DNA from: a bacterium | Lineage (GTDB): Bacteria; Electryoneota; RPQS01 | NCBI GenBank assembly: GCA_013360195.1 | Contig: JABWCQ010000006.1 | Coordinates: 62,001-126,000, forward strand | DNA: 64,000 nt | Direction: 5' to 3' | Made by a program: the position numbers and the translations under genes | The notes under the pieces: generated by a model | What the model was told of the DNA's origin: nothing | The model's input: the letters and a program-made list of their open reading frames with translations, nothing else | The model's database searches: none | Shown: positions 1 to 64,000 of the stretch, one piece after another | Layout of the letters: each line of letters starts with the position of its first letter | Position numbering within the stretch: the first letter of the stretch is position 1

Positions 1-1007
1 GGCTGGCAAAGCTGCTTGACTTGGTAATTGAGAGAATTCCAGGGGCAGAGAGTTCAGATCGCTCGATTGAGGTTGACCCGCGAGTTACAACGGATGAGCA
101 TCTCGACTTGCTGGCTGAACGGGGTTTCACTCGAATATCTGCCGGCCTGCAGGATTTGAATGCCGATGTCCAGCACGCAGTACGGCGTGAGTACACGTTC
201 CTCGAGATCAGTGAATTTATAGAGCGAGCGCGCTCGCGCGGTTTCCTGAGTGTCAATATTGATCTCATATACGGCCTGCCGATGCAGACGCGCCGGACTT
301 GGAAAGACACGGTGCAAGCCGTGGCTTCACTTAGACCCGACCGGCTTGCCTGCTTTGGGTATGCGCACCTTCCGGCCAGAATGAAGCATCAGCAGGCAAT
401 TCATGAAGAAGATCTGCCAACGTCCCGTGATCGGCTGGGGATGCTGTTCGATGCACACCGCATCTTCGGCGCAGAAGGGTACGTCGGAATAGGTATGGAC
501 CATTTTGCGCTGCCGGAAGATGACCTTGCGGTTGCGCAGGATGAAGGCAGATTATGGCGCAACTTCATGGGATACACTACAACACGCGGCTTGGAATTGC
601 TCGGATTGGGATGTTCAGGCATCAGCGAGTTTACAGATCTATTCGCACAAAACATATCGTCACCGGAAGTTTATGCAGCGGCGATTGAGCAAGGACATCT
701 GCCCTTGGAACGCGGTCACGAGCTAAGCGCGGACGACCGTGTCACAAAGCAGATTATCAATCACCTCATGTGCAATCTTGAAGTGCATGTGCCGGACGCG
801 GCGGAAGTCAACGATGAAGACTTCTTCGCTCGCATGAAGAACGCCATGGGCTGTGTTGGTTCGTTTGAACCACTTGGTTTGGTTACGAAGAACGGCTCCG
901 GTTATCACGTTACACAGCTAGGCCAACTGTTCGTAAGGAACCTTGCAATGCCGTTTGACAGATACCTCAGAGAGCAGTCCAATGTTCTGTTTTCAAGAAC
1001 GGTGTAG
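1..1007 (+). CDS. hemN: Oxygen-independent coproporphyrinogen III oxidase, 5' truncated by window edge
   Basis: Radical-SAM enzyme that decarboxylates coproporphyrinogen III to protoporphyrinogen IX without oxygen. The reading frame is open through the left edge, so the true start and the N-terminal CxxxCxxC iron-sulfur motif lie outside the window; about the last 330 residues are visible. Diagnostic HemN stretches are RISAGLQDLN, NIDLIYGLPMQT and GIGMDHFALPED, followed by the C-terminal HemN domain (NFMGYTTTRG, LGLGCSGISEF). It is followed 9 bp later by hemH, consistent with a heme operon. The full family length is about 450 residues. A TTG at 21 could be mistaken for a start, but the frame upstream of it still reads like HemN, so I treat the gene as cut. 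Confidence 0.93.
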   Translation, partial: LAKLLDLVIERIPGAESSDRSIEVDPRVTTDEHLDLLAERGFTRISAGLQDLNADVQHAVRREYTFLEISEFIERARSRGFLSVNIDLIYGLPMQTRRTWKDTVQAVASLRPDRLACFGYAHLPARMKHQQAIHEEDLPTSRDRLGMLFDAHRIFGAEGYVGIGMDHFALPEDDLAVAQDEGRLWRNFMGYTTTRGLELLGLGCSGISEFTDLFAQNISSPEVYAAAIEQGHLPLERGHELSADDRVTKQIINHLMCNLEVHVPDAAEVNDEDFFARMKNAMGCVGSFEPLGLVTKNGSGYHVTQLGQLFVRNLAMPFDRYLREQSNVLFSRTV

Positions 1008-1016
1008 GGCATCGAT

Positions 1017-1970
1017 ATGAAAGAAGCCATACTACTTGTAAACATGGGTGGACCTTCCAGACGGAATGATGTCGAGCCCTATCTGCGGGAGATTTTCAGC
1101 GATCCGGCAATTATTGATTTGCCCGCATTCATCCGCAAACCGCTTGCAAGTCTGATTGCGATGAAGCGAAAAGAGGAAGTCGCAGACCGCTATGAGGCAT
1201 TAGGTGGATACAGCCCGCTTTTTCATTGGTCCGAAGCGCTCAGGCAGAACATTCTGCGCGAACTGAATACACGTGGAATAGATATGGATGTTGCTTGGGC
1301 GTTTCGATACATGTCCCCGTCTATACACGACACGATGAGTGTCCTGTCCTCCAAAGGTGTGGAAAAGGTTCATGTGCTGCCGCTGTTTCCGCATTACACT
1401 CATACGATGACGGGATCAGTCATGAAAGAAGTCAAGCGGTCGGCTCAACGAACGAAACTGCTGTACGAGTATATTGAAGATTGGGGACAGGAAACACAAA
1501 TACTGGAGCTGTGGGGAACATACCTCAGTAACGCAGTCTTAGAAGCCGGGAACGGTGCGCGCGTAATGTTTGTTGCACACGGAATCCCTCAAATCTACGT
1601 GAACCGGGGTGACGACTACCCTGAGCGTGTTCGAATGTCGGCACAAAAACTATGCTCACTCTTGCCGGCAAGCACAGAGTGGACGGTTGCGTTCCAGAGC
1701 AAAGTCGGTCCGCTCGAGTGGACGAAGCCTTACATGGAAGACGTGCTCGAAGAATGGTCAAAGAGTTCCGCCCCGATAGTGATGATGCCACTCAGTTTTG
1801 TTGCAGATTGCCTTGAAACCCTGTACGATCTTGATGATGTTGCCAAACACCTCGCGGGAAAGCACGGGGCAAAGAAGTATGTGCGCGCACGTGTATTCAA
1901 TGATGACCCTGAATTTGCCAAGGCGCTGATAGACGTCTGGCAGGAGAAGTGTTATGCGGAATGCTGCTGA
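1017..1970 (+). CDS. hemH: Ferrochelatase
   Basis: Inserts Fe2+ into protoporphyrin IX (or coproporphyrin) in the last steps of heme synthesis. The protein has 317 residues, typical of bacterial ferrochelatases. It starts with the family opening LLVNMGGP. The metal-binding His is in VAHGIP (about His188) and the partner acid is in CLETLYDLD (about Glu267). A GGG about 8 bases before the ATG is a weak ribosome site. It lies 9 bp after hemN and overlaps hemG by 17 bp, suggesting translational coupling. The pairing with a HemG/HemY-type oxidase and HemN argues for the protoporphyrin-dependent branch; whether the substrate is proto- or coproporphyrin cannot be decided from sequence alone. Confidence 0.93.
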   Translation: MKEAILLVNMGGPSRRNDVEPYLREIFSDPAIIDLPAFIRKPLASLIAMKRKEEVADRYEALGGYSPLFHWSEALRQNILRELNTRGIDMDVAWAFRYMSPSIHDTMSVLSSKGVEKVHVLPLFPHYTHTMTGSVMKEVKRSAQRTKLLYEYIEDWGQETQILELWGTYLSNAVLEAGNGARVMFVAHGIPQIYVNRGDDYPERVRMSAQKLCSLLPASTEWTVAFQSKVGPLEWTKPYMEDVLEEWSKSSAPIVMMPLSFVADCLETLYDLDDVAKHLAGKHGAKKYVRARVFNDDPEFAKALIDVWQEKCYAECC

Positions 1971-3372
1971 AACCTTGCGTCCGAGCGTAATCGTAATCGG
2001 CGGGGGAGTGGCCGGACTTGCGTCCGCCTACCTGATTCGTTCACTTGCTAATGAGCGCGGTTATGACCCTGCCCTCACAGTGCTTGAATCAAAACCCGAA
2101 GTAGGCGGCTCCACGCGAACGGAAAAAGTCGACGGATTCACATGCGAATGGGGTCCAAACGGATTCCTTGACAACGAACCAGCCACACTTGATATTGTTT
2201 CGCGCCTCGGACTGACAAGCCGCTTGGTTAAAGCCTCGAAACATGCCGAAAAGCGCTACATCTATCATCATGGGAGCATGCGCGAAGTGCCGCTCAGTCC
2301 GCGTGCATTCCTGACGTCTGACATACTTCCGGCAAGCGCGAAACTTCGAATGGCCTGCGAGCCTGTAATCCCGGCCAAACGTAACGGAGCGGACGAGACC
2401 GTTTATGACTTCGCAAAGCGAAGGCTCGGTGAGTCATTCGCGCAATACATGATTGATCCCATGGTGTCCGGGATTTTTGCTGGGAATGCACGGGAATTGT
2501 CATTGCGTGCGGTATTCCCCAAAATGGTTGAAATGGAAGTTGAGTATGGCGGACTCGTGAGGGCAATGATTGCAAAGAAACGCGCGGCACGCCGAAACGG
2601 CGCAGACACAGGCGGCCCCGCCGGAACCGCTGCAACTCTTACCACTTTTGTAAACGGGATGGGCGAGCTTACGGCAACGCTTGCGTCCGAATTGCGGAAC
2701 AACATCATAACGAACGCGCCCGCCTGTGAGATCCGGGTACGAGGCGAAATGTATGAAGTGGTTTCCCATGAACGCACATTTCAGGCCGATGCCGTTGTTG
2801 TAGCGTGCCCATCTTATGCGGCGGCAAAACTTGTGTCGGGTGTGTCCTACAATGCCGCCGAGTGTTTGCGGGAAATACCTTTTGCGCCGGTTGATGTTGT
2901 GGCGCATGGCCATAAACTTGAAGATGTTGGCCATCCACTTGACGGCTTTGGTGTGTTGATTCCACGTGGTGAAGATTTCCGTGCACTTGGCTCGCTCTGG
3001 TGCGATGCAATCTTCCCGAACCAAACTCCGCCAGGTACGCACCTGCTGCGGACGATGGTGGGTGGTGCACATGACCCGATGATTTCGACACTTACAGACG
3101 TGGAGTTGGAATCAATCGTAAGCAATGAGCACAAGCGGCTCTTCGACACCAAGAGTGAACCCGTATTTCGGAAACTGATTCGGCACGAGAAAGGCATAGC
3201 ACAGTACACACGCGGCCATTTGGAGCGGGTTCGGGAAATTGATCTGCTTGAGAAACAGTTGCCAGGACTTCTTTTTACCGGTGCCTCCTACAGAGGCGTG
3301 TCGGTGAACGCTTGCATGAAAGACGCGTTTCGAATTGCAGACAGACTGCTTGATGTGTGGAGGTTTAACTAG
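1954..3372 (+). CDS. hemY: Protoporphyrinogen oxidase, FAD-dependent (HemG/HemY/PpoX type)
   Basis: Oxidises protoporphyrinogen IX to protoporphyrin IX with FAD as cofactor. The 472-residue length and the N-terminal dinucleotide-binding motif VIVIGGGVAGLASAY fit the amine-oxidase-like PpoX family, as do CEWGPNGFLDNEP and the C-terminal GLLFTGASYRGVSVNACM. The start at 1954 is preceded by AGGAG at good spacing inside the end of hemH (17 bp overlap). Some databases call this family hemG and others hemY. The family normally uses oxygen, while the neighbouring HemN is oxygen-independent; this mixture occurs in facultative organisms. A peripheral membrane location is expected from the family. Confidence 0.92.
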   Translation: MRNAAETLRPSVIVIGGGVAGLASAYLIRSLANERGYDPALTVLESKPEVGGSTRTEKVDGFTCEWGPNGFLDNEPATLDIVSRLGLTSRLVKASKHAEKRYIYHHGSMREVPLSPRAFLTSDILPASAKLRMACEPVIPAKRNGADETVYDFAKRRLGESFAQYMIDPMVSGIFAGNARELSLRAVFPKMVEMEVEYGGLVRAMIAKKRAARRNGADTGGPAGTAATLTTFVNGMGELTATLASELRNNIITNAPACEIRVRGEMYEVVSHERTFQADAVVVACPSYAAAKLVSGVSYNAAECLREIPFAPVDVVAHGHKLEDVGHPLDGFGVLIPRGEDFRALGSLWCDAIFPNQTPPGTHLLRTMVGGAHDPMISTLTDVELESIVSNEHKRLFDTKSEPVFRKLIRHEKGIAQYTRGHLERVREIDLLEKQLPGLLFTGASYRGVSVNACMKDAFRIADRLLDVWRFN

Positions 3373-3373
3373 G

Positions 3374-4192
3374 ATGCTGATCTACACGCTCTTGCCTGCA
3401 ATTATGCTGCTCCTGTTTGGTGGACAGGCAGCGCTCTGGTTGACGCTCTATCACAGACCGGATGAACTGCTGGAGCGAATGACGCGTCGTATCGGCTGGA
3501 TCACGTTGGCCGTCTACGCGTTTTGGCTGGTTCTGCTTACGGCCGAACAACGACAAATTCCCATTCTTACTGCCGGTCAGATCAGCATATTTCTTGGATT
3601 CCTGATTTGGATGGACCAGTCGCTTGTGGAACGTCGGGTGTCACAGCGAATGCTCGTGATCCTTCCGCTATTAACAGTCGTCCTCCTCCTCATGATCGGC
3701 ATCGCAGGCGGTCTTCGTCACACGACTGCACCCGACACTCTTCACTCGGCGTGGAGTGCAATACACATCTTCATGTCAATGGCTGGTATCGCCATGCTAC
3801 TCGGAAGCGGTGTGTACGGGGCTGGTTCGCTCATTCTGCGGCGTGAGCTTGTTGGCCGGAAGTTTGGTCGGTTGTTCTCCACGTTGCCATCCATGGATGT
3901 AATGCATAAGCTGCGCACAGTGGCCGTATATCACGGATGGCTCCTAATTACGGTCAGCTTTGTAACAGCCGTGCTCTTCATGTTTGTTGAAAACGCGGGA
4001 AGTCCAAATTCATTCCGGCATTTACACGAAATGTTCGGCCTGTGGATAATCTCCTCATTTCTGGCGCTGTCTGAGAAACTTCAATGGCTGGGTGACCACA
4101 AAAGGGCGCGCCTTGCTGTTGCTGCGTCTGTCCTCTTCCTTCTCATCATTGCAGGCTCTGTTCTTCAGATTTATTTTGGAGGACAGTCATGA
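3374..4192 (+). CDS. HemX-like / CcsA-family membrane protein
   Basis: An integral membrane protein of 272 residues with about eight hydrophobic segments, related to the cytochrome c assembly (CcsA/HemX/YpjD) superfamily. Conserved-looking His residues sit at HSAWSAIHIFMS, VYHGWLLITVS and LHEMFGLW. The tryptophan-rich WGxxWxWD signature of true CcsA is absent. I chose the ATG at 3374 because GGAGG lies about 10 bases upstream and an earlier in-frame ATG at 3335 would run far into hemY. It overlaps hemA by the 4-base ATGA. In Bacillus, hemX directly precedes hemA and modulates HemA abundance, so a similar role is plausible here but inferred. Confidence 0.78.
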   Translation: MLIYTLLPAIMLLLFGGQAALWLTLYHRPDELLERMTRRIGWITLAVYAFWLVLLTAEQRQIPILTAGQISIFLGFLIWMDQSLVERRVSQRMLVILPLLTVVLLLMIGIAGGLRHTTAPDTLHSAWSAIHIFMSMAGIAMLLGSGVYGAGSLILRRELVGRKFGRLFSTLPSMDVMHKLRTVAVYHGWLLITVSFVTAVLFMFVENAGSPNSFRHLHEMFGLWIISSFLALSEKLQWLGDHKRARLAVAASVLFLLIIAGSVLQIYFGGQS

Positions 4193-5487
4193 AACTGGAG
4201 ATGATTGGACTGAACCATCGCAATGCACCGATGTCACTGCGAGAGAGGGCTGCTATCGCTCCGGATGCCATGCCGGCCATTCTTGATCGCCTTGTGCGGC
4301 ACTCAAATGTGGAAGGTGCGGCAATTCTCTCAACCTGTAACCGTGCCGAACTTTACCTTTCGCCAACGTTTCATTTTGACGAAACGGAACTCCGGTCACT
4401 TTATGCTGATATCTTTGGTCTTGATGGTCATGAGTGTGAAGTCGCTTATGTGCATCGTGACGCCGCGGCTGTGAAGCATCTGTTTCGAGTTGCGTCTGGC
4501 TTGGATTCGCAAATGCTTGGCGAGATACAGATCCTTGCACAAGTGAAGAATGCCTACTCCACCGCCTTGGAATTGGCCTGCACGAGTGGTATTTTGAATA
4601 AGTTATTTACTCAGGCCATATTCTGCGGAAAGCAGGTGAGAACTCGCACCGCCATTTCGCAAGGCGCCGTTTCAGTCGCGTATGCGGCGATTGAAGTGGC
4701 TCAGCGCTTGTTTTCAAAACTTTCGGAAAAAAACATTTTGCTTGTTGGTGCCGGTGAAACATCCAGACTTGCGGCAAAATACCTTGTCGATGCGGGTGTC
4801 TGTAGTTGGAGAGTAAGTAATCGGACAGCCGCGCATGCGGCTGAGTTGGCCGAACAGATTGGTGCACAGATTACGAACTTTCCGCCTGCGGCTGAAGACA
4901 TCGCGTGGGCAGATCTCGTTGTTAGTGCAACCTCGTCTCCAGAGCCGATTATCCGATGCGAAGCGAGCAGTTCTGCGCTGAAAAGCCGTCGCCGTCCTTT
5001 GCTGTTTCTTGACTTGGCAGTACCGCGTGATGTAGAGAGTCGGTTTGCAGAATTCGATGACGTCTATGTATACACTGTTGACGACTTTCAGGACTTGGTT
5101 GCGGCAAACTTGAAGGCACGTCACAAAGAAGCCGTTCGAGCGGAAGAGTTGGTCGAAAAGGAAGTTGCAATCTTCTCCGAGTGGTACAAGGAAAACCGGA
5201 TTGCGCCGAGCATCCAACAGCTTCAAGCCGCTCTCGAAAGTATACGTGCGAACGAAGTCGAGCAACAAGCCCGCCACTTCCGGCCGGAGGACCGGGAAGA
5301 AGTTGAAAAATTCTCGCGCTCGATGATGAAGAAAGTCACGAGTCTTATCATTGCCAACATGCGCCGCGCCGCCGCTGATGGCAATGACCTTACCCTTGCG
5401 CGCGCCGTTACAGTTGCCTTTGCTGGAAAAGACCAGCGCGCAATTGACGAGATACTCGAAAAATTGAACCATGAGCTTTCCCATTGA
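4189..5487 (+). CDS. hemA: Glutamyl-tRNA reductase
   Basis: Reduces glutamyl-tRNA(Glu) with NADPH to glutamate-1-semialdehyde, the committed step of the C5 pathway. The 432-residue length is normal. The nucleophilic cysteine is Cys50 in STCNRAELY. The NADPH-binding domain follows ([15 protein letters not shown]) with [11 protein letters not shown], and then the dimerisation helix region to the end. It starts with ATGA overlap on the HemX-like gene and overlaps hemB by 17 bp. Glutamate-1-semialdehyde would pass to HemL, encoded two genes downstream. Confidence 0.96.
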
Positions 5488-6457
5488 CCGCCCTCGACGG
5501 CTGCGTCGAACCGAAAATCTGCGCAGGCTGGTGCGCGAAAATCGTCTTGCGCCGTCCGATTTCATTCAACCTCTGTTTGTCGTACCCGGCAGGAACATTA
5601 AACTGGAGATCTCCAGCCTGCCCGGACAGTTTCACTGGTCGGTTGACCGCGTCGTTGAAGCGGCGGAGCGCTGCAGCAAGGCTGGCGTACCGGGCGTCAT
5701 TCTGTTCGGAATTCCGACTCACAAGGACGAGATCGGTTGTCAAGCATACGATGATCACGCCGAGGTACAAGCCGCCGTCCGTGCAATCAAGAAGTCGGTG
5801 CCAGAGCTGCTCGTCATAACCGATGTATGTCTCTGTGAATATACAAGTCATGGGCACTGCGGAGCCGTATTCGAAGGCGATGTTGACAACGACAGAACGC
5901 TTGAGTTGCTGGCAAAGACCGCATTGAGTCACGCACGTGCAGGTGCGGACATCGTTGCTCCGTCGGACATGATGGACGGCCGTGTTGCTGCCATTCGAAA
6001 CGCTCTTGATGATGGTGGATTCGAGCACATTCCAATCTTGTCCTATTCCGTGAAATATGCGTCCGCCTACTATGGCCCTTTCCGCATCGCAGTGGACTCT
6101 GCACCTCAGTTCGGTGACCGCCGGGGATATCAAATGGATCCTGCCAATTCGCAGGAGGCCCTGCGAGAGGTGGAACTTGACTTGGAGGAGGGTGCCGACA
6201 TGATCATGGTCAAACCAGGTATTGCCTATCTTGACATTCTGCACACCGTTAAAGCGCTGTACAACCGTGTCACCGCCGCATACCAAGTTTCGGGCGAATA
6301 TGCAATGATCGAAGCGGCGGCTGAGCGCGGTTGGATTGACCGAAAACGTGTTGTACTCGAATCACTTCTGGCCTTCAAACGAGCCGGGGCTGACTTCGTC
6401 TTAACTTACTATGCCGCCGAGGCGGCGGAATGGCTTCAGGAGAGCAATCATGAATGA
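5471..6457 (+). CDS. hemB: Delta-aminolevulinic acid dehydratase (porphobilinogen synthase)
   Basis: Condenses two 5-aminolevulinate molecules to porphobilinogen. The 328 residues carry the complete family pattern. The zinc-type cysteine triad is Cys120, Cys122 and Cys130 in [13 protein letters not shown]. The Schiff-base lysines are Lys195 ([14 protein letters not shown]) and Lys248 ([11 protein letters not shown]). The cysteines make this a zinc-dependent rather than magnesium-only enzyme. The start overlaps hemA by 17 bp and the end overlaps hemL by 8 bp. hemC and hemD, often placed between hemA and hemB, are absent here. Confidence 0.96.
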
Positions 6458-7769
6458 ACCAGCCACAGTAAACAGTGATTTGGATAGATCCACCACGATT
6501 TCCCGCTCTTGGTTTGAACGCGCACGCAAAGTCCTGCCCGGCGGGGTCAATTCTCCTGTCCGTGCCTTCAAGTCGGTAGGTGGTCAACCGCCTGTTATTG
6601 CTTATGCGGAAGGTGCCGTTCTGGTGGACGTTGACGGAAACGAGTATATTGATTACATTGGAAGCTGGGGACCAATGATTGTCGGGCATCGGGAACCCTC
6701 CGTGGTGGAGGCCATGCACCTCGCCGTGGAAGTCGGTTTCAGCTTTGGTGCACCTTCAACACCTGAAATCAGCCTTGCCGAGGAAATCATTACCAGAGTT
6801 CCTGGACTTGAAATGGTGCGATTCGTGAACAGCGGTACTGAGGCAACGATGAGCGCGGTGCGCCTTGCCCGCGCCGCCACAAAGCGAAATGTCATCATTA
6901 AGTTCTCCGGCGGCTATCATGGCCATGCCGACTCGTTCCTCGTTCAAGCAGGTTCGGGGGCCGCGACCTTTGGTCTTCCTGACAGCCCGGGTGTTACGCC
7001 GGGCGCGGCAAAGGACACGCGCTGTGCAACGATCAACGATTTGTATTCGGTTCGCGCTGTCTTCGAAGCGGAACCACAGGATGTTGCTGCTGTCATCGTC
7101 GAACCGGTCGCAGGAAATGTCGGATGCATTCCACCAGCGTACGGCTTTCTGGCAGGACTGCGATCTTTGTGCGATGAATTTGGCGCTCTGCTGATTTTCG
7201 ATGAAGTGATGACCGGATTCCGAATTGCACGAGGCGGCGCGATTGAGCGCTATAACGTGAAGCCCGATCTGGCGACATTTGGAAAAGTTATCGGCGGTGG
7301 ACTGCCGGTTGGCGCGTATGGAGGCAGGAAGGATTTGATGTCTTTGGTCGCGCCACAAGGCCCGGTGTATCAAGCTGGTACACTCTCCGGCAATCCTTTG
7401 GCGATGAAAGCCGGATTAGCAACTCTTGTATTGCTTGACGAAGTTGCTTACCGCACGCTTGAGAGAAAGGCGTCGAGGCTTGAAACCGGTCTGCTCGCAG
7501 CTTGCGACGAACTCGGTATTCCTGCTGTGGTTCAGCGGGTCGGGTCAATGATGACGTTGTTTTTTACCGGCACGGAAGTGAAGAACTTTGCAGACGCTCA
7601 GTGCTGCGACCATGCTCGCTTCAAGAAGTTTTTCCATGCGATGCTTAGACGTGGTGTGCACCTGCCGCCCTCAAGCTACGAATGCTGGTTCGTTTCGACC
7701 GCACATACCGATTCTCAAATCGAGCGCACCATCGAGATTGCGAAGGAGGCGCTCGCCGAAACCTTATAG
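6450..7769 (+). CDS. hemL: Glutamate-1-semialdehyde 2,1-aminomutase
   Basis: PLP enzyme converting glutamate-1-semialdehyde to 5-aminolevulinate, which feeds HemB. With the ATG at 6450 the protein is 439 residues, the normal family length. An earlier in-frame ATG at 6411 would add 13 basic residues inside hemB and is less likely. It carries the family start [17 protein letters not shown], the PLP-binding region FDEVMTGFR and the Schiff-base lysine at about Lys279 in [17 protein letters not shown]. The 8 bp overlap with hemB indicates the same transcript. This is the last clear heme gene of the cluster. Confidence 0.95.
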
Positions 7770-7790
7770 ATTGGAGATAGTGCAGATAAC

Positions 7791-8918
7791 ATGATTGGCT
7801 GGTTGCGCAATGCCTGGCGAAGTCCAAGACTGCCGTTTCGGCGGCACTTTGTCATCTTTGCTCTGATCTCCGTCTTTGCGCTGGCGCAGCTTGTCTGGTG
7901 GTCTATCTATCAAGCCAAGGAAGGCCGCAGATTGATTGAAACTCAAGAGGGGTACTGGCAGCAGCAAATCGTCGTGGCCTATGTTCAGCGTGCGTCCGGT
8001 GACGGCAATTTCGAAGAGTGGCTTGGCAAAACCTTTCCCGATCTTGAGGTTGTGTCAGACAACATGATTCAGGTGAAAAGCACGGCGCGTGTGAAACTGA
8101 ACAAATTTGTAAACTCTCGCACACGCATGTTCATTTCTGAAGGCGCGTTCTTTGGCCTTCTTGTGCTGATAGGGGTGCTCTACATGCTCAGAACATTGCG
8201 TGAGGAAATTGACATGGAACACCGGCAATCCGTCTTTCTCGCTGCGATGTCTCATGAACTCAAGACACCCTTGACTTCACTAAAGATGTATGTTGACACG
8301 TTGAGTGCGCGCGAGTTTCCTCCGGCAAAACGACTGGAGATTCTTGAGACGATGTCCGTCGATCTAGACCGGTTGAACGATTTGATCGACCGTTTGCTTC
8401 AGGCGCAAAAAGTTCTCTCGCCCGGCTCTTCGCTCCCCCTGGAAAAGACTGATATTAGCGAGGAGACGGTTCGAGCGGTCACAGAGCTCTCGCACAGAAT
8501 CGAATTTGCGGGTAAACATCGCTTGAATGTGGACACGGAGTTCGGGTTAATGGCGATGGCTGATCCGCGCCGCTGGCAGCTTGTCGTAAAAAATCTGGTT
8601 GACAACGCAGTGAAGTATTCTCCAGATGGCGGTATGATAGATGTTTTCCTTTCACATCGGGACGGCAAAATCGAGTTAACCGTGAGTGACGAAGGACAGG
8701 GGTTTAATCCGGACGAAGCATCGCGTATTTTTGACCGCTTCTACCGTATCGGGAACGAAGATACTCGCAAGGCTCAAGGTGTCGGACTGGGTTTGTACCT
8801 GGTGCGGGAAATCGTCACCTCCATGAGCGGAACTGTTGCGGCACGAAGTCCTGGTCCGGGGAAGGGATCACAATTCATCGTCACAATTCCCGCTCTTAAG
8901 GATACTCAAAGTGCCTGA
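7791..8918 (+). CDS. Sensor histidine kinase
   Basis: Membrane sensor kinase of 375 residues. One transmembrane helix lies near residues 20-42 (VIFALISVFALAQLVWW) and a second near 118-136 (FFGLLVLIGVLYML), enclosing a short periplasmic sensor segment of about 75 residues. The phosphoacceptor is His155 in MSHELKTPL. The ATPase domain shows the N box (NLVDNAVKYSPDGG), G1 (VSDEGQGF), F box (IFDRFYRI) and G2 (GVGLGLYLV). It begins 21 bp after hemL and overlaps its partner regulator by 8 bp. The signal sensed is unknown; its position between heme and cytochrome genes suggests a redox or heme-related cue, which is inference. Confidence 0.93.
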   Translation: MIGWLRNAWRSPRLPFRRHFVIFALISVFALAQLVWWSIYQAKEGRRLIETQEGYWQQQIVVAYVQRASGDGNFEEWLGKTFPDLEVVSDNMIQVKSTARVKLNKFVNSRTRMFISEGAFFGLLVLIGVLYMLRTLREEIDMEHRQSVFLAAMSHELKTPLTSLKMYVDTLSAREFPPAKRLEILETMSVDLDRLNDLIDRLLQAQKVLSPGSSLPLEKTDISEETVRAVTELSHRIEFAGKHRLNVDTEFGLMAMADPRRWQLVVKNLVDNAVKYSPDGGMIDVFLSHRDGKIELTVSDEGQGFNPDEASRIFDRFYRIGNEDTRKAQGVGLGLYLVREIVTSMSGTVAARSPGPGKGSQFIVTIPALKDTQSA

Positions 8919-9618
8919 ACGGATTCTGATCGTGGAGGATGAGCAGCATATTGCTGCCGGACTGAAGCTCAATCTTGAAGCAGAGGGGTTTGAAACGCAT
9001 CATGCGGCGGATGGATGGACAGCTATTCGCGAAATCGAAAGCGGAAACCATGATCTGGTACTGCTTGATGTCATGCTTCCGGGTGCCAGCGGATTTGACG
9101 TATGTGAAACGGTTCGCGCAAAGGGAATTCACATCCCAATACTTTTCCTGACCGCACGCGACAGCGATGACGCACGTGTTAGAGGTCTGGAACTTGGTGG
9201 AGATGACTACATCACCAAACCGTTCAGCATCCGCGAACTCATTGTCCGCATCCGCGCGATGTTTCGTCGCAACGAATGGTATCGAAAGCCTCCCGAGCAA
9301 GGGAATCTCCTTGCCTTCGGAAATTGTAAAGTTGATCTCTCCGCTTATTCGGCAGATACACCCCAGGGAAGGATCAGCCTCACCCAGAAGGAATGCATGA
9401 TTCTCAAACTGCTTGCAGAACGCGAAGGAAATGTGGTCTCGCGTGACGAGATTATTGAAAAGGTTTGGGGTTATGACCGCTATCCTTCGACAAGAACAAT
9501 CGACAATTTGATTGTACGCCTAAGAAAGTTTTTCGAGCCTGACCCGCGAAGCCCGCGTCATCTGCATACGGTGTATGCGGCGGGTTACAAATTCACGCAG
9601 GCGGCCACGCCGGAATAG
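8911..9618 (+). CDS. Response regulator, OmpR/PhoB family
   Basis: DNA-binding regulator partner of the preceding kinase. The receiver domain (residues 1-120) has the acidic pair in VEDEQ, phospho-acceptor Asp53 in LLDVMLPG and the lysine in DDYITKPFS. The C-terminal winged helix (about 135-235) ends in TRTIDNLIVRLRKFFE and HTVYAAGYKF. I chose the GTG at 8911 because VPERILIVEDE starts the domain exactly there; an upstream ATG at 8836 would add 25 residues deep inside the kinase gene. The 8 bp overlap with the kinase supports one transcript. Targets are unknown; the adjacent multiheme cytochrome and ccsA genes are natural candidates. Confidence 0.93.
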   Translation: MPERILIVEDEQHIAAGLKLNLEAEGFETHHAADGWTAIREIESGNHDLVLLDVMLPGASGFDVCETVRAKGIHIPILFLTARDSDDARVRGLELGGDDYITKPFSIRELIVRIRAMFRRNEWYRKPPEQGNLLAFGNCKVDLSAYSADTPQGRISLTQKECMILKLLAEREGNVVSRDEIIEKVWGYDRYPSTRTIDNLIVRLRKFFEPDPRSPRHLHTVYAAGYKFTQAATPE

Positions 9619-9620
9619 AC

Positions 9621-10763
9621 ATGACAACGATTAAACTGACAGGTTTGGCAATTTGGTCGAGCATATGCATTGGAGTTTTTCCGAATGACCTCTTGGCATT
9701 CCATGACGGTGGCGTTGCGAGCTGCTCAATGTGCCACATCATGCATCGGGGTTCTGAAGGGTTCGAAGTTCCCCCGACAATCGAGAACAACTTCTTGTTG
9801 CTCAGCGAGACCCCAACGGACTTGTGTCTCAGTTGCCACTCAAGCGAAAACGGTGCGGTCTGGTCGGTGAATCCACTGACTCCGGCGCCGGAGCGGGGCG
9901 GAGGCAATTTCATTTTCGGTACGGCTCCCAATTTAAATGATGGTCCGGATGGCGCAATGCATCCGCTTGCCGGCAGCCACGGGATTCATAACTGCATTGC
10001 GCTCTCGAATGGTGTGTTTCAAGACCCCCTGAATAACGTTGCTCCCGGTGGAACATATCCGTCGGCCTCACTCGGTTGCACGAGCTGCCACGATCCTCAT
10101 GGCAATGAAAACTTTAGAATGCTCTGGGGTGCCGGACACGTTCAAGCAGGCGATTTCTATTTCATGTATCCTGCTCCTCAAGCTGATGGTTTGCCGTTGA
10201 ACGGTGCGGCTGAGTCGCGAGCCAATCACACCGCCTATCGAAGCGGTTGGACAAATTGGTGCGCGAATTGTCACGGATTCTTTCACGAGAATCAGGCATT
10301 TGGATTCGCTCACCCAGTCCGTGGCACGCTCGGCGCGGATGTCATGACTTCTTATGACCGTTACAATGGAACTGGTGATCCTACTGGAGGAACGCCTCTG
10401 AATGCGTACATTCCACAAGTGCCGTTTCAAAGCCTTTCGATAACTACTACTTCCACGAACGGTCCTGACAAGCGAAGTGAAATTGCCTGCATCACGTGCC
10501 ACCGTGCGCACGGGTCAAGCGCCGTCGACTTGGGTAGGTGGGACTTCAGGGTGTTAAACTTGAGGATGGACGGTGTGGTCTCTGGTTCTTTTCCACTTCC
10601 GTCGCCTTATTCTTCTGGTACGATTGAGCGGCAGCTGTGTGTCAAGTGTCACGAGCCGGAGGCTCGCGACCATGGATTCGACCAAGCCTGCGTGGCCTGT
10701 CACAGAGGTGAACTTGAAACTTCGACTCCGTTGCCGACCGGAGTTGCCCGTCCGGCGAAATAG
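9621..10763 (+). CDS. Secreted seven-heme cytochrome c (doubled CXXCH type)
   Basis: Starts 2 bp after the response regulator. An N-terminal hydrophobic stretch (LTGLAIWSSICIGVF) can act as a signal peptide. Seven CXXCH heme-attachment motifs are visible in order: CSMCH (residues 35-39), CLSCH, CTSCH, CANCH, CITCH, CVKCH and CVACH. Several are followed by His or Pro-His as in the doubled CXXCH family, for example CTSCHDPHG and CITCHRAHG. The protein (380 residues) probably sits in the periplasm or outside the outer membrane and carries electrons. No enzymatic signature was recognised. The CcsA and ResB genes downstream provide the machinery that attaches these hemes. Confidence 0.9.
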   Translation: MTTIKLTGLAIWSSICIGVFPNDLLAFHDGGVASCSMCHIMHRGSEGFEVPPTIENNFLLLSETPTDLCLSCHSSENGAVWSVNPLTPAPERGGGNFIFGTAPNLNDGPDGAMHPLAGSHGIHNCIALSNGVFQDPLNNVAPGGTYPSASLGCTSCHDPHGNENFRMLWGAGHVQAGDFYFMYPAPQADGLPLNGAAESRANHTAYRSGWTNWCANCHGFFHENQAFGFAHPVRGTLGADVMTSYDRYNGTGDPTGGTPLNAYIPQVPFQSLSITTTSTNGPDKRSEIACITCHRAHGSSAVDLGRWDFRVLNLRMDGVVSGSFPLPSPYSSGTIERQLCVKCHEPEARDHGFDQACVACHRGELETSTPLPTGVARPAK

Positions 10764-10888
10764 CGGGAAAGCCACTCCTCTTCACTTAATCGGATTAATT
10801 TAGTCTCATTTGCTGAAATCGCTGAATATGGCGATATCGACACATTTGCTAATCTTGAGCCAATGTGACAAATAAGCATTAATTGTGC

Positions 10889-10919
10889 TTGACTATGCAC
10901 AAACGTTTTGCGAAATTAT
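10889..10919 (+). promoter_or_regulatory. Weak sigma-70-like promoter candidate
   Basis: TTGACT at 10889-10894 resembles a -35 box. AATTAT at 10914-10919 is a possible -10 box at a long spacing of 19 bases. It would start transcription just before the first hairpin at 10941. The match is weak and could be chance in AT-rich DNA. Confidence 0.25.
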
Positions 10920-10940
10920 TACTGTAGAGTTTATTGTATC

Positions 10941-11060
10941 GCGCCTCAGGCGCACCCTTTATGTCGGCTTCGACAACATATTTATGGAGGGAAACCTCCT
11001 TACCCCAAATGCATGACTTTAGACTGTCCGCATGCGGCATTGCCGTGTGCGGACTTTTTT
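10941..11060 (+). ncRNA. Candidate structured cis-regulatory leader of ccsA-resB
   Basis: Four hairpins follow one another. They are GCGCC-TCA-GGCGC (10941-10953), GTCG-GCTT-CGAC (10963-10974), GGAGG-GAAA-CCTCC with a GNRA-type loop (10986-10999), and a long stem at 11026-11054 with six T's. The ccsA ATG follows 38 bases after the T-run. GCATG at 11011-11015 could pair with CATGC at 11031-11035, an alternative to the terminator stem. The layout resembles a transcription-attenuating leader. I could not match it to a known riboswitch (no GEMM, cobalamin or TPP core seen), so it may also be just a terminator with incidental hairpins. Confidence 0.4.
11026..11060 (+). terminator. Intrinsic terminator or attenuator upstream of ccsA
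   Basis: A near-perfect stem of about 13 pairs begins GTCCGCA and closes TGCGGAC (11026-11054), followed directly by TTTTTT (11055-11060). It lies 262 bp after the cytochrome stop and 37 bp before the ccsA start, so it may end an upstream transcript or act as an attenuator of ccsA-resB. Confidence 0.75.
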
Positions 11061-11097
11061 CTTTGTCTCGTTCAACAAAACCCGAGCAGGTGTGAGT

Positions 11098-12339
11098 ATG
11101 ACACCCTCACTTGATGTACAACTTTTCTGGTTCGCTTTTTGGGCGTATCTAGTAGGCTGGATCTCCTTCACGATTTGGCTTGCCGCCCGCAAACCGATTT
11201 GGACAAAAATCGGTTCCATTAGCTTTGCTGCAGGTTTCATCCCGCAAACCATCGCCTTCTTCCTCCGCTGGGACTATCAGGGACACTTCCCGATGTCCAA
11301 TATGTATGAGTATATGGCGGTAATGAGTTGGATGGCGGTTGTGAGTTTCGCATTCCTGACATGGCGGTATCGCAACTGGATAATCAGCGCGCTGATTTCT
11401 CCTGTCGTCATTATGCTGATGGTCGCAGCATCGCTTCTCCCGAAAGATCCAAGTCAACAGTTGATGCCTGCGCTGCGCAGCTCATGGCTGATTATCCATG
11501 TCACACTTGCGTCAGTCGGGGCCGGTGCCTTTGCCGTCGCGGCTGCTGTTTCTTTTGTGTACTTGCTGGCGGTCAGAAGCGAGGAAGAGGCACAGAAGAC
11601 CTTCAAGCCCTCAATGAAGATCCCTCTGCAAGTGCTCATCTTTATTCCTGCCATTATCGCATTGCTTGGAAGTGTCAGCGATGCATTCGCCAGCCAGTCC
11701 GCCATGCAGCTATTCGGTGCGCCTATGCGCGGCGGGAACGTGCTTGTCTTACTCGGAATCTATCTAGTCCCGGCGGGGTTCGTCTGGAACTATCTGTTCA
11801 AAAGCACACCTTCCGTGGAAACTCGCTATTGGACTGCCATTGCATTTTCCGGCCTGTTCCTCGGCGCACTTGCCGGTGGTATTCTACTAAGCGGGGGAAA
11901 AATTTCGTTAACCTCCGACAGCCCACTGAGAATTTTCGAATTCTTCGGTGTCACACTCATCTTTGGTACACTCGGCGCGTTTCTGCTTCATACTGCTCTC
12001 GGTTTCGGCCGCGTTGCCGGAAAATTGCACCTCGATGGCAGGTTACTCGATGAGGTTAACTATCGCTCCGTTGCGTTGGGTTATCCGCTCTATACATTGG
12101 GTGCGCTCTTCGCCGGCGCGATTTGGGCGGAAAGCGCGTGGGGAAGCTTCTGGAGCTGGGACCCAAAGGAAGTCGGCGCCCTTATCATTTGGCTTTTCTA
12201 CAGCGCCTTCCTGCATGCCCGCTATCAACGCGGTTGGTCGGGACCGCGCACCGCTGTACTGTCGCTCATCGGGTTTGCGATGATGATGTTGTCACTCTTC
12301 GGCAACTACTTCTTCGGCGGTTTGCACGCTTACGCATAA
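11098..12339 (+). CDS. ccsA: Cytochrome c biogenesis protein CcsA/ResC (heme handling)
   Basis: Polytopic membrane protein of System II cytochrome c maturation that presents heme for attachment to CXXCH motifs outside the cytoplasm. The ATG at 11098 follows AGGTG about 6 bases upstream and gives 413 residues. The diagnostic tryptophan-rich WWD motif is WGSFWSWDPKEVGALIIW near residue 350. Conserved His residues are present in YHARYQ-like and VTLASVGAG regions, and about eight hydrophobic segments are visible. It precedes resB by 8 bp. The seven-heme cytochrome encoded upstream is an obvious client. Confidence 0.92.
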   Translation: MTPSLDVQLFWFAFWAYLVGWISFTIWLAARKPIWTKIGSISFAAGFIPQTIAFFLRWDYQGHFPMSNMYEYMAVMSWMAVVSFAFLTWRYRNWIISALISPVVIMLMVAASLLPKDPSQQLMPALRSSWLIIHVTLASVGAGAFAVAAAVSFVYLLAVRSEEEAQKTFKPSMKIPLQVLIFIPAIIALLGSVSDAFASQSAMQLFGAPMRGGNVLVLLGIYLVPAGFVWNYLFKSTPSVETRYWTAIAFSGLFLGALAGGILLSGGKISLTSDSPLRIFEFFGVTLIFGTLGAFLLHTALGFGRVAGKLHLDGRLLDEVNYRSVALGYPLYTLGALFAGAIWAESAWGSFWSWDPKEVGALIIWLFYSAFLHARYQRGWSGPRTAVLSLIGFAMMMLSLFGNYFFGGLHAYA

Positions 12340-12347
12340 GTTCACGA

Positions 12348-13940
12348 ATGAATTCCAACAATAATACAAGCACTCACGTCAGCCGCAAACCTAAATGGTG
12401 GGCAATGCTCTCCACTATGAAGTTTGCCATCTGGATTCTAATCATCGTCGGCGTACTTTCGCTTGCTTCGCTCTTCAGCGGTGAATTAGTTGACCCTCGT
12501 TGGCTGGAGCAAGAGCCGTCAGGTGCCGCTGCAGCCTTTGGCCAGCTCGTCTATCGCATGCTCGAAATGCACGACCCGTTCCGGTCGTGGTGGTATCGAG
12601 GACTCATCGGAATCCTGTCGCTTTCGCTTTTTGCCTGCATCCTTGAGCGCACGCCGATAGTTTGGCGTCAATGGAGCAAAAAGCCCGAGCTTGATCATCG
12701 CTCGATTAACGATCGTACTGCGCCAATCTTCCTGACGACTACCGAAACTCCGAACTCCCTCGTGGAGAGAATGAGAAGTAAACTCTCGCAGCGGTATTCA
12801 AGTGAGTCGTATTGGGTGGGAGAGTCCGGAAGACTCGCGCTGTGGGGTCCGCTATTGACTCACCTCGGTCTGCTCTTGCTTGCTGTCGGCGGCTTGGTGG
12901 GCTCCTTCGGTGACAAGGATTCCCGCGCCGGCGGATATCCCGGTGACACTATTGAAGTCGACGATATGCCCTTCGAGGTTCGCATTGACAGCTTCCGCGT
13001 CGAATTCTATCCCCTTCAACCGCGCCAATGGGTGCTCGTCGACGGCGAGTGGTTTGGCCGCTTGGTCAGGGAGGACAGCCCCGGAACTTGGTTAATCGAG
13101 CGCTTTAACGAGAACAACGAGGTCGAACTTGTATCCATGGAGGAAGCGTGGATTGAAAATGATTGGGATATTCAGCGTGCATCGGGGAATATCAAACAAT
13201 ACATAAGCAGTGTCACCGTTTTCGAAAATGGAGAGAAGGTGGATGAACGGCAGATTTCTGTCAACACTCCATTGCGCCGAAGCGGTTACCGGCTCTACCA
13301 AAGCTCCTATGACCCGACTGCTCCCCGTGTAAGTGCTTCCTACGATCAACTGACTGTCGCGGTTTTTGATTCCTCCGGTGCAGAGTTGCAAAGACTGCAG
13401 CTTAAGCAAAACCAAATGGTCGAAGTTCCCGGTGATACGGTGAAACTGACAGCAGGAAGACTTCTGCCGGACTTCAAACTCGATTCCCGCCGAAGCGCAT
13501 ATTCGGCCAGCGCAAAGTTCAATAACCCGGCACTCGAATTGATTGCTGAAGGTCCAAGTGGCTTCCGTAAGCCTATGTGGTCGTTTCTTCAGATGAAAGG
13601 GCATCAGGCGTCATTCGGAAAATTCCGCTTTGAGGCTGTGGATGTCACCGGCACGAACGCACGAATGGATATTGCAACAATCTTTGATGTCCGCAAATCT
13701 GCCGGAACGGAGTTCCTGTGGCTTGGCTTCCTTGTCTCTTCAATCGGACTTGTTCTCTGTTTCTACATGACACACAGGATCGTATACGTCGAGTATCCGA
13801 CGGCTGAACAACCGCTGACTCGCGCTTATGCTTTCAGCAAGAAAATGGTTCGTGCGTTTGAACGGGATATTGCCGCAGTTGCCGAGCAGCCCGGCCATGA
13901 AGTCAAAATGTCCGTTCAGCCGGATATCGTCTTCTATTAG
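12348..13940 (+). CDS. resB: ResB-like cytochrome c biogenesis protein
   Basis: Partner of CcsA in System II cytochrome c maturation. The chosen ATG at 12348 is 8 bp after ccsA and gives 530 residues; the frame is open further upstream but that part lies inside ccsA. Transmembrane helices occur near residues 25-45 (MKFAIWILIIVGVLSLASLF), 80-100 (LIGILSLSLFACIL) and 165-185 (LLTHLGLLLLAVGGLVG). A large extracytoplasmic domain follows with NTPLRRSGYRLYQSSYDP, typical of ResB, and a last helix lies near 460-480 (FLWLGFLVSSIGLVLCFY). It ends 72 bp before a convergent gene, with a bidirectional terminator between. Confidence 0.9.
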   Translation: MNSNNNTSTHVSRKPKWWAMLSTMKFAIWILIIVGVLSLASLFSGELVDPRWLEQEPSGAAAAFGQLVYRMLEMHDPFRSWWYRGLIGILSLSLFACILERTPIVWRQWSKKPELDHRSINDRTAPIFLTTTETPNSLVERMRSKLSQRYSSESYWVGESGRLALWGPLLTHLGLLLLAVGGLVGSFGDKDSRAGGYPGDTIEVDDMPFEVRIDSFRVEFYPLQPRQWVLVDGEWFGRLVREDSPGTWLIERFNENNEVELVSMEEAWIENDWDIQRASGNIKQYISSVTVFENGEKVDERQISVNTPLRRSGYRLYQSSYDPTAPRVSASYDQLTVAVFDSSGAELQRLQLKQNQMVEVPGDTVKLTAGRLLPDFKLDSRRSAYSASAKFNNPALELIAEGPSGFRKPMWSFLQMKGHQASFGKFRFEAVDVTGTNARMDIATIFDVRKSAGTEFLWLGFLVSSIGLVLCFYMTHRIVYVEYPTAEQPLTRAYAFSKKMVRAFERDIAAVAEQPGHEVKMSVQPDIVFY

Positions 13941-13964
13941 ACACCGCTCAAAACGAAAAATACG

Positions 13965-13990
13965 AAGGGCGACCCGTTTGGGCCGCCCTT
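13965..13990. terminator. Bidirectional terminator between resB and the VCBS protein gene
   Basis: Stem AAGGGCG-A-CCC, loop GTTT, GGG-C-CGCCCTT with one A/C mismatch. It lies between convergent genes. The T-rich side is better on the minus strand, where the plus-strand run AAACGAAAAA reads as T's. Confidence 0.75.
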
Positions 13991-14012
13991 TGACTTTGTA
14001 TACCGTCGACTT

Positions 14013-15770
14013 CTACTTCAGAAGCGTCATGACTCGATTTTGGGAATGACCGTTTGCGGTCAATCTGTAAACATAGCTCCCGCTTGTCAGCTCTGTGCCG
14101 TCAAACTGCACACGATGTAATCCGGCGGACATCGGCTCGTCCACCAAGGTTGCCACTCTTTGTCCAAGTGGATTGTAAACACTTAACTCCACCTCGGACG
14201 GCGTGTTCAACTGAAACTCAATCGTCGAGACCGGATTGAAAGGATTCGGATAGTTTTGCCTCAATTCAAAACTTATCGTCAACGGCGGTAGAGTCGGAAC
14301 ATCAAGCGACACACCCTCTTCGAGAACATAATCGCGATTTCCGTCCAGGTTCCGCCACGTGTCACGCACGCCGCTCGGCCAGAGTACTACTATACTGTCG
14401 GCATAATTTTGCGTGCCTAATGAGAAGAGCAGCCGGGGATCGCTCGATGAAGCATAGGATTGTCCGGCGCAGACAAACTGCTGCATCACCAGACTCCCTG
14501 CATAGACAACCACCTTTGCTCCCACGCCGTCCCGGTTTGTTTGAACTCCTTGAGTGCGAACCCGGATGTAATTGAATCCGCTTGACCTGTTTAGATAGAC
14601 ATATGGGCGATCCTCGATATTGGATGCCAGCATGTCCATGTCGCCGTCGTTGTCAAGATCCCCCTTTGCGAATCCAAACGTCATCTCTTGATCGTTGACA
14701 CCCTCCGCCACCGAAACATCCGTGAAATACCCGTTGCCCGTATTCTCGAAGAGATAGTCACGAGGCATCGGGGGCGCCATATTCGCGACATAAAGATCGT
14801 CGTCACCGTCCATGTCAAAATCAAGAAATTCCGTGCCCCAGCATCCGTAGTTTACCGTCACACCTCGTTGACTCGCGACTTCTTCCCAAGTGCCGTCGCC
14901 ATTGCTTTCAAAGAGTAGGTTTCCTATTGGATCATTGGTCACATACAAGTCCCACCAGCCGTCGTGGTTCAAATCCGATATCGCGCAACCCATTCCGAAC
15001 ATCCTCGGCTCTATACCGGTTTCATCTCCCGCGTCGCTGAATGTTCCGTCTCCGTTATTCCGAAACAGAGTTCCGCGCTGATTACGGTCATTTGCAATAT
15101 AGATGTCCGCATCCAAATCATTATCAAAGTCAAATGAAATGACTGCCAGCGGTGCTCGGTCTGCGCTATCCGCCACTCCGGCCTGCTCTGTTACATCCGT
15201 GAAGTTTACGCCCTCGTTGTTTCGATAGAGTACGTTCCGGTAGTCCGGTCTGCCGGCGGACGAAATGTCATAGTTTGTCACATACAAATCAAGCCAGCCG
15301 TCGTTATTGTAATCAAGCCAGCATGCGGCGGATGTCTGTGCGCTGCCGCCATCAACTCCGGTAAATGACGTAACATCGGAATATGTGCCGTTTCCGTTCG
15401 AACGGAACAACAAATTCTCCGACCCCCAATTCCCGACAAACACGTCTCGGTGACCGTCGTTATCATAATCACCAAACAGAATCTGAGATGTTTGCGCCGC
15501 GCTCGTGATACCGCAGCCAAGCCCCGCGTCGAGTGTGTACTCGTTGCCGGTGCGCAGATAGATCATCAGCGGATGGCCGGTGCCCGATGCCGCAAGAATA
15601 TCCATGAGGCCGTCGCCGTTGATATCCTCTATTGCGCAGCCGCCCCCGAACTGTCCGGGATTGTCGTACGTCGCAGTGACTCCCAGCGAAAGACCGACTT
15701 CTTCAAAAGTCTGGCCAATCGCATACTGGGTCATCAACCCCAGAATGGTAAACAAGTAAACAATGTGCAT
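14013..15770 (-). CDS. Secreted FG-GAP/VCBS-repeat protein with ASPIC/UnbV domain and sorting tail
   Basis: A 585-residue exported protein. Residues 1-20 form a signal peptide ending near AIGQ. About seven FG-GAP/VCBS blades follow, each with a calcium-type DxNxDGxxD loop (EDINGDGLMDIL, FGDYDNDGHRDVF, DYNNDGWLDLY, DFDNDLDADIY and others), suggesting a beta-propeller. An ASPIC/UnbV-like domain follows (VVLWPSGVRDTWRNL). The C-terminus is a FlgD-like Ig fold with NYPNPFNPVSTIEF and a tail ending VMTLLK, as in T9SS-type sorting domains. GGAG precedes the ATG by about 9 bases. The ligand is unknown; a surface-binding or adhesin role is inferred. Confidence 0.85.
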   Translation of the reverse strand: MHIVYLFTILGLMTQYAIGQTFEEVGLSLGVTATYDNPGQFGGGCAIEDINGDGLMDILAASGTGHPLMIYLRTGNEYTLDAGLGCGITSAAQTSQILFGDYDNDGHRDVFVGNWGSENLLFRSNGNGTYSDVTSFTGVDGGSAQTSAACWLDYNNDGWLDLYVTNYDISSAGRPDYRNVLYRNNEGVNFTDVTEQAGVADSADRAPLAVISFDFDNDLDADIYIANDRNQRGTLFRNNGDGTFSDAGDETGIEPRMFGMGCAISDLNHDGWWDLYVTNDPIGNLLFESNGDGTWEEVASQRGVTVNYGCWGTEFLDFDMDGDDDLYVANMAPPMPRDYLFENTGNGYFTDVSVAEGVNDQEMTFGFAKGDLDNDGDMDMLASNIEDRPYVYLNRSSGFNYIRVRTQGVQTNRDGVGAKVVVYAGSLVMQQFVCAGQSYASSSDPRLLFSLGTQNYADSIVVLWPSGVRDTWRNLDGNRDYVLEEGVSLDVPTLPPLTISFELRQNYPNPFNPVSTIEFQLNTPSEVELSVYNPLGQRVATLVDEPMSAGLHRVQFDGTELTSGSYVYRLTANGHSQNRVMTLLK

Positions 15771-15992
15771 GCGTGTATCTCCGTCTGATAGTGATAAGTT
15801 TCACAATCGGACGGCTCTGGAAAACGCGCAAAGTGGGAAGTGCGGAGCCGTGGTTACGGCTGACGGAGGGACGAAACTGAAGATGATGCGAGATGGACTG
15901 CCGCTGCAATGCCAGTGTCAGCTCCCAGAAACTAATAAAATGAATTCGAGAGGTCAAGTGCTCGGACGGTCACGAAACAACTTTTTAAATAA

Positions 15993-16024
15993 AAGCAGGC
16001 CGGTCCTTTCGGACCGGCCTGCTT
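15993..16024 (-). terminator. Strong intrinsic terminator after the 886-residue secreted protein gene
   Basis: Perfect 14-pair stem AAGCAGGCCGGTCC with loop TTTC. On the minus strand it is followed by a T-rich run (TTTTATTT). The plus-strand side also has a T-run, so it may work both ways. The remaining sequence from 15771 to 15992 shows no gene. Confidence 0.85.
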
Positions 16025-16048
16025 GATTTTTCGCAAGATGCGAACGAA

Positions 16049-18709
16049 TTACTTCAGAAGAAGCATCTTGTTCTCAGCGGAGAAGCCGTTTGCCTCCAAA
16101 CGGTACATGTACACGCCCGACGGCAGACCCGACGCTTCAAACGTGACATGGTGCGTTCCAGCCGACTGGACGCCGTTCACAAGTGTTGCCACTTCGCGGC
16201 CCTGAACGTTGTAAACCTTCAAGGTCGTCTGGCCTGCTTCAAGCAGATCATAGCGAATCGTTGTCGTCGGGTTGAACGGGTTCGGATAATTCTGATGCAA
16301 TGCGTAGTTGGTCACGACGCCGCTCTCAGCACGAGGAGTCGCCGATTCGGATGCCAGAACTTCCTGCGCACCGTTCACGTCAACTGCCACCAGTGAATAG
16401 CTGTACGAGGAACCATTTTCCACATTCGCGTCAACCCACGAATAGTCAAATCCGGAAGCCGAATTGCCGCGTGAGGCAACTTCAACCATCTGAGCACCGT
16501 CACGAAGCACGACAAAGTGATGATTGTCCGTTTCGCTGGCGGTGGTCCAGTTCATCGTTACCCGGCCATTGCCCGGAACTAGTTCAAAGCTGGACAACTC
16601 GACATCCAACTGTCCATCCGGAATGATATAGTCTTCAACTTCGCCAAGGAAGTCAAAAGCAAATGTTCCGCACTGATCCGTGCAAGCGCCGACTACTGCC
16701 TGACCGAAACCAAATCGGCCAACAGGTGTCGAAGTCAAACGGAAGCGGAATACGCCATCATATACGCCAAGATCCAGAACGCCCGGATCAAGCACCGAGA
16801 ACGAGTGGGCGCCCGGTGTGACCAACACGTCATGAATAATCCATTCGCTGGCAACTGCCGGACCGCATTCGAGTTCGTCGCAGAAGTCGCCGTCGTAGTT
16901 GCCGTCCTTCCAAGCGTTCAGGTACAAGCGGCCGCCGCACTCGGCATAGCGTCCGTACTCAGGACCTGCCGTAACAACCACGCGAAGGTCTTCAATCGTG
17001 CAGGGAGTCCACGGCAGTCCAACAAAGAACACGCCGTCGTCTTCAGGAAGCTGATCCTGATTCAAATAATCCGGCGACGGTTCGCCGTCAATCTGCTGTC
17101 CAAGCCAGGCGACTCCTGACAATCCGTGGGCAGGATTGTTTACCAATGTCGGATAGTTGCAGGCACTCAAATCACCATGATCAACTTCTTCGTATGGGAA
17201 CTGGCAGGTGTCAGGAAGTTCTGCGCAAACGCAGGTTCCGGCCTCTATTTCAAATGCCGTAACCGTGTTATTATAAGCGTCCTTCACCCACAGTACCGTC
17301 TGCGGAGCAAAGTTGATAGCGTCGCACTCCATACCTTCGCAGCGAACCTGACCTGCATCAAAACGGCTCACGAAGACGCCGGTGGTCTTGTCACAGCGGC
17401 GAACATCGTCAATCGGGCTGTTTCCTGCCCAGATCGTTCCGCCTGCGCCCATCTCAACACCGGAAATAGCTCCTTCGGGATTGCCGTTCTCATCCAGCAA
17501 GGTCAAGCTACCGAGCAGCAAACCTGTTGAAGAGAAGTGAGCAATATCCGAGCTTACGTCCGTTGAATGCCAAATCGTGCCGTCCGTACCGTCATAGTCA
17601 CAACCGTCGGTCAAGCCAATGCCCGACTGTCCTGCGAACTGATAAGTCGCCAAACCATTCCGGTCAACTGTCCAAATTGCGTTGGTGCTCAATTCGCCGC
17701 CCCAGAATACTTGGCGGCTCTCGTCCCAACCTAATTCGTCGATGAAACGCTGCGCGCCGCTGGCGTCCAGAATCGGCGTTGAGCTAATGAGGTTGCCGAA
17801 ATCATCCATACGGTGAAGGACGCCTTCGCCATAGTTCGTGTAGTACAAATCACCGCGGCAATCGGCCGAGATAGATACACCCAAACCGGACGGCACAGGA
17901 ACGGTGATTACGCGAAGTGCGCCGGGTGGTGGCGGCGGCGGCGGGCAAGCAGAACTGCAGTCCAATCCTTGGTCCCACACGCCATTATAGAACGTGATAC
18001 AATCATTCTGAGTGATATTGTCCACGCAATACACGTTGTTGTTGTAACAGCAACGGCCAACCACAGGCGGTGTGTATTCGTAAACGTCGAGTTGAAAATC
18101 GCCCGAGCCACTGTAGTAACCGTCAACAATAATCTGATACGTCATGCCGCCGGTCAAGTTGGCGGTAATGTAGGACCCCAGGCCGCACCAGTCGTCATTA
18201 CACGCAATGGACACCCCCGGGCAACTGCCTTCCAAAAGCTCAAGTCTCGTATCATAGCTGTAGTAGTTGCAAACAGTGATAACTACCGTCTGATTCACCG
18301 CTGGAGTGTAGCTGTAAACAACGTCCGGGGCAATATTCCCATCACATGCGAAATCATTGGCAGCTCCCGTCGTTGTACCACTGTCCGTATAAGGCAAACC
18401 GGCAATCACCGTTCCGGGGCACCCGTCGGTGCCGTTGTCCAGTCGATCTTGTTCTCCGCGGGTGGACTTAAAAGCCATCCGCCGCTCCCACTCTGCAAAA
18501 GTGGCATCCTCTGACAGAGACTTGCCTTCGAGCTTCAGGATTGCAATTATCTGCTCAAGCTCAAGATCAGACATAGCTGAAAAATCTCGAATCCCTGGAG
18601 TCGAATTCTTAACATCCAGTTTCTTCTGAGTTTCAACAGTCCCTTCGGTCGCGAAAGCCGTACTTACGGCCAGCGCAACACAGCACAACAAAATCAAAAT
18701 CTTCTTCAT
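16049..18709 (-). CDS. Large secreted multidomain protein with GEVED and sorting domains
   Basis: An 886-residue exported protein with a signal peptide at residues 1-20 (ILLCCVALAVSTAFA). A pre-peptidase C-like module spans about 90-215 (APDVVYSYTP, SYDTRLELLEGSC, ACNDDWCGLGSY). A Cys-rich GRCCY module and a short polyproline linker come next, then a propeller-like stretch. A GEVED domain ends FLGEVEDYIIP. The C-terminal part is a fibronectin-like module (VELSSFELVPG), a FlgD-like Ig fold with NYPNPFNPTTTIRYDL and the tail KMLLLK. GGGAG precedes the ATG. The PPC module and the Fn3 plus tail recur in other proteins of this window. No catalytic motif was seen; cell-surface or extracellular localisation is inferred. 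Confidence 0.82.
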   Translation of the reverse strand: MKKILILLCCVALAVSTAFATEGTVETQKKLDVKNSTPGIRDFSAMSDLELEQIIAILKLEGKSLSEDATFAEWERRMAFKSTRGEQDRLDNGTDGCPGTVIAGLPYTDSGTTTGAANDFACDGNIAPDVVYSYTPAVNQTVVITVCNYYSYDTRLELLEGSCPGVSIACNDDWCGLGSYITANLTGGMTYQIIVDGYYSGSGDFQLDVYEYTPPVVGRCCYNNNVYCVDNITQNDCITFYNGVWDQGLDCSSACPPPPPPPGALRVITVPVPSGLGVSISADCRGDLYYTNYGEGVLHRMDDFGNLISSTPILDASGAQRFIDELGWDESRQVFWGGELSTNAIWTVDRNGLATYQFAGQSGIGLTDGCDYDGTDGTIWHSTDVSSDIAHFSSTGLLLGSLTLLDENGNPEGAISGVEMGAGGTIWAGNSPIDDVRRCDKTTGVFVSRFDAGQVRCEGMECDAINFAPQTVLWVKDAYNNTVTAFEIEAGTCVCAELPDTCQFPYEEVDHGDLSACNYPTLVNNPAHGLSGVAWLGQQIDGEPSPDYLNQDQLPEDDGVFFVGLPWTPCTIEDLRVVVTAGPEYGRYAECGGRLYLNAWKDGNYDGDFCDELECGPAVASEWIIHDVLVTPGAHSFSVLDPGVLDLGVYDGVFRFRLTSTPVGRFGFGQAVVGACTDQCGTFAFDFLGEVEDYIIPDGQLDVELSSFELVPGNGRVTMNWTTASETDNHHFVVLRDGAQMVEVASRGNSASGFDYSWVDANVENGSSYSYSLVAVDVNGAQEVLASESATPRAESGVVTNYALHQNYPNPFNPTTTIRYDLLEAGQTTLKVYNVQGREVATLVNGVQSAGTHHVTFEASGLPSGVYMYRLEANGFSAENKMLLLK

Positions 18710-18748
18710 AGGCTCCCTGCACTTTCTTGGATTTGGGTTACTATCTTC

Positions 18749-18778
18749 TCTATATTCAATCTACTTATATCAAATCAA
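18749..18778 (-). promoter_or_regulatory. Sigma-70-like promoter of the 886-residue secreted protein gene
   Basis: On the minus strand TTGATT (plus 18773-18778) and TATAGA (plus 18749-18754) are separated by 18 bases, about 40 bp upstream of the ATG at 18709. The rest of the 279-bp divergent region to 18988 shows no gene. Confidence 0.4.
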
Positions 18779-18988
18779 GAATACATTAGGCTGCCAAGAA
18801 ATCATTGCATTTGAATGAAATTTCTGACAACCCGTAAGTGTAAGTCCTACGTAAAGTTGCTATAAATTGTCGTATTTTACATATCGATTTTAAGCGACAC
18901 TGACCCTCATGCCTCCCCGTCTCATCTGGCGACTTACTTGACAACTGGCTTCTTTATCCGCAAATTGGCTTAACCAAACCGGAGTCTT

Positions 18989-20104
18989 ATGAACATGTCA
19001 TTTATTGCACGAGTCGGTGCTGTCTTAGTGTTTTCCCTGAGCGCGTTTATTATCTCTTGTAAAAACAAAGACAAAGATACTTCACCACCAAAGAATATTG
19101 AAAAGACTGAAGTTACAGGAAAGTCAGAGTCACAGGCAAGTCTGTATCCGTACGGCACCGAAGCCGGAAAGTGGGGCTATCTTGATGTAAACGGCAAGAC
19201 TGTGGTTTCCGCGGATTTTGACATGGCCATGAAATTCTCTGACGGAATGGCCCGCTTCCGAAAAGGAGATAAATGGGGATACATTGACGCGACCGGCAAG
19301 GTTGTCATTGAACCGCAATTCGAACGCGCGCGAGATTTCAAGTCCGGGTTGGCGGCAGTTCGAGTCAACCGGAAGTTTGGCTACATTGATAAGACCGGAA
19401 AGTTTGTCGTGCAACCTCAATTCTCAAAACTCGCTCAAGCGGTTTCCGAGGGTTTGGCCGCTGTTCCTGATTCAACAAAGAAGTTCGGTTACGTCAGCGT
19501 CACAGGCCAGAAAGTCATTCCTCACAAGTTCTCTAATGCACATGAGTTTTCCGAAGGTCTTGCCGCGGTGGAGTACGAAAATAAATGGGGATTCATTGAC
19601 ACCACCGGCAATTGGGTCTTGGCACCCAATTATGTCTGGGCGGACAAATTCGTTGATGGACACAGCCTCGTTCGTATCGGACTTCCGCCGCATGCGGACT
19701 ATGCGTTGATTGACCGCAAAGGTGATGTCAAATTCCGCCTGCAAACACTGCATTGCAAAACCGCAAGCGAAGGCCTCATGCGCTTCGAACTGGATGGAAA
19801 GTGGGGATTCATTGACCGCACCGGAAAGATGGTTATTCCTCCCACCTATGATGCTGCCTATGATTTTAGCGAAGGTCTCGCCGCGGTTCGAGTCGGGAAC
19901 GGCTGGGGATATATCAATCATGACAACAAACTGGTTATTAATATCGAGCACCATGTCGCCGAAGAATTTCAAGGCGGCTTAGCCCGTGTCACATGGCCCG
20001 GAGGCAAGTGGGGCTATATTGACCAAACTGGTAAACGTGTCTGGGAATCCGCAATCCCCGGCGGATTCAGCATGGGCTCCGGCGACGTAGAAACTGAAGA
20101 TTAG
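18989..20104 (+). CDS. WG-repeat lipoprotein
   Basis: A 371-residue protein with an N-terminal hydrophobic segment ending in SAFIISC, a plausible lipobox whose Cys would be lipidated. Nine WG-type repeats follow, each near 35-40 residues with the pattern KWGYIDxTGKxVI; in some copies WG is replaced by FG or YA ([23 protein letters not shown]). WG-repeat proteins are common in Bacteroidetes and are thought to bind ligands or surfaces, but the function is undefined. GGAG lies 4 bases before the first ATG and about 10 before a second at 18995, so the start may be either. It is divergent from the secreted protein at 16049. Confidence 0.85.
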
Positions 20105-20117
20105 CACACCCTATTCA

Positions 20118-21563
20118 ATGCTTCCCATTGCTATCACAAACGGTCAGGAAATTTCTGTCCTGCCTAAAATGCTGAACCGCCACGGACTTGTCACCGGAGC
20201 CACCGGTACAGGCAAAACCGTGACGCTTCAAGTCATCGCCGAGCGCCTGTCACGTGCCGGAATTCCCGTGTTTGCCGCCGACATCAAAGGAGATCTGGCA
20301 GGTGTCGCAGCATCCGGTCAATCCTCCGAGAAATTCCAGAAACGGCTCGATATACTTGGCATCAAACAACATGCCTTCAGCGCGAACTCCTGTGTGCTTT
20401 GGGACGTCTTCGGGCAGAAAGGCCATCCGGTGCGCACCACTATCTCCGAAATGGGCCCGCTGCTGCTCTCGCGATTGCTGAATCTGAATGAAACTCAAGC
20501 CGGCGTACTGCAAATTGTGTTCAGCTACGCCGACGATGAGGGTCTGCTCATCCTTGACCTAAAGGATCTTAGAGCGATGCTCGCGCACGTCGCCGATTTG
20601 AGAAAAGAGCTCACCACCCAATACGGAAACGTGTCGCCTGCCAGCATCGGGGCAATTCAGCGTGCCCTGCTAACACTTGAAGAGCAGGGTGGTGACCGAT
20701 TCTTCGGCGAACCCGCGTTTGAGTTAGGCGACCTGCTGCAAACTGACAGCAGCGGCAACGGAATAATCAATATTCTGCATGCCGAACAGCTCGTTCGTTC
20801 ACCCAAAGTTTATGCTACTTTCCTGCTCTGGATGCTCTCCGAATTATTCGAACAACTGCCCGAAGTCGGCGACGTCGAGAAACCGAAACTAGTTTTCTTT
20901 TTTGATGAAGCCCACCTTTTGTTCGACGACGCCCCCGATGCGCTTCTCGACAAGATCGAGCAGGTTGTCCGACTTATCCGGTCAAAAGGCGTCGGTGTTT
21001 TCTTTGTCACTCAGCATCCGCTCGATATTCCCGAAAAAGTCCTGAGCCAGCTCGGAAACCGTGTGCAGCATGCGCTGCGTGCGTTTACTCCAAATGAACA
21101 GAAGAAACTCAGAGCTGCTGCAGAAACATTTCGCGCCAACCCCGGACTCGATCTTGATAAGGCGATTCCCGAACTGGGTATCGGCGAGGCCATCGTGAGC
21201 TTCCTGGATGAAAAAGGTGCGCCGCGCCCCGCCGAGCGCGCATTTGTTATGCCGCCGTTCTCCCGTATTGGTCCGATCGAGACCAACGAGCGTCTCACAA
21301 TACTGCAAACTTCCGTCGTGGCGGGCGTGTATGAGAAATCGCTCGATCGTGAATCGGCCTACGAGATGCTGAAGAACAAAGCGGAAAAGGCGGCCGCGTC
21401 TCCACCCGCAGAAGAGGTTCGCAAAACAAGAGCGTCCACTCGACAGCCTGAAGATGTCATGACCACCGTTATGAAATCCGCCGCGCGTGCCGCCGCTTCG
21501 CAAGCGGGACGTTCCCTGATTCGCGGCATTCTTGGAGGATTACTCGGTGGCAAACGCCGCTAA
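20118..21563 (+). CDS. HerA-like ATPase, DUF853 family
   Basis: A 481-residue P-loop ATPase of the HerA/FtsK-like DUF853 (YjgR) family. The Walker A is [14 protein letters not shown] near residue 31 and the Walker B is [14 protein letters not shown] near 260, followed by the arginine-finger region [23 protein letters not shown]. The C-terminus is Ala-rich and ends with a Gly-rich [16 protein letters not shown]. HerA relatives pump DNA, but the cellular role of DUF853 proteins is not established. It overlaps the next ABC ATPase gene by 17 bp, so the three genes are probably co-transcribed although no functional link is known. Confidence 0.88.
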
Positions 21564-22476
21564 TCACACAGCCATAGATGTCCGGAATGTGTCCAAGCGC
21601 TTCACGGACGTGCAAGCGCTTAAGGATGTTTCAATCTCAATTCACCAAGGTGACTTCTTCGGTCTGCTCGGTCCGAATGGTGCCGGTAAGACCACACTAA
21701 TGCGAGTCATGTGCGGACTGCTTTCGCCGGACTCCGGTGAGCTGCGAATCCTTGACAGCAAGCTTGAACGCTGGCAGATTCCTTTCGCCATGGGCGTCGT
21801 CCCGCAGGACATCGCCCTCTATGACATGCTAACAGCGCAAGGTAATCTCGAACTGTTCGGCAAACTGCGCGGACTCTCCGGCAGCGAACTCGATAAGCGG
21901 GTTGACAAAGTGCTTGCCTTGACAGGTCTTTCAGATCGCAGAAAGTCACGGGTTAAGGGATTCTCGGGCGGCATGAAAAGACGGCTGAATCTCGGAGTCG
22001 CATTGCTCAGCGAACCGCGCGTGCTTCTGCTCGATGAACCGACTGTAGGTGTGGATCCGCAGTCGCGAGCAAGCATTTTCGAATTGCTTGAGTCTCTCCA
22101 TCAAACCGGTTTGACGATTGTTTATACGACACATTATATGGAAGAGGCGGAACGGCTATGCAGGCGAATTGCCATTCTTGACCACGGCAGGCTGCTCGGA
22201 CTCGGATCACTCGAAGAGCTGGTCAATCTCGTCAAAACCCCGCGCTTCGTAAGGCTTATATTGCGCTCGGAACACGAATACGCTCCTGATCTTCCGGCTG
22301 CTGCCAGGCACCAGTCAGGCTTGAGAGTGGATTATATTCCCGAATCAAATGATGGTCTGACGGAAATTCTCGCGAAGCTCGCGGGCTTCAATGGAGCGCA
22401 GCGTGTTGAAGTGGTTTCGCCAAATCTTGAAATGCTCTTTCTTGAATTAACCGGACGGGAGCTGCGCGACGCATGA
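21547..22476 (+). CDS. ABC-2 transporter ATP-binding protein
   Basis: Energy-coupling subunit of an export-type ABC transporter, 309 residues. The Walker A is [15 protein letters not shown], the signature is [12 protein letters not shown], the Walker B is [13 protein letters not shown] and the switch His is in [13 protein letters not shown] chose the GTG at 21547 because GGAGG lies about 8 bases upstream; a TTG at 21532 would overlap that site. It overlaps the preceding DUF853 gene by 17 bp and the permease gene by ATGA. The substrate is unknown; drug, lipid or polymer export is typical of the family. Confidence 0.94.
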
Positions 22477-23807
22477 GACGCATTTGGCATCTTGCCCGCA
22501 AGGATTTCGCCATCTTCATGACCGATCCAGTGGCAATCGGACTCGCGTTTATCGTTCCGATGGTGATGATTCTTGTTTTCGGTTTTGTCTTTGGCGGTCA
22601 AGGCAAGGAATCCCTTGCCGAACTCAAAGTCCTTACCGTAAATCTCGACAGGGGAAAGGCCGGTGAAAGATTTGTAACTCGACTGGATAGGCTTGACGAA
22701 CTCCGGATGATTCAGTCCGTTGGCAAAGACTCAACAAAGCTCGATAGCACAAAAGCGGCCTCGCTCGTTGAAAAGGGTGACTACTCCGCGGCTCTGATTA
22801 TCCCCGGCAATTTCACGGATGGAGTCAAAAATGGTGAGCTGCGAGCCCATGTTCTTGAAGACCCCCGCGATCCAGTCACAACAGGTGTCCTCATCGGATT
22901 GATGCAGAAAACGTCCTTCGAGACATTCCCGCTCCTGATGCCGTCGGCAATGATGTCTGGCATGTTCGATTCTGCCGCAACCCTTGGCTTCAATAGTGAC
23001 CTTACTGAAGCAATTGAGCGAAACTTTGGTGTTGAACTGCCGGACAGCGGCATGTCCTTCAAAGATTTGATCCCTGAAGAAGAGTTAATCGGAAGTGATG
23101 ACATGTCTTCTGACAGCGGCGGGTTCAGCATGGGTGCGGCGTTTGACAAGATTAATAGGATTGAGCGCACGGCAATTGTCGGGCAGAAAGTCGTCAATCC
23201 CGCCGTGTCGCATACAACTGCCGGAACTGCCGTTACCTTCATGCTCTTCGGAGTCGGTGCCATCGCGGCTTCGCTGCTGCGTGAAATGCGTTCCGGCACC
23301 GCTCAACGGCTGCTTCTAATGGGCGCTACTGCCGGAGAGATTCTGCTCTCGAAGCTGCTCTACTCGGTCTTCCTTGGAAGCTTTCAACTTTTTGTGATGA
23401 TGGTCTACGGCTGGCTGATCTTCAATCTGCAAATCTGGCAGCACTTGCCGGCCATGCTTGTGATGATTGTTGTGACGGCCGTAACCATGAGTTCGGTCGG
23501 ATTGATCATTTCAGCCTTGTCCAAAACTGAGGAACAGGCCGGAGGGCTGCAAGTTGTCATCATCTTGAGCATGTCCGCAATCGGTGGAGCTATGTTTCCG
23601 AGTTTCCTTCTGCCGGATATCATTAAAACGATCAGCAAGATTACCCCTGTGTTCTGGACTATGCAGGGTTTCAATGACATCTTTTGGCGTGATCAAGGCA
23701 TAGCAGGTATTTTGTTCGAATGCGGCATTTCACTGGCCATGGCCGCCGCGATGACTGTAATCTCTATCTTGATCTTCAAGCGAAGACTGGCAACCGAACT
23801 GGGTTAG
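22473..23807 (+). CDS. ABC-2 type permease
   Basis: Membrane subunit paired with the preceding ATPase; the start codon overlaps that gene by 4 bases. The 444 residues have an N-terminal helix (IGLAFIVPMVMILVFGFVFG), a large extracytoplasmic region to about residue 240 and then five or six helices, including a LLREMRSGTAQRLLLMGATAGEILLSKLL coupling region, as in YhfP/NatB-like ABC-2 permeases. It ends before a bidirectional terminator at 23831. Confidence 0.92.
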   Translation: MRRIWHLARKDFAIFMTDPVAIGLAFIVPMVMILVFGFVFGGQGKESLAELKVLTVNLDRGKAGERFVTRLDRLDELRMIQSVGKDSTKLDSTKAASLVEKGDYSAALIIPGNFTDGVKNGELRAHVLEDPRDPVTTGVLIGLMQKTSFETFPLLMPSAMMSGMFDSAATLGFNSDLTEAIERNFGVELPDSGMSFKDLIPEEELIGSDDMSSDSGGFSMGAAFDKINRIERTAIVGQKVVNPAVSHTTAGTAVTFMLFGVGAIAASLLREMRSGTAQRLLLMGATAGEILLSKLLYSVFLGSFQLFVMMVYGWLIFNLQIWQHLPAMLVMIVVTAVTMSSVGLIISALSKTEEQAGGLQVVIILSMSAIGGAMFPSFLLPDIIKTISKITPVFWTMQGFNDIFWRDQGIAGILFECGISLAMAAAMTVISILIFKRRLATELG

Positions 23808-23830
23808 AGACATCGGCTTTACCGCTAAAC

Positions 23831-23862
23831 AAAGCGCCCCGGCCATTCCGCCGGGGCGCTTT
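23831..23862. terminator. Bidirectional intrinsic terminator
   Basis: Perfect 13-pair stem AAAGCGCCCCGGC, loop CATTCC. It separates the convergent ABC permease (+) and typA (-) genes and has short T-runs on either strand. Confidence 0.85.
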
Positions 23863-23883
23863 CAATCTGTATTCGATCTCGAG

Positions 23884-25725
23884 TTACACAATGCCTGCCA
23901 TGCCTGCCCGCTTTGCGGCCTGCTTGCGCTCTTCCTCTTTCAAATAATATTTGCGAAGCCTGATGGATTGCGGAGTCACTTCCACTAATTCATCTTCATT
24001 GATGAATGCGATCGCTTCCTCAAGCGACATCGGCCGCGGCGGTGCAATCTTGTAGCTTTCATCACTGCCTGACGCGCGCATATTGGTGAGCTTCTTTTCT
24101 CGAACGATATTCACGACCAGATCATTGTCGCGTGAGTTTTCTCCGCACACCATTCCTTCGTACACCATCGTGCCCGGTCCCACAAACACTTCACCACGAT
24201 CCTGCAAGCTGTTCAGGGCATACTCCGTCACCCGTCCTTCGCGGTCGGCAATCAGTACGCCGTTCGCGCGCTGTTTCACCTCGCCCTCCACCGGTCGATA
24301 ATCGAGAAATTGAGTGTTCATGATCGCCGTGCCGCGGGTCATCGTCAGCATTATCGGGCGAATCCCGATTAACCCGCGCATCGGAATCTCAAACGTCAGC
24401 CGGACCCAGCCTGTCGCGTGATCCGTCATATGTGTCATGCGGCCGCGCCGCATGCCCAGCGTGCTCGTTACGACTCCCACGAACTCCTCCGGACAATCCA
24501 TCAACACCTGCTCATACGGCTCGACCCGCGTGCCGTTTATGGTCTTGAACAGCACTCGAGGTTTGCCCACCGCAAGTTCATAGCCTTCACGGCGCATCGT
24601 CTCAATCAAGATCGCCATCTGCAACTCTCCGCGGCCGTAAACGCGATAGCCTTCGGATGTCTCGGAATCTTCTACGCGCAGCGCCGGATTCCCTTGTATC
24701 TCCTTGAAGAGCCGGTCGCGAATCTGCCGTGTTGTGACAAAATTCCCCTCCCGGCCTTGGAACGGTGACGTATTCACGCTGAAAACCATCTCAAGTGTCG
24801 GCTCGTCAATCTTGAGCGGAGGCAGCGGGCGGGGATCAAGCATCGAAGTTACGGTGTCGCCGATATCCATGTTCTCAAGTCCGGCCACCGCAACGATCTC
24901 GCCCGCCCAAGCGGACTTTGCATCCACCCGTGACAACCCCTCATAGGTGTAAAGCTGTGTCACCTTGGCTTGAGATCGCGTGCCGTCATTCTTGATCAGC
25001 ATCACTTGCTCTGCTTGCTTGATCGTTCCATTGGCAATTCTCCCAATACCGATTCTGCCGACATAGTCGCTGTAATCAAGCGTCGTTATCTGCAGCTGCA
25101 GCGGCGCCTCGTCGTCATATTCAGGCGGCGGAACCTTGTCGAATATCAGCCGGAAAAGCGGCATGAGATTCTCGCCCGGAGTCCCCAAATCCATCGTCGC
25201 CGTGCCCACTTTCGCGTTTGTGTATACGACCGGGAAGTGGCACTGCTCTTCGCTTGCATCCAAGTCAAGAAACAGTTCCAGCACCTCGTCCAGTACCTCG
25301 CCAATCCGCGCGTCCGGCCTGTCAATCTTGTTAATCACCACTATCGGCGACAGCCCCAGCTCCAACGCGTTGGACAACACATAACGCGTCTGCGGCAGCG
25401 GCCCTTCGCTCGCGTCGACCAACAGCAGACACCCGTCAACCATTCTCAAAACTCGCTGTACCTGTCCGCCAAAATCCGCGTGGCCAGGAGTATCCAGAAT
25501 GTTTATTAAGTTGTCCTGCCACTTGATCGTCGTGTTCTTCGAGAGAATCGTAATCCCCTTCTCCCGTTCAAGATCAAGCTTGTCCATGACGCGTTCCGCG
25601 ACCTGCTGATTGTCACGGAATACACCCGCTTGATGAAGCATGGCGTCCACAAGAGTCGTCTTGCCATGGTCAACGTGCGCGATGATCGCCACGTTTCTTA
25701 TGTTCTCCCGGAATTTCTTCGCCAT
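23884..25725 (-). CDS. typA: Ribosome-associated GTPase BipA/TypA
   Basis: Translational GTPase involved in ribosome assembly and stress adaptation. The 613-residue length is standard. The G1 motif is IAHVDHGKTTLVDAML, the effector region is EREKGITI, G3 is DTPGHADF and G4 is NKIDRPDAR. Domains II and V and the BipA C-terminal domain follow (MRGLIGIRPIMLT-like region, LNSLQDRGEVFVGPG, LEEAIAFINEDELVEVTPQSIRLRK). It begins 2 bp after the FMN reductase gene, so the two are co-transcribed. Confidence 0.97.
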   Translation of the reverse strand: MAKKFRENIRNVAIIAHVDHGKTTLVDAMLHQAGVFRDNQQVAERVMDKLDLEREKGITILSKNTTIKWQDNLINILDTPGHADFGGQVQRVLRMVDGCLLLVDASEGPLPQTRYVLSNALELGLSPIVVINKIDRPDARIGEVLDEVLELFLDLDASEEQCHFPVVYTNAKVGTATMDLGTPGENLMPLFRLIFDKVPPPEYDDEAPLQLQITTLDYSDYVGRIGIGRIANGTIKQAEQVMLIKNDGTRSQAKVTQLYTYEGLSRVDAKSAWAGEIVAVAGLENMDIGDTVTSMLDPRPLPPLKIDEPTLEMVFSVNTSPFQGREGNFVTTRQIRDRLFKEIQGNPALRVEDSETSEGYRVYGRGELQMAILIETMRREGYELAVGKPRVLFKTINGTRVEPYEQVLMDCPEEFVGVVTSTLGMRRGRMTHMTDHATGWVRLTFEIPMRGLIGIRPIMLTMTRGTAIMNTQFLDYRPVEGEVKQRANGVLIADREGRVTEYALNSLQDRGEVFVGPGTMVYEGMVCGENSRDNDLVVNIVREKKLTNMRASGSDESYKIAPPRPMSLEEAIAFINEDELVEVTPQSIRLRKYYLKEEERKQAAKRAGMAGIV

Positions 25726-25727
25726 GC

Positions 25728-26300
25728 CTACAACCGCTCCGCCGTCATCTTCTGTGTCACATTCAACAAATTTGCTATCACCTTTTCCACTCTTCCCGGC
25801 AAGGACTCGTCCACGAGTCTGCCGTCTTTATCCCATACCTTCTCCGCATGCGGAATCGTCACCGTCTGCGGTATGACTAATGAACCTATTATTGAGTACA
25901 CCTGCTTCAAGGCCGGCATCATGCGGTTTGTCCCCCATGGACCGTCCGTCGCTCCCATCAGCATCACAACCTTGCCGCTCCACGGATTCGATCCGCCGCG
26001 AGTCGTCCAGTCAAGCACATTCTTGAAAGTCCCCGGAATTCCGCCATTGTACTCCGGAGAAGATACCACGACCGCGTGGGCAGCCGCGATCCGCGCCTTC
26101 AGTTTCCAGCAGGCGTCCGGAACTCCGCTCTCTGTTTCAAAATCGCCGTCATATGGAGGAAGCGGATGCTCCTTCAAATCCACGTAGTCCGTCTCGCATT
26201 GATGCTTCTGCAGAATCGCTTCGGCAACGTGTGCAAGCTTCCGGTTGTAAGAACCGGCTCTGAGCGAGCCGGGTATAATAGCGATCCTCATAAGCCTCAT
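25728..26300 (-). CDS. NADPH-dependent FMN reductase family protein
   Basis: Flavodoxin-fold reductase of 190 residues. It has the FMN phosphate-binding start IIPGSLRAGSYNRKLA, VVVSSPEYNGGIPGTFKNVLDW and MGATDGPWGTNRMM, which match the NAD(P)H-dependent FMN reductase/azobenzene reductase family. The substrate (quinone, azo dye or chromate) cannot be predicted. A second ATG three codons in (26291) has AGG 4 bases upstream and may be the real start. It precedes typA by 2 bp and follows tag by 16 bp. Confidence 0.9.
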   Translation of the reverse strand: MRLMRIAIIPGSLRAGSYNRKLAHVAEAILQKHQCETDYVDLKEHPLPPYDGDFETESGVPDACWKLKARIAAAHAVVVSSPEYNGGIPGTFKNVLDWTTRGGSNPWSGKVVMLMGATDGPWGTNRMMPALKQVYSIIGSLVIPQTVTIPHAEKVWDKDGRLVDESLPGRVEKVIANLLNVTQKMTAERL

Positions 26301-26316
26301 ATCTTAATACGGAAAT

Positions 26317-26910
26317 CTACTTCATCGCTTTCGCAAGTGCCGCGCACTCTTTGTGCCGGAAACAACTCGTTTCATGGTCGTTGACCATGCCCGCCGCCTG
26401 CATGTACGCGTAGCAAATCGTCGATCCCACAAACTTGAAACCCCGCTTCTGCAAATCCTTGCTCATCAAGTCTGACAGCGCCGACTTTGCGGGGATATCC
26501 TTGATGGTTCCAATCCGGCTGTTCACCTGCTTCCCCTTCGTGAACTGCCAGATATATTCGTTAAAGCTTCCGAACTCCTTCTGAACTTCAATCAGCATCT
26601 TTGCGTTCTGAATCGTTGCGGCAATCTTCTGTCTGTTACGGATTATCCCCGCATCATTCATCAGACGCTCAAACTCCTTGTCTCCGAACTTGGCTACTTT
26701 CTTGTAATCAAAGTTCGCGAACGCCTTGCGGAAATTCTCTCTCTTGTACAAAATCGTTCGCCACGACAGTCCGGCCTGAAAACAGTCCAGGACTAGATAT
26801 TCAAAGTGCTTCCGGTCATCCGTCACCGGAACGCCCCAATCCTCGTCGTGGTATTGTATCATCAATTCGTCATTGGCCGGCCACGCGCAGCGCTTGATCA
26901 TCTTGGGCAT
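26317..26910 (-). CDS. tag: DNA-3-methyladenine glycosylase I
   Basis: Base-excision repair enzyme removing 3-methyladenine. The 197 residues match Tag throughout: KRCAWP, IQYHDEDWGVPVTDD, FQAGLSWRTIL, NDAGIIRNRQKI and LQKRGFKFVGSTICYAYMQA. Zinc ligands expected from the family are Cys8, His21 and the C-terminal His and Cys of NDHETSC. The first ATG has GGGG about 5 bases upstream. It lies in the same direction as the FMN reductase and typA genes. Confidence 0.94.
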   Translation of the reverse strand: MPKMIKRCAWPANDELMIQYHDEDWGVPVTDDRKHFEYLVLDCFQAGLSWRTILYKRENFRKAFANFDYKKVAKFGDKEFERLMNDAGIIRNRQKIAATIQNAKMLIEVQKEFGSFNEYIWQFTKGKQVNSRIGTIKDIPAKSALSDLMSKDLQKRGFKFVGSTICYAYMQAAGMVNDHETSCFRHKECAALAKAMK

Positions 26911-26955
26911 TGTTCCCCGCTTATTTTTAGGTATGCTGCAATTTCCGCGGCCTGT

Positions 26956-28983
26956 TTACTTCTTCAAATACCGCTTGAACCAATCGTGATAGGCTTCCAT
27001 TCTCACCACGCGGCGATCCGGTCTGCCGCCACGCGAAAGGCCGTGAGACTCTTCCGGAAATCTCAAGAACTCCGCTGTCCTGCCTCGCACCTTCAGCGCG
27101 ACAAACAGTTGCTCCGCCTGCTCTATTGCACACCGCAGATCATTCTCGCTGTGGACAATTAGCAGCGGATCCTTGATCTTGTGCGCGTAGGTCAGCGGCG
27201 ACATCTTCGAGTATCCCTCCGGATTCGCCCAATAGTATCCGCCGAACTCAAGATGATCGAGATACCCAATATCTGACGAACCCGCAAAGGCCTTCAAATC
27301 CACCACCGACCGGTCGGTTATTCCGCAGCGGAATCTTCTTGAGTGGCCCAGAGCCCAGTTTGTCATGTAACCGCCATAGCTGCCGCCGCAAATCGCCACC
27401 CTGTTTTTCTGCACGAACTTCTGCGAGTCCAGCCAATCCGCTACCGCTTCGACATCTTCCCAATCCTTCGTCCCCCACGCGCCGACAATCGCCTCCGCGT
27501 GTTTCTTGCCGTACCCCTGACTTCCCCGCGGATTCGGCAGTACCACCACGTATCCCTGCGCCGCCAGCGCATGCATCTCATGGAAGAACACTCTCGCATA
27601 CTGAGCCCGTGGCCCGCCGTGAACGTAAATGATCGCCGGATACTTCTTGCGCGGCGAAAAATCCGCAGGTGTAAACATCAAAGTATGAACCCGCGTCTTG
27701 TCCGTCGAAGAAACCCAGTACTCCTGCACCTTTGCAAATGCCGCCGAATTCAGATATTCCCGATTGTGCGACAGTACCCGCCGGAACGTCGCGCCTTTCC
27801 TGGTGATGTCATCGCAAACATGGAAATCACCGATGGACTTGTAATCCGCGTGCAGCACTGCCATCTTGTTGTTCTTTAGATCGAACAACCCGACAATCCC
27901 CGCCGTCCTCCAGAATTTCTCCGGCGTGCCGCCGCCGACAGGAGTCTTCACTATCGCGGAATCGCCGCGGTCTGACACAACATAATACATGAATTTGCTG
28001 TCACGGCTCCACTTCACGTCGTACGACTCAAACTCAAAACCGATATCCGCAAGCGACAGTTCTCCTGCCTGTCTGTCATAGTCCGGCGTGAGATTCTTTA
28101 TTCTGCCCGTCCGTAAATCGACCCGCCACGGATGAATCGGTTCCACACCCCATGCATCCTTCTTGTTGTGATGCCCGAGATACACGAGCCACTTCCCGTC
28201 AGGCGAGAAACTCAAACTTAGCTTCTCTCCCTGAGGTCCGTCGAGAACGCTTCGTCTGCCGCTCTTCAAATTGATGAAACAGATGTCGTTGTCATAAGGA
28301 TGTTGGTCGGGGTCTCTGTGCGAGTTTCCGACATAGGCCAGCACATTCCCGTCCGCCGAAATCGCAAATGCACTGTCGTCCGCCGGCCCCTTGGTCAACT
28401 GTGTCCACGATTTCGATTTGATGTCCAGTTTGTAAAGATGATAGCGGTCTTCCGGAAAGAACCCTACTCCGTCCAGACGATAGAAAAGTCTCGTGATGCG
28501 CCGCGCGACAGGCGCTTTCGATTCAGGAGTCTTTCCTTCCGCAATTGCCTGCTCCGCCTCTTTGTCCGGGTCTGCTTTGCGGAATTTTACGACCAGTGTC
28601 GTGTCATCCTGCGCCCACTCCATGCCTGCCAGACTGCCCCGCCCCTTCCATAGCAAATTGGGCACTCCGCCGTCACGATCAAAACAATAAATTCTGTCTT
28701 CGCCCTTTTCATTTCTGAAAAATGACAGCTTTCTTCCGTCGCGTGACCAGCACGGTCCCCTGTCCGTATGCTCACCGCTTGTCCACTGCCTGCTCTGGCC
28801 GGTCATCAAATCCAGTACGTGCAGGTTTGCAAAGCTCTTGTTCTGCTTTTCGTCTGTCCATGAACGGGTGTATGCCAGAAGCCGCCCGTCCGGGGACAGA
28901 GCCAACGACTTCGGCGTCGTGAATTTCTTGAAATCATGAATCGAAACCGGGACCTTCTTGGGAGTGCGAGTTGTCTTGGACAT
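26956..28983 (-). CDS. S9 family prolyl oligopeptidase-like peptidase
   Basis: A 675-residue serine peptidase of the DPP/acylaminoacyl-peptidase type. The N-terminal half (about 20-390) is a WD/TolB-like beta-propeller with repeated LSPDGRLLAY-like strands. The C-terminal alpha/beta-hydrolase domain carries the triad Ser535 (GGSYGGYM), Asp615 (ENDLRC) and His647 (EESHGLSRGG). No signal peptide is evident (start MSKTTRTPKKVPV), so it is probably cytoplasmic. No clear ribosome site precedes the ATG. It likely cleaves short peptides. Confidence 0.93.
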   Translation of the reverse strand: MSKTTRTPKKVPVSIHDFKKFTTPKSLALSPDGRLLAYTRSWTDEKQNKSFANLHVLDLMTGQSRQWTSGEHTDRGPCWSRDGRKLSFFRNEKGEDRIYCFDRDGGVPNLLWKGRGSLAGMEWAQDDTTLVVKFRKADPDKEAEQAIAEGKTPESKAPVARRITRLFYRLDGVGFFPEDRYHLYKLDIKSKSWTQLTKGPADDSAFAISADGNVLAYVGNSHRDPDQHPYDNDICFINLKSGRRSVLDGPQGEKLSLSFSPDGKWLVYLGHHNKKDAWGVEPIHPWRVDLRTGRIKNLTPDYDRQAGELSLADIGFEFESYDVKWSRDSKFMYYVVSDRGDSAIVKTPVGGGTPEKFWRTAGIVGLFDLKNNKMAVLHADYKSIGDFHVCDDITRKGATFRRVLSHNREYLNSAAFAKVQEYWVSSTDKTRVHTLMFTPADFSPRKKYPAIIYVHGGPRAQYARVFFHEMHALAAQGYVVVLPNPRGSQGYGKKHAEAIVGAWGTKDWEDVEAVADWLDSQKFVQKNRVAICGGSYGGYMTNWALGHSRRFRCGITDRSVVDLKAFAGSSDIGYLDHLEFGGYYWANPEGYSKMSPLTYAHKIKDPLLIVHSENDLRCAIEQAEQLFVALKVRGRTAEFLRFPEESHGLSRGGRPDRRVVRMEAYHDWFKRYLKK

Positions 28984-29060
28984 GGAAGGATGAAAGAGGA
29001 ATTAGTGAAAAAACAGAGTCGAAAATATCTGACCACACTGCAAACGTGCAGCTCATTTCG

Positions 29061-30155
29061 TCAAAGCCATCTTTGACGCTTGAAGTATATCATCATTATG
29101 ACGGCCAGCACGGCCATCACCCCCAGCGCGGCAAAGTATCCGTATTGCCAGCGAAGTTCAGGCATGACATCGAAGTTCATTCCCCAGATGCCCGCCAGGA
29201 ATGTCAACGGCAGAAAGATTGTCGAAATGACCGTAAGCATCCGCACAACGTCGTTTTGCCTTAGCGACAACCGCGACAAATACACGTCTAACGATGCCGT
29301 CTCAAGATCACGAAGCGTGTCAATCGACTCGGCCACGTGCAGCGTGTGGTCATACACATCGCGAAAATAGGCTCTGGTCACCGGGTGCATCAACGGCGAT
29401 TCGCGCCGCTCAAGCGCGCTTAAGACGTCCCGCAGCGGCAGAATACTCTTTCGTAACAGCAAAAGCTCTTGCCGTGTCTCAAATATCTCCGGCAAAATCT
29501 CCTTGTCACCCGGTGTTTCGAGAACTTTTGTCTGCAGCACCTCAAGACGGTCATTCACGTCGTCTATCACGATGAAATACTGGTCCACAAGCATATCCAG
29601 CATCCGGTAGAGCAAATAGTCCGCGCCGTTTTGCCGCGTCAAGCCTTGACCTATCCGCAGCCGCTCCCGAATCACCGCAAATTCTGAAGGCGGCAACTCG
29701 CAAAATGTGAAAATGAAACCCGACCCGAGTGCAATCGCCACCTGTGCGTCATCGAGTACTCCGGTTTCCTTGTTGCGCTCAAAATCCCGCACGAACACGA
29801 TCAGCTGCTCGCCGTCTTCCTCGAGCTTCGTCCGCTGATTTGTGTTGGCAATGTCTTCGATAAGCAGCGGATGAAGTTTAAGAGCATGCCCCACCGCTTC
29901 CAGCAGTTTCGTGTCAGCAAGTCCCTCAAGGTCAATCCACTTTACCCCCGGCAAAGCCAGAAACGGTGCAATCTCCTGCGGGCTGTGTAGAATCCGCTCC
30001 TCGAAACTCCCCGTGTCGTACCGTATCGCGCGGAGAATCGGCCCAACCTTGCGCTCCACTCCGCCATACACCACGCTGCCGGGCGGCAATCCCGCCTTAT
30101 GCGAGCTTCGGGTGTGCTTTCTACGATGTTTGCCGTGTGATTTCTGCTGCGACAT
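29061..30155 (-). CDS. corA: CorA-family magnesium/cobalt transporter
   Basis: Divalent cation channel of 364 residues. A basic N-terminus (HGKHRRKHTRSSHK) precedes the cytoplasmic domain, with conserved VKWIDLEGLAD, HPLLIEDIANTNQRTKLE and YFIVIDDVNDRLEVL. Two C-terminal helices flank the selectivity motif GMN at about residue 325 (LAGIWGMNFDVMPE). It begins 9 bp after the zinc-ribbon membrane protein gene, so both are likely co-transcribed. Confidence 0.95.
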   Translation of the reverse strand: MSQQKSHGKHRRKHTRSSHKAGLPPGSVVYGGVERKVGPILRAIRYDTGSFEERILHSPQEIAPFLALPGVKWIDLEGLADTKLLEAVGHALKLHPLLIEDIANTNQRTKLEEDGEQLIVFVRDFERNKETGVLDDAQVAIALGSGFIFTFCELPPSEFAVIRERLRIGQGLTRQNGADYLLYRMLDMLVDQYFIVIDDVNDRLEVLQTKVLETPGDKEILPEIFETRQELLLLRKSILPLRDVLSALERRESPLMHPVTRAYFRDVYDHTLHVAESIDTLRDLETASLDVYLSRLSLRQNDVVRMLTVISTIFLPLTFLAGIWGMNFDVMPELRWQYGYFAALGVMAVLAVIMMIYFKRQRWL

Positions 30156-30164
30156 AGCGTGCCA

Positions 30165-30932
30165 TTAACCGGCCCGGCCGGTTGCCCGCATATACAGTTC
30201 CTTGAACATCGATACCAAGGTCGAATCCGCGAACCAATAATAAAGCCACTGATTCTGCATCATCCAATAGAAAATCAATGCCGCCACAGGAACCATGATA
30301 AGCACATAATATCCGTGGTGACGATGGTCAAGTCGTTCGCCCGCGCCGATTTCCGTCAAGAACGACCATACCCGCTCGTCTTCGTAATCAGGCTCCTGTA
30401 ATACGAGCGCCAGATAAGCCCACAATATCGCAATCGGCAGCGTGAACAACAGCACACTGGCCGGGAACATGACAAAGAACTGGTCGGCTCCAATCACAAA
30501 CAGCGCAAGCCCGAGTCCGAGAACCATGCCAATGACCGTGAAAATCTTGTACTGAGTAATCTGCGGCCGTTCGCGACGCAATATGCGCGGTGCTCCCAGC
30601 ATCAACGGTACATAAATCCGCGAGATGATGGAGGCAAATGCCGCCAGATAATACAGCGTCAGCGCGAACATGATTGGATGTGCGCTGATGAAATTCAAGA
30701 ATGACGAGTGTCGGCCTGCCAACTGACCGATCATGGCCCCAACCACACTGACAACCAGCAGTATAAAAAACCACCACCACTTTCCACGGTCCTCAAACCA
30801 CAACAACAATGTCCCGCGCTCGCTCTCGCTCTTGCGGCGAAGCGGTCGAAAACAGTGAGGACACTTCGACTTGAATCGGTGCTTCCAGGGAATGACTTTC
30901 AGGCAATGTGGGCAGAGCTTCTTGGAGGACAT
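30165..30932 (-). CDS. Zinc-ribbon membrane protein of unknown function
   Basis: A 255-residue protein starting with a zinc ribbon (CPHCLKVIPW...KCPHCFRPL, residues 7-37). Four to five hydrophobic helices follow (WWFFILLVVSVVGAMIG, IMFALTLYYLAAFASI, FTVIGMVLGLGLALFVIGA, VLLFTLPIAILWAYLAL, YYVLIMVPVAALIFYW). I chose the ATG at 30932; a TTG at 30947 is also possible. No ribosome site is obvious at either. It is 9 bp upstream of corA. The architecture recurs in uncharacterised membrane proteins and I assign no function. Confidence 0.72.
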   Translation of the reverse strand: MSSKKLCPHCLKVIPWKHRFKSKCPHCFRPLRRKSESERGTLLLWFEDRGKWWWFFILLVVSVVGAMIGQLAGRHSSFLNFISAHPIMFALTLYYLAAFASIISRIYVPLMLGAPRILRRERPQITQYKIFTVIGMVLGLGLALFVIGADQFFVMFPASVLLFTLPIAILWAYLALVLQEPDYEDERVWSFLTEIGAGERLDHRHHGYYVLIMVPVAALIFYWMMQNQWLYYWFADSTLVSMFKELYMRATGRAG

Positions 30933-31102
30933 GGTTCGCAGGGGCAATGTGAGCGGTTGAAACTCTCAGAGGAGCTTAGAATTAAATAAAATAGCCACTC
31001 CGCGCCGAATATGCAAATTCCATCTGTCCCTCAGCATTAGTCGTGGTGAGGGTGGTTCACGGGATTTCAAATACCTCAGAGTACGCCACCCTTCCATGCG
31101 AT

Positions 31103-31181
31103 CCGCCAACACACAAATCTGCCAACTCTGCCTGCCAAAATCGCACATTCTCTGCCAATTCAGCATAACTCCTCTGCCAAC
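31103..31181 (+). repeat. Five direct TCTGCCAA-like repeats upstream of the hsp20 promoter
   Basis: Copies are CCGCCAAC (31103), TCTGCCAAC (31118), CCTGCCAAA (31131), TCTGCCAAT (31151) and TCTGCCAAC (31173). The distances between GCCA cores are 16, 13, 20 and 22 bases. They lie about 90-165 bases upstream of the predicted sigma-54 start, where enhancer-binding activators usually bind. Their reverse complement TTGGCAG resembles a sigma-54 -24 box. Confidence 0.55.
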
Positions 31182-31242
31182 TCAACAGAGTCATCTTGAA
31201 TCAATTTCTGCGTAAATAAATATAAATCAAATATATAAAAAA

Positions 31243-31259
31243 TTGGCACTGCCGTTGCA
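31243..31259 (+). promoter_or_regulatory. Sigma-54 (RpoN) -24/-12 promoter of hsp20
   Basis: TTGGCACTGCCGTTGCA matches the -24/-12 consensus TGGCAC-N5-TTGC with exactly 10 bases between GG (31245-31246) and GC (31257-31258). The predicted start is near 31270, about 60 bases before the hsp20 ATG, in the right orientation. Confidence 0.75.
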
Positions 31260-31328
31260 AAATGGGTCAGTGTAAGCAACTTTCAAGAAACCATCAATCA
31301 AATAACAGCTGAAGAACTGGAGAAAACC

Positions 31329-31766
31329 ATGAAAATCACGAAGTACATTCCCCGTACGATGGAACAGTCGTTCCCCCTGAACAACCTTGATGAAGTCCTG
31401 AGTGACCTCATGGGCTGGAACAAGGGCAGTGTCATGCGCAGTTGGGCACCCGATGTGGACATCGCTGAAAATCATGACAGCTATGAAATCCATGCGGAGC
31501 TCCCGGGCATGCGCGAAGAGGACATCAACATCACGTTGAACAACAATGTCCTCACCATTTCCGGCGAGAAAAAGCGTGAAGTCAAGGAAGAGAAGGACAA
31601 CTTCGTCCGCGTTGAGCGCAGCTACGGCCGCTTCGAAAGAAGCTTCAGCCTGCCCAACAATATCGTCGGAGACCGCGTTGCGGCCAACTACGCCGATGGC
31701 GTCTTGAGGATCACCCTTCCCAAGGCGGAAGAGGCCAAGAGCCGCACCATCAAGGTATCCAAGTAA
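31329..31766 (+). CDS. Small heat-shock protein, Hsp20/alpha-crystallin family
   Basis: Holdase chaperone of 145 residues. The alpha-crystallin domain spans about residues 38-140 (DVDIAENHDSYEIHAELPGM, EDINITLNNNVLTISGEKK, FERSFSLPNNIVGDRVAANYADGVLRITLPK). The family A-x-x-x-N-G-V-L motif is replaced by AANYADGVLRI, and the terminal IKVSK is an IxV-like motif (IKV). GGAG lies about 9 bases before the ATG. It is monocistronic, with a hairpin at 31860. The upstream sigma-54 promoter and repeats suggest activator-dependent induction rather than classical sigma-32 or CIRCE control. Confidence 0.95.
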   Translation: MKITKYIPRTMEQSFPLNNLDEVLSDLMGWNKGSVMRSWAPDVDIAENHDSYEIHAELPGMREEDINITLNNNVLTISGEKKREVKEEKDNFVRVERSYGRFERSFSLPNNIVGDRVAANYADGVLRITLPKAEEAKSRTIKVSK

Positions 31767-31859
31767 TCTCCTGTCGCCGTCGCGTGTCGAAGGACCTGCG
31801 GCGGCTGACTCTGAACACAGTTGCCTTCTCCCGGCGGGGGAGAGGTTCCACATAAATAA

Positions 31860-31889
31860 GCGCGCCGGCCCGAGGGGGGACCGGCGCGC
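31860..31889. terminator. GC-rich hairpin between hsp20 and the VWA protein gene
   Basis: Stem GCGCGCCGG paired with CCGGCGCGC around a 12-base loop. It separates convergent genes. The T-tract is weak on the plus strand and moderate on the minus strand (TTATTTATG), so termination is probable but not certain. Confidence 0.5.
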
Positions 31890-31967
31890 CAAAACCCATC
31901 ACCGAGGTGCGAAAATTCTTTCACACCTGTCTCCTGCAAGAAACGAAGATAAACTTCTGATTCCTGG

Positions 31968-34900
31968 CTATTTCAGAAGTAACATCTTCTGCCGCGTCGC
32001 ATACACTCCTGCGACCATATGGCAGAAGTAGACTCCGCTGGCCAACCCCTCTCCGCCAAACGACACTTCGTGCCGTCCAGCGTCAAATCGCCCATTCACG
32101 AGTTCCGCAACCCGCCGGCCACTGACATCGTAAACCGTCAGCACAACGTCGTTCGCTTCGGGCAAATCAAATCCAATTGTCGTTGTGCCGTTAAACGGAT
32201 TCGGATAATTCGGCAGCAGCGCATATCCGCTGCTTACTTCGGGCTGCGCAAGCGGCATCGCGGTTGCCGATGCCAACTCTTCGCGCGATCCGCTCATGTC
32301 TGTGACCACCAGCGAGTACCGGTACACGCGGCCTTGCTCGACATAGGTGTCAAGCCACTCGTAACTGCTGCCGGTAGGAGCATTCGTGGCCGGGATAACG
32401 CTCATCAGCGCGCCGTCGCGCAATATCTCGAATCGCTCAAGCTGTGACTCCGATGCGGTACTCCAAACCACTCGCACCTGCTCATATTCCGGAATGGCAT
32501 CGAAGCTTGCCAGCTCGACCGGAAACACATAATCCATGCACAGCCGTACGCAGCCCGGCAAGGTCATGTAGATTTCATTCTCCCAGCATTCGCCATTGCG
32601 AACCCACCCGTTTGGATTGAGCACCCCCTGTCCCGGGGCACATCCGCCCTGACATTGGCCATAAATTCCTGCGGCGGGCGGTGTCGAAAAAGCTCCACTC
32701 GGTCTGCAGATGGAAACTGGAACAGGCACCGTATCGCAGAGCTGGACACAAATACACTCCCAATAATAATAGCCGCTGATTTCCCGGAAAATCCCATCGC
32801 TTGACTCGCAGCCGCATGCGGGAACTGAGATATCTATGTTGCGACTTGAGGCCGTGTCGCTATCGGCGGCAATAAAGGCTGTAAACCGGATCAGTCCCCC
32901 AAGAGTATTGGGATCGATCGTTACCGTGAATGTCACGGTTCGCTGTTCGCCTTGGGATAGTGAACCTAAGTCCACACTTTGCGATCCTACAACAAAGCCT
33001 GAACCGCCAGCTCCGCTTCCTCCTCCAAGAAGCATTCTTGCACCCGTCACGTCACAGGCGGAATTGTTGAACGCGACAACCATTATGTCAAACGTTGTGG
33101 GCACAATTTCGTCATTCACACAGCTCAACTGCGGCGTACTATGGCTTGTCATCACGACGCTGAACTGCGGCACATTCACACACAGATTCCGGCTGAGAAG
33201 TGTATCACCGTCCAGCAGCAAAAAGGCTCGGAAATTGATACACCCGCCGACCCGTGTCGGTGAGATGTCCACCGTGAAATAGACCATGGTCGAATCGCCC
33301 GGCTCAAGCATGCCGGTGCTCACCTGCGCTGCTGATTCCACGGTGCCTGTTCCCCCAGGCCCGAAGCCGCTGGCCATGACCACACTGCCCAGCGATGTCG
33401 CGCACTCTGAATCGTTGCGAACCGTGACACCGATTTCAAATGTCGTTGGCGTGACTCCGTCCCCGTCACATTCAAGAATCGGGACGTGTGCCTGACTGAA
33501 AACAAGTGAGGTCACGGGAATATTGACACACACCGTGCGCGTGCCTACGGTATCTGCGCCGTTCAATAAATAGGCCGTGAAGTGGATACAGCCGCCCGCT
33601 TCCGCCGGAGTGATTGTGACCGTAAAGCTCGCGTCCACTGTGTCACCGGGCTGGACGACTCCAAGACTGAACGGATTAACCGAGTTCACCGTTCCCGTGC
33701 CGCCCGGACCGGAGCCTTCACTTAGGGCCAGCCCGCCGTCTGCCACGGCAACTTCAGAACGGTTCACCACCGAAACCGTTATGTCAAAAGTTGATGGAGT
33801 TATCTCATCGTTAAAGCACGTGATGTCCGGTAGTGAATCGTCCACCATCGCCAGACGCATCCGTCCGCACTGCTGAATGATGTCCCCGATGGATTCGGCA
33901 ATACCAGCACCGTTATGGGACAACACATACAATCCGCCGGTCGTTTCAGCGTAGTCCCGCATTACCGCATTCGTTACCGGATTTATTGCAGAGGAGTACA
34001 CGTAAACAGGTGATATGTACACCTCGGCACTGAGTGCTTCCAGTGCGACTTCATGCGCGAATGCAGAATCTGCTGCCTGATGTGCGTCATCACAACCGCC
34101 GTTCGGAGCATCGGTTATTAGCACAACCACTTTTGAGGCCGATGGCCGGAACGGCACGGAAAATCCCGCACCGCTCACGCATGTTCCATTCCCCGAGATG
34201 ATTTCTTCAAGGGCAATATCGGAGGCCTCCGGTGAACCGTTGCCTCCACCGGCATCCAGTGTGCCGATGGCCGCGTCAACTGCTTCGAGATTATCTGTCA
34301 ACGGATGAATAACAGTGACAACATCGCGGAAAACGACTAAAGCCACCCGCAAATCCTGATTCGCGGCTTCCGCCGCCGTGGCAAGTATCTGATGCGACTC
34401 TTCGCGCACCGCGTCAATCTCATAGGACATTGAGCCGGTTACGTCAATCGCCAATACCAAATCCATCGGACCGCAAGCCGAACTGTCTCCCTCAAACGTG
34501 CAAGGATCAGCGCACGAGCCGCCTTCCGTCCACTCGCCTTCAAGAGTGAACAGACACGGTTTCTGCAACAGATTCTCCACACAATTCGAGATGTTCCCTT
34601 CCCGGTAACAACAGCGGCCGGTCGGGCAGGGATTTGCTTCGCATGTCGCTTCCGCGTCCCAGAATCCGCCGATTGCTGCGCAATCATCCAAGGTCGTGTT
34701 CTCGCAGGCCGCCGAGTCCCCCTGCATGTAGCAGCAACGTCCCGGCACACACGGCTGGACGGTGAACAGAAACTTTCCGCACGTGTTCGCTCCGCCTTCT
34801 ATGGTCACATACACCGGCCCGGCTTGAACCCACAGACAGCCCGCAAGTGAATTCGTGCCGCAAAAGTCGTCGTTTGAGCCTATCTCCGAACCGCAGGGGG

Positions 34901-35288
34901 AATATCCGACAAAGATATACGTATCGAACGATGAGCCGCAGAGCGAAAACGACCAGTTACCACTGGTCGGAATTTCCAAAGCCAACACGACATCTTCCGT
35001 TGCCAGAAGGCCGCAATCGTTCCCCTGACCGCACGTTCCGCCCTTCACCGAAGAGGGCAAACGACGGCCAAAGCGAGGACGAGAGCCGTCCCCGGCCTCT
35101 ATCTCGCCGTCACCGTCATAAAAACGAATTTCGACCGGAATGATTTCGTCTTCCGCCTGCTCATTGTCTTCACCCGGGTATATAACCTGAGCATTGTCGG
35201 CAATCGCCGTCAGTGAGCCGCAAAGACACATCATGCCGCAGAGGAATCCGGTACCAAGCCAAGATGCAAACCGTAATAGCCCGTCCAT
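31968..35288 (-). CDS. Secreted von Willebrand factor A protein with triplicated Ig-like repeats and sorting tail
   Basis: I chose the ATG at 35288 because GGAGG lies about 8 bases upstream; this gives 1106 residues and a signal peptide (FLCGMMCLCGSLTAIA). A PPC-like beta domain comes first, then two Cys-rich GRCCY modules. A VWA domain has a MIDAS-like DVTGSMS near residue 281. Three tandem repeats of about 110 residues follow, each opening with a Cys-containing CxxDxxxPxTFDI strand and carrying a GPGGTGTV loop. A fibronectin-like module (VELASFDAIPE), a FlgD-like fold (NYPNPFNGTTTIGF) and the tail KMLLLK end the protein. Adhesion to a ligand or surface is inferred. Confidence 0.85.
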   Translation of the reverse strand: MDGLLRFASWLGTGFLCGMMCLCGSLTAIADNAQVIYPGEDNEQAEDEIIPVEIRFYDGDGEIEAGDGSRPRFGRRLPSSVKGGTCGQGNDCGLLATEDVVLALEIPTSGNWSFSLCGSSFDTYIFVGYSPCGSEIGSNDDFCGTNSLAGCLWVQAGPVYVTIEGGANTCGKFLFTVQPCVPGRCCYMQGDSAACENTTLDDCAAIGGFWDAEATCEANPCPTGRCCYREGNISNCVENLLQKPCLFTLEGEWTEGGSCADPCTFEGDSSACGPMDLVLAIDVTGSMSYEIDAVREESHQILATAAEAANQDLRVALVVFRDVVTVIHPLTDNLEAVDAAIGTLDAGGGNGSPEASDIALEEIISGNGTCVSGAGFSVPFRPSASKVVVLITDAPNGGCDDAHQAADSAFAHEVALEALSAEVYISPVYVYSSAINPVTNAVMRDYAETTGGLYVLSHNGAGIAESIGDIIQQCGRMRLAMVDDSLPDITCFNDEITPSTFDITVSVVNRSEVAVADGGLALSEGSGPGGTGTVNSVNPFSLGVVQPGDTVDASFTVTITPAEAGGCIHFTAYLLNGADTVGTRTVCVNIPVTSLVFSQAHVPILECDGDGVTPTTFEIGVTVRNDSECATSLGSVVMASGFGPGGTGTVESAAQVSTGMLEPGDSTMVYFTVDISPTRVGGCINFRAFLLLDGDTLLSRNLCVNVPQFSVVMTSHSTPQLSCVNDEIVPTTFDIMVVAFNNSACDVTGARMLLGGGSGAGGSGFVVGSQSVDLGSLSQGEQRTVTFTVTIDPNTLGGLIRFTAFIAADSDTASSRNIDISVPACGCESSDGIFREISGYYYWECICVQLCDTVPVPVSICRPSGAFSTPPAAGIYGQCQGGCAPGQGVLNPNGWVRNGECWENEIYMTLPGCVRLCMDYVFPVELASFDAIPEYEQVRVVWSTASESQLERFEILRDGALMSVIPATNAPTGSSYEWLDTYVEQGRVYRYSLVVTDMSGSREELASATAMPLAQPEVSSGYALLPNYPNPFNGTTTIGFDLPEANDVVLTVYDVSGRRVAELVNGRFDAGRHEVSFGGEGLASGVYFCHMVAGVYATRQKMLLLK

Positions 35289-35453
35289 CCTGCCCTCCAA
35301 GTTTCTGCTGCAATAAGGTACAGCTAATCTACGCTGAGAGTCAAGCAGAAACTTGCATGGCGGCATTTGCTTCAAAAGCAGTGACCCGCACCTGTGCCCT
35401 TGTAAATCTGACCAAACAGGTGTACATTTCGGCTACCAAACCAAGGAGCTGCT

Positions 35454-35891
35454 ATGGGAAACTTACTGAATGAGTCCGACCGCAAGGAACTCAGCAACCG
35501 CCTTGCCCGACTAACACCGGATGCCAAACCGCTCTGGGGCAAAATGACTCCCGGACATTTGCTCGCGCATCTGATAGACCTGTTCGAAGTCACTTTTGCC
35601 GAGCGTCCTGTCACCGTGCGCAAAGGCTTGATGAACTCCGCGTTCGGCAGATGGATGCTGTCCACCATGCCGCTTCCAAAAAACGCGAAAACCGATCCCG
35701 AATATCTGAAACGACCCGTGGGTAATTTTGAGCAGGACAAAGCGAAAGTGCAAGACTACATTCAACGTTTTGCGGCACCCGAAAAATTCACCTTCGGTGC
35801 CAGTCCATGGGTCGGACAAATGACACCCGAGCAATGGGCTAAATCCCATTATACGCATCTGGCGCATCACCTTAAGCAGTTTAATCTCTGA
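35454..35891 (+). CDS. DUF1569 protein, DinB-like fold (copy 1)
   Basis: A 145-residue protein. It has the DUF1569 pattern WGKMTPGHLLAHLIDLFEV near the start and the His-rich C-terminal helix HYTHLAHHLKQF. DinB-like proteins are four-helix bundles that often bind a metal with three His and are implicated in thiol (bacillithiol/mycothiol) chemistry; the activity of DUF1569 members is unknown. AAGGAG lies 6 bases before the ATG. The next gene is a paralogue of the same length, 12 bp downstream. Confidence 0.85.
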   Translation: MGNLLNESDRKELSNRLARLTPDAKPLWGKMTPGHLLAHLIDLFEVTFAERPVTVRKGLMNSAFGRWMLSTMPLPKNAKTDPEYLKRPVGNFEQDKAKVQDYIQRFAAPEKFTFGASPWVGQMTPEQWAKSHYTHLAHHLKQFNL

Positions 35892-35903
35892 TTCTGCCAC
35901 ACC

Positions 35904-36347
35904 ATGAAATCACTATTTGACAGTCAGCCGAGGGAAGAAATTTTGAGACGACTGGAAAACCTGCATGCGGACTCCAAGGCGAAATGGGGGAAGTTCGATG
36001 CCGGTCGAATGCTCGCCCATGTGATTGATACTTTTGAAGCCTGTTTTGCAGAGCGAAGAATTACGGTCAGCAAGAACATGTTCAACACCGTTATTGGCCG
36101 CTGGATGGTCATCGACGGCCCCGTTCCCTGGCCGAAGGGAGCACCGACTTCACCCGAGTTGTTTGTGACACAGCCCGGGGAATTTCTGCACGATAAACAG
36201 CGCGTCATTGAATACATCAAGCGGCTTGAAAAAGGCCCCAATCAGACCTTTGGCCCAAGCCCCTATCTCGGCAAACTAACACCCGGCCAGTGGTCAAGAC
36301 TGCACTATCGTCATCTGGACCATCACCTGAAACAGTTTGGTTTGTAA
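35904..36347 (+). CDS. DUF1569 protein, DinB-like fold (copy 2)
   Basis: A 147-residue paralogue of the preceding gene, aligning end to end: WGKFDAGRMLAHVIDTFEACFAER matches copy 1, GRWMVIDG matches GRWMLSTM, and HYRHLDHHLKQFGL matches HYTHLAHHLKQFNL. It lies 12 bp after copy 1 in the same direction, so this is a tandem duplication. The divergent middle segment suggests different ligands. It ends just before a strong terminator. Confidence 0.85.
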   Translation: MKSLFDSQPREEILRRLENLHADSKAKWGKFDAGRMLAHVIDTFEACFAERRITVSKNMFNTVIGRWMVIDGPVPWPKGAPTSPELFVTQPGEFLHDKQRVIEYIKRLEKGPNQTFGPSPYLGKLTPGQWSRLHYRHLDHHLKQFGL

Positions 36348-36353
36348 AACAAG

Positions 36354-36378
36354 AAACCCGCATTTTACTGCGGGTTTT
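36354..36378. terminator. Bidirectional terminator between DUF1569 pair and purC
   Basis: Stem AAACCCGCA paired with TGCGGGTTT, loop TTTTAC, with TTTT on the plus side and a T-rich run on the minus side. It separates convergent genes. Confidence 0.85.
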
Positions 36379-36398
36379 GAATGAAAGAACGTGACGAA

Positions 36399-37262
36399 CT
36401 ACGCCATCAGCTTGCGCGCGATTTCCTCGTAGGCTGCGGCCGTCTTCTGTACGATATCGGCCGGCAGCTGCGGCCCCGGAGGCGTCTTGTCCCAATCGAG
36501 TGTTTCAAGGTAGTTGCGCACTATCTGTTTGTCGAAACTTCTCTGGTCGCGTCCCGGTGCATAATCGTCCGCAGGCCAGAAGCGCGAGCTGTCGGGAGTC
36601 AGCACTTCATCGCACAGACACAATTCACCGTCGATAATACCAAATTCAAACTTCGTGTCCGCTATCAGGATTCCCCTTTTCCGCGCAAAGTCACGGCCGG
36701 ATGAGTAAATCTCGATAGACAGGTCGCGCAGTTTCGTGCCCATTTCCACTCCAACAATGTCGCACATCCGCGCGAAATCAATGTTTTCGTCGTGCCCCGA
36801 AGTTGCCTTCGTGGCGGGGGTGAACAGCGGCTCGGGAAACTGCGCGCAGTGTTCGAGTCCTTCCGGCAACTTGTGTCCGCACACCGCGCCCGTTTTCTTG
36901 TAGTCCTTCCAGCCTGAGCCGGTGATAAATCCGCGCACTACACACTCCACCGGCAGCATCTCGGCCTTCTTCACCACTTCCACCTGTCCGGGCGACGTGT
37001 CGCTCAGTGAAGCGGAAAATTCGCGCGCAAAGTCACTGTAATCCTTGTCGGCGATGTGATTCCCGCACAGCGATTTGAAACGCGTCATCCAGAAACGGGT
37101 AAGCTCATTGAGAGTTGAGCCCTTGTTCGGAATCGGTGTCGGCAGAACAACATCAAACGCCGAGACGCGATTTGAAGTCACAAACACCAGATGACGGTCG
37201 TCAAATTCGTAAATGTCACGGACCTTGCCGCGACCGAGCAGAGGCAGAGCAACTGTGTTCAT
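36399..37262 (-). CDS. purC: Phosphoribosylaminoimidazole-succinocarboxamide synthase
   Basis: Purine synthesis enzyme joining CAIR and aspartate with ATP to SAICAR. The chosen ATG at 37262 gives 287 residues and starts exactly at the family N-terminus (LPLLGRGKVRDIYEFDD, TSNRVSAFDVVLPTPIPNKG). SAICAR signatures are VECVVRGFITGSGWKDY, CDEVLTPDSSRFWP and SFDKQIVRNYLE. The frame is open for 71 codons upstream, but that region overlaps the TauE-like gene and is not PurC-like. It follows the TauE-like gene by 44 bp. Confidence 0.95.
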   Translation of the reverse strand: MNTVALPLLGRGKVRDIYEFDDRHLVFVTSNRVSAFDVVLPTPIPNKGSTLNELTRFWMTRFKSLCGNHIADKDYSDFAREFSASLSDTSPGQVEVVKKAEMLPVECVVRGFITGSGWKDYKKTGAVCGHKLPEGLEHCAQFPEPLFTPATKATSGHDENIDFARMCDIVGVEMGTKLRDLSIEIYSSGRDFARKRGILIADTKFEFGIIDGELCLCDEVLTPDSSRFWPADDYAPGRDQRSFDKQIVRNYLETLDWDKTPPGPQLPADIVQKTAAAYEEIARKLMA

Positions 37263-37306
37263 AAATTTACAAGAGAGTGGAAAAGGGGATTGCGGGAAAA
37301 GGTGGA

Positions 37307-38104
37307 CTACTTCAAGAGCATCTTGACGGCGACGCCGACAAGATAAGCGGCAAACAGCAGGCGAAACAGCTTGACACTGCTTCCTTGATTGAGCTTGCTG
37401 CCAAACGGTCCGCCGAGCAGCGAGCCAATAAGAATCGGAACGGCATAGACGAGATAGACATAGCCAAAGGTCCACTGCGGAAGTTCGGTGACATTCCAGC
37501 CAATGATGACGTAGCCAATGACTCCGGTTAAGGCCGTGACAATACCGACCATGCTGCTCGTGCCGACCGCATATTCTGGCGGCACTTTAATGAGGAACAG
37601 CATCACGGGTACCATCAGTACTCCGCCGGCGACACCAATATAGGCCGACAGAAATCCCGTCGCCGCGCCCAGCAGCAGAAACGGCCAAGCCCGAAAATGA
37701 AACTCTCCCCCCGCGTGTCCCCTGAGCGGCGATACGAATATCGCGGCGCTCACGAGAGCGAATATTGCAAAAAACACACGCAACACGTCGGGCGACGATT
37801 GCGACGAAGCCCACGAACCGACAAATGAAAGCAGAAACGCCGTGATGGCAATGGCTTTGAACCCTGCCCAGTGTACACGGTTGGCACGCGCATACGTATA
37901 TCCCGCCGAAATGGACGTGCCAAGTATCGCGAACAGCGTGGAACTGAATACCAGCGGATAGCGCACCGATTCCGGAATCTGCTGTGCCGCGCTTAGCGCG
38001 AGCAGTACCGGTGTAATAATCAGCGCGCCGCCGATGCCAAGGTATCCGCCGAGTACCCCGGCCAACACCCCCAGCAAGAACAGCCCGCTGAGTTCAATCC
38101 ACAA
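37307..38104 (-). CDS. TauE/SafE family membrane exporter
   Basis: A 265-residue integral membrane protein with about eight helices and the TauE/SafE duplication. Each half carries a Gly-rich helix pair: LGVLAGVLGGYLGIGGALIITPVLLAL near the start and LGAATGFLSAYIGVAGGVLMVPVML in the middle. The family exports or imports sulfite, sulfoacetate or other organosulfur anions; substrate assignment from sequence is not possible. It starts 6 bp after the Ctp protease gene and is probably in the same transcript. Confidence 0.88.
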   Translation of the reverse strand: MWIELSGLFLLGVLAGVLGGYLGIGGALIITPVLLALSAAQQIPESVRYPLVFSSTLFAILGTSISAGYTYARANRVHWAGFKAIAITAFLLSFVGSWASSQSSPDVLRVFFAIFALVSAAIFVSPLRGHAGGEFHFRAWPFLLLGAATGFLSAYIGVAGGVLMVPVMLFLIKVPPEYAVGTSSMVGIVTALTGVIGYVIIGWNVTELPQWTFGYVYLVYAVPILIGSLLGGPFGSKLNQGSSVKLFRLLFAAYLVGVAVKMLLK

Positions 38105-38110
38105 GAGCGA

Positions 38111-39790
38111 TTACTCTCCGTTCGAATTCGTGCTGTCGGTCACTGCAAGCAGCTTGCCGTACTCCGTACCGTTGTTCAGAACTTCTACTGCCCGCAATAT
38201 CTGCGGGTCATGGTCGAAACTCGCTTCAATCCGGCCGGTGCTGCCGTAGAGCGCATTGGCAAGCTCGGTCTGCAAGCTGTTCTTGATGAAAGCACGCTCC
38301 TTCTCGAAATCCCGGTCACGAACCATGTCGAGAAAGTGCTCAAGATGTGCGAAATCCGCTTCGGCTTCCTGCTCCAATTCAAAGGTCTTCAGAATCGAAC
38401 GCAGGTTTTCAAGTTCCTTCGCGCCGTCCACCGCATAAGTGAAATTGTTCTCAACCAGCCAGTCGGAAAATTGCGCTATCATTTCGTCCGTCACCGTCGC
38501 GTCGGTCAGCTCGCTGTGCTGCGACTGATACTCCGTCACGAAATCGAAAAATGCGCCTTGCCGCCACAATTCCACGCCCAGCTGTCCGGGCTGCGGACTC
38601 TCAACGAGAATGTCGGGCACAATTCCTCCGCCTCCTTCGACCTTGCGGCCATTGCGCGTGGTAAAGGCCGAGTCCAAGGATTCCTCAATCGGCGATATGA
38701 AAAGCGTGGTGTCTTCCTCACCGAAGTAATCCACTTTCTGAATCAAGCGTCCCGACGGCGTGAAGTATTTCGCGGTCGTGAGCTTTAGCGCTTCGCCCGT
38801 TTCAAAAGAGATAACAGACTGCACCAGTCCCTTGCCGAAAGTCGGCTCGCCTATCAGCACTCCCCTGTCCAGGTCCTGAATGGCGCCGGCGACAATTTCC
38901 GAAGCCGATGCCGAGCCGCCGTCGATCAACACCGCGAGAGGCAAGTCTTTTGCGACCGGGTCACTTGCAAGCTTGAACGTGCGATTCGCGTCAGGTGTGC
39001 GCCCTTTTGTGGAGACGACAACTTCTCCCTTGTCAAGAAACTTCTGCAGCACTCCAACCGCCGCACTCATCAGACCGCCCGGATTTCCGCGCATGTCCAG
39101 CACCAGCGCTTCCATTCCCTTGCTCTGCAAATCGTTTAACGCCGCGTCAAGTTCGTTCTGAGCGCGCGTCGAAAAGTGTGCGAGCTTGATATAGCCGATG
39201 CCCGGTTCAATAAAGCCGCTGTATGCGACGTCCTTCACGTCAATAATCTGTCGAGTCAGCTCGAATTCTATCAACTCTTCCGCGCCGGGACGTTCGACGA
39301 CAATCTTTACCTGCGTGTCCGGCTCCCCGCGCAGCAAGCGCGACGCGTCGCGCGTGGACATCCCCACTGTCGGGTGCCCGTCCACTTCGACCACACGGTC
39401 ACCGGAGCGAATGCCGACACGCTGTGCAGGGGAGTCTTCCATGGCGCTGATGACGGTCAGGAACTTCGCCTCCCCGCGCACGCCGATTTCAATCCCCACT
39501 CCGCCGTACTTGCCGAAGGTGATGACATCGAGATCGTCGGTATCTTCCTCGGGGATATACACCGTGTACGGATCGAGTGTTTCGAGCATCCCGTTGATTC
39601 CAGCCTGCACAAATTCATCGGGATCTATCTGATCCACATAGCGCAAGCTGATTTCGCGATAGATGTCACCAAACAACCCCATGTTGTGGTGAATCTTCGC
39701 ATATAGTTCGTCGGCAGACATGCTGCGCGCTTCCGCGAAAACCGAAAGCGGCAAAAGGGACACCAGCAAGAGAAGCAATCGTTTGTGCAT
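38111..39790 (-). CDS. C-terminal processing protease, S41 family
   Basis: A 559-residue exported Ser/Lys protease with a signal peptide (LLLLLVSLLPLSVFAEA). A helical N-terminal segment precedes a PDZ domain around residues 90-170 (GGVGIEIGVRGEAKFLTVIS, RVGIRSGDRVVEVDG). The catalytic core follows with MRGNPGGLM, the Ser-containing LIDGGSASASEIVAGAI and the Lys-containing IGEPTFGKGLVQ. The C-terminal 130 residues are a helical extension. It resembles CtpA/Prc and would process periplasmic proteins. It is followed downstream by a TauE-like gene with a 6 bp gap. Confidence 0.93.
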   Translation of the reverse strand: MHKRLLLLLVSLLPLSVFAEARSMSADELYAKIHHNMGLFGDIYREISLRYVDQIDPDEFVQAGINGMLETLDPYTVYIPEEDTDDLDVITFGKYGGVGIEIGVRGEAKFLTVISAMEDSPAQRVGIRSGDRVVEVDGHPTVGMSTRDASRLLRGEPDTQVKIVVERPGAEELIEFELTRQIIDVKDVAYSGFIEPGIGYIKLAHFSTRAQNELDAALNDLQSKGMEALVLDMRGNPGGLMSAAVGVLQKFLDKGEVVVSTKGRTPDANRTFKLASDPVAKDLPLAVLIDGGSASASEIVAGAIQDLDRGVLIGEPTFGKGLVQSVISFETGEALKLTTAKYFTPSGRLIQKVDYFGEEDTTLFISPIEESLDSAFTTRNGRKVEGGGGIVPDILVESPQPGQLGVELWRQGAFFDFVTEYQSQHSELTDATVTDEMIAQFSDWLVENNFTYAVDGAKELENLRSILKTFELEQEAEADFAHLEHFLDMVRDRDFEKERAFIKNSLQTELANALYGSTGRIEASFDHDPQILRAVEVLNNGTEYGKLLAVTDSTNSNGE

Positions 39791-39814
39791 TCGGGCACGT
39801 CCTGTTACTATGAT

Positions 39815-40432
39815 TTACATCGGCAAATGCGCGGCAATGGCCGCCTGCACCTGCGCAAACACGTCGTCTTCATTCCGGCGCGCATCTATCCGTCGCATCC
39901 GCTCCGGATGACGGTGGCAAAGCTCCAAGTAAGCCTGCCGGACAGCTTCAAAAAACTCCTGCGGATTCCGCTCCAACCGGTCTGGAGCGGCACCTGTGGC
40001 CGCTCTGCGGGCGATGGAAGTCTCGTAATCCACATCTAAATAGAGCGTCAAATCGGGCTGAAGGTTCCCGGTGACGAACATGTTCACCGCCTCAATCTCG
40101 TCAACCCCAAGCTCACGACCTGCGCCCTGATAAACCGTTGAAGAATCAGCGTATCGGTCCACCAGCGCGACCGCTCGGGCATTCCTGAGATGAGGCAGCA
40201 ATACCTCCTCCACAAGCTGTGCACGCGAGGCCGAATAAAGCAGATACTCAGCCCGCCCGGTGAGATGGCTGGCAGGGTTCAGGAGCAGCTCGCGAATTCT
40301 TTCGCCAGCCGCGGTTCCACCCGGCTCCCGGGTCACCAATACATCATATTTCAATCCTTCCAACCAGGCAACTGTCCGCGAGATTTGCGTGGACTTGCCG
40401 GAGCCGTCGATACCTTCAAAACTAATGAACAT
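39815..40432 (-). CDS. tmk: Thymidylate kinase
   Basis: Phosphorylates dTMP to dTDP. The 205 residues start with the P-loop FEGIDGSGKSTQ, then carry the DR motif LVDRYADSSTVYQGAGR and the lid region. The TREPGGT motif is conserved. It overlaps the end of lgt by 11 bp, so the two are translationally coupled. It ends 24 bp before the Ctp protease start. Confidence 0.95.
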   Translation of the reverse strand: MFISFEGIDGSGKSTQISRTVAWLEGLKYDVLVTREPGGTAAGERIRELLLNPASHLTGRAEYLLYSASRAQLVEEVLLPHLRNARAVALVDRYADSSTVYQGAGRELGVDEIEAVNMFVTGNLQPDLTLYLDVDYETSIARRAATGAAPDRLERNPQEFFEAVRQAYLELCHRHPERMRRIDARRNEDDVFAQVQAAIAAHLPM

Positions 40433-41240
40433 GAGGAGCGGGCGGTTCTGGTGCGGTCTTGCGGAAAATCAAATACATACCGGCGATAACCATGCCAACC
40501 GAAATGATGCGCGAAAAAGTCAGCAAGTGTCCGTCAAGATTCCCGAATATCATGCCTTCTTCGTACCAGCGCAGTCCTTCGACATAGTAGCGCCAGACCC
40601 CGTAGAGCGTCAGGAAATATCCGGTCAGCACTCCGACTTTGAGCGGAGACTTGTCCTTCCACAGCAGGAATGCGAACAGTGCAAGCATGGCAAGAGTTTC
40701 GTAAAGCTGTGTCGGGTGAATATGCTGATGCGGATAGACTGAGCCGGCCAAACTCGATTCCGGAAAGACTACTCCCCACGGCACGTCGCAGACATTCCCG
40801 AAGCAGCAGCCGTTCAAGAAACAGCCAAGCCGGCCGAACGCGATTCCCAACGCAAGGGAGGGAATCATGATATCCGTGACATTGAGAAATCCGGCATTGC
40901 GTTTCTTGGCCATCCAATAGGCTCCGCCGAACCCGGCTACGACTCCGCCGAGAAGTACGAGCCCGGCAATACCGATGGTGCCGTCACTCTGGATTGGTGA
41001 AATGATGTCGAGCAACCGCCCCTCGAACTCATCCCAATGCGTGATGACATAGGCCAGTCTCCCGCCCGCCAGTCCAAACAAGAGTGAGGCCACGGATATA
41101 TCAACAATTGAATTGCCCGCGACACCCCGTTTCGGTGCGCGCTTGGATGCAATCCAAATTCCAAAGCCAAACGCCAGCGCCAGCATCAAACCATAGCTGT
41201 GCAGCGCGAACGGGCCAATCTTAAATAGTTCTGGATGCAA
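40422..41240 (-). CDS. lgt: Prolipoprotein diacylglyceryl transferase
   Basis: Inner-membrane enzyme attaching diacylglycerol to lipobox Cys, the first step of lipoprotein maturation. The 272 residues have about seven helices. The phosphatidylglycerol-binding motif is GRLGCFLNGCCFGN and HPTQLYE follows. Start Met is at 41240. It overlaps tmk by 11 bp and begins 12 bp after the stop of the HEPN-like gene, which is where the accessory island meets the housekeeping run. Confidence 0.95.
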   Translation of the reverse strand: MHPELFKIGPFALHSYGLMLALAFGFGIWIASKRAPKRGVAGNSIVDISVASLLFGLAGGRLAYVITHWDEFEGRLLDIISPIQSDGTIGIAGLVLLGGVVAGFGGAYWMAKKRNAGFLNVTDIMIPSLALGIAFGRLGCFLNGCCFGNVCDVPWGVVFPESSLAGSVYPHQHIHPTQLYETLAMLALFAFLLWKDKSPLKVGVLTGYFLTLYGVWRYYVEGLRWYEEGMIFGNLDGHLLTFSRIISVGMVIAGMYLIFRKTAPEPPAPHVH

Positions 41241-41252
41241 AGGGGAAATTAC

Positions 41253-41624
41253 CTACTTCAACTCACCAAGTGAACGCAAGATTTCTTCGGCTGTTAGTAC
41301 AGCGTTCTCAGCTTTTCTATCGGAGATATTTTTCCAGTCAAAATAATCAGCAGCAACACGATCTGCAATAAGGCGACTTAACTCATCACCAACGTGCTTT
41401 TCAATCGGATTTGAGGAGTTCTTGAATTCTTCTATGACAAGAGCATGGCTAAACTTTCCATTCTTGTATACAATACTCCTCTTATTTTTTGCAATATTGT
41501 ATGCCGCATAATACGCGCGACTTATAGCGTTCCGATTATCGCATTCCTTCCCGATAGCGATTAAAGGGTCTTGGCCAATTAGCTCTTGAGCGAAAAAGTA
41601 ATATTGTAACCAATCGAATGTCAT
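41253..41624 (-). CDS. HEPN-like small helical protein of an accessory island
   Basis: A 123-residue protein predicted to be all helical. Features typical of HEPN domains are NAISRAYYAAYNIAKN (helix 2) and ADRVAADYFDW followed by a Lys/Ala/Glu-rich last helix ending AEEILRSLGEL. The catalytic Rx4-6H motif of HEPN RNases is not visible, so RNase activity is doubtful. Its ATG overlaps the stop of the previous gene by one base, implying coupling. Base composition is AT-richer than in lgt and rsmI. I do not know its function; RNA binding or a regulatory role in a toxin-antitoxin or defence module is a guess. Confidence 0.6.
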   Translation of the reverse strand: MTFDWLQYYFFAQELIGQDPLIAIGKECDNRNAISRAYYAAYNIAKNKRSIVYKNGKFSHALVIEEFKNSSNPIEKHVGDELSRLIADRVAADYFDWKNISDRKAENAVLTAEEILRSLGELK

Positions 41625-42121
41625 CAGAACTCAAGTTTTACTGTTAAAGTATTGCGAATATTGTTAGGTTGATGTAGCCACCATTCATTGTCAAAAGCTC
41701 GCAACTTTCTTCTCGCTTCAATGACATTTGTGTCAAGATGGACAGATATAACTGCATGCGTGGTCTCATCTTCTGGGTCATATAGTAGTGCCTCTTTAGA
41801 AACTGCTCCTGGGAAATAGCGATTTACACTATCTAATACTGAGTATAGTTCGTTTACGCTCAAACCTTTGGTGGTACAAAATGATATGAATTCATAGTCC
41901 ACCCAATGAAGGTGAGCAGTACTTAATGCAATTGGTTCAAAGTCAACTTGCAAAAATGCTGTATTTACTATCCCAAGCACGGACGAGGTTGTAAGGGATG
42001 AAGAACGGATTCTACTTCCAATCGGAGACATGCGTGTAGTGGTTTCAGGTGTCCGCTTAGCCTTTTGGACGTCATGCGACAAAGAGGTGTTTTGTCGAGC
42101 TATGGTCGCTTCATAATACAT
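41624..42121 (-). CDS. Hypothetical protein, middle gene of the TIGR04255/HEPN island
   Basis: A 165-residue protein I do not recognise. The first 50 residues are Ser/Thr/Arg-rich and may be disordered. The rest looks like an alpha/beta domain with the segments DYEFISFCTTKGLSVNELY, VISVHLDTNVIEARRKL and the aromatic FDNEWWLHQPNN, ending in a strand NTLTVKLEF. It overlaps the upstream TIGR04255-like gene by 11 bp and the downstream HEPN-like gene by 1 bp, so all three appear to be made together. Similar small partners next to TIGR04255 genes would support a conserved module. Confidence 0.5.
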   Translation of the reverse strand: MYYEATIARQNTSLSHDVQKAKRTPETTTRMSPIGSRIRSSSLTTSSVLGIVNTAFLQVDFEPIALSTAHLHWVDYEFISFCTTKGLSVNELYSVLDSVNRYFPGAVSKEALLYDPEDETTHAVISVHLDTNVIEARRKLRAFDNEWWLHQPNNIRNTLTVKLEF

Positions 42122-42854
42122 TGTATTCGAATTCCTTTCTGGCCTTTTCAGTTATAGAAGATTCGAACGCGAGCTCCGCTTCTGAATGTCCAAAGTTCAG
42201 CCATTCTATTATCTGATTAATGTCAACTGGGCGCGGCTTGGACGATTCCACTGTGACATCTAATCTAAACTTATACTCACTCTCGGTGCTATCTACATTT
42301 CCGCACTCAAGCGTAAGAATTGTGTCGCTCTCGCAATCTAACTCGACTCCCCATAAGAACGACCTCATTTTTTTCGCTGCCTCATACGGGTTCTGAGGGC
42401 CGACTCGAAAATAGTCGCTCGCGGTGCTCCAGTTTACCAATATTTGAGGCCTGTTCAAATATTGCAGCTTTATAGACTTCACGGAAAGTGGTCGTGCAAC
42501 TTCAACGAATGTAGGGAAATCTTTCTCAAATCGTCCTAAAAATGAACTCCAATCGTCGTATGGCCGAAGTCGGTTGAATATGATGTTTCCGACGCCTACT
42601 TGAATTACATTCAAGCCGTCCTCACTCCAGAACTGTATCCTTGATTGCTGGTTCATTACTGGAGCGATTCCAATATCGCTCTTTCGAACTTCAAAATTCA
42701 AGAGATTAGTTTGTTTTCGTTGCGGGTACCGATCAGCAATTTGGGAAAACAATACCCCTGGTACGGTTTGATCCCAAGAACTATCAATCTCGAAAGAGAT
42801 TTCAATAATTGCTTCCTGAATTGGAGACTTTCTATAAACCACTTTTGCTGCCAT
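42111..42854 (-). CDS. TIGR04255 family protein
   Basis: A 247-residue protein whose layout fits the sporadically distributed TIGR04255 family. It opens with SPIQEAIIEISFE, then has RIQFWSEDGLNVIQVGVGNIIFNRLRPYDDWSSF and VKSIKLQYLNRPQI, all hallmark positions. The function of TIGR04255 proteins is unknown. GAGG lies 9 bases before the ATG. It begins 22 bp after the rsmI stop. Compared with flanking genes it is AT-rich, consistent with horizontal acquisition into a conserved housekeeping run. Confidence 0.75.
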   Translation of the reverse strand: MAAKVVYRKSPIQEAIIEISFEIDSSWDQTVPGVLFSQIADRYPQRKQTNLLNFEVRKSDIGIAPVMNQQSRIQFWSEDGLNVIQVGVGNIIFNRLRPYDDWSSFLGRFEKDFPTFVEVARPLSVKSIKLQYLNRPQILVNWSTASDYFRVGPQNPYEAAKKMRSFLWGVELDCESDTILTLECGNVDSTESEYKFRLDVTVESSKPRPVDINQIIEWLNFGHSEAELAFESSITEKARKEFEYNVL

Positions 42855-42876
42855 CTAATAGTGCCTCAGAGATAAA

Positions 42877-43593
42877 TCAGTTATTTCCTTGATCAGAACT
42901 GTCATCCGTACCCGCAACAACCACGACAAACTCGCCGCGCGGTTCGTGCTTTTCGAAATGCGCAATCGCGTCACTCAAATGCCCGCGCACAATCTCTTCA
43001 AAGACTTTCGTCAGCTCGCGGCAAACGGCGACCTTGCGGTTGCCCAAATATTCGTGAAGTTCGTAAAGCGTTTTCTGTACCCGGTGCACACTCTCGTACA
43101 ACACTATTGTGCGCGGTTCGTCGGCAAGCTGTTTGAGCTTCGTCTGCCTGCCCTTCTTGTGGGGAAGAAAACCCTCAAACACAAATTTATCGGTTCGCAG
43201 TCCGGAGAGCACCAGCGCCGGAATCAAGGCCGCCGGACCGGGAATTGTCATCACGTTATAACCCGCTTCAAGTGCCGCACTGACCAACAGTGTGCCCGGG
43301 TCGCTGATGCCCGGTGTTCCTGCGTCACTAATGAGCGCGATGCGCTTGCCCAGTGCCAACTGTTCAATCACCCAGACCATTTTTGTCCTCAGATTGTGCG
43401 CGCCGTAGCTCGTCGTTGGAACCTGAATCCCATAGTGGTCAAGCAGCCGCTTCGAGTGCCGCGTGTCTTCACACAACAGCACATCCGCCGTTTTCAGAAT
43501 CTCAATCGCGCGAAACGTGATGTCTCCCAGATTGCCAATCGGTGTGGCGACAACTGCCAATGTGCCGGCAGGAAATTGTGAAGTCTCGCTCAC
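42877..43593 (-). CDS. rsmI: 16S rRNA (cytidine(1402)-2'-O)-methyltransferase
   Basis: SAM-dependent tetrapyrrole-methylase-fold enzyme modifying C1402 of 16S rRNA. Family signatures are GTLAVVATPIGNLGDITFRA, LCEDTRHSKRLL, ISDAGTPGISDPG and VVLYESVHRVQKTL-like (IVLYESVHRV). I chose GTG at 43593 because the earlier GTG at 43620 sits inside a terminator hairpin. With this start the gene is 238 residues, normal for RsmI. The terminator of the lat gene ends only a few bases upstream, so expression may depend on readthrough or on a promoter within the lat gene. Confidence 0.9.
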   Translation of the reverse strand: MSETSQFPAGTLAVVATPIGNLGDITFRAIEILKTADVLLCEDTRHSKRLLDHYGIQVPTTSYGAHNLRTKMVWVIEQLALGKRIALISDAGTPGISDPGTLLVSAALEAGYNVMTIPGPAALIPALVLSGLRTDKFVFEGFLPHKKGRQTKLKQLADEPRTIVLYESVHRVQKTLYELHEYLGNRKVAVCRELTKVFEEIVRGHLSDAIAHFEKHEPRGEFVVVVAGTDDSSDQGNN

Positions 43594-43597
43594 AACG

Positions 43598-43640
43598 AAA
43601 AAAAGACGAGGCCGGGGCACGCCCGCGCGTGCCCCCGGCC
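43598..43640 (-). terminator. Intrinsic terminator after lat, abutting rsmI start
   Basis: Stem GGCCGGGGCACGC paired with GCGTGCCCCCGGCC (one bulged C), then on the minus strand a run of seven T's (plus 43598-43604). The rsmI start codon lies 4 bases after the run. Confidence 0.8.
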
Positions 43641-43681
43641 TGTTCCACGGTTACTGCGATTCGAATCTGTCAAAGCCCGAA

Positions 43682-45031
43682 TCAAGCAGGTTGAAGATGC
43701 ACCTGATCGAGAATCTCGCCCGTGCACTTGCGGATGACCTCCACGCCCATCGCAATCTCCGCCTCGGAGATATTCAGAGCGGGACGGAAGCGAATCGAAT
43801 GCGTGCCCGACGGCAGCATGCACAATCCGTTCTCATACAGTGCGTCCACAAGACGATTGCGAAGCGACGTCGTCGGCAGGTCGAAGGCACACATGAGTCC
43901 CTTGCCGCGCACGTTGGAGACCATCTGCGGATAGTCATTTGCAATACTTTGCAGCATAAACAGCGCCTTCTCGCCCGTCTTTGCCGCATGATCAACGAGA
44001 TTCTCGTCGCGAATAATCTCAAGATAGACCTTGAAGCGGTACATGTCAATCAGATTCCCGCCCCAGGTCGAGTTGATACGAGAAGACACGGCGAACACGT
44101 TATCCTCCACTTCGTCAATGCGCGGCCCGGCGATGAAACCGCAGACCTGACTCTTCTTGCCGAAACAGAACATATCCGGCTCGACACCGTGATGCTGCCA
44201 GCCCCACATCTTGCCCGTCAAACCGACACCGCACTGCACTTCGTCGAAGATGAGCATGGCATCATTCTCATTGGCAAGGTTGCGAAGTGACTGGAAGAAC
44301 TCGGTGCGGAAATGATTGTCCCCGCCCTCGCCCTGAATCGGCTCGATTATGATGGCGCAGATTTCATCCTTGCGTTCGTGGAAATGCTGCTTCATTTGCG
44401 CAATTGCGAGCTTCTCTTTGCGTTCGGTTTCTTCGAGGTGCCCTTCCGTCAATGGAAAGCGCAATTTCGGATTGACCACCCGCGGCCAGTCGAATTTGGC
44501 GAAGTACTTATACTTGTTCGGATCCGCCGTATTCGTCATGGACACCGTGTAGCCCGTGCGGCCATGGAAACACTCTTCAAAGTGCATCACCTGATTCCCG
44601 ATTTCGCGGCGATAGCCCTTGGCGAAATTTTTGCGAACCTTCCAGTCCATCGCGGACTTGAGCGCATTCTCAATGCCTAACGAGCCGCCGGCGACATAGA
44701 ATGAGTGCTTGAATGACGGCGGGATGGCAATCTTGAAGAATGTGTCCACGAATTCCGCGAACTCCACCGTGTAAAGATCGGAGTTCGTGATATTGTTTAC
44801 CGCCAGCTTGCCCAGCTTCTCAATCATATCCGGCGTCGTCAGCCGAGGGTGATTGAATCCGACGGGACTTGATGCGAAAAAACTGAAGAAGTCCATGAAT
44901 TTGCGGTTGTGCCGCGAATCCATGAAGTACGAGCCCTTCGAATTCTCCAGGTCAAAGACCAGATCAAATCCGTCGGCAAGCATATATTTGGACAGCGTCT
45001 CGTGGACGTTTTTCGGTGTGATGTGCGACAT
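43682..45031 (-). CDS. lat: L-lysine 6-transaminase
   Basis: PLP enzyme converting L-lysine and 2-oxoglutarate to 2-aminoadipate 6-semialdehyde (cyclising to piperideine-6-carboxylate) and glutamate. The 449 residues match Lat: opening TPKNVHETLSKYMLADGFD, FFASSPVGFNHPR, LIFDEVQCGVGLTGKMW, and the PLP lysine in MFCFGKKSQVCGF. GGAAGG lies before the ATG. The aldehyde product could be oxidised by the aldehyde dehydrogenase at 50616. A 128-bp gap with a short hairpin (TGCGCTG-CGT-CAGCGCA, 45116-45132) separates it from the hydrolase gene. Confidence 0.93.
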   Translation of the reverse strand: MSHITPKNVHETLSKYMLADGFDLVFDLENSKGSYFMDSRHNRKFMDFFSFFASSPVGFNHPRLTTPDMIEKLGKLAVNNITNSDLYTVEFAEFVDTFFKIAIPPSFKHSFYVAGGSLGIENALKSAMDWKVRKNFAKGYRREIGNQVMHFEECFHGRTGYTVSMTNTADPNKYKYFAKFDWPRVVNPKLRFPLTEGHLEETERKEKLAIAQMKQHFHERKDEICAIIIEPIQGEGGDNHFRTEFFQSLRNLANENDAMLIFDEVQCGVGLTGKMWGWQHHGVEPDMFCFGKKSQVCGFIAGPRIDEVEDNVFAVSSRINSTWGGNLIDMYRFKVYLEIIRDENLVDHAAKTGEKALFMLQSIANDYPQMVSNVRGKGLMCAFDLPTTSLRNRLVDALYENGLCMLPSGTHSIRFRPALNISEAEIAMGVEVIRKCTGEILDQVHLQPA

Positions 45032-45159
45032 GGTAAACCTTCCTTTCAGTTAAACGGTTCTTGCTTCTAAAACAATAGACCACCGTTCACCGCGGAGGGT
45101 CCGTGGAGCCAGTGTTGCGCTGCGTCAGCGCACGGTAATCAATTCGCACGAATATCATG

Positions 45160-45978
45160 TTATCTTAAAAACTCCGTAATCTCACGCTCGTACTGCTCGG
45201 GCTGCTCCCACATCGGAAAATTGGTTGACTCGTGCCAGAGGAGTATCTGCCGGCCGTTCGCAAACTCTGCCGCCAATCGCTCGTCGTAGCCTGAAGACTT
45301 CGCCCCCCAACCCAACAGCACTTCACCGTCAAAATTGCGCAATATCTTGCGGTAGGTCTGAACTTCATTCTGAAACTCACTCAGCGGAAAGTCCGGCGAA
45401 CGCTCAGCGTGCCATCCGCCCCCCAGGAGTTCGCTGAACATCGGCTTGAACAGTTGCCGGCTGGTCTCAGACAGCCCCGATTCCCGCTCCAGCCATTTGC
45501 CGAGCCGGTGCTTATTCCAATCGCCGGTTCGCCATGGCAACAGATGCTTGACTGCCGTATGACGCTTCAGAGGCAAATTCAACAGCCCCAGCCGGCGAAC
45601 CCGTTCAGGCTCCGCAAGCAGAAACTCAAGTGCAAGCCACGCGCCATCGCCAAGCCCCATGATGTCCAATTTGTCGCACTGCTGAGCGTTGGCTGTTTCT
45701 ATCAGCCATTTGCGAAGTCCATCCCGCGTCAACCGCAGTTTCAACGACTCAATCCGGTTGCGGGAACGCCCCCACCCCGGGTAGTCCGGTGCGATGATTC
45801 TGCGACTCCGGCCGATTGCCTGTATCGTTGTGGACCATACGAACGAAGCTGCCGGAGTGGGGTGGAGCAATAGCAGAGGGAAACTGCCCGCTCGGCCTTC
45901 CACCACCGCAAATGTGCGCACGCCTCCAGCGGAAAATTCCTGAAACGCAAACCCCGCGACGTCAAACCAGCTCGCCAC
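45160..45978 (-). CDS. Alpha/beta-hydrolase-fold protein lacking canonical catalytic residues
   Basis: A 272-residue protein with the alpha/beta-hydrolase layout: oxyanion strand LLLLHPTPAASFVW, then IIAPDYPGWGRSR. The nucleophile elbow normally reading GxSxG is GLGDG at about residue 109, so Ser is replaced by Gly. The position of the catalytic His, usually GHFP near the C-terminus, reads STNFPMWEQPEQY, so His is replaced by Asn. Both changes suggest a non-catalytic or unusual protein. It starts 8 bp before the PIN gene stop. Confidence 0.72.
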   Translation of the reverse strand: MASWFDVAGFAFQEFSAGGVRTFAVVEGRAGSFPLLLLHPTPAASFVWSTTIQAIGRSRRIIAPDYPGWGRSRNRIESLKLRLTRDGLRKWLIETANAQQCDKLDIMGLGDGAWLALEFLLAEPERVRRLGLLNLPLKRHTAVKHLLPWRTGDWNKHRLGKWLERESGLSETSRQLFKPMFSELLGGGWHAERSPDFPLSEFQNEVQTYRKILRNFDGEVLLGWGAKSSGYDERLAAEFANGRQILLWHESTNFPMWEQPEQYEREITEFLR

Positions 45979-45986
45979 GCGCGCGG

Positions 45987-46436
45987 TCAGGCGAATAAAG
46001 TTTCAAAGGGATTCTCAACCGTCAACTCGCGCACTGCAAGATACGGAGCGGAGTCCGCGGTCACTATCGTATTCACCCCATGCGCCAGCGCTGTCGCGGC
46101 GATGTACGCCTCGTGCAAACGGTCCTTCAATGCGGGATGTTTGTCCACAAGTTTCAAGGCTCGCTTTAAGATATTCTCATCGCCGTACAGGATTAGCGGC
46201 TCGCGGCGTTTCAGCATTGATTCAATTGCTGCATGCACCGTGGCTGCCCGTAGCGGCGCGGCGCACAGCACGCTTGATGTTATGCTCTCGCTCCATTTGA
46301 CCAGACTCGCATCACAGATGCATGTAACCCACGGCTCGGCGGCGCACGATTTCAAATATTTGGCAGCGCGAGGATGCAGCGGATGTGTCGTGTCCGTTGC
46401 TGTCAAAAGGAGGGACGTATCAATGCACTTCAGCAT
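45987..46436 (-). CDS. PIN-domain protein, VapC-like putative toxin
   Basis: A 149-residue PIN-like protein. Acidic metal-ligand candidates are Asp6 (MLKCIDTSLLL), Glu in WSESITSS, Glu/Asp near HEAYIAATALAHG and Asp in VTADSAPY. PIN proteins of this type are Mg-dependent RNases. The ATG follows the HTH gene stop by 38 bp, the usual order for antitoxin then toxin. I infer a toxin-antitoxin pair; a role in RNA processing is an alternative. Confidence 0.78.
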   Translation of the reverse strand: MLKCIDTSLLLTATDTTHPLHPRAAKYLKSCAAEPWVTCICDASLVKWSESITSSVLCAAPLRAATVHAAIESMLKRREPLILYGDENILKRALKLVDKHPALKDRLHEAYIAATALAHGVNTIVTADSAPYLAVRELTVENPFETLFA

Positions 46437-46474
46437 GTTCAGACCTTTCCCCGCTCGCGGCGGAGAAGAGGAAG

Positions 46475-46759
46475 TTACTTCTGTTTCAGCCCGATTGCTG
46501 CCGCAACCTTGAGTAAATCATCAAAGCCGGACCGTTTTGTTTTCGCTCCGCTATCGCTCTTCGAGCTTGCTTTGCCCCGAATCGTTGCCTGCTTCTGGCG
46601 ATAGAGCCACAGCTCAGGAGCTTCGTAGGGTATCCGCCACTGCTTGCCGACACGAATTGCCGGAAGCCGCCCTTCCCGTGCCAGCACTCGCACTGTGCTG
46701 CGGCTTACCTTCAGCAGTTTGGCCGCTTCGGCGGTTGTGTGATATTCTTCGCTTGGCAT
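46475..46759 (-). CDS. Excisionase-type helix-turn-helix protein, putative antitoxin
   Basis: A 94-residue protein with an MerR/excisionase-like HTH near residues 8-55 (TTAEAAKLLKVSRSTVRVLAREGRLPAIRVGKQWRI). A Lys/Ser-rich linker and a short C-terminal helix (FDDLLKVAAAIGLKQK) could bind the PIN partner. It lies immediately upstream of the PIN gene in the same direction. Such HTH-PIN pairs are a known antitoxin-toxin arrangement. The start is 5 bp after the DinB gene stop. Confidence 0.8.
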   Translation of the reverse strand: MPSEEYHTTAEAAKLLKVSRSTVRVLAREGRLPAIRVGKQWRIPYEAPELWLYRQKQATIRGKASSKSDSGAKTKRSGFDDLLKVAAAIGLKQK

Positions 46760-46763
46760 GTCT

Positions 46764-47237
46764 CTATTTTGCCGCCTTCTTCAGAAGTGCAATCTGTCCG
46801 GCGTGGTAAATGTCGTGCTGCATGATTCCCTGCAAAACAAGATAGCGCGGAACGCGGCCGCCGGCTACAGGTGTTTCAAGCTGGTCGTCTTTCAAAGCGG
46901 CAGAAGCGGAAATCAGTTCGGCCTGAATATCGCGAAGATCGCGTACCGTTCTCTGCCAGTCCGCTTCACTGGTTTCCGTCGGTTTCGGCCAATCGAGGGA
47001 CTCGTTCATTTCCGCCCTTTGGTCACGCAGCCGAATGGCCGTATAGCGCTTCCACGCGACGACATGCAGTACAAGCTCCCAAATCGTGTGCGCGTCCGGC
47101 AACGGTCGATGCAGTGCGCGCGCCGAATCCACATCCTTCAACAGATGCATCAATGCCGGGCCGAAACGCGCTTCGCCGGTCTCGTCCCCTTCAAACGTGA
47201 GCTGCATCAGCTCGATTTGACGCTGTACTTCCGTCAT
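46764..47237 (-). CDS. DinB-family protein (pair B, copy 1)
   Basis: A 157-residue four-helix bundle of the DinB/DUF664 superfamily. The His residues expected to bind metal are in ELVLHVVAWK and HDIYHAGQIALLKK. Family members act on thiols such as bacillithiol or mycothiol, or are of unknown function. It is a close paralogue of the next upstream gene, 4 bp away, sharing the HAGQIALLKKA motif and an overall layout of 157-162 residues. Confidence 0.83.
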   Translation of the reverse strand: MTEVQRQIELMQLTFEGDETGEARFGPALMHLLKDVDSARALHRPLPDAHTIWELVLHVVAWKRYTAIRLRDQRAEMNESLDWPKPTETSEADWQRTVRDLRDIQAELISASAALKDDQLETPVAGGRVPRYLVLQGIMQHDIYHAGQIALLKKAAK

Positions 47238-47241
47238 GATA

Positions 47242-47730
47242 CTACTTTATGCCTCCGCCGCTGAATTCGACCTGCGCGGCCTTCTTCAACAGAGAAATCT
47301 GCCCCGCGTGATACAAATCATGATGAACGATGCCAAACAGATAATCCGAATAGACCGTTTCGCGCCCCGGAGGAGATTGATAGAGCTTCTCATTCGTTAA
47401 ACGCGCCACTACGGCCAAAAGCTCCGCCTGCGCAACCCGCAGTGCGTTCAAGACGTGCTCCCACTCTGCGTCGTCGCCCTCTTCAGGTTTCGGGAAATTG
47501 TCCGCCTCGTCAACTGTGAACTCCCGGCTCTCCAGCCAATGTGTCACGGCGCGCTTCCAAGCGACCGTGTGCAGCGCAATTTCCCAAATCGAATGAACAC
47601 CTTGCACATGATGGCGTTTGGCCATGTGACAATCCACGCCGTCCAATGCTTCCATCAGCGACGGTCCGTGCCACGCCTCACCTTCAAATGCCCGTTGAAT
47701 TTGCTTCAGGTGTGATGCCAGTTCGTTCAT
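47242..47730 (-). CDS. DinB-family protein (pair B, copy 2)
   Basis: A 162-residue paralogue of the neighbour: HSIWEIALHTVAWKRAV matches HTIWELVLHVVAWKRYT, and VHHDLYHAGQISLLKKAAQ matches MQHDIYHAGQIALLKKAAK. It starts 2 bp after the stop of the following unknown membrane protein gene, so these genes are likely in one transcript. Function is not known. Confidence 0.83.
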   Translation of the reverse strand: MNELASHLKQIQRAFEGEAWHGPSLMEALDGVDCHMAKRHHVQGVHSIWEIALHTVAWKRAVTHWLESREFTVDEADNFPKPEEGDDAEWEHVLNALRVAQAELLAVVARLTNEKLYQSPPGRETVYSDYLFGIVHHDLYHAGQISLLKKAAQVEFSGGGIK

Positions 47731-47732
47731 GG

Positions 47733-49076
47733 TCAGAATGTATAGCTGATATGCACGGCCATATGTGCACGATGATTCACCGCCGCATCCTCGCTTTCGG
47801 GAAGCTCGGTCATCAGCGGCAGCGGATTGATCTGAAAATCGAATTTCTCGGAATGCCGGATGGTGCGCGCTGAACGGCTCGCATTGGCATAACCGAGCGC
47901 AAAACCCGCCGCTCCGCCGAATGCCGCCGCCATCGAAAAAGGAGCAGAGTCATTCGGCTCGCCGGCAATTACCGCCGCGGTGGCCAGCGTGGCAACACCA
48001 AACTCAACGAACAAAACCGTCAAACCCTGAGCATTGGTGAAATCCCTGTTGCGCAGCAAATAGTCTCCGACTCCTAAACCTAACACTGAGCCGGCAATCG
48101 CCAAATCTGCCGCTGTCTTGCCATTCTGATCTGTGGCATCGGCTATCGCGGCCGGTATCGCCGCTCCCAGAATTCCCACTCCGCGCAGTACGTAGGCGTC
48201 GCCGCGGGTGTAATGACCATGGTCGGCAAGCTGTGTTCCGGCAATCATTCCGGCGAGCGAACCGCCAAGCACCAGCGTGCCCGCTTCGCTCTGATGCTCG
48301 CCGTTCCACAAGTCATGACCGGCGGCCAATGCGGCACTAAGCCCCAGCCCGAAGTCTCCGCAAACCCCGATGACTGCGGCTTTGCCTTCTGTCATATTTG
48401 TTTTCGCGGCCCATTGATTCAAAGCAAGCCGTTCGCCAATGCTGACCAACGTTGCCCAGCCGTACGGAGCGCGCTCGCTGTCAATTCTCGGGTCTGTGGC
48501 ATAATAGAGCGCCACGCCGTGTGCAATGCCGCGCGAACCGCCGTAGAAATCCATCATTGCCGTCGCGCGGGTGACGTTCGCATTTTCACTCGCGAAATAA
48601 GGGATGAGCACTCCAAGTGCCGTCACAAAAAAATATGTCGCGGCGGCTCCCGAACCATCTGCTTTTGTGGCAACTGGTACCGACCAGCCGTAAAATCCGG
48701 CCGAGAGTATCGCGCTATTGACAATCAGCCCGCCGCGGCCGCTCTGGTCAAACATGGATTGCGGCGAACGCTGCGATATCGCGATGCTGACCTGCTTCCG
48801 CAATTCATCCACTTGATGCTGTGTTTGCGGAATCCGCTTGCGTACAATGCTCGAATCCGTTTGCTCCAGCACTTCGAGAACATAGGTGCCGTCGCTGCCC
48901 CGATACATTCTTGCTTCCAGAAATCCGGCATAATCGGGAAATAAGCCAAGCTTGTTCTCCAATTCGGTCGTTATGACAAAGATCTTCCCTGTGGAATCGA
49001 GCGGCACGGCTACTTCCTCGCCCACGGCAATCAGCGTACTTCCCAACATCACGGCAAGCAAGATAATCGTACGCAT
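47733..49076 (-). CDS. Glycine-rich exported or membrane protein of unknown function
   Basis: I chose the ATG at 49076, preceded by GAGGG at about 8 bases, giving 447 residues and a signal peptide (IILLAVMLGSTLIAVGEE). After a mixed charged domain (about 20-110), the centre is a run of Gly/Ala-rich hydrophobic segments such as GAAATYFFVTALGVLIPYFA, LVLGGSLAGMIAGTQLA and AADLAIAGSVLGLGVGDYLL, like glycine-zipper helices. The chain ends in HMAVHISYTF, whose terminal Phe resembles outer-membrane beta-barrel last strands. I do not recognise the family and give no function. Confidence 0.6.
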   Translation of the reverse strand: MRTIILLAVMLGSTLIAVGEEVAVPLDSTGKIFVITTELENKLGLFPDYAGFLEARMYRGSDGTYVLEVLEQTDSSIVRKRIPQTQHQVDELRKQVSIAISQRSPQSMFDQSGRGGLIVNSAILSAGFYGWSVPVATKADGSGAAATYFFVTALGVLIPYFASENANVTRATAMMDFYGGSRGIAHGVALYYATDPRIDSERAPYGWATLVSIGERLALNQWAAKTNMTEGKAAVIGVCGDFGLGLSAALAAGHDLWNGEHQSEAGTLVLGGSLAGMIAGTQLADHGHYTRGDAYVLRGVGILGAAIPAAIADATDQNGKTAADLAIAGSVLGLGVGDYLLRNRDFTNAQGLTVLFVEFGVATLATAAVIAGEPNDSAPFSMAAAFGGAAGFALGYANASRSARTIRHSEKFDFQINPLPLMTELPESEDAAVNHRAHMAVHISYTF

Positions 49077-49157
49077 CGCGGCCCTCATAATTTCAAAGTA
49101 ACAAGACAAATAAGGCCAAAAATAAAGCGCTGTTTTACGGTCAGCAAACCGCGAAGC

Positions 49158-49577
49158 CTATTTCTTTGCAAACATGCTCAGCAGTCCCAATCCCTGTTCG
49201 AGCATTGTTGCACTCTTGTCGTTGACCTCTCCGTCGGGAGTAAGTTTGTCAACAATTACCGGCAGCGCCGCCGTCAAAATCGGCAGGAACTTCTGTAAGT
49301 CCATCCCGGACTCTTCGGCCAGCGCACTGACCTTCTCCTGACCGAATACACCGAGCAACTGCTCCGGAGATACCGGCAAATTGTTTCCCGTGCTCACCCA
49401 TGACTTGGCCACATCGCCCAGTCCGTTGTTCTGAAACTGCTCCAGAAGTCCGCCGATGCCGCCTTTGTCCTTCGACATCATGCCTAAAACTGAACCCGCG
49501 AGGTTGCCAATGTTCACCTCACCCGACTTATCACCAAGAATGCTGTTCGCGCCTTTCAGCAAATCCATCATATCCAT
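49158..49577 (-). CDS. YidB-like protein (DUF937 family)
   Basis: A 139-residue protein with the YidB layout: a short helical N-terminus, LLEQFQNNGLGDVAKSWVSTGNN and LLGVFGQEKVSALAEESGM, and then a hydrophobic helix LPILTAALPVIVDKLTP. The function of YidB is unknown. A 48-bp spacer with no obvious signal separates it from the DinB gene upstream of it on this strand. Confidence 0.8.
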   Translation of the reverse strand: MDMMDLLKGANSILGDKSGEVNIGNLAGSVLGMMSKDKGGIGGLLEQFQNNGLGDVAKSWVSTGNNLPVSPEQLLGVFGQEKVSALAEESGMDLQKFLPILTAALPVIVDKLTPDGEVNDKSATMLEQGLGLLSMFAKK

Positions 49578-49592
49578 ACCGTGCTCCTTTGA

Positions 49593-50063
49593 TTAAGACC
49601 GCGAACCGGTCTCTGCAATCCACCTGTTGAACCACGTCCGCGCAGGTTCGCCGCCTGCCTGACGGACAATCATCGCGATCTGCCCGCGGTGGTGGGTGCA
49701 ATGATCAAACGTGTGAAATATCAAATCCGAAATTCTGCGCTCTACGTTGTTGCCCCGGATGTCCGTATACCGAACCGTTCGATTCAAGTCGGACCCGGTC
49801 GCTCCGCTAAGCAGCTGCTTGTAGGCCGCCTCTATCTTCGGGATCTCATCGATGCATTCCGCAAGCGTGTAGTTCCTGTCGTCATTCCATCTCTGCAAAT
49901 CGTGCTCGTGAATGATGTCATACACATACCAGTTGTTCTCCAGAATGTGCGACAACCGGATCAAACCGGCTTCCGGTACTTCCGGACAGGACTTCAACGA
50001 TTCGACAGCCTTGCCGTTCGCCCATGTGCTGAAAGTGATGAGGTCGAGCAGAAATTCCTTCAT
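49593..50063 (-). CDS. DinB-family protein (pair C, copy 1)
   Basis: A 156-residue DinB-type protein: MKEFLLDLITFSTWANGKAV, LSHILENNWYVY, and the His-containing FHTFDHCTHHRGQIAMIVRQAGGEPARTWF, matching a DinB subgroup. I chose the ATG at 50063, which overlaps the stop of the upstream copy by ATGA; a longer frame to 50105 is unlikely. It is a tandem paralogue of the next gene (HRGQIATLVRASGGEPAKTWFTRW). Confidence 0.83.
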   Translation of the reverse strand: MKEFLLDLITFSTWANGKAVESLKSCPEVPEAGLIRLSHILENNWYVYDIIHEHDLQRWNDDRNYTLAECIDEIPKIEAAYKQLLSGATGSDLNRTVRYTDIRGNNVERRISDLIFHTFDHCTHHRGQIAMIVRQAGGEPARTWFNRWIAETGSRS

Positions 50064-50536
50064 TTCATTCCGCGCGCGGTTTCCTTGACCCATCTTGTAA
50101 ACCACGTTTTCGCCGGTTCGCCGCCGCTTGCGCGCACGAGAGTTGCAATCTGCCCGCGATGATACGTCCCGTGATCCACAATGTCCGTCAGCAAATCGCT
50201 CACAAAGCGCTGTGTCGGCTTCCCGGCGGCATTGATATACTCAAAGCTCGATTCAAAATCGGCGTCCGACTTTCCGGTCAGATATTCTCTCCACGTCCGT
50301 TCGAGCTTTCCAATCTCTGCGATACACTCGCTCAGAGAAAGGTCTTTCAATCCATTGCGGTCGGCGGCTTCTCCGGTGGTCAGCAGTCCGTGAGCAACCC
50401 ATTGCTCCTGCAAATAGTGACTTAAGAGGGCTACTGCACTCTCCGGAACCTGCGGGCACGTCCCAAGTGAAGCAACAACCTCAAGGTTTGCCCAATGATC
50501 AAAGTGGAACAGTCGAAGGTAGTAGGCAACAAGCAT
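50060..50536 (-). CDS. DinB-family protein (pair C, copy 2)
   Basis: A 158-residue DinB-type protein that overlaps its tandem partner by 4 bases. Motifs shared with copy 1 are FDHWANLEVVASLGTCPQVPE (copy 1: FSTWANGKAVESLKSCPEVPE) and the HRGQIATLV helix. The ATG at 50536 lies downstream of a region with two stable hairpins (50561-50615) that lack T-runs. Confidence 0.83.
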   Translation of the reverse strand: MLVAYYLRLFHFDHWANLEVVASLGTCPQVPESAVALLSHYLQEQWVAHGLLTTGEAADRNGLKDLSLSECIAEIGKLERTWREYLTGKSDADFESSFEYINAAGKPTQRFVSDLLTDIVDHGTYHRGQIATLVRASGGEPAKTWFTRWVKETARGMK

Positions 50537-50560
50537 TCGTGTCGGTTATCGGTTGCATTC

Positions 50561-50615
50561 TTCCCCGCGGCGCAGACGCGCCGCAGGGAATCATTGGGTC
50601 CAGCGCCTGCGCTGG
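50561..50615. other. Two adjacent GC-rich hairpins between ALDH and DinB genes
   Basis: Hairpin one is GCGGCGC-AGAC-GCGCCGC, extended by TTCCC/GGGAA (50561-50590). Hairpin two is CCAGCG-CCTG-CGCTGG (50600-50615). Neither has a T-run, so they may be rho-dependent terminators or RNA-stabilising elements. Confidence 0.4.
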
Positions 50616-52154
50616 TCAGTCGTCAATCTGCGCTCTTTGCAGCTTGCCTGAGTAGTCAATGTAACAGGCCTTGGTCTCTGAATAGAATTCGTAGACCTCC
50701 CAGCCGCCTTCGCGGTGGCCGTTGCCGGTGGCTTTCATGCCGCCGAACGGCATATGCGCTTCCGCTCCGATAGTCGCCGCATTGATGTACGTTATGCCGC
50801 TCTCGATATCACGGAAGGCACGGAACGCACGGTCAACGTCTTTCGTGAACACCGCGCTCGACAAGCCGTATTCGATGTCGTTGCAGACCTTCAGAGCCTC
50901 GTCAAACGTCTTGATCTTCAGCACGGATACCACCGGCCCGAATATCTCCTCCTTCGCGATGCGCATCGTCGGCTTGACATCGGTGAAAATCGTCGGCTCG
51001 TGGAACCAGCCGTCCGCATGCTCACCCTTCGTCAGAGCCTTGCCGCCGTAGGCGAGGGTTGCGCCCTCCTTTTTGCCGATTTCGACATACTCCATCACCG
51101 TCTTGCGCTGGCTTTCGCTCACGCACGGCCCCATGGTGATGCCTTCGTCATTGCCGTAGCCGATTTTCAGTTTCTTGGCCGCCTTGATGTATTTTTCAAC
51201 AAACAAATCGTGAATTCCCTCTTCGCAAATCACGCGCGACGTCGCCGTGCAGCGCTGTCCCGTCGTGCCGAAGCCGCCCCAAATCGCGCAGTCCACCGCG
51301 TGATCGATATCGGCGTCGTTCATGACTATCTGCGCGTTCTTGCCGCCAAGCTCCATCGAAACCCGCTTCAACATGCCCGCGGCTTCCCGGCCAATCACCT
51401 TGCCCACCGCCGATGACCCCGTGAACGAAATCACCGGAATGTCCGGATGAGACACGATACGTGTGCCCACTTCCTTGCCTGAGCCGTGAACGATGTTTAT
51501 GATTTCCGGCGGGAAGCCCGCGTCCAGAATTGCCTCGACCAAATTGTGCGCGGAAAGCGGAGTCATTTCGGCCGGCTTGAACACCACGGTGTTCCCGCAC
51601 ATCAGCGCCGGAATAATCTTCCAGGACGGTATGGCCATCGGGAAATTCCACGGCGAAATCAATCCACACACCCCAATCGGCATGCGAATCGTCATGTTAA
51701 ACTTGTTATTTAATTCCGACGGTACCGTCTTCCCGAACATGCGGTAACCTTCTCCCACGGCGTACACTGCGGTGTCAATCGCCTCCTGAACATCGCCGCG
51801 AGTCTCGAATATGGGTTTGCCCATTTCGCGCGTCATGTCAAACGCGTATTGTTCCTTGCGCTCGTTCAGAATGTCCACAAGTCTGTAAAACAGCTTGGCC
51901 TTCTGCGGTGCGGGAACCAGCCGCCATGTCTTGAAAGCCTTCTGCGCCGACTTCACTGCACGGTCCACATCTTCCTTCGGGCTGTGGGGAAATGTGCCAA
52001 TCAAGTCCGACCATTGCGCCGGATTCCGATTCTCAATGATTTCGCCGTTGGAACCGTCGCACCATTTGCCCGCGATAAAATTCTGATAAACTTTCGTTTT
52101 GCTCTTGCCGCCGTTTGGGCTGACCTTCTTCTTCTTATCTGTCGCTGTTGCCAC
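50616..52154 (-). CDS. NAD(P)-dependent aldehyde dehydrogenase
   Basis: A 512-residue class ALDH. The catalytic Glu is in [13 protein letters not shown] and the catalytic Cys is in [12 protein letters not shown]; the N-terminus has a Lys-rich lead ([15 protein letters not shown]). The GTG at 52154 follows GGAG about 8 bases upstream. A possible substrate is 2-aminoadipate semialdehyde made by the lysine 6-transaminase at 43682 (the Pcd/AmaB-like reaction), but substrate prediction for ALDHs from sequence is unreliable and the genes are 5.6 kb apart. Confidence 0.9.
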
Positions 52155-52351
52155 GCTAATTTCTCCTGACCTGTATTCTTGAAGGGAAGTCCTGAACCTC
52201 CCGGATAATTCAAAGCTGACTATAGCTCTAAATACTACGAAATTAAACCCCCAGAGTCAACCCGCATTTACCTCCTTTATAACTATAAAAACAGTAGCTT
52301 ACGTTCAAATTCACGCCCCGTGGCGAGGCAGAGGCCAACCCCGCAAAACAG

Positions 52352-52387
52352 AAACGGGGCGAACCACGTTCCGGCTCGCCCCGTTTT
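52352..52387 (-). terminator. Intrinsic terminator after the 919-residue secreted protein gene
   Basis: Stem AAACGGGGCGA paired with TCGCCCCGTTT around a 13-base loop, followed on the minus strand by TTTCTGTTTT. It lies 20 bp after the stop at 52408. The remaining intergenic DNA from 52155 to 52351 shows no gene. Confidence 0.8.
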
Positions 52388-52407
52388 GGTTGAAAACTGC
52401 GTCGTGA

Positions 52408-55167
52408 TTAGCAGCCGGGACCGCCGAGGACGCAATTCGTCTTGCAGGCCGCCCGCATGGCAGAGGTGACGAATGGCACCAGCGTCCAAGCCGAAGGACC
52501 GGGACAGGGTGTCACTGCACAACCGCAGATGTTGAACAGGTCAGGGCACGGGCAATAGGTCTTGCACTTCACGAAAATCATGAAGAAGCACCTGCCTGTC
52601 ATGGGCGGTGAAGGCTCGGCAGCGCATTGACAATAGATAATCGTAAACACCGGAGCGATAAACGGGACGAACGTACATCCTGAGCACCCCGTCGGATATG
52701 AGGGCGTCGGGGGTCCAATCGGCGGGCAACAGAAGGCCGGGTCAGGAGGTACAGGCGGGTCGCACGGGCAGCCCAGCCAGCAGGCCGGATTGCATGGGCA
52801 CCGCGTCAGTGGCGGCGAGGTACACGCTGGCGGGGCACCTGCTCCCGTTGACGTGCAGAACGCAATGCTCTTCAAACGGCAGCAGATGCTCGGACAGAAC
52901 CAGTCGTCCCACCACCCCCACCACAGCCAGCCAAACCATGCCGCGGAAACTCCGCCGTTGTTCGGCTCCAAATAGACCTGCTGATTGCCAAAGAACATCA
53001 GCGTGTCCATCGTTTCATTCCAGCCGCGGCCGTCAATCACTCCAACGTCGCCTTGCACAGGATCACGAGCAAAAGCTGCGTGCTCAACAAACACCTTCCG
53101 CCCGTCAATATGCATCCAGTGTCCTGCGAATCCGTTGATGGGAGAATAACCTTGGTTGTACAGATCGCGCCGATCCTGCAGCAGCATGTTTCCCGCGGAC
53201 GGACCAATACCGGTTGCATTGAGCACCGTCTGAATTGCGACATTGTCCGGCCCGACAGCCCACTCGATCTGGTCCACGGTGTATTCGCCAACTTCAGCGT
53301 ATTCCCCGTTCGGTCCGGTGGATTCTCCGAGTCCGATCGTCGATCCCACCCAAGGCCGCACAAGTTCGGGCTCGCGACCGCCAAGCACTCGCAGCTGATA
53401 CTCCCTGAACGGTTCGCTGCCCGGATCGAAGAAGTCGGCTGGAATCGGTGGTACATCAACCAGCGTTTGAAACGGATCGAAGGCGTTGTCGCGGTATTCT
53501 ATTCGCACCATGTCCGACGGAAGAAGGCCGCCAAACCAGCGCAGCCGCACGCCGCCGTTGTCGGGCTGAGCCGTAACGGTAATGGGATTGCAGGACACCA
53601 GCGACAACTGAATCATCTCGATTTCTATCTCGTACGGCCCTGTTGTATAGTTCGCGCCCCCGACATGAAAGTAATACCGATAGGGTCCGAACTTGAAATC
53701 CGAATCAAACCACGTGGCCTGATTGGTCTGATCTCCGCACAACGCGATTTCGCGGCCATCTTCAGTTACAATTTCGCAGTATGGATGCAGCCCTTGACCC
53801 GCCGGACAACTGCCATTCGCCGCGCTGCCCCGCAAATGGACTCGAAGTGCCGACGGAAACGGTACTTGAAATACATAGTAGTCGCCGTCCATCGGACAGG
53901 CAATCTCACCGCAAAGTGTGATACTGGGTCCCGGTATCACTGTTGATCGTTCGGCATCGTCGTTCGGCTCCGCCTCCTGATTCGGACACGCGCATACGGG
54001 CGGCTGTGTCGGATAAATTGCCTCGAGTGTGTATTCGAGCGGTGTCTCAACTCCTGTAAACACCGAAGGTGCCATGAAGACTGCGTATGTTCCCGGATTC
54101 AGCAACGGAACAGCGAGATTCGCCGGTGTGCAGGGAGGAGTGTTTGTGGATTGGACAAATGACGGCGCGACACAGTCATCCAAATTCACAATGCCGATCG
54201 TCGCCGGAAACTCCGTCTGTGCCATCAGGTTCACAGGTCCCGGCATGGTCATCTTGAACAGAAACCAATCGGTGTCGCGATAATTCAAACCGCCGTCGGA
54301 CACATAGGTAAAACTCCGTCCTGACACCATCGCCCCCGAGCATATTCCGTCGAAGCGATCGAGGTTGTATTGACCATCCACAGTCTCGTTATTGCAGCCG
54401 CCGTTACAGTCCTTTTTGTAATGCGTCGGTCCCGGAGTTTCAAAAGCGCACTCGGTAATCGCGTGCGGCGGTACCACAACATCACAGGGAGTGTCTTCGC
54501 GCACTTGGATGACATACGGGCCGAACGAAGATGCACTGAACCCGTCCACGACGATGTAGTAGTTGATTCCGGGTAACATCCCAACAACCACTCGCGAACT
54601 TAGCCCGCACGCGTCATCGTTGCAGGCAACCGGATTCGCGCTGCTGTTCTGGAACACCATCAGTTTTGTGTCATAGCTTGAGCCGCACAGCTCTATGACC
54701 ACCTGCTGCGCAACGGGCGGAACGTATCGATACACAACATCCGGAGCTGCCGACACCGGACAGCCGCCGAAATTCGTATCATAGTCATGAATTGCCCCTG
54801 CGGTGCTTCCGGCGTCGTTATACGGTATGACCGGAATCAGTGTTGCGCTGACAAAATTTTCGCCTCCCTGGTCAAGCCTGTGCTCGGGCTGCCGGATTTG
54901 CTCGTGCAGCTCTGCATAGAGTGCCGCGATAGCATCCGATTGACCTTGCGCCTTCAACGCGAGAATCTCGGTTATTCGTGTGTCTTCGGCCGATTGGATT
55001 CCCGCCTCGAAGAGTCCCTCCGCATTCCATTGAAAAACCGCCTTGGCCTGACTGGCCGCGGCGGTTTCCAAGTAACCCACGCAAACTGTGTTTTTTTTGC
55101 TGAAAAAAGGCGCCATCAAAATCAGAATGCCGATGCCCAGCCCCAAAATCCTCCTGAGACTTGCCAT
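52408..55167 (-). CDS. Secreted PPC-module protein without sorting tail
   Basis: I chose the ATG at 55167, preceded by AGGGG, giving 919 residues and a hydrophobic N-terminus (ILGLGIGILILMAPFF). An alpha-helical stretch leads to RLDQGG, then a PPC-like beta module (VVYRYVPPVAQQVVIELCGSSYDTK...ACNDDACG). Further beta modules follow, including DWFLFKMTMPG and a third PPC-like block (DYYVFQVPFPSALRVHL). Residues from about 780 onward are Cys/Pro/Gly-rich with a dozen or more cysteines, ending NCVLGGPGC. No FlgD-like sorting domain is present, unlike neighbours. RLDQGG and the adjacent PPC module are shared with the protein at 55393. Confidence 0.78.
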   Translation of the reverse strand: MASLRRILGLGIGILILMAPFFSKKNTVCVGYLETAAASQAKAVFQWNAEGLFEAGIQSAEDTRITEILALKAQGQSDAIAALYAELHEQIRQPEHRLDQGGENFVSATLIPVIPYNDAGSTAGAIHDYDTNFGGCPVSAAPDVVYRYVPPVAQQVVIELCGSSYDTKLMVFQNSSANPVACNDDACGLSSRVVVGMLPGINYYIVVDGFSASSFGPYVIQVREDTPCDVVVPPHAITECAFETPGPTHYKKDCNGGCNNETVDGQYNLDRFDGICSGAMVSGRSFTYVSDGGLNYRDTDWFLFKMTMPGPVNLMAQTEFPATIGIVNLDDCVAPSFVQSTNTPPCTPANLAVPLLNPGTYAVFMAPSVFTGVETPLEYTLEAIYPTQPPVCACPNQEAEPNDDAERSTVIPGPSITLCGEIACPMDGDYYVFQVPFPSALRVHLRGSAANGSCPAGQGLHPYCEIVTEDGREIALCGDQTNQATWFDSDFKFGPYRYYFHVGGANYTTGPYEIEIEMIQLSLVSCNPITVTAQPDNGGVRLRWFGGLLPSDMVRIEYRDNAFDPFQTLVDVPPIPADFFDPGSEPFREYQLRVLGGREPELVRPWVGSTIGLGESTGPNGEYAEVGEYTVDQIEWAVGPDNVAIQTVLNATGIGPSAGNMLLQDRRDLYNQGYSPINGFAGHWMHIDGRKVFVEHAAFARDPVQGDVGVIDGRGWNETMDTLMFFGNQQVYLEPNNGGVSAAWFGWLWWGWWDDWFCPSICCRLKSIAFCTSTGAGAPPACTSPPLTRCPCNPACWLGCPCDPPVPPDPAFCCPPIGPPTPSYPTGCSGCTFVPFIAPVFTIIYCQCAAEPSPPMTGRCFFMIFVKCKTYCPCPDLFNICGCAVTPCPGPSAWTLVPFVTSAMRAACKTNCVLGGPGC

Positions 55168-55338
55168 AACATGCCCCTGTCTTTCTTGCCCGTGCGGAGG
55201 CCCCAGCACTGGCAGTTTAGTGACTCCATCCTTTTCGTTGAAGCGCCTGCAAATGGTCCTCTATCTGTGAATGATTCTCCAATCTTCCTTCCAATATGCC
55301 CCTAAATGCGGTGCTTGATAGTCGGCAAGAGTCAGAAT

Positions 55339-55368
55339 CGGGGCGGACTCCGATGGAGTGCCGCCCCG
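55339..55368 (-). terminator. Hairpin after the caspase-like secreted protein gene
   Basis: Stem CGGGGCGG-ACTCC, loop GAT, GGAGT-(G)-CCGCCCCG, with a single bulge, 25 bp after the stop at 55393. The T-run on the minus strand is weak. Confidence 0.5.
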
Positions 55369-55392
55369 TTGCCTCTCCCCAGTCTTCTCGGA

Positions 55393-58300
55393 TTACGGTC
55401 CGACCGCAATCACTTGATAGTAAACTTGAGTTTCCGGTGCGTTTGCCTGATTCGCGTGAACATATCCCGGAGTATTGACTGTGGTCACATCGCTCCAAGG
55501 TCCGCCAAAATCAGGCGACCGCTGCACGATATAGCTCACCGCAACAGGAACAGCACTCCAGAACAGATGAATGTCGTCGCCAATTCGCAGGATGGTCAGG
55601 TCCGACACCGCCGGTGGAATGCCCGTCGAACGCGCGGACTCAAGCCCCCAATAGTCCAGTTCTATCGGACCGCTGGCAAACAAGTGCAGGCTGTAGTCAC
55701 CCGCTGATGAGGGGCTGCCCAGTCCAAACACAATCTCCTCTGCACCGCCCGACAGCAACGCATTGTGGGTTGTGTGTTCATAGCCGGGAGACTCGACGAA
55801 AATTTCTGTTCCCGCGACTCCATTGACAATCCCGACATATACCTGCATATCTTCCCACCAATAGGTCACAACAGGAATCGTGTACTCGGCAAACAAGTTT
55901 TCCACTCCCCCGGAACCTATGAACTTCGGCGCTGTGGTCAGGTCGAATCCGTCGTCATCGGTATTCTGAATCGTGTGACTATTGGCGACTATCGAACCAA
56001 ATTCATCCGAATTCCCTGACGTCCATCCGACGGCGAATCCCGCAAACGTCTCCGGATTTGACGGACTGGTGTCGAGCGCCGGTGGCAAGGGCGGATTGGT
56101 TGATGTCGCTTTGACATTGAACGAATCACTGCGGCTGTGTACAACATAGATGCCGTTGCTCGCCCCACCTGAGTCAATCCGCCGCTGATTCTGTCCATTC
56201 ACGTAGCCTGCGGAACCCGGGACATTCCAATTCCATTGCGACAATCGTATCCACTTGCCGGTCGTATCCTGGCACAGAACTTCGCAATTCCCGCAACTTC
56301 TGGCCGGACCGCTGAATTTTAGATCAATGCGCCCGCCCGGTGTTACTTGAATTGTATCGGACTTGCAGCGTTTTGGCAAACTGAAAGACCGGAAATAAGT
56401 CTGCTTTCCGACCCATCCCGCGGATTCAGCGGAGTCGGCTCTCGCCTGTGCAGCCGCGGCGGCGGCGCGTGCACGTGTGCGGGGAGACTTCGTCGGATCA
56501 GCCGCAATTGCATCTTGCGCCTGAGCCGTTGCCCCTGAAGCGGATGCGTCATTGCGCAGCACCTGGTCATAGGTGCGATTTGCAATGTTGATTGCTTCCT
56601 GAAGACTTCTGCCCATGCTAAGCGCGCAGCACTTTGCATTAAGCCAGTAATTATAGCCTCCGTCTCCTGGATTGCTGATGGTGGAATTCTGGTCATTTGT
56701 CGCTGCGGATGCTGTGACATTACAGCCTTTCGTGTCCAAACTGTCCTGAATTTCCTTCACCATAATACCGCTGAAACACTGACCAAACTCCACATCCAGG
56801 TTGCACAGCCCCGAATCCACCAGCTGCTGCATGCTCTGCCGGAACTCGCGTCCTGTGTACAGGGTGTCTCCGCCGTTCGCTGAATGAACCATTGTGATTC
56901 CCCCCTGATTTCCTCCATTGTTCGGATCACCGTGATTCGAGACGACTACCTCCACCATCGGGCACTTGCCCGCGCGTTTGCATGCCGCTATCTGAGACGA
57001 AAGGGCGGTGAAATGCGCCTTGATTTTCGCTTCCCAGCAAGAGTCAACAACTCCCGCCGGAATGTCATTCATTCGTGTATGGCCTGTCGGGCGGGCACCT
57101 TTATAATAAAATACTTTCGTCCGGTTCTCGCACCATTCGTGGGAACGCTTGTAGCAATAAAAATCCGCCAGGTCGTCCCAATAGTCTGCACGGTTTGAAC
57201 CACCTGTTGAACCGCGCGTTACCGCACTTCGGCCTTGCCAGCCGCCTGATATCAAAACTGCAAACTTGCATGTATCGCACGTCGCACTCGGTGTCCAAGC
57301 CACTGAGTCGCGCCAGTTATCGATCAAGGTAGGGAGCGCCGGCGATAAAACGGCTATTGCTATCGGCGTAAACAGCAAATCCCACCCAAATACCGGGTCT
57401 GTAAGCTGTTCACCAACGATTCCTCGCAGTTCAAGCCAGGCGCCTTGCTGTTGAAATGGGTCGATGGAAATCCCGCCATCAAGAACCATCGTATGGAACT
57501 GCGGCTGCTTCCGCGTTATGGTATAAATCTGAAAGTCATGCACTAACGATCCTTCCGGAGTGGCGAACGCAAGCAGCGTGATTTCCTGCCCGACCAGTAT
57601 GTCGCGTTCAAGATAAACTTCCGGAATGGTGTAGACATCATCCACGCCCGTGCACGGCACGCCGTCGTCTTCCAGCATCAGCGTGAAACTTCCGGTCTGC
57701 CCGCCGAAACCCTGAACCAGTATCAAGTACTGTTCACCCGCAACCGAGCACCAGCTAACCGAGCTGCTCAGGCCGCAAACGTCGTCGTTTCCGGCCACAC
57801 AAACCGGTGCGTCGCACGTCCCGGAAAACACATTGATCTTCGTGTCATAGTCCGCACCAAAACATGTGTGCGCGGTCATCGTGTTACCTGTTCCAACTGT
57901 CACATACCAAACACCCGGAGCGGAAATAGACGTCCCGCAGTCCGGCACGTCGTCATAGGTTGCGTCGGTTGTGAATCCTGTTACGGCCGTCCACGGTTCC
58001 AGGAACAAAGGGTCGGCGCACAAATCGTTCGGCGGAGCCGGTTCTGCCGGTTGTATGACAAGTTCGTAAATACCCTCATTGCCCCCCCAGCCGTCCACGA
58101 CAATCAAAATCTGCTGACCTGCAATCAGTGGAAGCGCAGGAATTTCTGACTGGAATCCGGTCACACCGCAGAAGTCGTCGTTTCCGCACAGCAAATCCGT
58201 TGGATTTTCCGGCGGACCGGGGCTCGGAACATAGATAAGCAGCCCGGTATCATAATCCGAACTGCAAAGCGATATTCTGTAACTTCCCGTTGACGGCGCT

Positions 58301-58713
58301 GTATAAAGATACGTTACATCCGGACCGGAACAAGTCGCAAACTGGTCGAAATATCCTTCCCAGCACGGATTCGGCGGATATTCCAAATCCGCAACGTTGA
58401 AATCATTTTGATACCCAACCGTTGTGCCGCTTGCAGAAATGGACGGATCCGGAGGCAGTAGCGTTGCATCCCACCAGCCTTCACCACCCTGGTCAAGCCG
58501 ACCCTGCGGCTGCCGCCTGCTGTCTGCCTGCAGTAACTCATTAAGCTGCGTGCGAAGGTCATTGTACAGTGCATCGCTGCTTGCCGCGGCCATTTCTTGG
58601 TACAATTGCTTCACCTGCTGTGTCCGGCTATCCGCAGACTGCTCTGCCTGAATCATAGGCTCGCGACCCAGCAGCAATCCCATCATTCCCAGCCAAATTA
58701 TCCGAGAATTCAT
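55393..58713 (-). CDS. Secreted protein with PPC modules and a caspase-like (clan CD) domain
   Basis: I chose the ATG at 58713 (GGGGAG 8 bases upstream), giving 1106 residues with a signal peptide (IIWLGMMGLLLGREPMIQA). An N-terminal helix region and RLDQGG are followed by two PPC-like beta modules. A clan CD-like catalytic domain follows: His594 in VVVSNHGDPNNGG and Cys646 in VEFGQCFSGIMVKE, spaced as in caspase/legumain/gingipain relatives. An Ala/Arg-rich helix (about 770-800), a beta domain and a fibronectin-like module follow. No FlgD tail is present. It could be a secreted cysteine peptidase; only the dyad and fold pattern support this. Confidence 0.72.
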   Translation of the reverse strand: MNSRIIWLGMMGLLLGREPMIQAEQSADSRTQQVKQLYQEMAAASSDALYNDLRTQLNELLQADSRRQPQGRLDQGGEGWWDATLLPPDPSISASGTTVGYQNDFNVADLEYPPNPCWEGYFDQFATCSGPDVTYLYTAPSTGSYRISLCSSDYDTGLLIYVPSPGPPENPTDLLCGNDDFCGVTGFQSEIPALPLIAGQQILIVVDGWGGNEGIYELVIQPAEPAPPNDLCADPLFLEPWTAVTGFTTDATYDDVPDCGTSISAPGVWYVTVGTGNTMTAHTCFGADYDTKINVFSGTCDAPVCVAGNDDVCGLSSSVSWCSVAGEQYLILVQGFGGQTGSFTLMLEDDGVPCTGVDDVYTIPEVYLERDILVGQEITLLAFATPEGSLVHDFQIYTITRKQPQFHTMVLDGGISIDPFQQQGAWLELRGIVGEQLTDPVFGWDLLFTPIAIAVLSPALPTLIDNWRDSVAWTPSATCDTCKFAVLISGGWQGRSAVTRGSTGGSNRADYWDDLADFYCYKRSHEWCENRTKVFYYKGARPTGHTRMNDIPAGVVDSCWEAKIKAHFTALSSQIAACKRAGKCPMVEVVVSNHGDPNNGGNQGGITMVHSANGGDTLYTGREFRQSMQQLVDSGLCNLDVEFGQCFSGIMVKEIQDSLDTKGCNVTASAATNDQNSTISNPGDGGYNYWLNAKCCALSMGRSLQEAINIANRTYDQVLRNDASASGATAQAQDAIAADPTKSPRTRARAAAAAAQARADSAESAGWVGKQTYFRSFSLPKRCKSDTIQVTPGGRIDLKFSGPARSCGNCEVLCQDTTGKWIRLSQWNWNVPGSAGYVNGQNQRRIDSGGASNGIYVVHSRSDSFNVKATSTNPPLPPALDTSPSNPETFAGFAVGWTSGNSDEFGSIVANSHTIQNTDDDGFDLTTAPKFIGSGGVENLFAEYTIPVVTYWWEDMQVYVGIVNGVAGTEIFVESPGYEHTTHNALLSGGAEEIVFGLGSPSSAGDYSLHLFASGPIELDYWGLESARSTGIPPAVSDLTILRIGDDIHLFWSAVPVAVSYIVQRSPDFGGPWSDVTTVNTPGYVHANQANAPETQVYYQVIAVGP

Positions 58714-58910
58714 GACCGCTCTCCCCATTAGGTTATCGATATTGAAAAATAGCCGCACTTCCATGAATTCGCAAGCCATTCAGGGCAAAACGAAAAAAAT
58801 ATCCAAATTCGTGTCATTTGCGTAAACCCCTTGATATCTATGGCACTTGAAATGTCAGTTCTAACCCGGTCCCGCCGACTTTGTACCGCTTGTGACAAAA
58901 AGAGAGGCAA

Positions 58911-58939
58911 ACAAAAACCCCTCGAATTCTCGAGGGGTT
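58911..58939 (-). terminator. Intrinsic terminator after the dicarboxylate symporter gene
   Basis: Stem AACCCCTCGA paired with TCGAGGGGTT, loop ATTC, then on the minus strand TTTTTGTTT. It lies 29 bp downstream of the symporter stop. Confidence 0.85.
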
Positions 58940-58967
58940 CGTCCAGAATTATACTCTCTGTTTGCCT

Positions 58968-60263
58968 TCACTCGTCCTTCATCACCGGATTTCCCTCTGC
59001 GCTGGCGACATAGGCCGCGCACGTCATGTCGCCCGTAACGTTGATGACGGTTCTTGACATATCCAAAATTCTGTCCACACCGAGGATGATGCCGATTCCT
59101 TCACCGGGGACTCCCACCGATTGAAGTATCAAGACTATTACAGGCAAGGATCCGCCGGGCACTCCGGCAGTGCCGATTCCCGCGATAATCGCTGCAAACA
59201 CGACCGTCGCCTGTTGGCCGATGGACAGATCCACTCCGAAAAATTGCGCCAGAAATAACACGACGATTCCCTCGTACAGCGCCGTTCCGTTCTGATTGGC
59301 CGTCGCGCCGAGTGTTAACACGAATCGCGATATCTTCGGCGGAAGCTTCAACTCCTCTTCCGCAACCCGCAATGCTGTCGGCAAAGTCACATTGGATGAA
59401 CTCGTCGAGAATGCCGTAAGAATCACGTCCCGCATTCGGTGAAAAAACTTCCACGGATTCACCTTCACGAAAAACCGCAGCACAAATCCGTAGACTCCGA
59501 AAAACTGCAGTGCCAGCACTCCCAGTACAACGGCCACGAATTTCCCCAGGATAAACACCACATCCACGCCAAGTTTTGCCACCACACTGAACACCAGCGC
59601 CGCCACGCCGTAAGGCGCAAGCTTCATCGCCAGTGTAATCATCTTCATCACAACTTCATAGAATCCGCTCAGCCACTCCTCAAATACTCTTGTCCGCTCC
59701 GAGCGCACCAAGGCCAACGCCACGCCCACGAACAGCGCAAAGAACATCAGTGCCAGAATCCCGCCGCCTTGATACCCGTCTTCAAACGCCATGGCTGCGT
59801 CGGCCAACGGATTGCGCGGTATGATGTCCAGTATCGTCTGCACCCAATCCTTGCTCTTGCCCGCGTTCTCGACTGCCGACGTGACTGTCTTGCCTGTCAT
59901 TGCCTGCATCAAGGATTCCCGCGCACCTTCGTCCAGTCCCGCACCCGGCTCTATCCAGTTTGCCGCTGTTATCCCCACCAGCACGGAAATTGACGTCGCC
60001 ACAACCGTAAATGCAAACGTCCGTATCCCTATTCGACCCAGGGCTTTCGCGTCTCCCAGCTCGGCAACTCCCAGCGCCAATGCACAAAAGATAAGTGGTA
60101 TCACCGTCATGAAAATCAGCCGCAGGAATATCTGTCCGACAGGGGAGAAAAAATAACGGATGGCCTTGTCAAGACCCGCCGAGTCCCCTATCGTCAGATT
60201 TGCAATCATTCCGCCGACGATGCCGACGATTAAGCCGATCAATATCTTCTTGTGCAATGACAT
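58968..60263 (-). CDS. Dicarboxylate/amino acid:cation symporter
   Basis: Inner-membrane transporter of the DAACS family (GltP/DctA), 431 residues. The N-terminal helices include LIVGIVGGMIANLTIG. Conserved transport motifs are the Ser-rich hairpin AFSTSSSNVTLPTALRVAEEEL, TLGATANQNGTALYEGIVVLFLAQ and IAGIGTAGVPGGSLPVIVLILQSVGVP. It imports C4-dicarboxylates or glutamate/aspartate with Na+ or H+. The gene starts 9 bp after the beta-helix protein gene stop in the same direction. Confidence 0.94.
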   Translation of the reverse strand: MSLHKKILIGLIVGIVGGMIANLTIGDSAGLDKAIRYFFSPVGQIFLRLIFMTVIPLIFCALALGVAELGDAKALGRIGIRTFAFTVVATSISVLVGITAANWIEPGAGLDEGARESLMQAMTGKTVTSAVENAGKSKDWVQTILDIIPRNPLADAAMAFEDGYQGGGILALMFFALFVGVALALVRSERTRVFEEWLSGFYEVVMKMITLAMKLAPYGVAALVFSVVAKLGVDVVFILGKFVAVVLGVLALQFFGVYGFVLRFFVKVNPWKFFHRMRDVILTAFSTSSSNVTLPTALRVAEEELKLPPKISRFVLTLGATANQNGTALYEGIVVLFLAQFFGVDLSIGQQATVVFAAIIAGIGTAGVPGGSLPVIVLILQSVGVPGEGIGIILGVDRILDMSRTVINVTGDMTCAAYVASAEGNPVMKDE

Positions 60264-60272
60264 GACGTTTCC

Positions 60273-63200
60273 TTATTTAACCAGCAATAGCTTCACCCGC
60301 GACCGGTTCTCCACCGTTGTTACCGTTGCCCAATAGACCCCGGAACCCCAATGGCTTCCGTCAATCCCGACATAATGCACACCGGCGCTGAACTCATACT
60401 CACCATGAGTCGCTTGCCGTCCCAGAACATCATGAACCTCCACAACGACACGGGCAGGGCGGGGAAGAGCCAGCCGCAATTGCGTCGTGCTGTTAAACGG
60501 ATTCGGGCCGTTCAACTCCACACCGAATACCATTGGCAGACCGCTCTCTGTCGCCGCTGCAATCGAATCGTAAACCACCAGTTGCCGCACTTCGAAACTC
60601 ACGCGGCTCGTGTCCGGACGCAGTGACGAGGCAACCACCCACCACGTGTATTCGCCTGCCTCTATATTCATCGGAAGCGTGCGTTCCTCCTGCGTGTCAA
60701 AAGTCATGTTTATCGACTCCCCGACCAGACGAAGCTGGTAGGTCACCCGGTCGCCCGGGTCATCGTCCCGCGATTCGTTCCACGCAAATTCAACGACATC
60801 TCTCGTGTGAATGCGTTGCGCTTGAAGCGGCGTGGTCAAATTGAACGGACGCGGAAGCGCGTAAGGTCTCTCTCCCGAATACAATCCAATATCAGACCGC
60901 GTTCCGTCCCTGTCGTTAGGAAGCATCGAATCTCCCGCGTGCACGGCAAGCGAGTTCTCAAGTAAGCGGTAATCCCTTGCGGCGAAGTCCACGAAATCCG
61001 GTTCCCCGATGAGATTGAATCCAAAATCACAAGAGTCTCCGTTGAAATTCACTCGTTGCGGCATTCCCATTGAATCCACGGCGCTTCCAAAGCTGCCGTC
61101 ACTAAGACAAAACGTAAACTCCAGACTCGTTTCATCACTGGGAACGAGAACGAAGTCCTCATTCCCTGCAAACAGAGACGAATTCGCGGTCACAAATGCA
61201 TTTCCTCTGGCGTGAATGAGTCCACCAAGGGGCGGTGCCGTGTTGTTGACGAACGTACATTTCCTGGCTATCATCCCGCTGCCCGCCAGGTACACTCCGC
61301 CGCCGACTCGCGTGGCGTTATTGCTGTCCAGCAAGCAATACTCAAAGTCGATTCCGCCTCCGTCCGCATAGACCGCGCCGCCGTCTTCCGCGCGATTTCG
61401 GTACAATTCAGAGTTGGAGAGCTGCGCGAATCCGCTGCCGCCAATCCACAGCACACCGCCGCCGGCGTCCGCGCTATTGTCAAGACAAAGAAGCGAGTCT
61501 CCCGAGTACACGCCGCTGTCAACACCGATTGCTCCGCCAAAAAACGAGCTGTTTCCCCTGTAGACACTTCCGAAGTCGCTGCACTCTGTCCCGTCAATGT
61601 ACACCGCGCCGCTGCCCTCACTCGCTCTGTTAAACCGAAACTCCAGCTGTTCAAATACCGCCGGAGAATTTCGCTGCAGAATCGCACCTCCGATGACCGC
61701 GCTGCACGAGTCAAATGAACTGTTCGAGATTATCCCGCACTCGCTGTACACCGCTCCGCCGCCCTCCGCCTGATTCCTCGTGAAACTGCACCTGTCGATA
61801 ATGGTTCCGCCTGTGCAATGCAGCGCGCCGCCCAGTGACTCCTGGTCATCCGATTCCGCAACCGCAGAATTTCCTGCAAACTCACACTTCGCAATCCGTC
61901 CGCTTCCGCCGCTGATGCAAACCGCGCCGCCATGCTTCGCCGTATTCTCGTCAAATCGGCATTCCTCCAGTGTGACAGCCATCAAAGTCCGCGAGCAGAT
62001 TGCTCCGCCGCATCCGTCAGGATTCGTGTTGTTCGTGAATCTGCAATTCTCTATTGCCGCGCCGCCCGTTGAAATCTCAAGTGCAGGCTCACCCGCTACG
62101 CCCTGTATTGTGCAGTAATCAAGATGCGATACCGTGCTGCCCGCGATGCGAACTCCCTCCCACGTCGAGCCCGGCAGCTCAAAATATCTGTCAAACAGAA
62201 TTGAATCCCGCGCGGTTCCGAAGGCCAACAGTGTTCCTTCAATTTCCAGCCCCGCCCCCGGTGCAAACAGCAGCCGCGACCCGCCCATCAGCACCAGCGT
62301 GTCACCCGGCTCTACACGCACCGTGCAGCCAATGATATAGTCTCCCGGATACCAAACACCCCATTGCGGTCCGCAATGCTCGCCATGCGGCAATACCGCG
62401 TCACTCTCAAAAGCTCCCATATCCGGCCAGCTTCCGTCCGGTGATATCCGCGCGGCTCCGGCAAAATCCAAACCTCCGGCAAAACTCGTGTCCGCGCCGA
62501 ACAAACAAGAACTCTCATTCGTGAGTCGAAAATCTCCCGCGCCTGCATCGGCAAAGTCAGGGTCTTGCCTGATATTTCGCAGCGAGTCGCACGGCACGAG
62601 CGCAACGTTGAGTTGCGAGTCATCCAATAGTCCGTCCGGCACGAAGCCCGTCAATTCGAGGCCGCCAACGGCATACACGTTTGTAAACGAAAGCTGCGGT
62701 ACCGCAAACTGCGCAAAATGTATAAGCGAATCCCCGCCTGTGATAATGGAACTTATCACCCGTCCGGCTCCCGCGAAATGTAAAGCAGAGCCCTCATCCG
62801 CGAAGTTTCCGCTTATTGTCTCGAACCGAAACTCCGGAGCAGTTCCGCTCGCGCAGAATGCGCCGCCGCCCCGCACTGCGCTGTTCCCGCTCACCACCGA
62901 ATTTGCAGTGATGCTCCGCGCGCTCTCGACAAAATACAAACCTCCGCCATCCTCGGTCGCTGCGTTTCCCGTAATCACCGTGCGGGAGATCGTCGTTGTG
63001 TTGTTCGTCCCGCGCGCTGCAATCCCTCCGCCCACTCGCGCCGTGCATGTTCGAATGGAGCACGACTCGATCACTCCTCTGGCGTTATCAAGATAGATTC
63101 CGCCGCCTTGGTCTGCCGTGCTGCTCTCTATCACGCTTCCGCGCACGTAACCCGCCGCTGGAACTGAGCGCAGCCACAGTGCGCCGCCGCGCTGAAACGC

Positions 63201-63932
63201 AAAATTGTCCGCGAAGTAACACTCACTGATTCGCGGGGTCACTCCGCTCTCCGTCACTACTGCTCCGCCGCTTGTAATCGCCTTGTTGTCAACAAACCTG
63301 CACCGCTCAATCGTCACCGTTCCGCTCGTCCGCGCCAGCACCGCACCCCCCGCGCCGAACCGCGTGCTGTCTCCGATAAACTCGCAATCCCGTATCGTCA
63401 GAGTCCCCGCTTCCCGCGAGTAGATTGCGCCGCCGTCAATGCGCGCCCGATTCCCGAAGAACGAACACGAGTCCATTTCAACTTCGGCAAAATACAGCTC
63501 AAGTGCGCCGCCGTAGCGCTCTTCATTGCCCGAATTGGCAAAGCCGTCTTCGAACACCACCTTGTTCAATCGTGACACCGTTGCCGTGTTGCGAAACCGA
63601 AGTCCTAAATGTCCGTCACTCGCATGATACGGCAATCGATGCACACGGATCGAGTCGTCGTTTTCGCCGATTGCCAGCAGCGTCCCGTTGATTACCAACG
63701 AAAATCGCCCGGAAAAGGCCACAACCATTCCGGGCGAAATCCATAAAGTCTCAGCAGCGGGAACCCACGCAAAACTGTCTATCACCACCGTATCCGCCGG
63801 AGTGCCCCATACACCTGACACAGCGCCGCGAACGGAGAGAGCTTCACTGCGCGCGATTGAAACTACTCCTCCAATCGCCAGCAGAAGCAAAAGTGCCAAC
63901 CGGTTTATTTGACGAGCACGGCCGGTGCGCAT
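60273..63932 (-). CDS. Secreted right-handed beta-helix protein with sorting tail
   Basis: A 1219-residue exported protein with a signal peptide (LALLLLLAIGGVVSIARSEA). Much of residues 120-900 is a beta-helix with repeats like GGGIYLDNARGVIESCSI and GGAVYADGGGIDFEYCLLDSNNATRVGGGVYLAGSG, as in polymorphic outer-membrane proteins (Pmp). There are at least two DxGAFES/DIGLYSGE caps. The C-terminus has a FlgD-like fold (GPNPFNSTTQLRL) and the tail VKLLLVK. The ATG at 63932 overlaps the end of an upstream gene by 28 bp, with AGGG at about 9 bases. Carbohydrate binding or lyase activity is possible but no catalytic motif is evident. Confidence 0.83.
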   Translation of the reverse strand: MRTGRARQINRLALLLLLAIGGVVSIARSEALSVRGAVSGVWGTPADTVVIDSFAWVPAAETLWISPGMVVAFSGRFSLVINGTLLAIGENDDSIRVHRLPYHASDGHLGLRFRNTATVSRLNKVVFEDGFANSGNEERYGGALELYFAEVEMDSCSFFGNRARIDGGAIYSREAGTLTIRDCEFIGDSTRFGAGGAVLARTSGTVTIERCRFVDNKAITSGGAVVTESGVTPRISECYFADNFAFQRGGALWLRSVPAAGYVRGSVIESSTADQGGGIYLDNARGVIESCSIRTCTARVGGGIAARGTNNTTTISRTVITGNAATEDGGGLYFVESARSITANSVVSGNSAVRGGGAFCASGTAPEFRFETISGNFADEGSALHFAGAGRVISSIITGGDSLIHFAQFAVPQLSFTNVYAVGGLELTGFVPDGLLDDSQLNVALVPCDSLRNIRQDPDFADAGAGDFRLTNESSCLFGADTSFAGGLDFAGAARISPDGSWPDMGAFESDAVLPHGEHCGPQWGVWYPGDYIIGCTVRVEPGDTLVLMGGSRLLFAPGAGLEIEGTLLAFGTARDSILFDRYFELPGSTWEGVRIAGSTVSHLDYCTIQGVAGEPALEISTGGAAIENCRFTNNTNPDGCGGAICSRTLMAVTLEECRFDENTAKHGGAVCISGGSGRIAKCEFAGNSAVAESDDQESLGGALHCTGGTIIDRCSFTRNQAEGGGAVYSECGIISNSSFDSCSAVIGGAILQRNSPAVFEQLEFRFNRASEGSGAVYIDGTECSDFGSVYRGNSSFFGGAIGVDSGVYSGDSLLCLDNSADAGGGVLWIGGSGFAQLSNSELYRNRAEDGGAVYADGGGIDFEYCLLDSNNATRVGGGVYLAGSGMIARKCTFVNNTAPPLGGLIHARGNAFVTANSSLFAGNEDFVLVPSDETSLEFTFCLSDGSFGSAVDSMGMPQRVNFNGDSCDFGFNLIGEPDFVDFAARDYRLLENSLAVHAGDSMLPNDRDGTRSDIGLYSGERPYALPRPFNLTTPLQAQRIHTRDVVEFAWNESRDDDPGDRVTYQLRLVGESINMTFDTQEERTLPMNIEAGEYTWWVVASSLRPDTSRVSFEVRQLVVYDSIAAATESGLPMVFGVELNGPNPFNSTTQLRLALPRPARVVVEVHDVLGRQATHGEYEFSAGVHYVGIDGSHWGSGVYWATVTTVENRSRVKLLLVK

Positions 63933-64000
63933 ACCTTCATGCCCTGTGCGCGCAGCTCAATCATGTAGAGTCCGCTCGCAAGTCCTGCGTGCCCGAATTG
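63905..64000 (-). CDS. C-terminal fragment of another sorting-domain protein, cut by window edge
   Basis: Only the last 31 codons are visible. They read LASGLYMIELRAQGMKV and end PAVLVK before a TAA at 63905-63907. SGLYMIEL and the short terminal LVK match the sorting tails of nearby secreted proteins. The gene overlaps the start of the beta-helix protein gene by 28 bp, suggesting co-expression of two surface proteins. Confidence 0.7.
   Translation of the reverse strand, partial: QFGHAGLASGLYMIELRAQGMKVCAPAVLVK

Follow-up and report, generated by a model that had tools for sequence, protein, structure and literature searches.

Is a cytochrome c assembly operon controlled by an RNA leader in this bacterium? 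The question arises from the gap upstream of ccsA in the 64-kb stretch of DNA analysed here (64,000 nucleotides, hereafter the window). This gap of 334 nt separates a multihaem cytochrome gene (9621-10763) from ccsA (11098-12339, + strand), which encodes a cytochrome c assembly protein (Pfam: PF01578) and is followed on the same strand by resB (12366-13940, with an approximate start; Pfam: PF05140). Upstream, Pfam also supports a histidine kinase and a response regulator of the OmpR type, preceded by a class-III aminotransferase. The genome to which the window belongs (G000) has a single ccsA match at E ≤ 1e-20. A first-pass annotation described positions 10889-11097 as a hairpin-rich leader ending in a terminator, with the layout of a riboswitch or attenuator.

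Three Perfect Hairpins within a Closing Stem

The leader contains three perfect 5-bp hairpins on the + strand, all evident in the letters and in the predicted fold: H1 (10941-10953, GCGCC-TCA-GGCGC), H2 (10962-10975, TGTCG-GCTT-CGACA) and H3 (10986-10999, GGAGG-GAAA-CCTCC, with a GNRA-type loop). Their pair probabilities are 0.80-1.0. The first-pass annotation had described these hairpins correctly, the GNRA-type loop included, but had missed the stem that closes around them. This stem, P1, pairs 10925-10939 (pair probabilities 0.71-0.93) with 11009-11021, both on the + strand, and its 3' strand contains a GCATG element. In the predicted fold P1 encloses H1 to H3, and the unit is thus a four-way junction. 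Downstream lies an intrinsic terminator (11026-11060, + strand), also as annotated: a 13-pair stem at 11026-11054 with a loop of 3, and a run of six T residues at 11055-11060. The run ends 37 nt (11061-11097) before the ATG of ccsA at 11098. The terminator pairs all have probabilities of at least 0.985, and a terminator scan of 9500-12500 places this site as the longest of four, where 3.5 of any strength are expected.

How unusual is this arrangement? At least three perfect hairpins (stem of at least 5, loop of 3-5, at least two G-C pairs) within 98 nt were found in only 1 of 5000 dinucleotide shuffles. Within the window, 14 of the 6391 98-mers taken at a step of 10 have three such hairpins, and these merge into six places, the leader included. 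The fold of 10924-11062 has a z-score of -6.56 (200 shuffles), and its minimum free energy (MFE) structure equals the centroid. The leader without its terminator gives -2.82 (10924-11025) and -2.49 (10924-11018), again with 200 shuffles. For 10924-11021 the z-score is -4.03, and 9 of the 1305 98-mers of the + strand, one of them overlapping, score as low or lower (24 shuffles each). The strongest fold in the + strand scan is elsewhere, at 15993-16024 (z-score -7.4): it pairs perfectly over 14 positions around a TTTC loop and, with the GATTTTT that follows, resembles a terminator.

Stepwise folding predicts that H1, H2, H3, P1 and the terminator form in that order, with transient alternatives at 10992-10996 and again at 11040-11044, within the terminator arm. 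Two further features were observed. The stretch ACCUCCUUACCCC (10994-11006), half of it within H3, resembles an anti-Shine-Dalgarno sequence; we take its first nine letters to be those of the 3' tail of 16S rRNA. A 5-bp hairpin, GGUGU-GAGUAUG-ACACC (11089-11105), carries the start codon of ccsA in its loop, and by eye the same-genus relative G001 could form an equivalent with one U-G pair.

A Conserved Promoter ahead of the Leader

The first part of the annotated leader appears to be promoter rather than transcript. A -35 hexamer, TTGACT (10889-10894, + strand), lies within a segment (10886-10918) that is 88% identical before ccsA in G001. After a spacer of 17 follows the -10 hexamer GAAATT (10912-10917, + strand), which agrees with TATAAT at 3 of 6 positions and aligns with GAAATT in G001 and with GATATT in related promoters. 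Further upstream, the box AATGTGACAAATAA (10862-10875, + strand) is identical in G001 in its letters and in its spacing to the -35 hexamer, and may be an activator site. Promoter conservation and spacing suggest that the RNA starts near 10924; the region annotated as leader would then be structured and terminated as described, but its first 35 positions, 10889-10923, would be promoter. A generic promoter scan does not list this promoter, which reaches 8 of 12, because GAAATT matches at only three of six positions. Nothing indicates a start after 11060: the conserved promoter lies upstream, and the same scan finds no promoter-like site between the terminator and ccsA.

The promoter type recurs before other cytochrome genes. 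Among six genomes searched, TGTGACAAA-N16-TTGACT has three matches with no mismatch: two precede ccsA, in G000 and G001, and one precedes a gene of G006 with NapC/NirT and multihaem cytochrome domains. Genes of G001 and G000 whose proteins by eye look like that of the G006 cytochrome gene have a similar promoter, with 1 and 2 mismatches, respectively, to TGTGACA-N15-TGCTTGACT. The cytochrome gene promoters have GATATT at the -10 position. A promoter of the form TGTGACA-N15-TGCTTGACT-N17-GATATT/GAAATT is thus seen before ccsA (G000, G001) and before the NapC-type multihaem cytochrome gene (G006, G001, G000); the loci are 10862-10917 of the window, L193, L194, L215 and L228. We limit the claim of a shared promoter to these individually named matches, as allowing up to 2 mismatches reveals no overall enrichment of the patterns over the reversed control (26 versus 22 matches in six genomes, and 19 versus 14 in eleven). 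The -35 box TGCTTGACTATRC, at up to 1 mismatch, has 9 matches in the genome versus 2 for the control, most of them within frames; two, at L152 and L157, look promoter-like by eye but have no such leader. It is tempting to regard the histidine kinase and response regulator at 7791-9618 as a candidate controller of this promoter type.

Distribution of the Leader among Relatives

Is the leader conserved? In G001, ccsA is clearly the same gene (963 of 1243 aligned columns are identical to the window) and the promoter is present, but the cassette is absent: the promoter runs straight into ccsA. From the -35 hexamer to the ATG there are 203 nt in the window versus 69 nt in G001. The 134 extra nucleotides are consistent with the predicted transcript, with exact breakpoints left unfixed by the alignment. 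The 420 nt inspected before ccsA of G006 contain no promoter of the ccsA type, and a gain of the cassette in the window's genome is therefore indistinguishable from a loss in G001.

We searched more widely with a covariance model (R1, 10925-11021) built from this one sequence, which may miss distant relatives; the absence at the G001 locus is therefore firmer than the absences elsewhere. At E ≤ 10 the window copy is its sole match in 11 genomes of the family. The model likewise finds only that copy at 83 ccsA loci and nothing at 27 further ones (110 loci in all, the window among them, from overlapping collections with many genomes in both). A ccsA match exists in 44 of 61 genomes; 14 without a locus were left out, and the phylum members among these were covered by a model search of 39 phylum genomes at E ≤ 0.5. 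That search yields two weak extra matches, in G038 (22.2 bits) and G026 (19.8 bits), which we take as chance since their alignments show several broken pairs or gaps. The conservation and covariation upstream of ccsA orthologues, whose absence the first-pass annotation had itself named as refuting its reading, were not found, as far as these 110 loci and 11 family genomes can be searched, and with a single copy there is no covariation from which selection on the structure could be read.

Across 291 genomes, at E ≤ 0.01 and with stricter filters, the model gives one further match, in G288 (L161, 1501-1596; 29.8 bits, E = 3.6e-4). Like the leader, it has three perfect hairpins within a closing stem. 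Its third hairpin, in contrast to the single-copy cassette of the window, is a multi-copy palindromic repeat, and on this ground we judge the likeness to be due to chance, although its z-score of -5.61 still points to a real fold. Partial copies of this repeat, with the core AACGGGGTAAACCCCGTTAG, are numerous in G288, G151 and G291 (14, 21 and 14 matches, respectively, at E ≤ 0.1), which belong to one genus outside the window's phylum.

The leader itself does not behave as a REP-like interspersed repeat, of which many copies would be expected: its own genome holds no second copy, only short matches of up to 25 nt. H1 has 11 matches in the genome versus 13 for the control (1 mismatch), and H2 has 9 within the window versus 7.7 expected. 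H3-like words are moderately overrepresented in the genome (27 versus 15 for the control at up to 2 mismatches, one exact). DNA similarity searches give no match in plasmids and one 37-nt match in phages (E = 0.1), and an exact 26-nt core pattern is absent from viral contigs. Terminator-like hairpins as such occur within 300 nt upstream of ccsA at 4 of 30 loci (the window itself, L047, L048 and L055; 231 nt only were covered at L063). By eye, those of L047 and L048, approximately 90 nt before ccsA and behind a response-regulator-like frame, resemble the terminator of that gene.

What the Leader May Do

On balance, we favour the view that a lineage-specific, single-copy cassette gives rise to a short terminated RNA, with ccsA-resB dependent on read-through, and that it acts as a fixed attenuator, as a small RNA, or as both. 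Observed in support are the sequence elements, the promoter shared with G001, and the absence of the cassette there, together with the predicted fold. A cassette of approximately 134-137 nt separates ccsA from the conserved cytochrome-type promoter, at a place where G001 has none. RNA polymerase would initiate near 10924, the nascent transcript would fold into a four-way junction closed by P1 around the three hairpins, and termination at 11055-11060 would release a stable short RNA. Expression of ccsA-resB would then come from polymerases that read through or from transcripts that arrive from upstream. The terminator might be a fixed attenuator or one modulated by a protein, and the freed RNA might serve as a small regulatory RNA. 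Several points speak against this: the promoter goes unlisted in the generic scan, with a -10 hexamer that agrees at 3 of 6 positions; H3-like words are moderately overrepresented in the genome; a single copy offers no covariation; and a strong unconditional terminator would hinder the good expression expected of the sole ccsA match. If cytochromes are matured, that sole match leads us to expect some route past the terminator; candidates are read-through, the transcript of the cytochrome gene, an anti-terminating factor, and translation of a 44-codon frame (10961-11095).

Could the cassette simply be a near-neutral inserted or decaying piece that lowers ccsA expression somewhat and has no selected regulatory role? 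Its presence in one genome only among those searched would fit, as would the occurrence of three such hairpins at six places in the window. Random decay, on the other hand, is expected to break stems, and here the hairpins are perfect, the MFE structure is the centroid, and the fold is far more stable than its shuffles; the unit also spans the whole space between the putative start and the terminator. We consider this reading unlikely.

A further possibility is an attenuator that responds to a ligand or protein, as a riboswitch of a new class or a leader bound by a protein, in which a signal chooses between P1 with the terminator and an anti-terminator formed by the 3' strand of P1 and the 5' arm of the terminator, and so controls ccsA-resB. 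The order of promoter, aptamer-like junction, terminator and gene is that of such a device. The GCATG element can indeed be paired with the terminator 5' arm, as the first-pass annotation proposed, and the arm bases have upstream pairing probabilities of up to 0.11. Before the 3' arm of the terminator is made, the forced anti-terminator fold lies just 1.0 kcal/mol (transcript end 11036) or 3.5 kcal/mol (11041) above the best fold, which has P1. In the full transcript, however, it is worse by 16.8 kcal/mol, and shuffling that strand gives pairing as good in 193 of 2000 cases, so that the anti-terminator, although it can be formed on paper, is weak and close to the chance level. Moreover, P1 and the terminator have no bases in common and can form together, the cassette is not conserved even within the genus, and Rfam has no match. 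The energies and shuffle counts favour default termination with read-through over a two-state switch, and we regard the responsive attenuator as improbable.

Other readings seem more doubtful still. The terminator might belong to the preceding multihaem cytochrome gene (end at 10763), being the first strong one listed 3' of it, but 263 nt and the conserved promoter separate it from the stop codon, and G001, with identical gene order, lacks it; we give this little credence. We would attach equally little to an orphan regulatory RNA belonging to a new class and acquired recently behind the cytochrome-regulon promoter of ccsA, which would use termination to limit cytochrome c maturation and release a closed four-way-junction RNA that acts elsewhere, e.g., by masking Shine-Dalgarno sites with ACCUCCUUACCCC. 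Least probable of all is ribosome-mediated attenuation or coupling, in which translation of the 44-codon frame (ATG start, inside a TTG frame at 10934-11095) would melt the terminator: the frame is open, crosses the terminator and has its stop 2 nt ahead of the ATG of ccsA, which it adjoins, but by eye a clear Shine-Dalgarno sequence is missing before 10961, open frames of 44 codons are not rare by chance, and G001 has no such segment.

Comparison with Known Classes

The leader resembles terminated 5'-leader RNAs and 5'-UTR small RNAs, in which a promoter, a structured leader and an intrinsic terminator precede a coding region; at the sequence level, the promoter and terminator before ccsA place it with terminated leaders and attenuators. 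Premature termination that yields such RNAs is reported to have been mapped in E. coli (PMC7815308). The window leader differs in that its 3' end is a predicted one and that a conserved copy was not found.

GEMM-I/Ib riboswitches of Geobacter commonly have a GNRA loop and a terminator. The first-pass annotation had drawn an analogy with GEMM riboswitches, while recognising no known class. The latter statement agrees with our searches and the former, taken as membership, does not: Rfam, with GEMM-I and GEMM-II included, gives no match in the window at the gathering score, nor in 10760-11110 at E ≤ 5 with permissive filters. GEMM-Ib is found upstream of many Geobacter cytochrome genes (PMC6456294), and the likeness lies in a structured leader before a cytochrome-related gene. 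In contrast to GEMM-I/Ib, the window leader has three short hairpins within a closing stem, lacks an anti-terminator that rivals the terminator in strength, and is not conserved. More generally, the relatives searched reveal no conserved aptamer, as far as a model from one sequence can tell, and the terminator and its alternative are too unequal in strength to be a mutually exclusive pair. The layout of promoter, structured leader, terminator and gene therefore stands, but the leader cannot be called a riboswitch, a reading that is not supported. A limited literature set, represented by titles and abstract openings, mentions neither a riboswitch with ccsA-resB nor such a leader in cytochrome c maturation.

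Implications

The leader appears to be a compact, terminated unit, well formed in its sequence and predicted fold; of all the genomes searched, only this one was found to have it. Riboswitch control of cytochrome c maturation would be a notable finding, but it is not what the evidence favours. If the short RNA is made, its origin could be traced as a case in which a leader with a terminator stands between an inherited promoter and an operon for cytochrome assembly, and the same-genus relative G001 provides a cassette-free control. How this group controls respiration may be better approached through the promoter that ccsA shares with the NapC-type cytochrome gene.

Follow-up and report, generated by a model that had tools for sequence, protein, structure and literature searches.

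Three small genes packed between rsmI and lgt raise the question of whether they act together and, if so, to what end. They lie in a window of 64,000 nt, by which is meant the whole stretch of bacterial DNA that was analyzed. A preliminary description had seen in them three overlapping, AT-rich genes placed 22 and 12 nt from rsmI and lgt, and had suggested a defense or toxin-antitoxin module. On balance, we lean toward the reading that the island is a mobile, tripartite toxin-antitoxin-like module consisting of a HEPN effector, a two-part antitoxin or adaptor and a control protein of the TIGR04255 family.

The island and its insertion site

The coordinates and base composition of the island agree with the earlier outline (Table 1). 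Genes 1 and 2 overlap by 11 nt and genes 2 and 3 by 1 nt; gene calls throughout the analysis are mechanical, with uncertain start codons. The GC contents of genes 1, 2 and 3 are 0.43, 0.41 and 0.40, compared to 0.53–0.58 in five flanking genes, and the GC3 of the island genes is 0.34–0.44, compared to 0.61–0.71 in the flanking genes. The island is also the only stretch of the window that falls below 0.46 GC in 1500-nt windows, so that its composition is foreign to its surroundings. The assignment of gene 1 to TIGR04255 holds, with 111 bits against the NCBIfam model (E = 7.9e-32, positions 2–252 of 252, cut-off 30 bits). Gene 2 has no match in Pfam, NCBIfam or PHROG and possesses no recognizable DNA-binding domain. 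When profiles of the three families were built in a leave-one-out fashion, with the window's own sequences excluded, the TIGR04255, middle and HEPN proteins of the window scored 183, 37 and 95 bits, indicating that the island is not a chance arrangement.

Table 1. Positions of the island genes, their parts and the adjoining features within the window.
Feature	Positions	Strand	Basis
Gene 1, TIGR04255 family protein, 247 aa	42111–42854	-	NCBIfam TIGR04255 match
Gene 2, middle protein, 165 aa, putative antitoxin/adaptor	41624–42121	-	Leave-one-out profile, 37 bits
Gene 2 residues 1–69, N-terminal extension	41915–42121	-	AF2 pLDDT, extension counts, L203/L204 junction
Gene 2 residues 70–165 and stop, conserved C-terminal domain	41624–41914	-	AF2 pLDDT, alignments
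Gene 3, HEPN-domain protein, 123 aa, AF0298/UPF0332-like, putative RNase toxin/effector	41253–41624	-	Pfam PF05168
H60 codon of HEPN	41445–41447	-	Invariant in 37 relatives; aligns with retron-Kva2 H64
R89 codon of HEPN (R-x3-DY replaces Rx4-6H)	41358–41360	-	Nearly invariant; proposed H60 partner
Island-rsmI junction, 22 nt	42855–42876	none	
Island-lgt junction, 12 nt	41241–41252	none	
rsmI	42877–43620		
lgt, TTG start	40422–41240		

The variable presence expected at the rsmI-lgt junction was also found. In a congener (G001), an aminotransferase gene, rsmI and lgt are adjacent, and a gap of about 90 nt without an island separates rsmI from lgt. In two order-level relatives (G011 and G012), lgt directly follows rsmI and the junction is empty. 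A further relative, G006, carries an unrelated 229-aa gene at this point (L039, 846–1535), indicating that the junction has taken up more than one kind of insert. By eye, this gene is uracil-DNA-glycosylase-like. The middle protein was found in none of the sampled members of the host's taxonomic family, and within that sample TIGR04255 occurs only in G003, where it is of another type. Because the junction is empty or differently occupied in relatives and the sampled family lacks the middle protein, the island is most simply explained as a lateral insertion rather than as a vertically retained piece.

The TIGR04255 module and the exchange of its parts

A census found TIGR04255 in 52 of 386 genomes (~13%). 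Among 53 loci with enough sequence, drawn regardless of partner, 46 possess two co-directional genes downstream, each within 40 nt. A targeted scan of contigs yielded 66 TIGR04255 loci with flanks of up to 5 kb, a set biased to one TIGR04255 subfamily. The same scan with the window's TIGR04255 as the single-protein query gave no match because this protein is divergent (best identity 32%, long branch), while an alignment excluding the window copy was effective. The order TIGR04255-middle-HEPN recurs, with overlapping genes, in more than 40 loci from many phyla, including Nitrospirota, Chloroflexota, Bacillota, Planctomycetota, Acidobacteriota and Bacteroidota, as well as in Methanomicrobiales (archaea); plasmid pTB1 of Thermus brockianus has it too. 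The recurrent adjacency of the first gene to both partners was thus borne out. Moreover, the three proteins diverge in step from locus to locus (correlation of pairwise distances, rho 0.49–0.61, p = 0.001). TIGR04255 is carried by plasmids of Thermus, Crinalium, Methylocystis and Vibrio; a search of phages returned no TIGR04255 match. The open-access literature that was searched does not mention TIGR04255. Within that scope, the three-gene module is widespread, mobile and undescribed.

Several loci illustrate the history of individual copies. In a Calditrichaeota MAG (L075, 4956–8187), the whole TIGR04255/middle/HEPN operon is tandemly duplicated. In a decayed copy (L022, 1432–2001), a deletion joins the TIGR04255 N-terminus to the middle C-domain and the HEPN gene is gone. 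The operons of L069 and L070 are nearly identical, yet come from MAGs of one sample series called Cyclobacteriaceae and Heimdallarchaeota, which reflects either a binning error or a very recent transfer. The three-gene operon of pTB1 is immediately preceded by a CopG/VapC toxin-antitoxin pair (L002, 2875–3554), and cas6 is nearby.

Behind TIGR04255, genes 2 and 3 are exchanged as one unit. In place of the middle and HEPN genes, some operons have a gene for a VapB-like protein followed by one for a PIN nuclease (Pfam PIN, E = 4e-14 to 6.5e-7). Other operons have a gene 2 followed by DUF7689 (E = 1e-38), a DNA-binding HTH protein as gene 2, or one of several unnamed pair families, and at locus L146 gene 2 is a SocA_Panacea antitoxin (E = 3e-16) followed by an unnamed gene 3. 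When the middle family stands behind TIGR04255, the only third gene found with it was HEPN, never PIN or another type. In the TIGR04255 tree, partner types are clustered, yet at least 26 changes are required over all labels (shuffled mean 65). The clearest exchange involves the PIN loci L050–L052, which are nested in a well-supported clade with HEPN loci. Specifically, the TIGR04255 proteins of L049 (HEPN) and L050 (PIN) are 60% identical, while their partners are unrelated. The Thermodesulfovibrionales MAG DeMMO4_11 possesses one copy of each type, L050 being of the PIN and L057 of the HEPN type. Judged from sequence, this pairwise swapping is a toxin-antitoxin-like organization, and to this extent the original proposal of a defense or toxin-antitoxin module stands. 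The clustering with defense genes that was also expected found no support: next to the island-type genes of 65 relatives lie mostly housekeeping genes, and of 103 proteins only a few are of the restriction-modification or HEC kind.

The commonest non-HEPN partner type in the unbiased census is an unnamed family of gene-3 proteins marked by the motifs QGDI and LTQDCDLE (L007, L010, L011, L013, L014, L016, L018 and L021); the L013 member has no Pfam match. Genes 2 and 3 of L012, L136 and L137 looked HicAB-like by eye. This identity is not claimed, because Pfam gave no support for the toxin and only a weak PHD_like match for the antitoxin.

Gene 2 is the site of a second exchange. Its residues 1–70 have an AF2 pLDDT of 45–56, and this N-terminal extension is probably disordered. 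From about residue 80 the pLDDT rises to 91–97, and the modeled C-domain consists of helices, two strands, a helix and a strand. Its DPE and FDxxWW segments are conserved in the alignment, confirming the earlier impression of a conserved FDNEWWL segment. A fold search returned OsmC/ferredoxin-like matches for the middle protein that were generic and not significant. The middle protein adjoins a HEPN gene of the island type in nearly all relatives examined, and a search with the middle protein also found middle-HEPN pairs without TIGR04255.

The length of the extension follows the presence of TIGR04255. With TIGR04255, the middle protein nearly always has 40–110 extra residues; without it, about half of the middle proteins are short and start 3–25 residues before the conserved domain. 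Extensions of at least 40 aa occur in 52 of 53 TIGR04255-coupled copies compared to 18 of 42 others (Fisher, 3e-10, a value that ignores kinship). A kinship-controlled test gave three well-supported independent pairs and no discordant one, and is underpowered. Many of the 18 long-extension copies without TIGR04255, not all of them obviously, have another coupled gene upstream. These alternatives include a 228–236-aa family, TIR/ThsB-like proteins, families of 116–127 and 208–221 aa, and CHAT-like proteins, the CHAT-like and small-family assignments being made by eye. The upstream proteins of L162, L183 and L208 revealed no distant kinship to TIGR04255, and that of L168 was borderline (E = 0.003 over 1000 sequences). 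L183, with an upstream partner, has an extension of 54 residues, compared to 3 residues in L182 and L189, which have no coupled partner, although the C-domains are 75–79% identical. Similarly, L201 has a coupled partner and 115 residues, while L193 has no coupled partner and 19 residues, and their C-domains are 82% identical.

Among the upstream genes themselves, the unnamed 228–236-aa gene is coupled to long-extension middle-HEPN pairs in the cyanobacterial loci L183, L184, L187 and L196. TIR/ThsB-like genes lie directly upstream of, or overlap, middle-HEPN pairs lacking TIGR04255 in L157 (919–1398; Pfam TIR_2, E = 1e-5, and ThsB_TIR, 1e-4) and L207 (977–1486, read by eye), where they are possible alternative sensors. 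The CHAT-like (caspase-like, by eye) genes of L197 (2–1132) and L201 (2–1129) are found 20 nt upstream of the pair. The middle proteins of these two loci have extensions of 114–115 residues, and relatives without the CHAT-like gene have 19.

The loci L203 and L204 locate the exchange point. Their upstream flanks are 91% identical over about 130 nt, after which they diverge completely. L203 encodes TIGR04255 and a 61-residue extension, while both the upstream gene of L204 (127 aa) and its extension are unrelated to those of L203. From nucleotide 1150 of L203 to the last base of the HEPN gene, the two are again 94% identical in DNA. Because this identity starts at the C-domain (1149) and ends at the HEPN stop, gene 2 is composed of two cassettes, of which the N-terminal part travels with gene 1 and the C-terminal part with gene 3. 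This exchange, a single case, is the strongest evidence for a physical link between TIGR04255 and the extension. No common short motif was found in the extensions by an EM finder, and an S-[ST]-hydrophobic pattern did not distinguish the TIGR04255-coupled copies (42 of 53) from other long extensions (13 of 20, p = 0.23). The gene 2 family is acidic (median pI 4.7) and the HEPN family basic (8.5), while in the window the two values are nearly equal, 6.05 and 6.12, respectively.

The putative HEPN effector

The third gene had been described as HEPN-like but without a visible Rx4-6H catalytic motif. The first part stands, with a marginal Pfam score (PF05168, 22.2 bits with a cut-off of 22); 27 of 37 members of the island-HEPN family match this model. 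The second part holds for this canonical motif, which is replaced by R89-x3-D93-Y94 with no histidine, but the window protein does have an alternative set of conserved residues, Y38/Y39, H60, R89, D93 and Y94. An alignment of 37 HEPN sequences shows no variation at R31, R36, Y38 and H60 and almost none at R89, D93 and Y94.

Profile searches matched 9xbd, the retron-Kva2 HEPN 36ht (E = 2e-4) and 2hsb (E = 0.0027). The HMM alignment places Y38/Y39 on Y40-42 and H60 on H64 of retron-Kva2, and from residue order, rather than from the alignment, R89 would correspond to R122. The retron-Kva2 HEPN acts on tRNA, and the substitutions H64A, R122A and Y40-42A each abolish defense (PMC13405049, preprint). 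For HEPNs of the AF0298 type, it has been proposed that a second, upstream histidine pairs with the kept arginine (Anantharaman et al., 2013; PMC3710099). By its residues, the window HEPN appears to be of this kind, as the arginine is kept, the motif histidine is missing and an upstream histidine is conserved. Gene 3 is therefore a probable RNase. The PDB entries 9xbd and 9xbc differ at the tyrosine of RNxxDY, which is Y in 9xbd and F in 9xbc and equals Y94 of the window HEPN; the difference suggests that the depositors regard this tyrosine as functional.

Proposed mechanism, rival explanations and known systems

In the mechanism that we propose, HEPN would be a toxic effector in which H60 and R89 form an alternative active site across the dimer, with Y38/Y39 positioning the RNA. 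The C-domain of gene 2, cognate to HEPN, would neutralize it by keeping it inactive, and the flexible N-terminal extension would dock on TIGR04255, which may stabilize gene 2 or sense a signal through this extension. Loss or diversion of TIGR04255, for instance by a phage product or stress, would then free HEPN, and growth would stop.

A special case of this explanation, not exclusive of it, is that the module serves abortive infection against phages specifically, instead of being a general toxin-antitoxin module, with TIGR04255 as the direct sensor of a phage product in the manner of CmdTAC. We consider it a real possibility, short of probable. The exchangeability of effectors and sensors, the closeness of the HEPN family to a retron effector, the TIR/ThsB-like or CHAT-like genes upstream of some pairs, the prophage-like contigs that carry the pairs of L031 and L034, and the CmdTAC precedent are consistent with it. 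Against it, PADLOC gave no match to a defense model (HEPN resembles HamB weakly, at 10.8 bits), and the immediate flanks are mostly housekeeping genes. Phage defense by TIGR04255 modules is plausible.

Gene 1 could instead, though this seems unlikely, bind nucleic acid and regulate the transcription of a toxin-antitoxin pair of two genes, the antitoxin itself having no DNA-binding domain. The proteins omega and PaaR2 are regulators in three-gene toxin-antitoxin operons, and the order regulator-antitoxin-toxin would fit, as would the want of a recognizable DNA-binding domain in gene 2. The AF2 model of TIGR04255 (pLDDT 91.1) possesses tandem b-a-b(4)-a-like halves, and TATA-binding proteins head the list of its PDB fold matches. 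However, none of these matches is significant (E ≥ 5e-3, TM about 0.3 for the TATA-binding proteins), and with a median pI of 5.4 (5.0 for the window copy) TIGR04255 proteins are acidic, unlike a DNA-binding protein, so that this TATA-binding-protein-like reading was set aside. Furthermore, DNA binding by itself would leave the co-occurrence and co-exchange of the extension with gene 1 unexplained.

Still less likely, HEPN could have lost catalysis along with Rx4-6H and simply bind nucleotides or RNA, the operon then being an ordinary regulator of stress or metabolism. The absence of Rx4-6H and the marginal Pfam score agree with this, and HEPNs without conserved charged residues are held to be inactive. 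Yet the alternative residues are invariant across phyla, the matching retron-Kva2 residues H64, R122 and Y40-42 are essential for defense, and PIN nucleases fill the same slot behind TIGR04255. Finally, the foreign GC and the empty site in the congener might suggest orphan genes that were acquired laterally and came together by chance, without joint function. This is refuted by the conserved neighborhood, in which the same order recurs with overlaps and correlated divergence at over 40 loci from many phyla.

Returning to the tripartite module with TIGR04255 as control protein, its closest parallels are the TAC systems (SecB-TA; CmdTAC). In TAC, one dedicated chaperone serves unrelated antitoxin-toxin families (HigBA, HicAB and MqsRA), and chaperone dependence is conferred by antitoxin extensions that are unlike in sequence, while the toxin of CmdTAC is released when its chaperone is diverted by the capsid protein of a phage (PMC5105189; PMC11618068). 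As with TAC, the TIGR04255 modules have three genes and one extra protein serving unrelated pairs. In the middle-HEPN family, a tie between the extension and the third component is suggested by correlation, for which the phylogenetic control is underpowered, and by the L203/L204 exchange. In contrast to TAC, the third component is TIGR04255, which is encoded first and is not SecB-like; SecB gave no family match and was absent from the 50 best PDB fold matches of TIGR04255. The extension is N-terminal in the middle-HEPN family, and the effectors are HEPN, PIN and others. The best reading is that TIGR04255 modules may work like TAC with an unrelated third component. We say "like TAC" and not "TAC" because the SecB-like chaperone, its defining feature, is absent.

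The retron-Kva2 (type IX retron) HEPN also lacks Rx4-6H, has YY and an upstream histidine at aligned positions, and is an effector held by partner proteins (PMC13405049), an arrangement that for the island is only proposed. Unlike the retron, the island has no reverse transcriptase, msDNA or winged-helix partner, the similarity is distant (profile E = 2e-4), and the neighbors at the locus are lgt and rsmI rather than the reverse transcriptase, ncRNA and winged-helix genes of a type IX retron. In AF0298/UPF0332-type HEPN-T proteins (pdb 2hsb) and AbiV, the histidine of Rx4-6H is likewise absent, the arginine kept and an upstream histidine present (PMC3710099), but the island HEPN sits in a three-gene TIGR04255 module without an MNT nucleotidyltransferase partner. 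HEPN-MNT (type VII) toxin-antitoxin systems similarly combine a small HEPN effector with a small neighbor protein; in the island, however, gene 2 has no nucleotidyltransferase match in Pfam or NCBIfam, Rx4-6H is absent and gene 1 is additional. Panacea (PanAT) pairs one element with many unrelated toxins (PMC10440598), and the Panacea antitoxin even occurs as gene 2 at L146, but the promiscuous element of the TIGR04255 modules is a separate protein instead of an antitoxin domain.

Overall, the analysis suggests that TIGR04255 is the constant member of a toxin-control module of three genes, and it indicates that an antitoxin-like gene can bear the exchange point between regulator-facing and toxin-facing halves. 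A wider proposal, which we put forward tentatively, is that TIGR04255 marks a large and so far undescribed group of immune or toxin-antitoxin systems with three parts. In these, a sensor-extension cassette and a C-domain-toxin cassette, joined inside the antitoxin gene, would exchange independently. HEPN, PIN, Panacea-linked and other effectors would all receive their infection signal from TIGR04255, and TIR-like, CHAT-like and unnamed upstream proteins would serve the same HEPN pair. If the module itself works as proposed, it would be an unrelated, second way of realizing the TAC principle and would account for many orphan HEPN and PIN operons outside defense islands. It would also provide a family of interchangeable sensors and RNases, and with it a new three-part toxin or phage-defense switch made of exchangeable parts.
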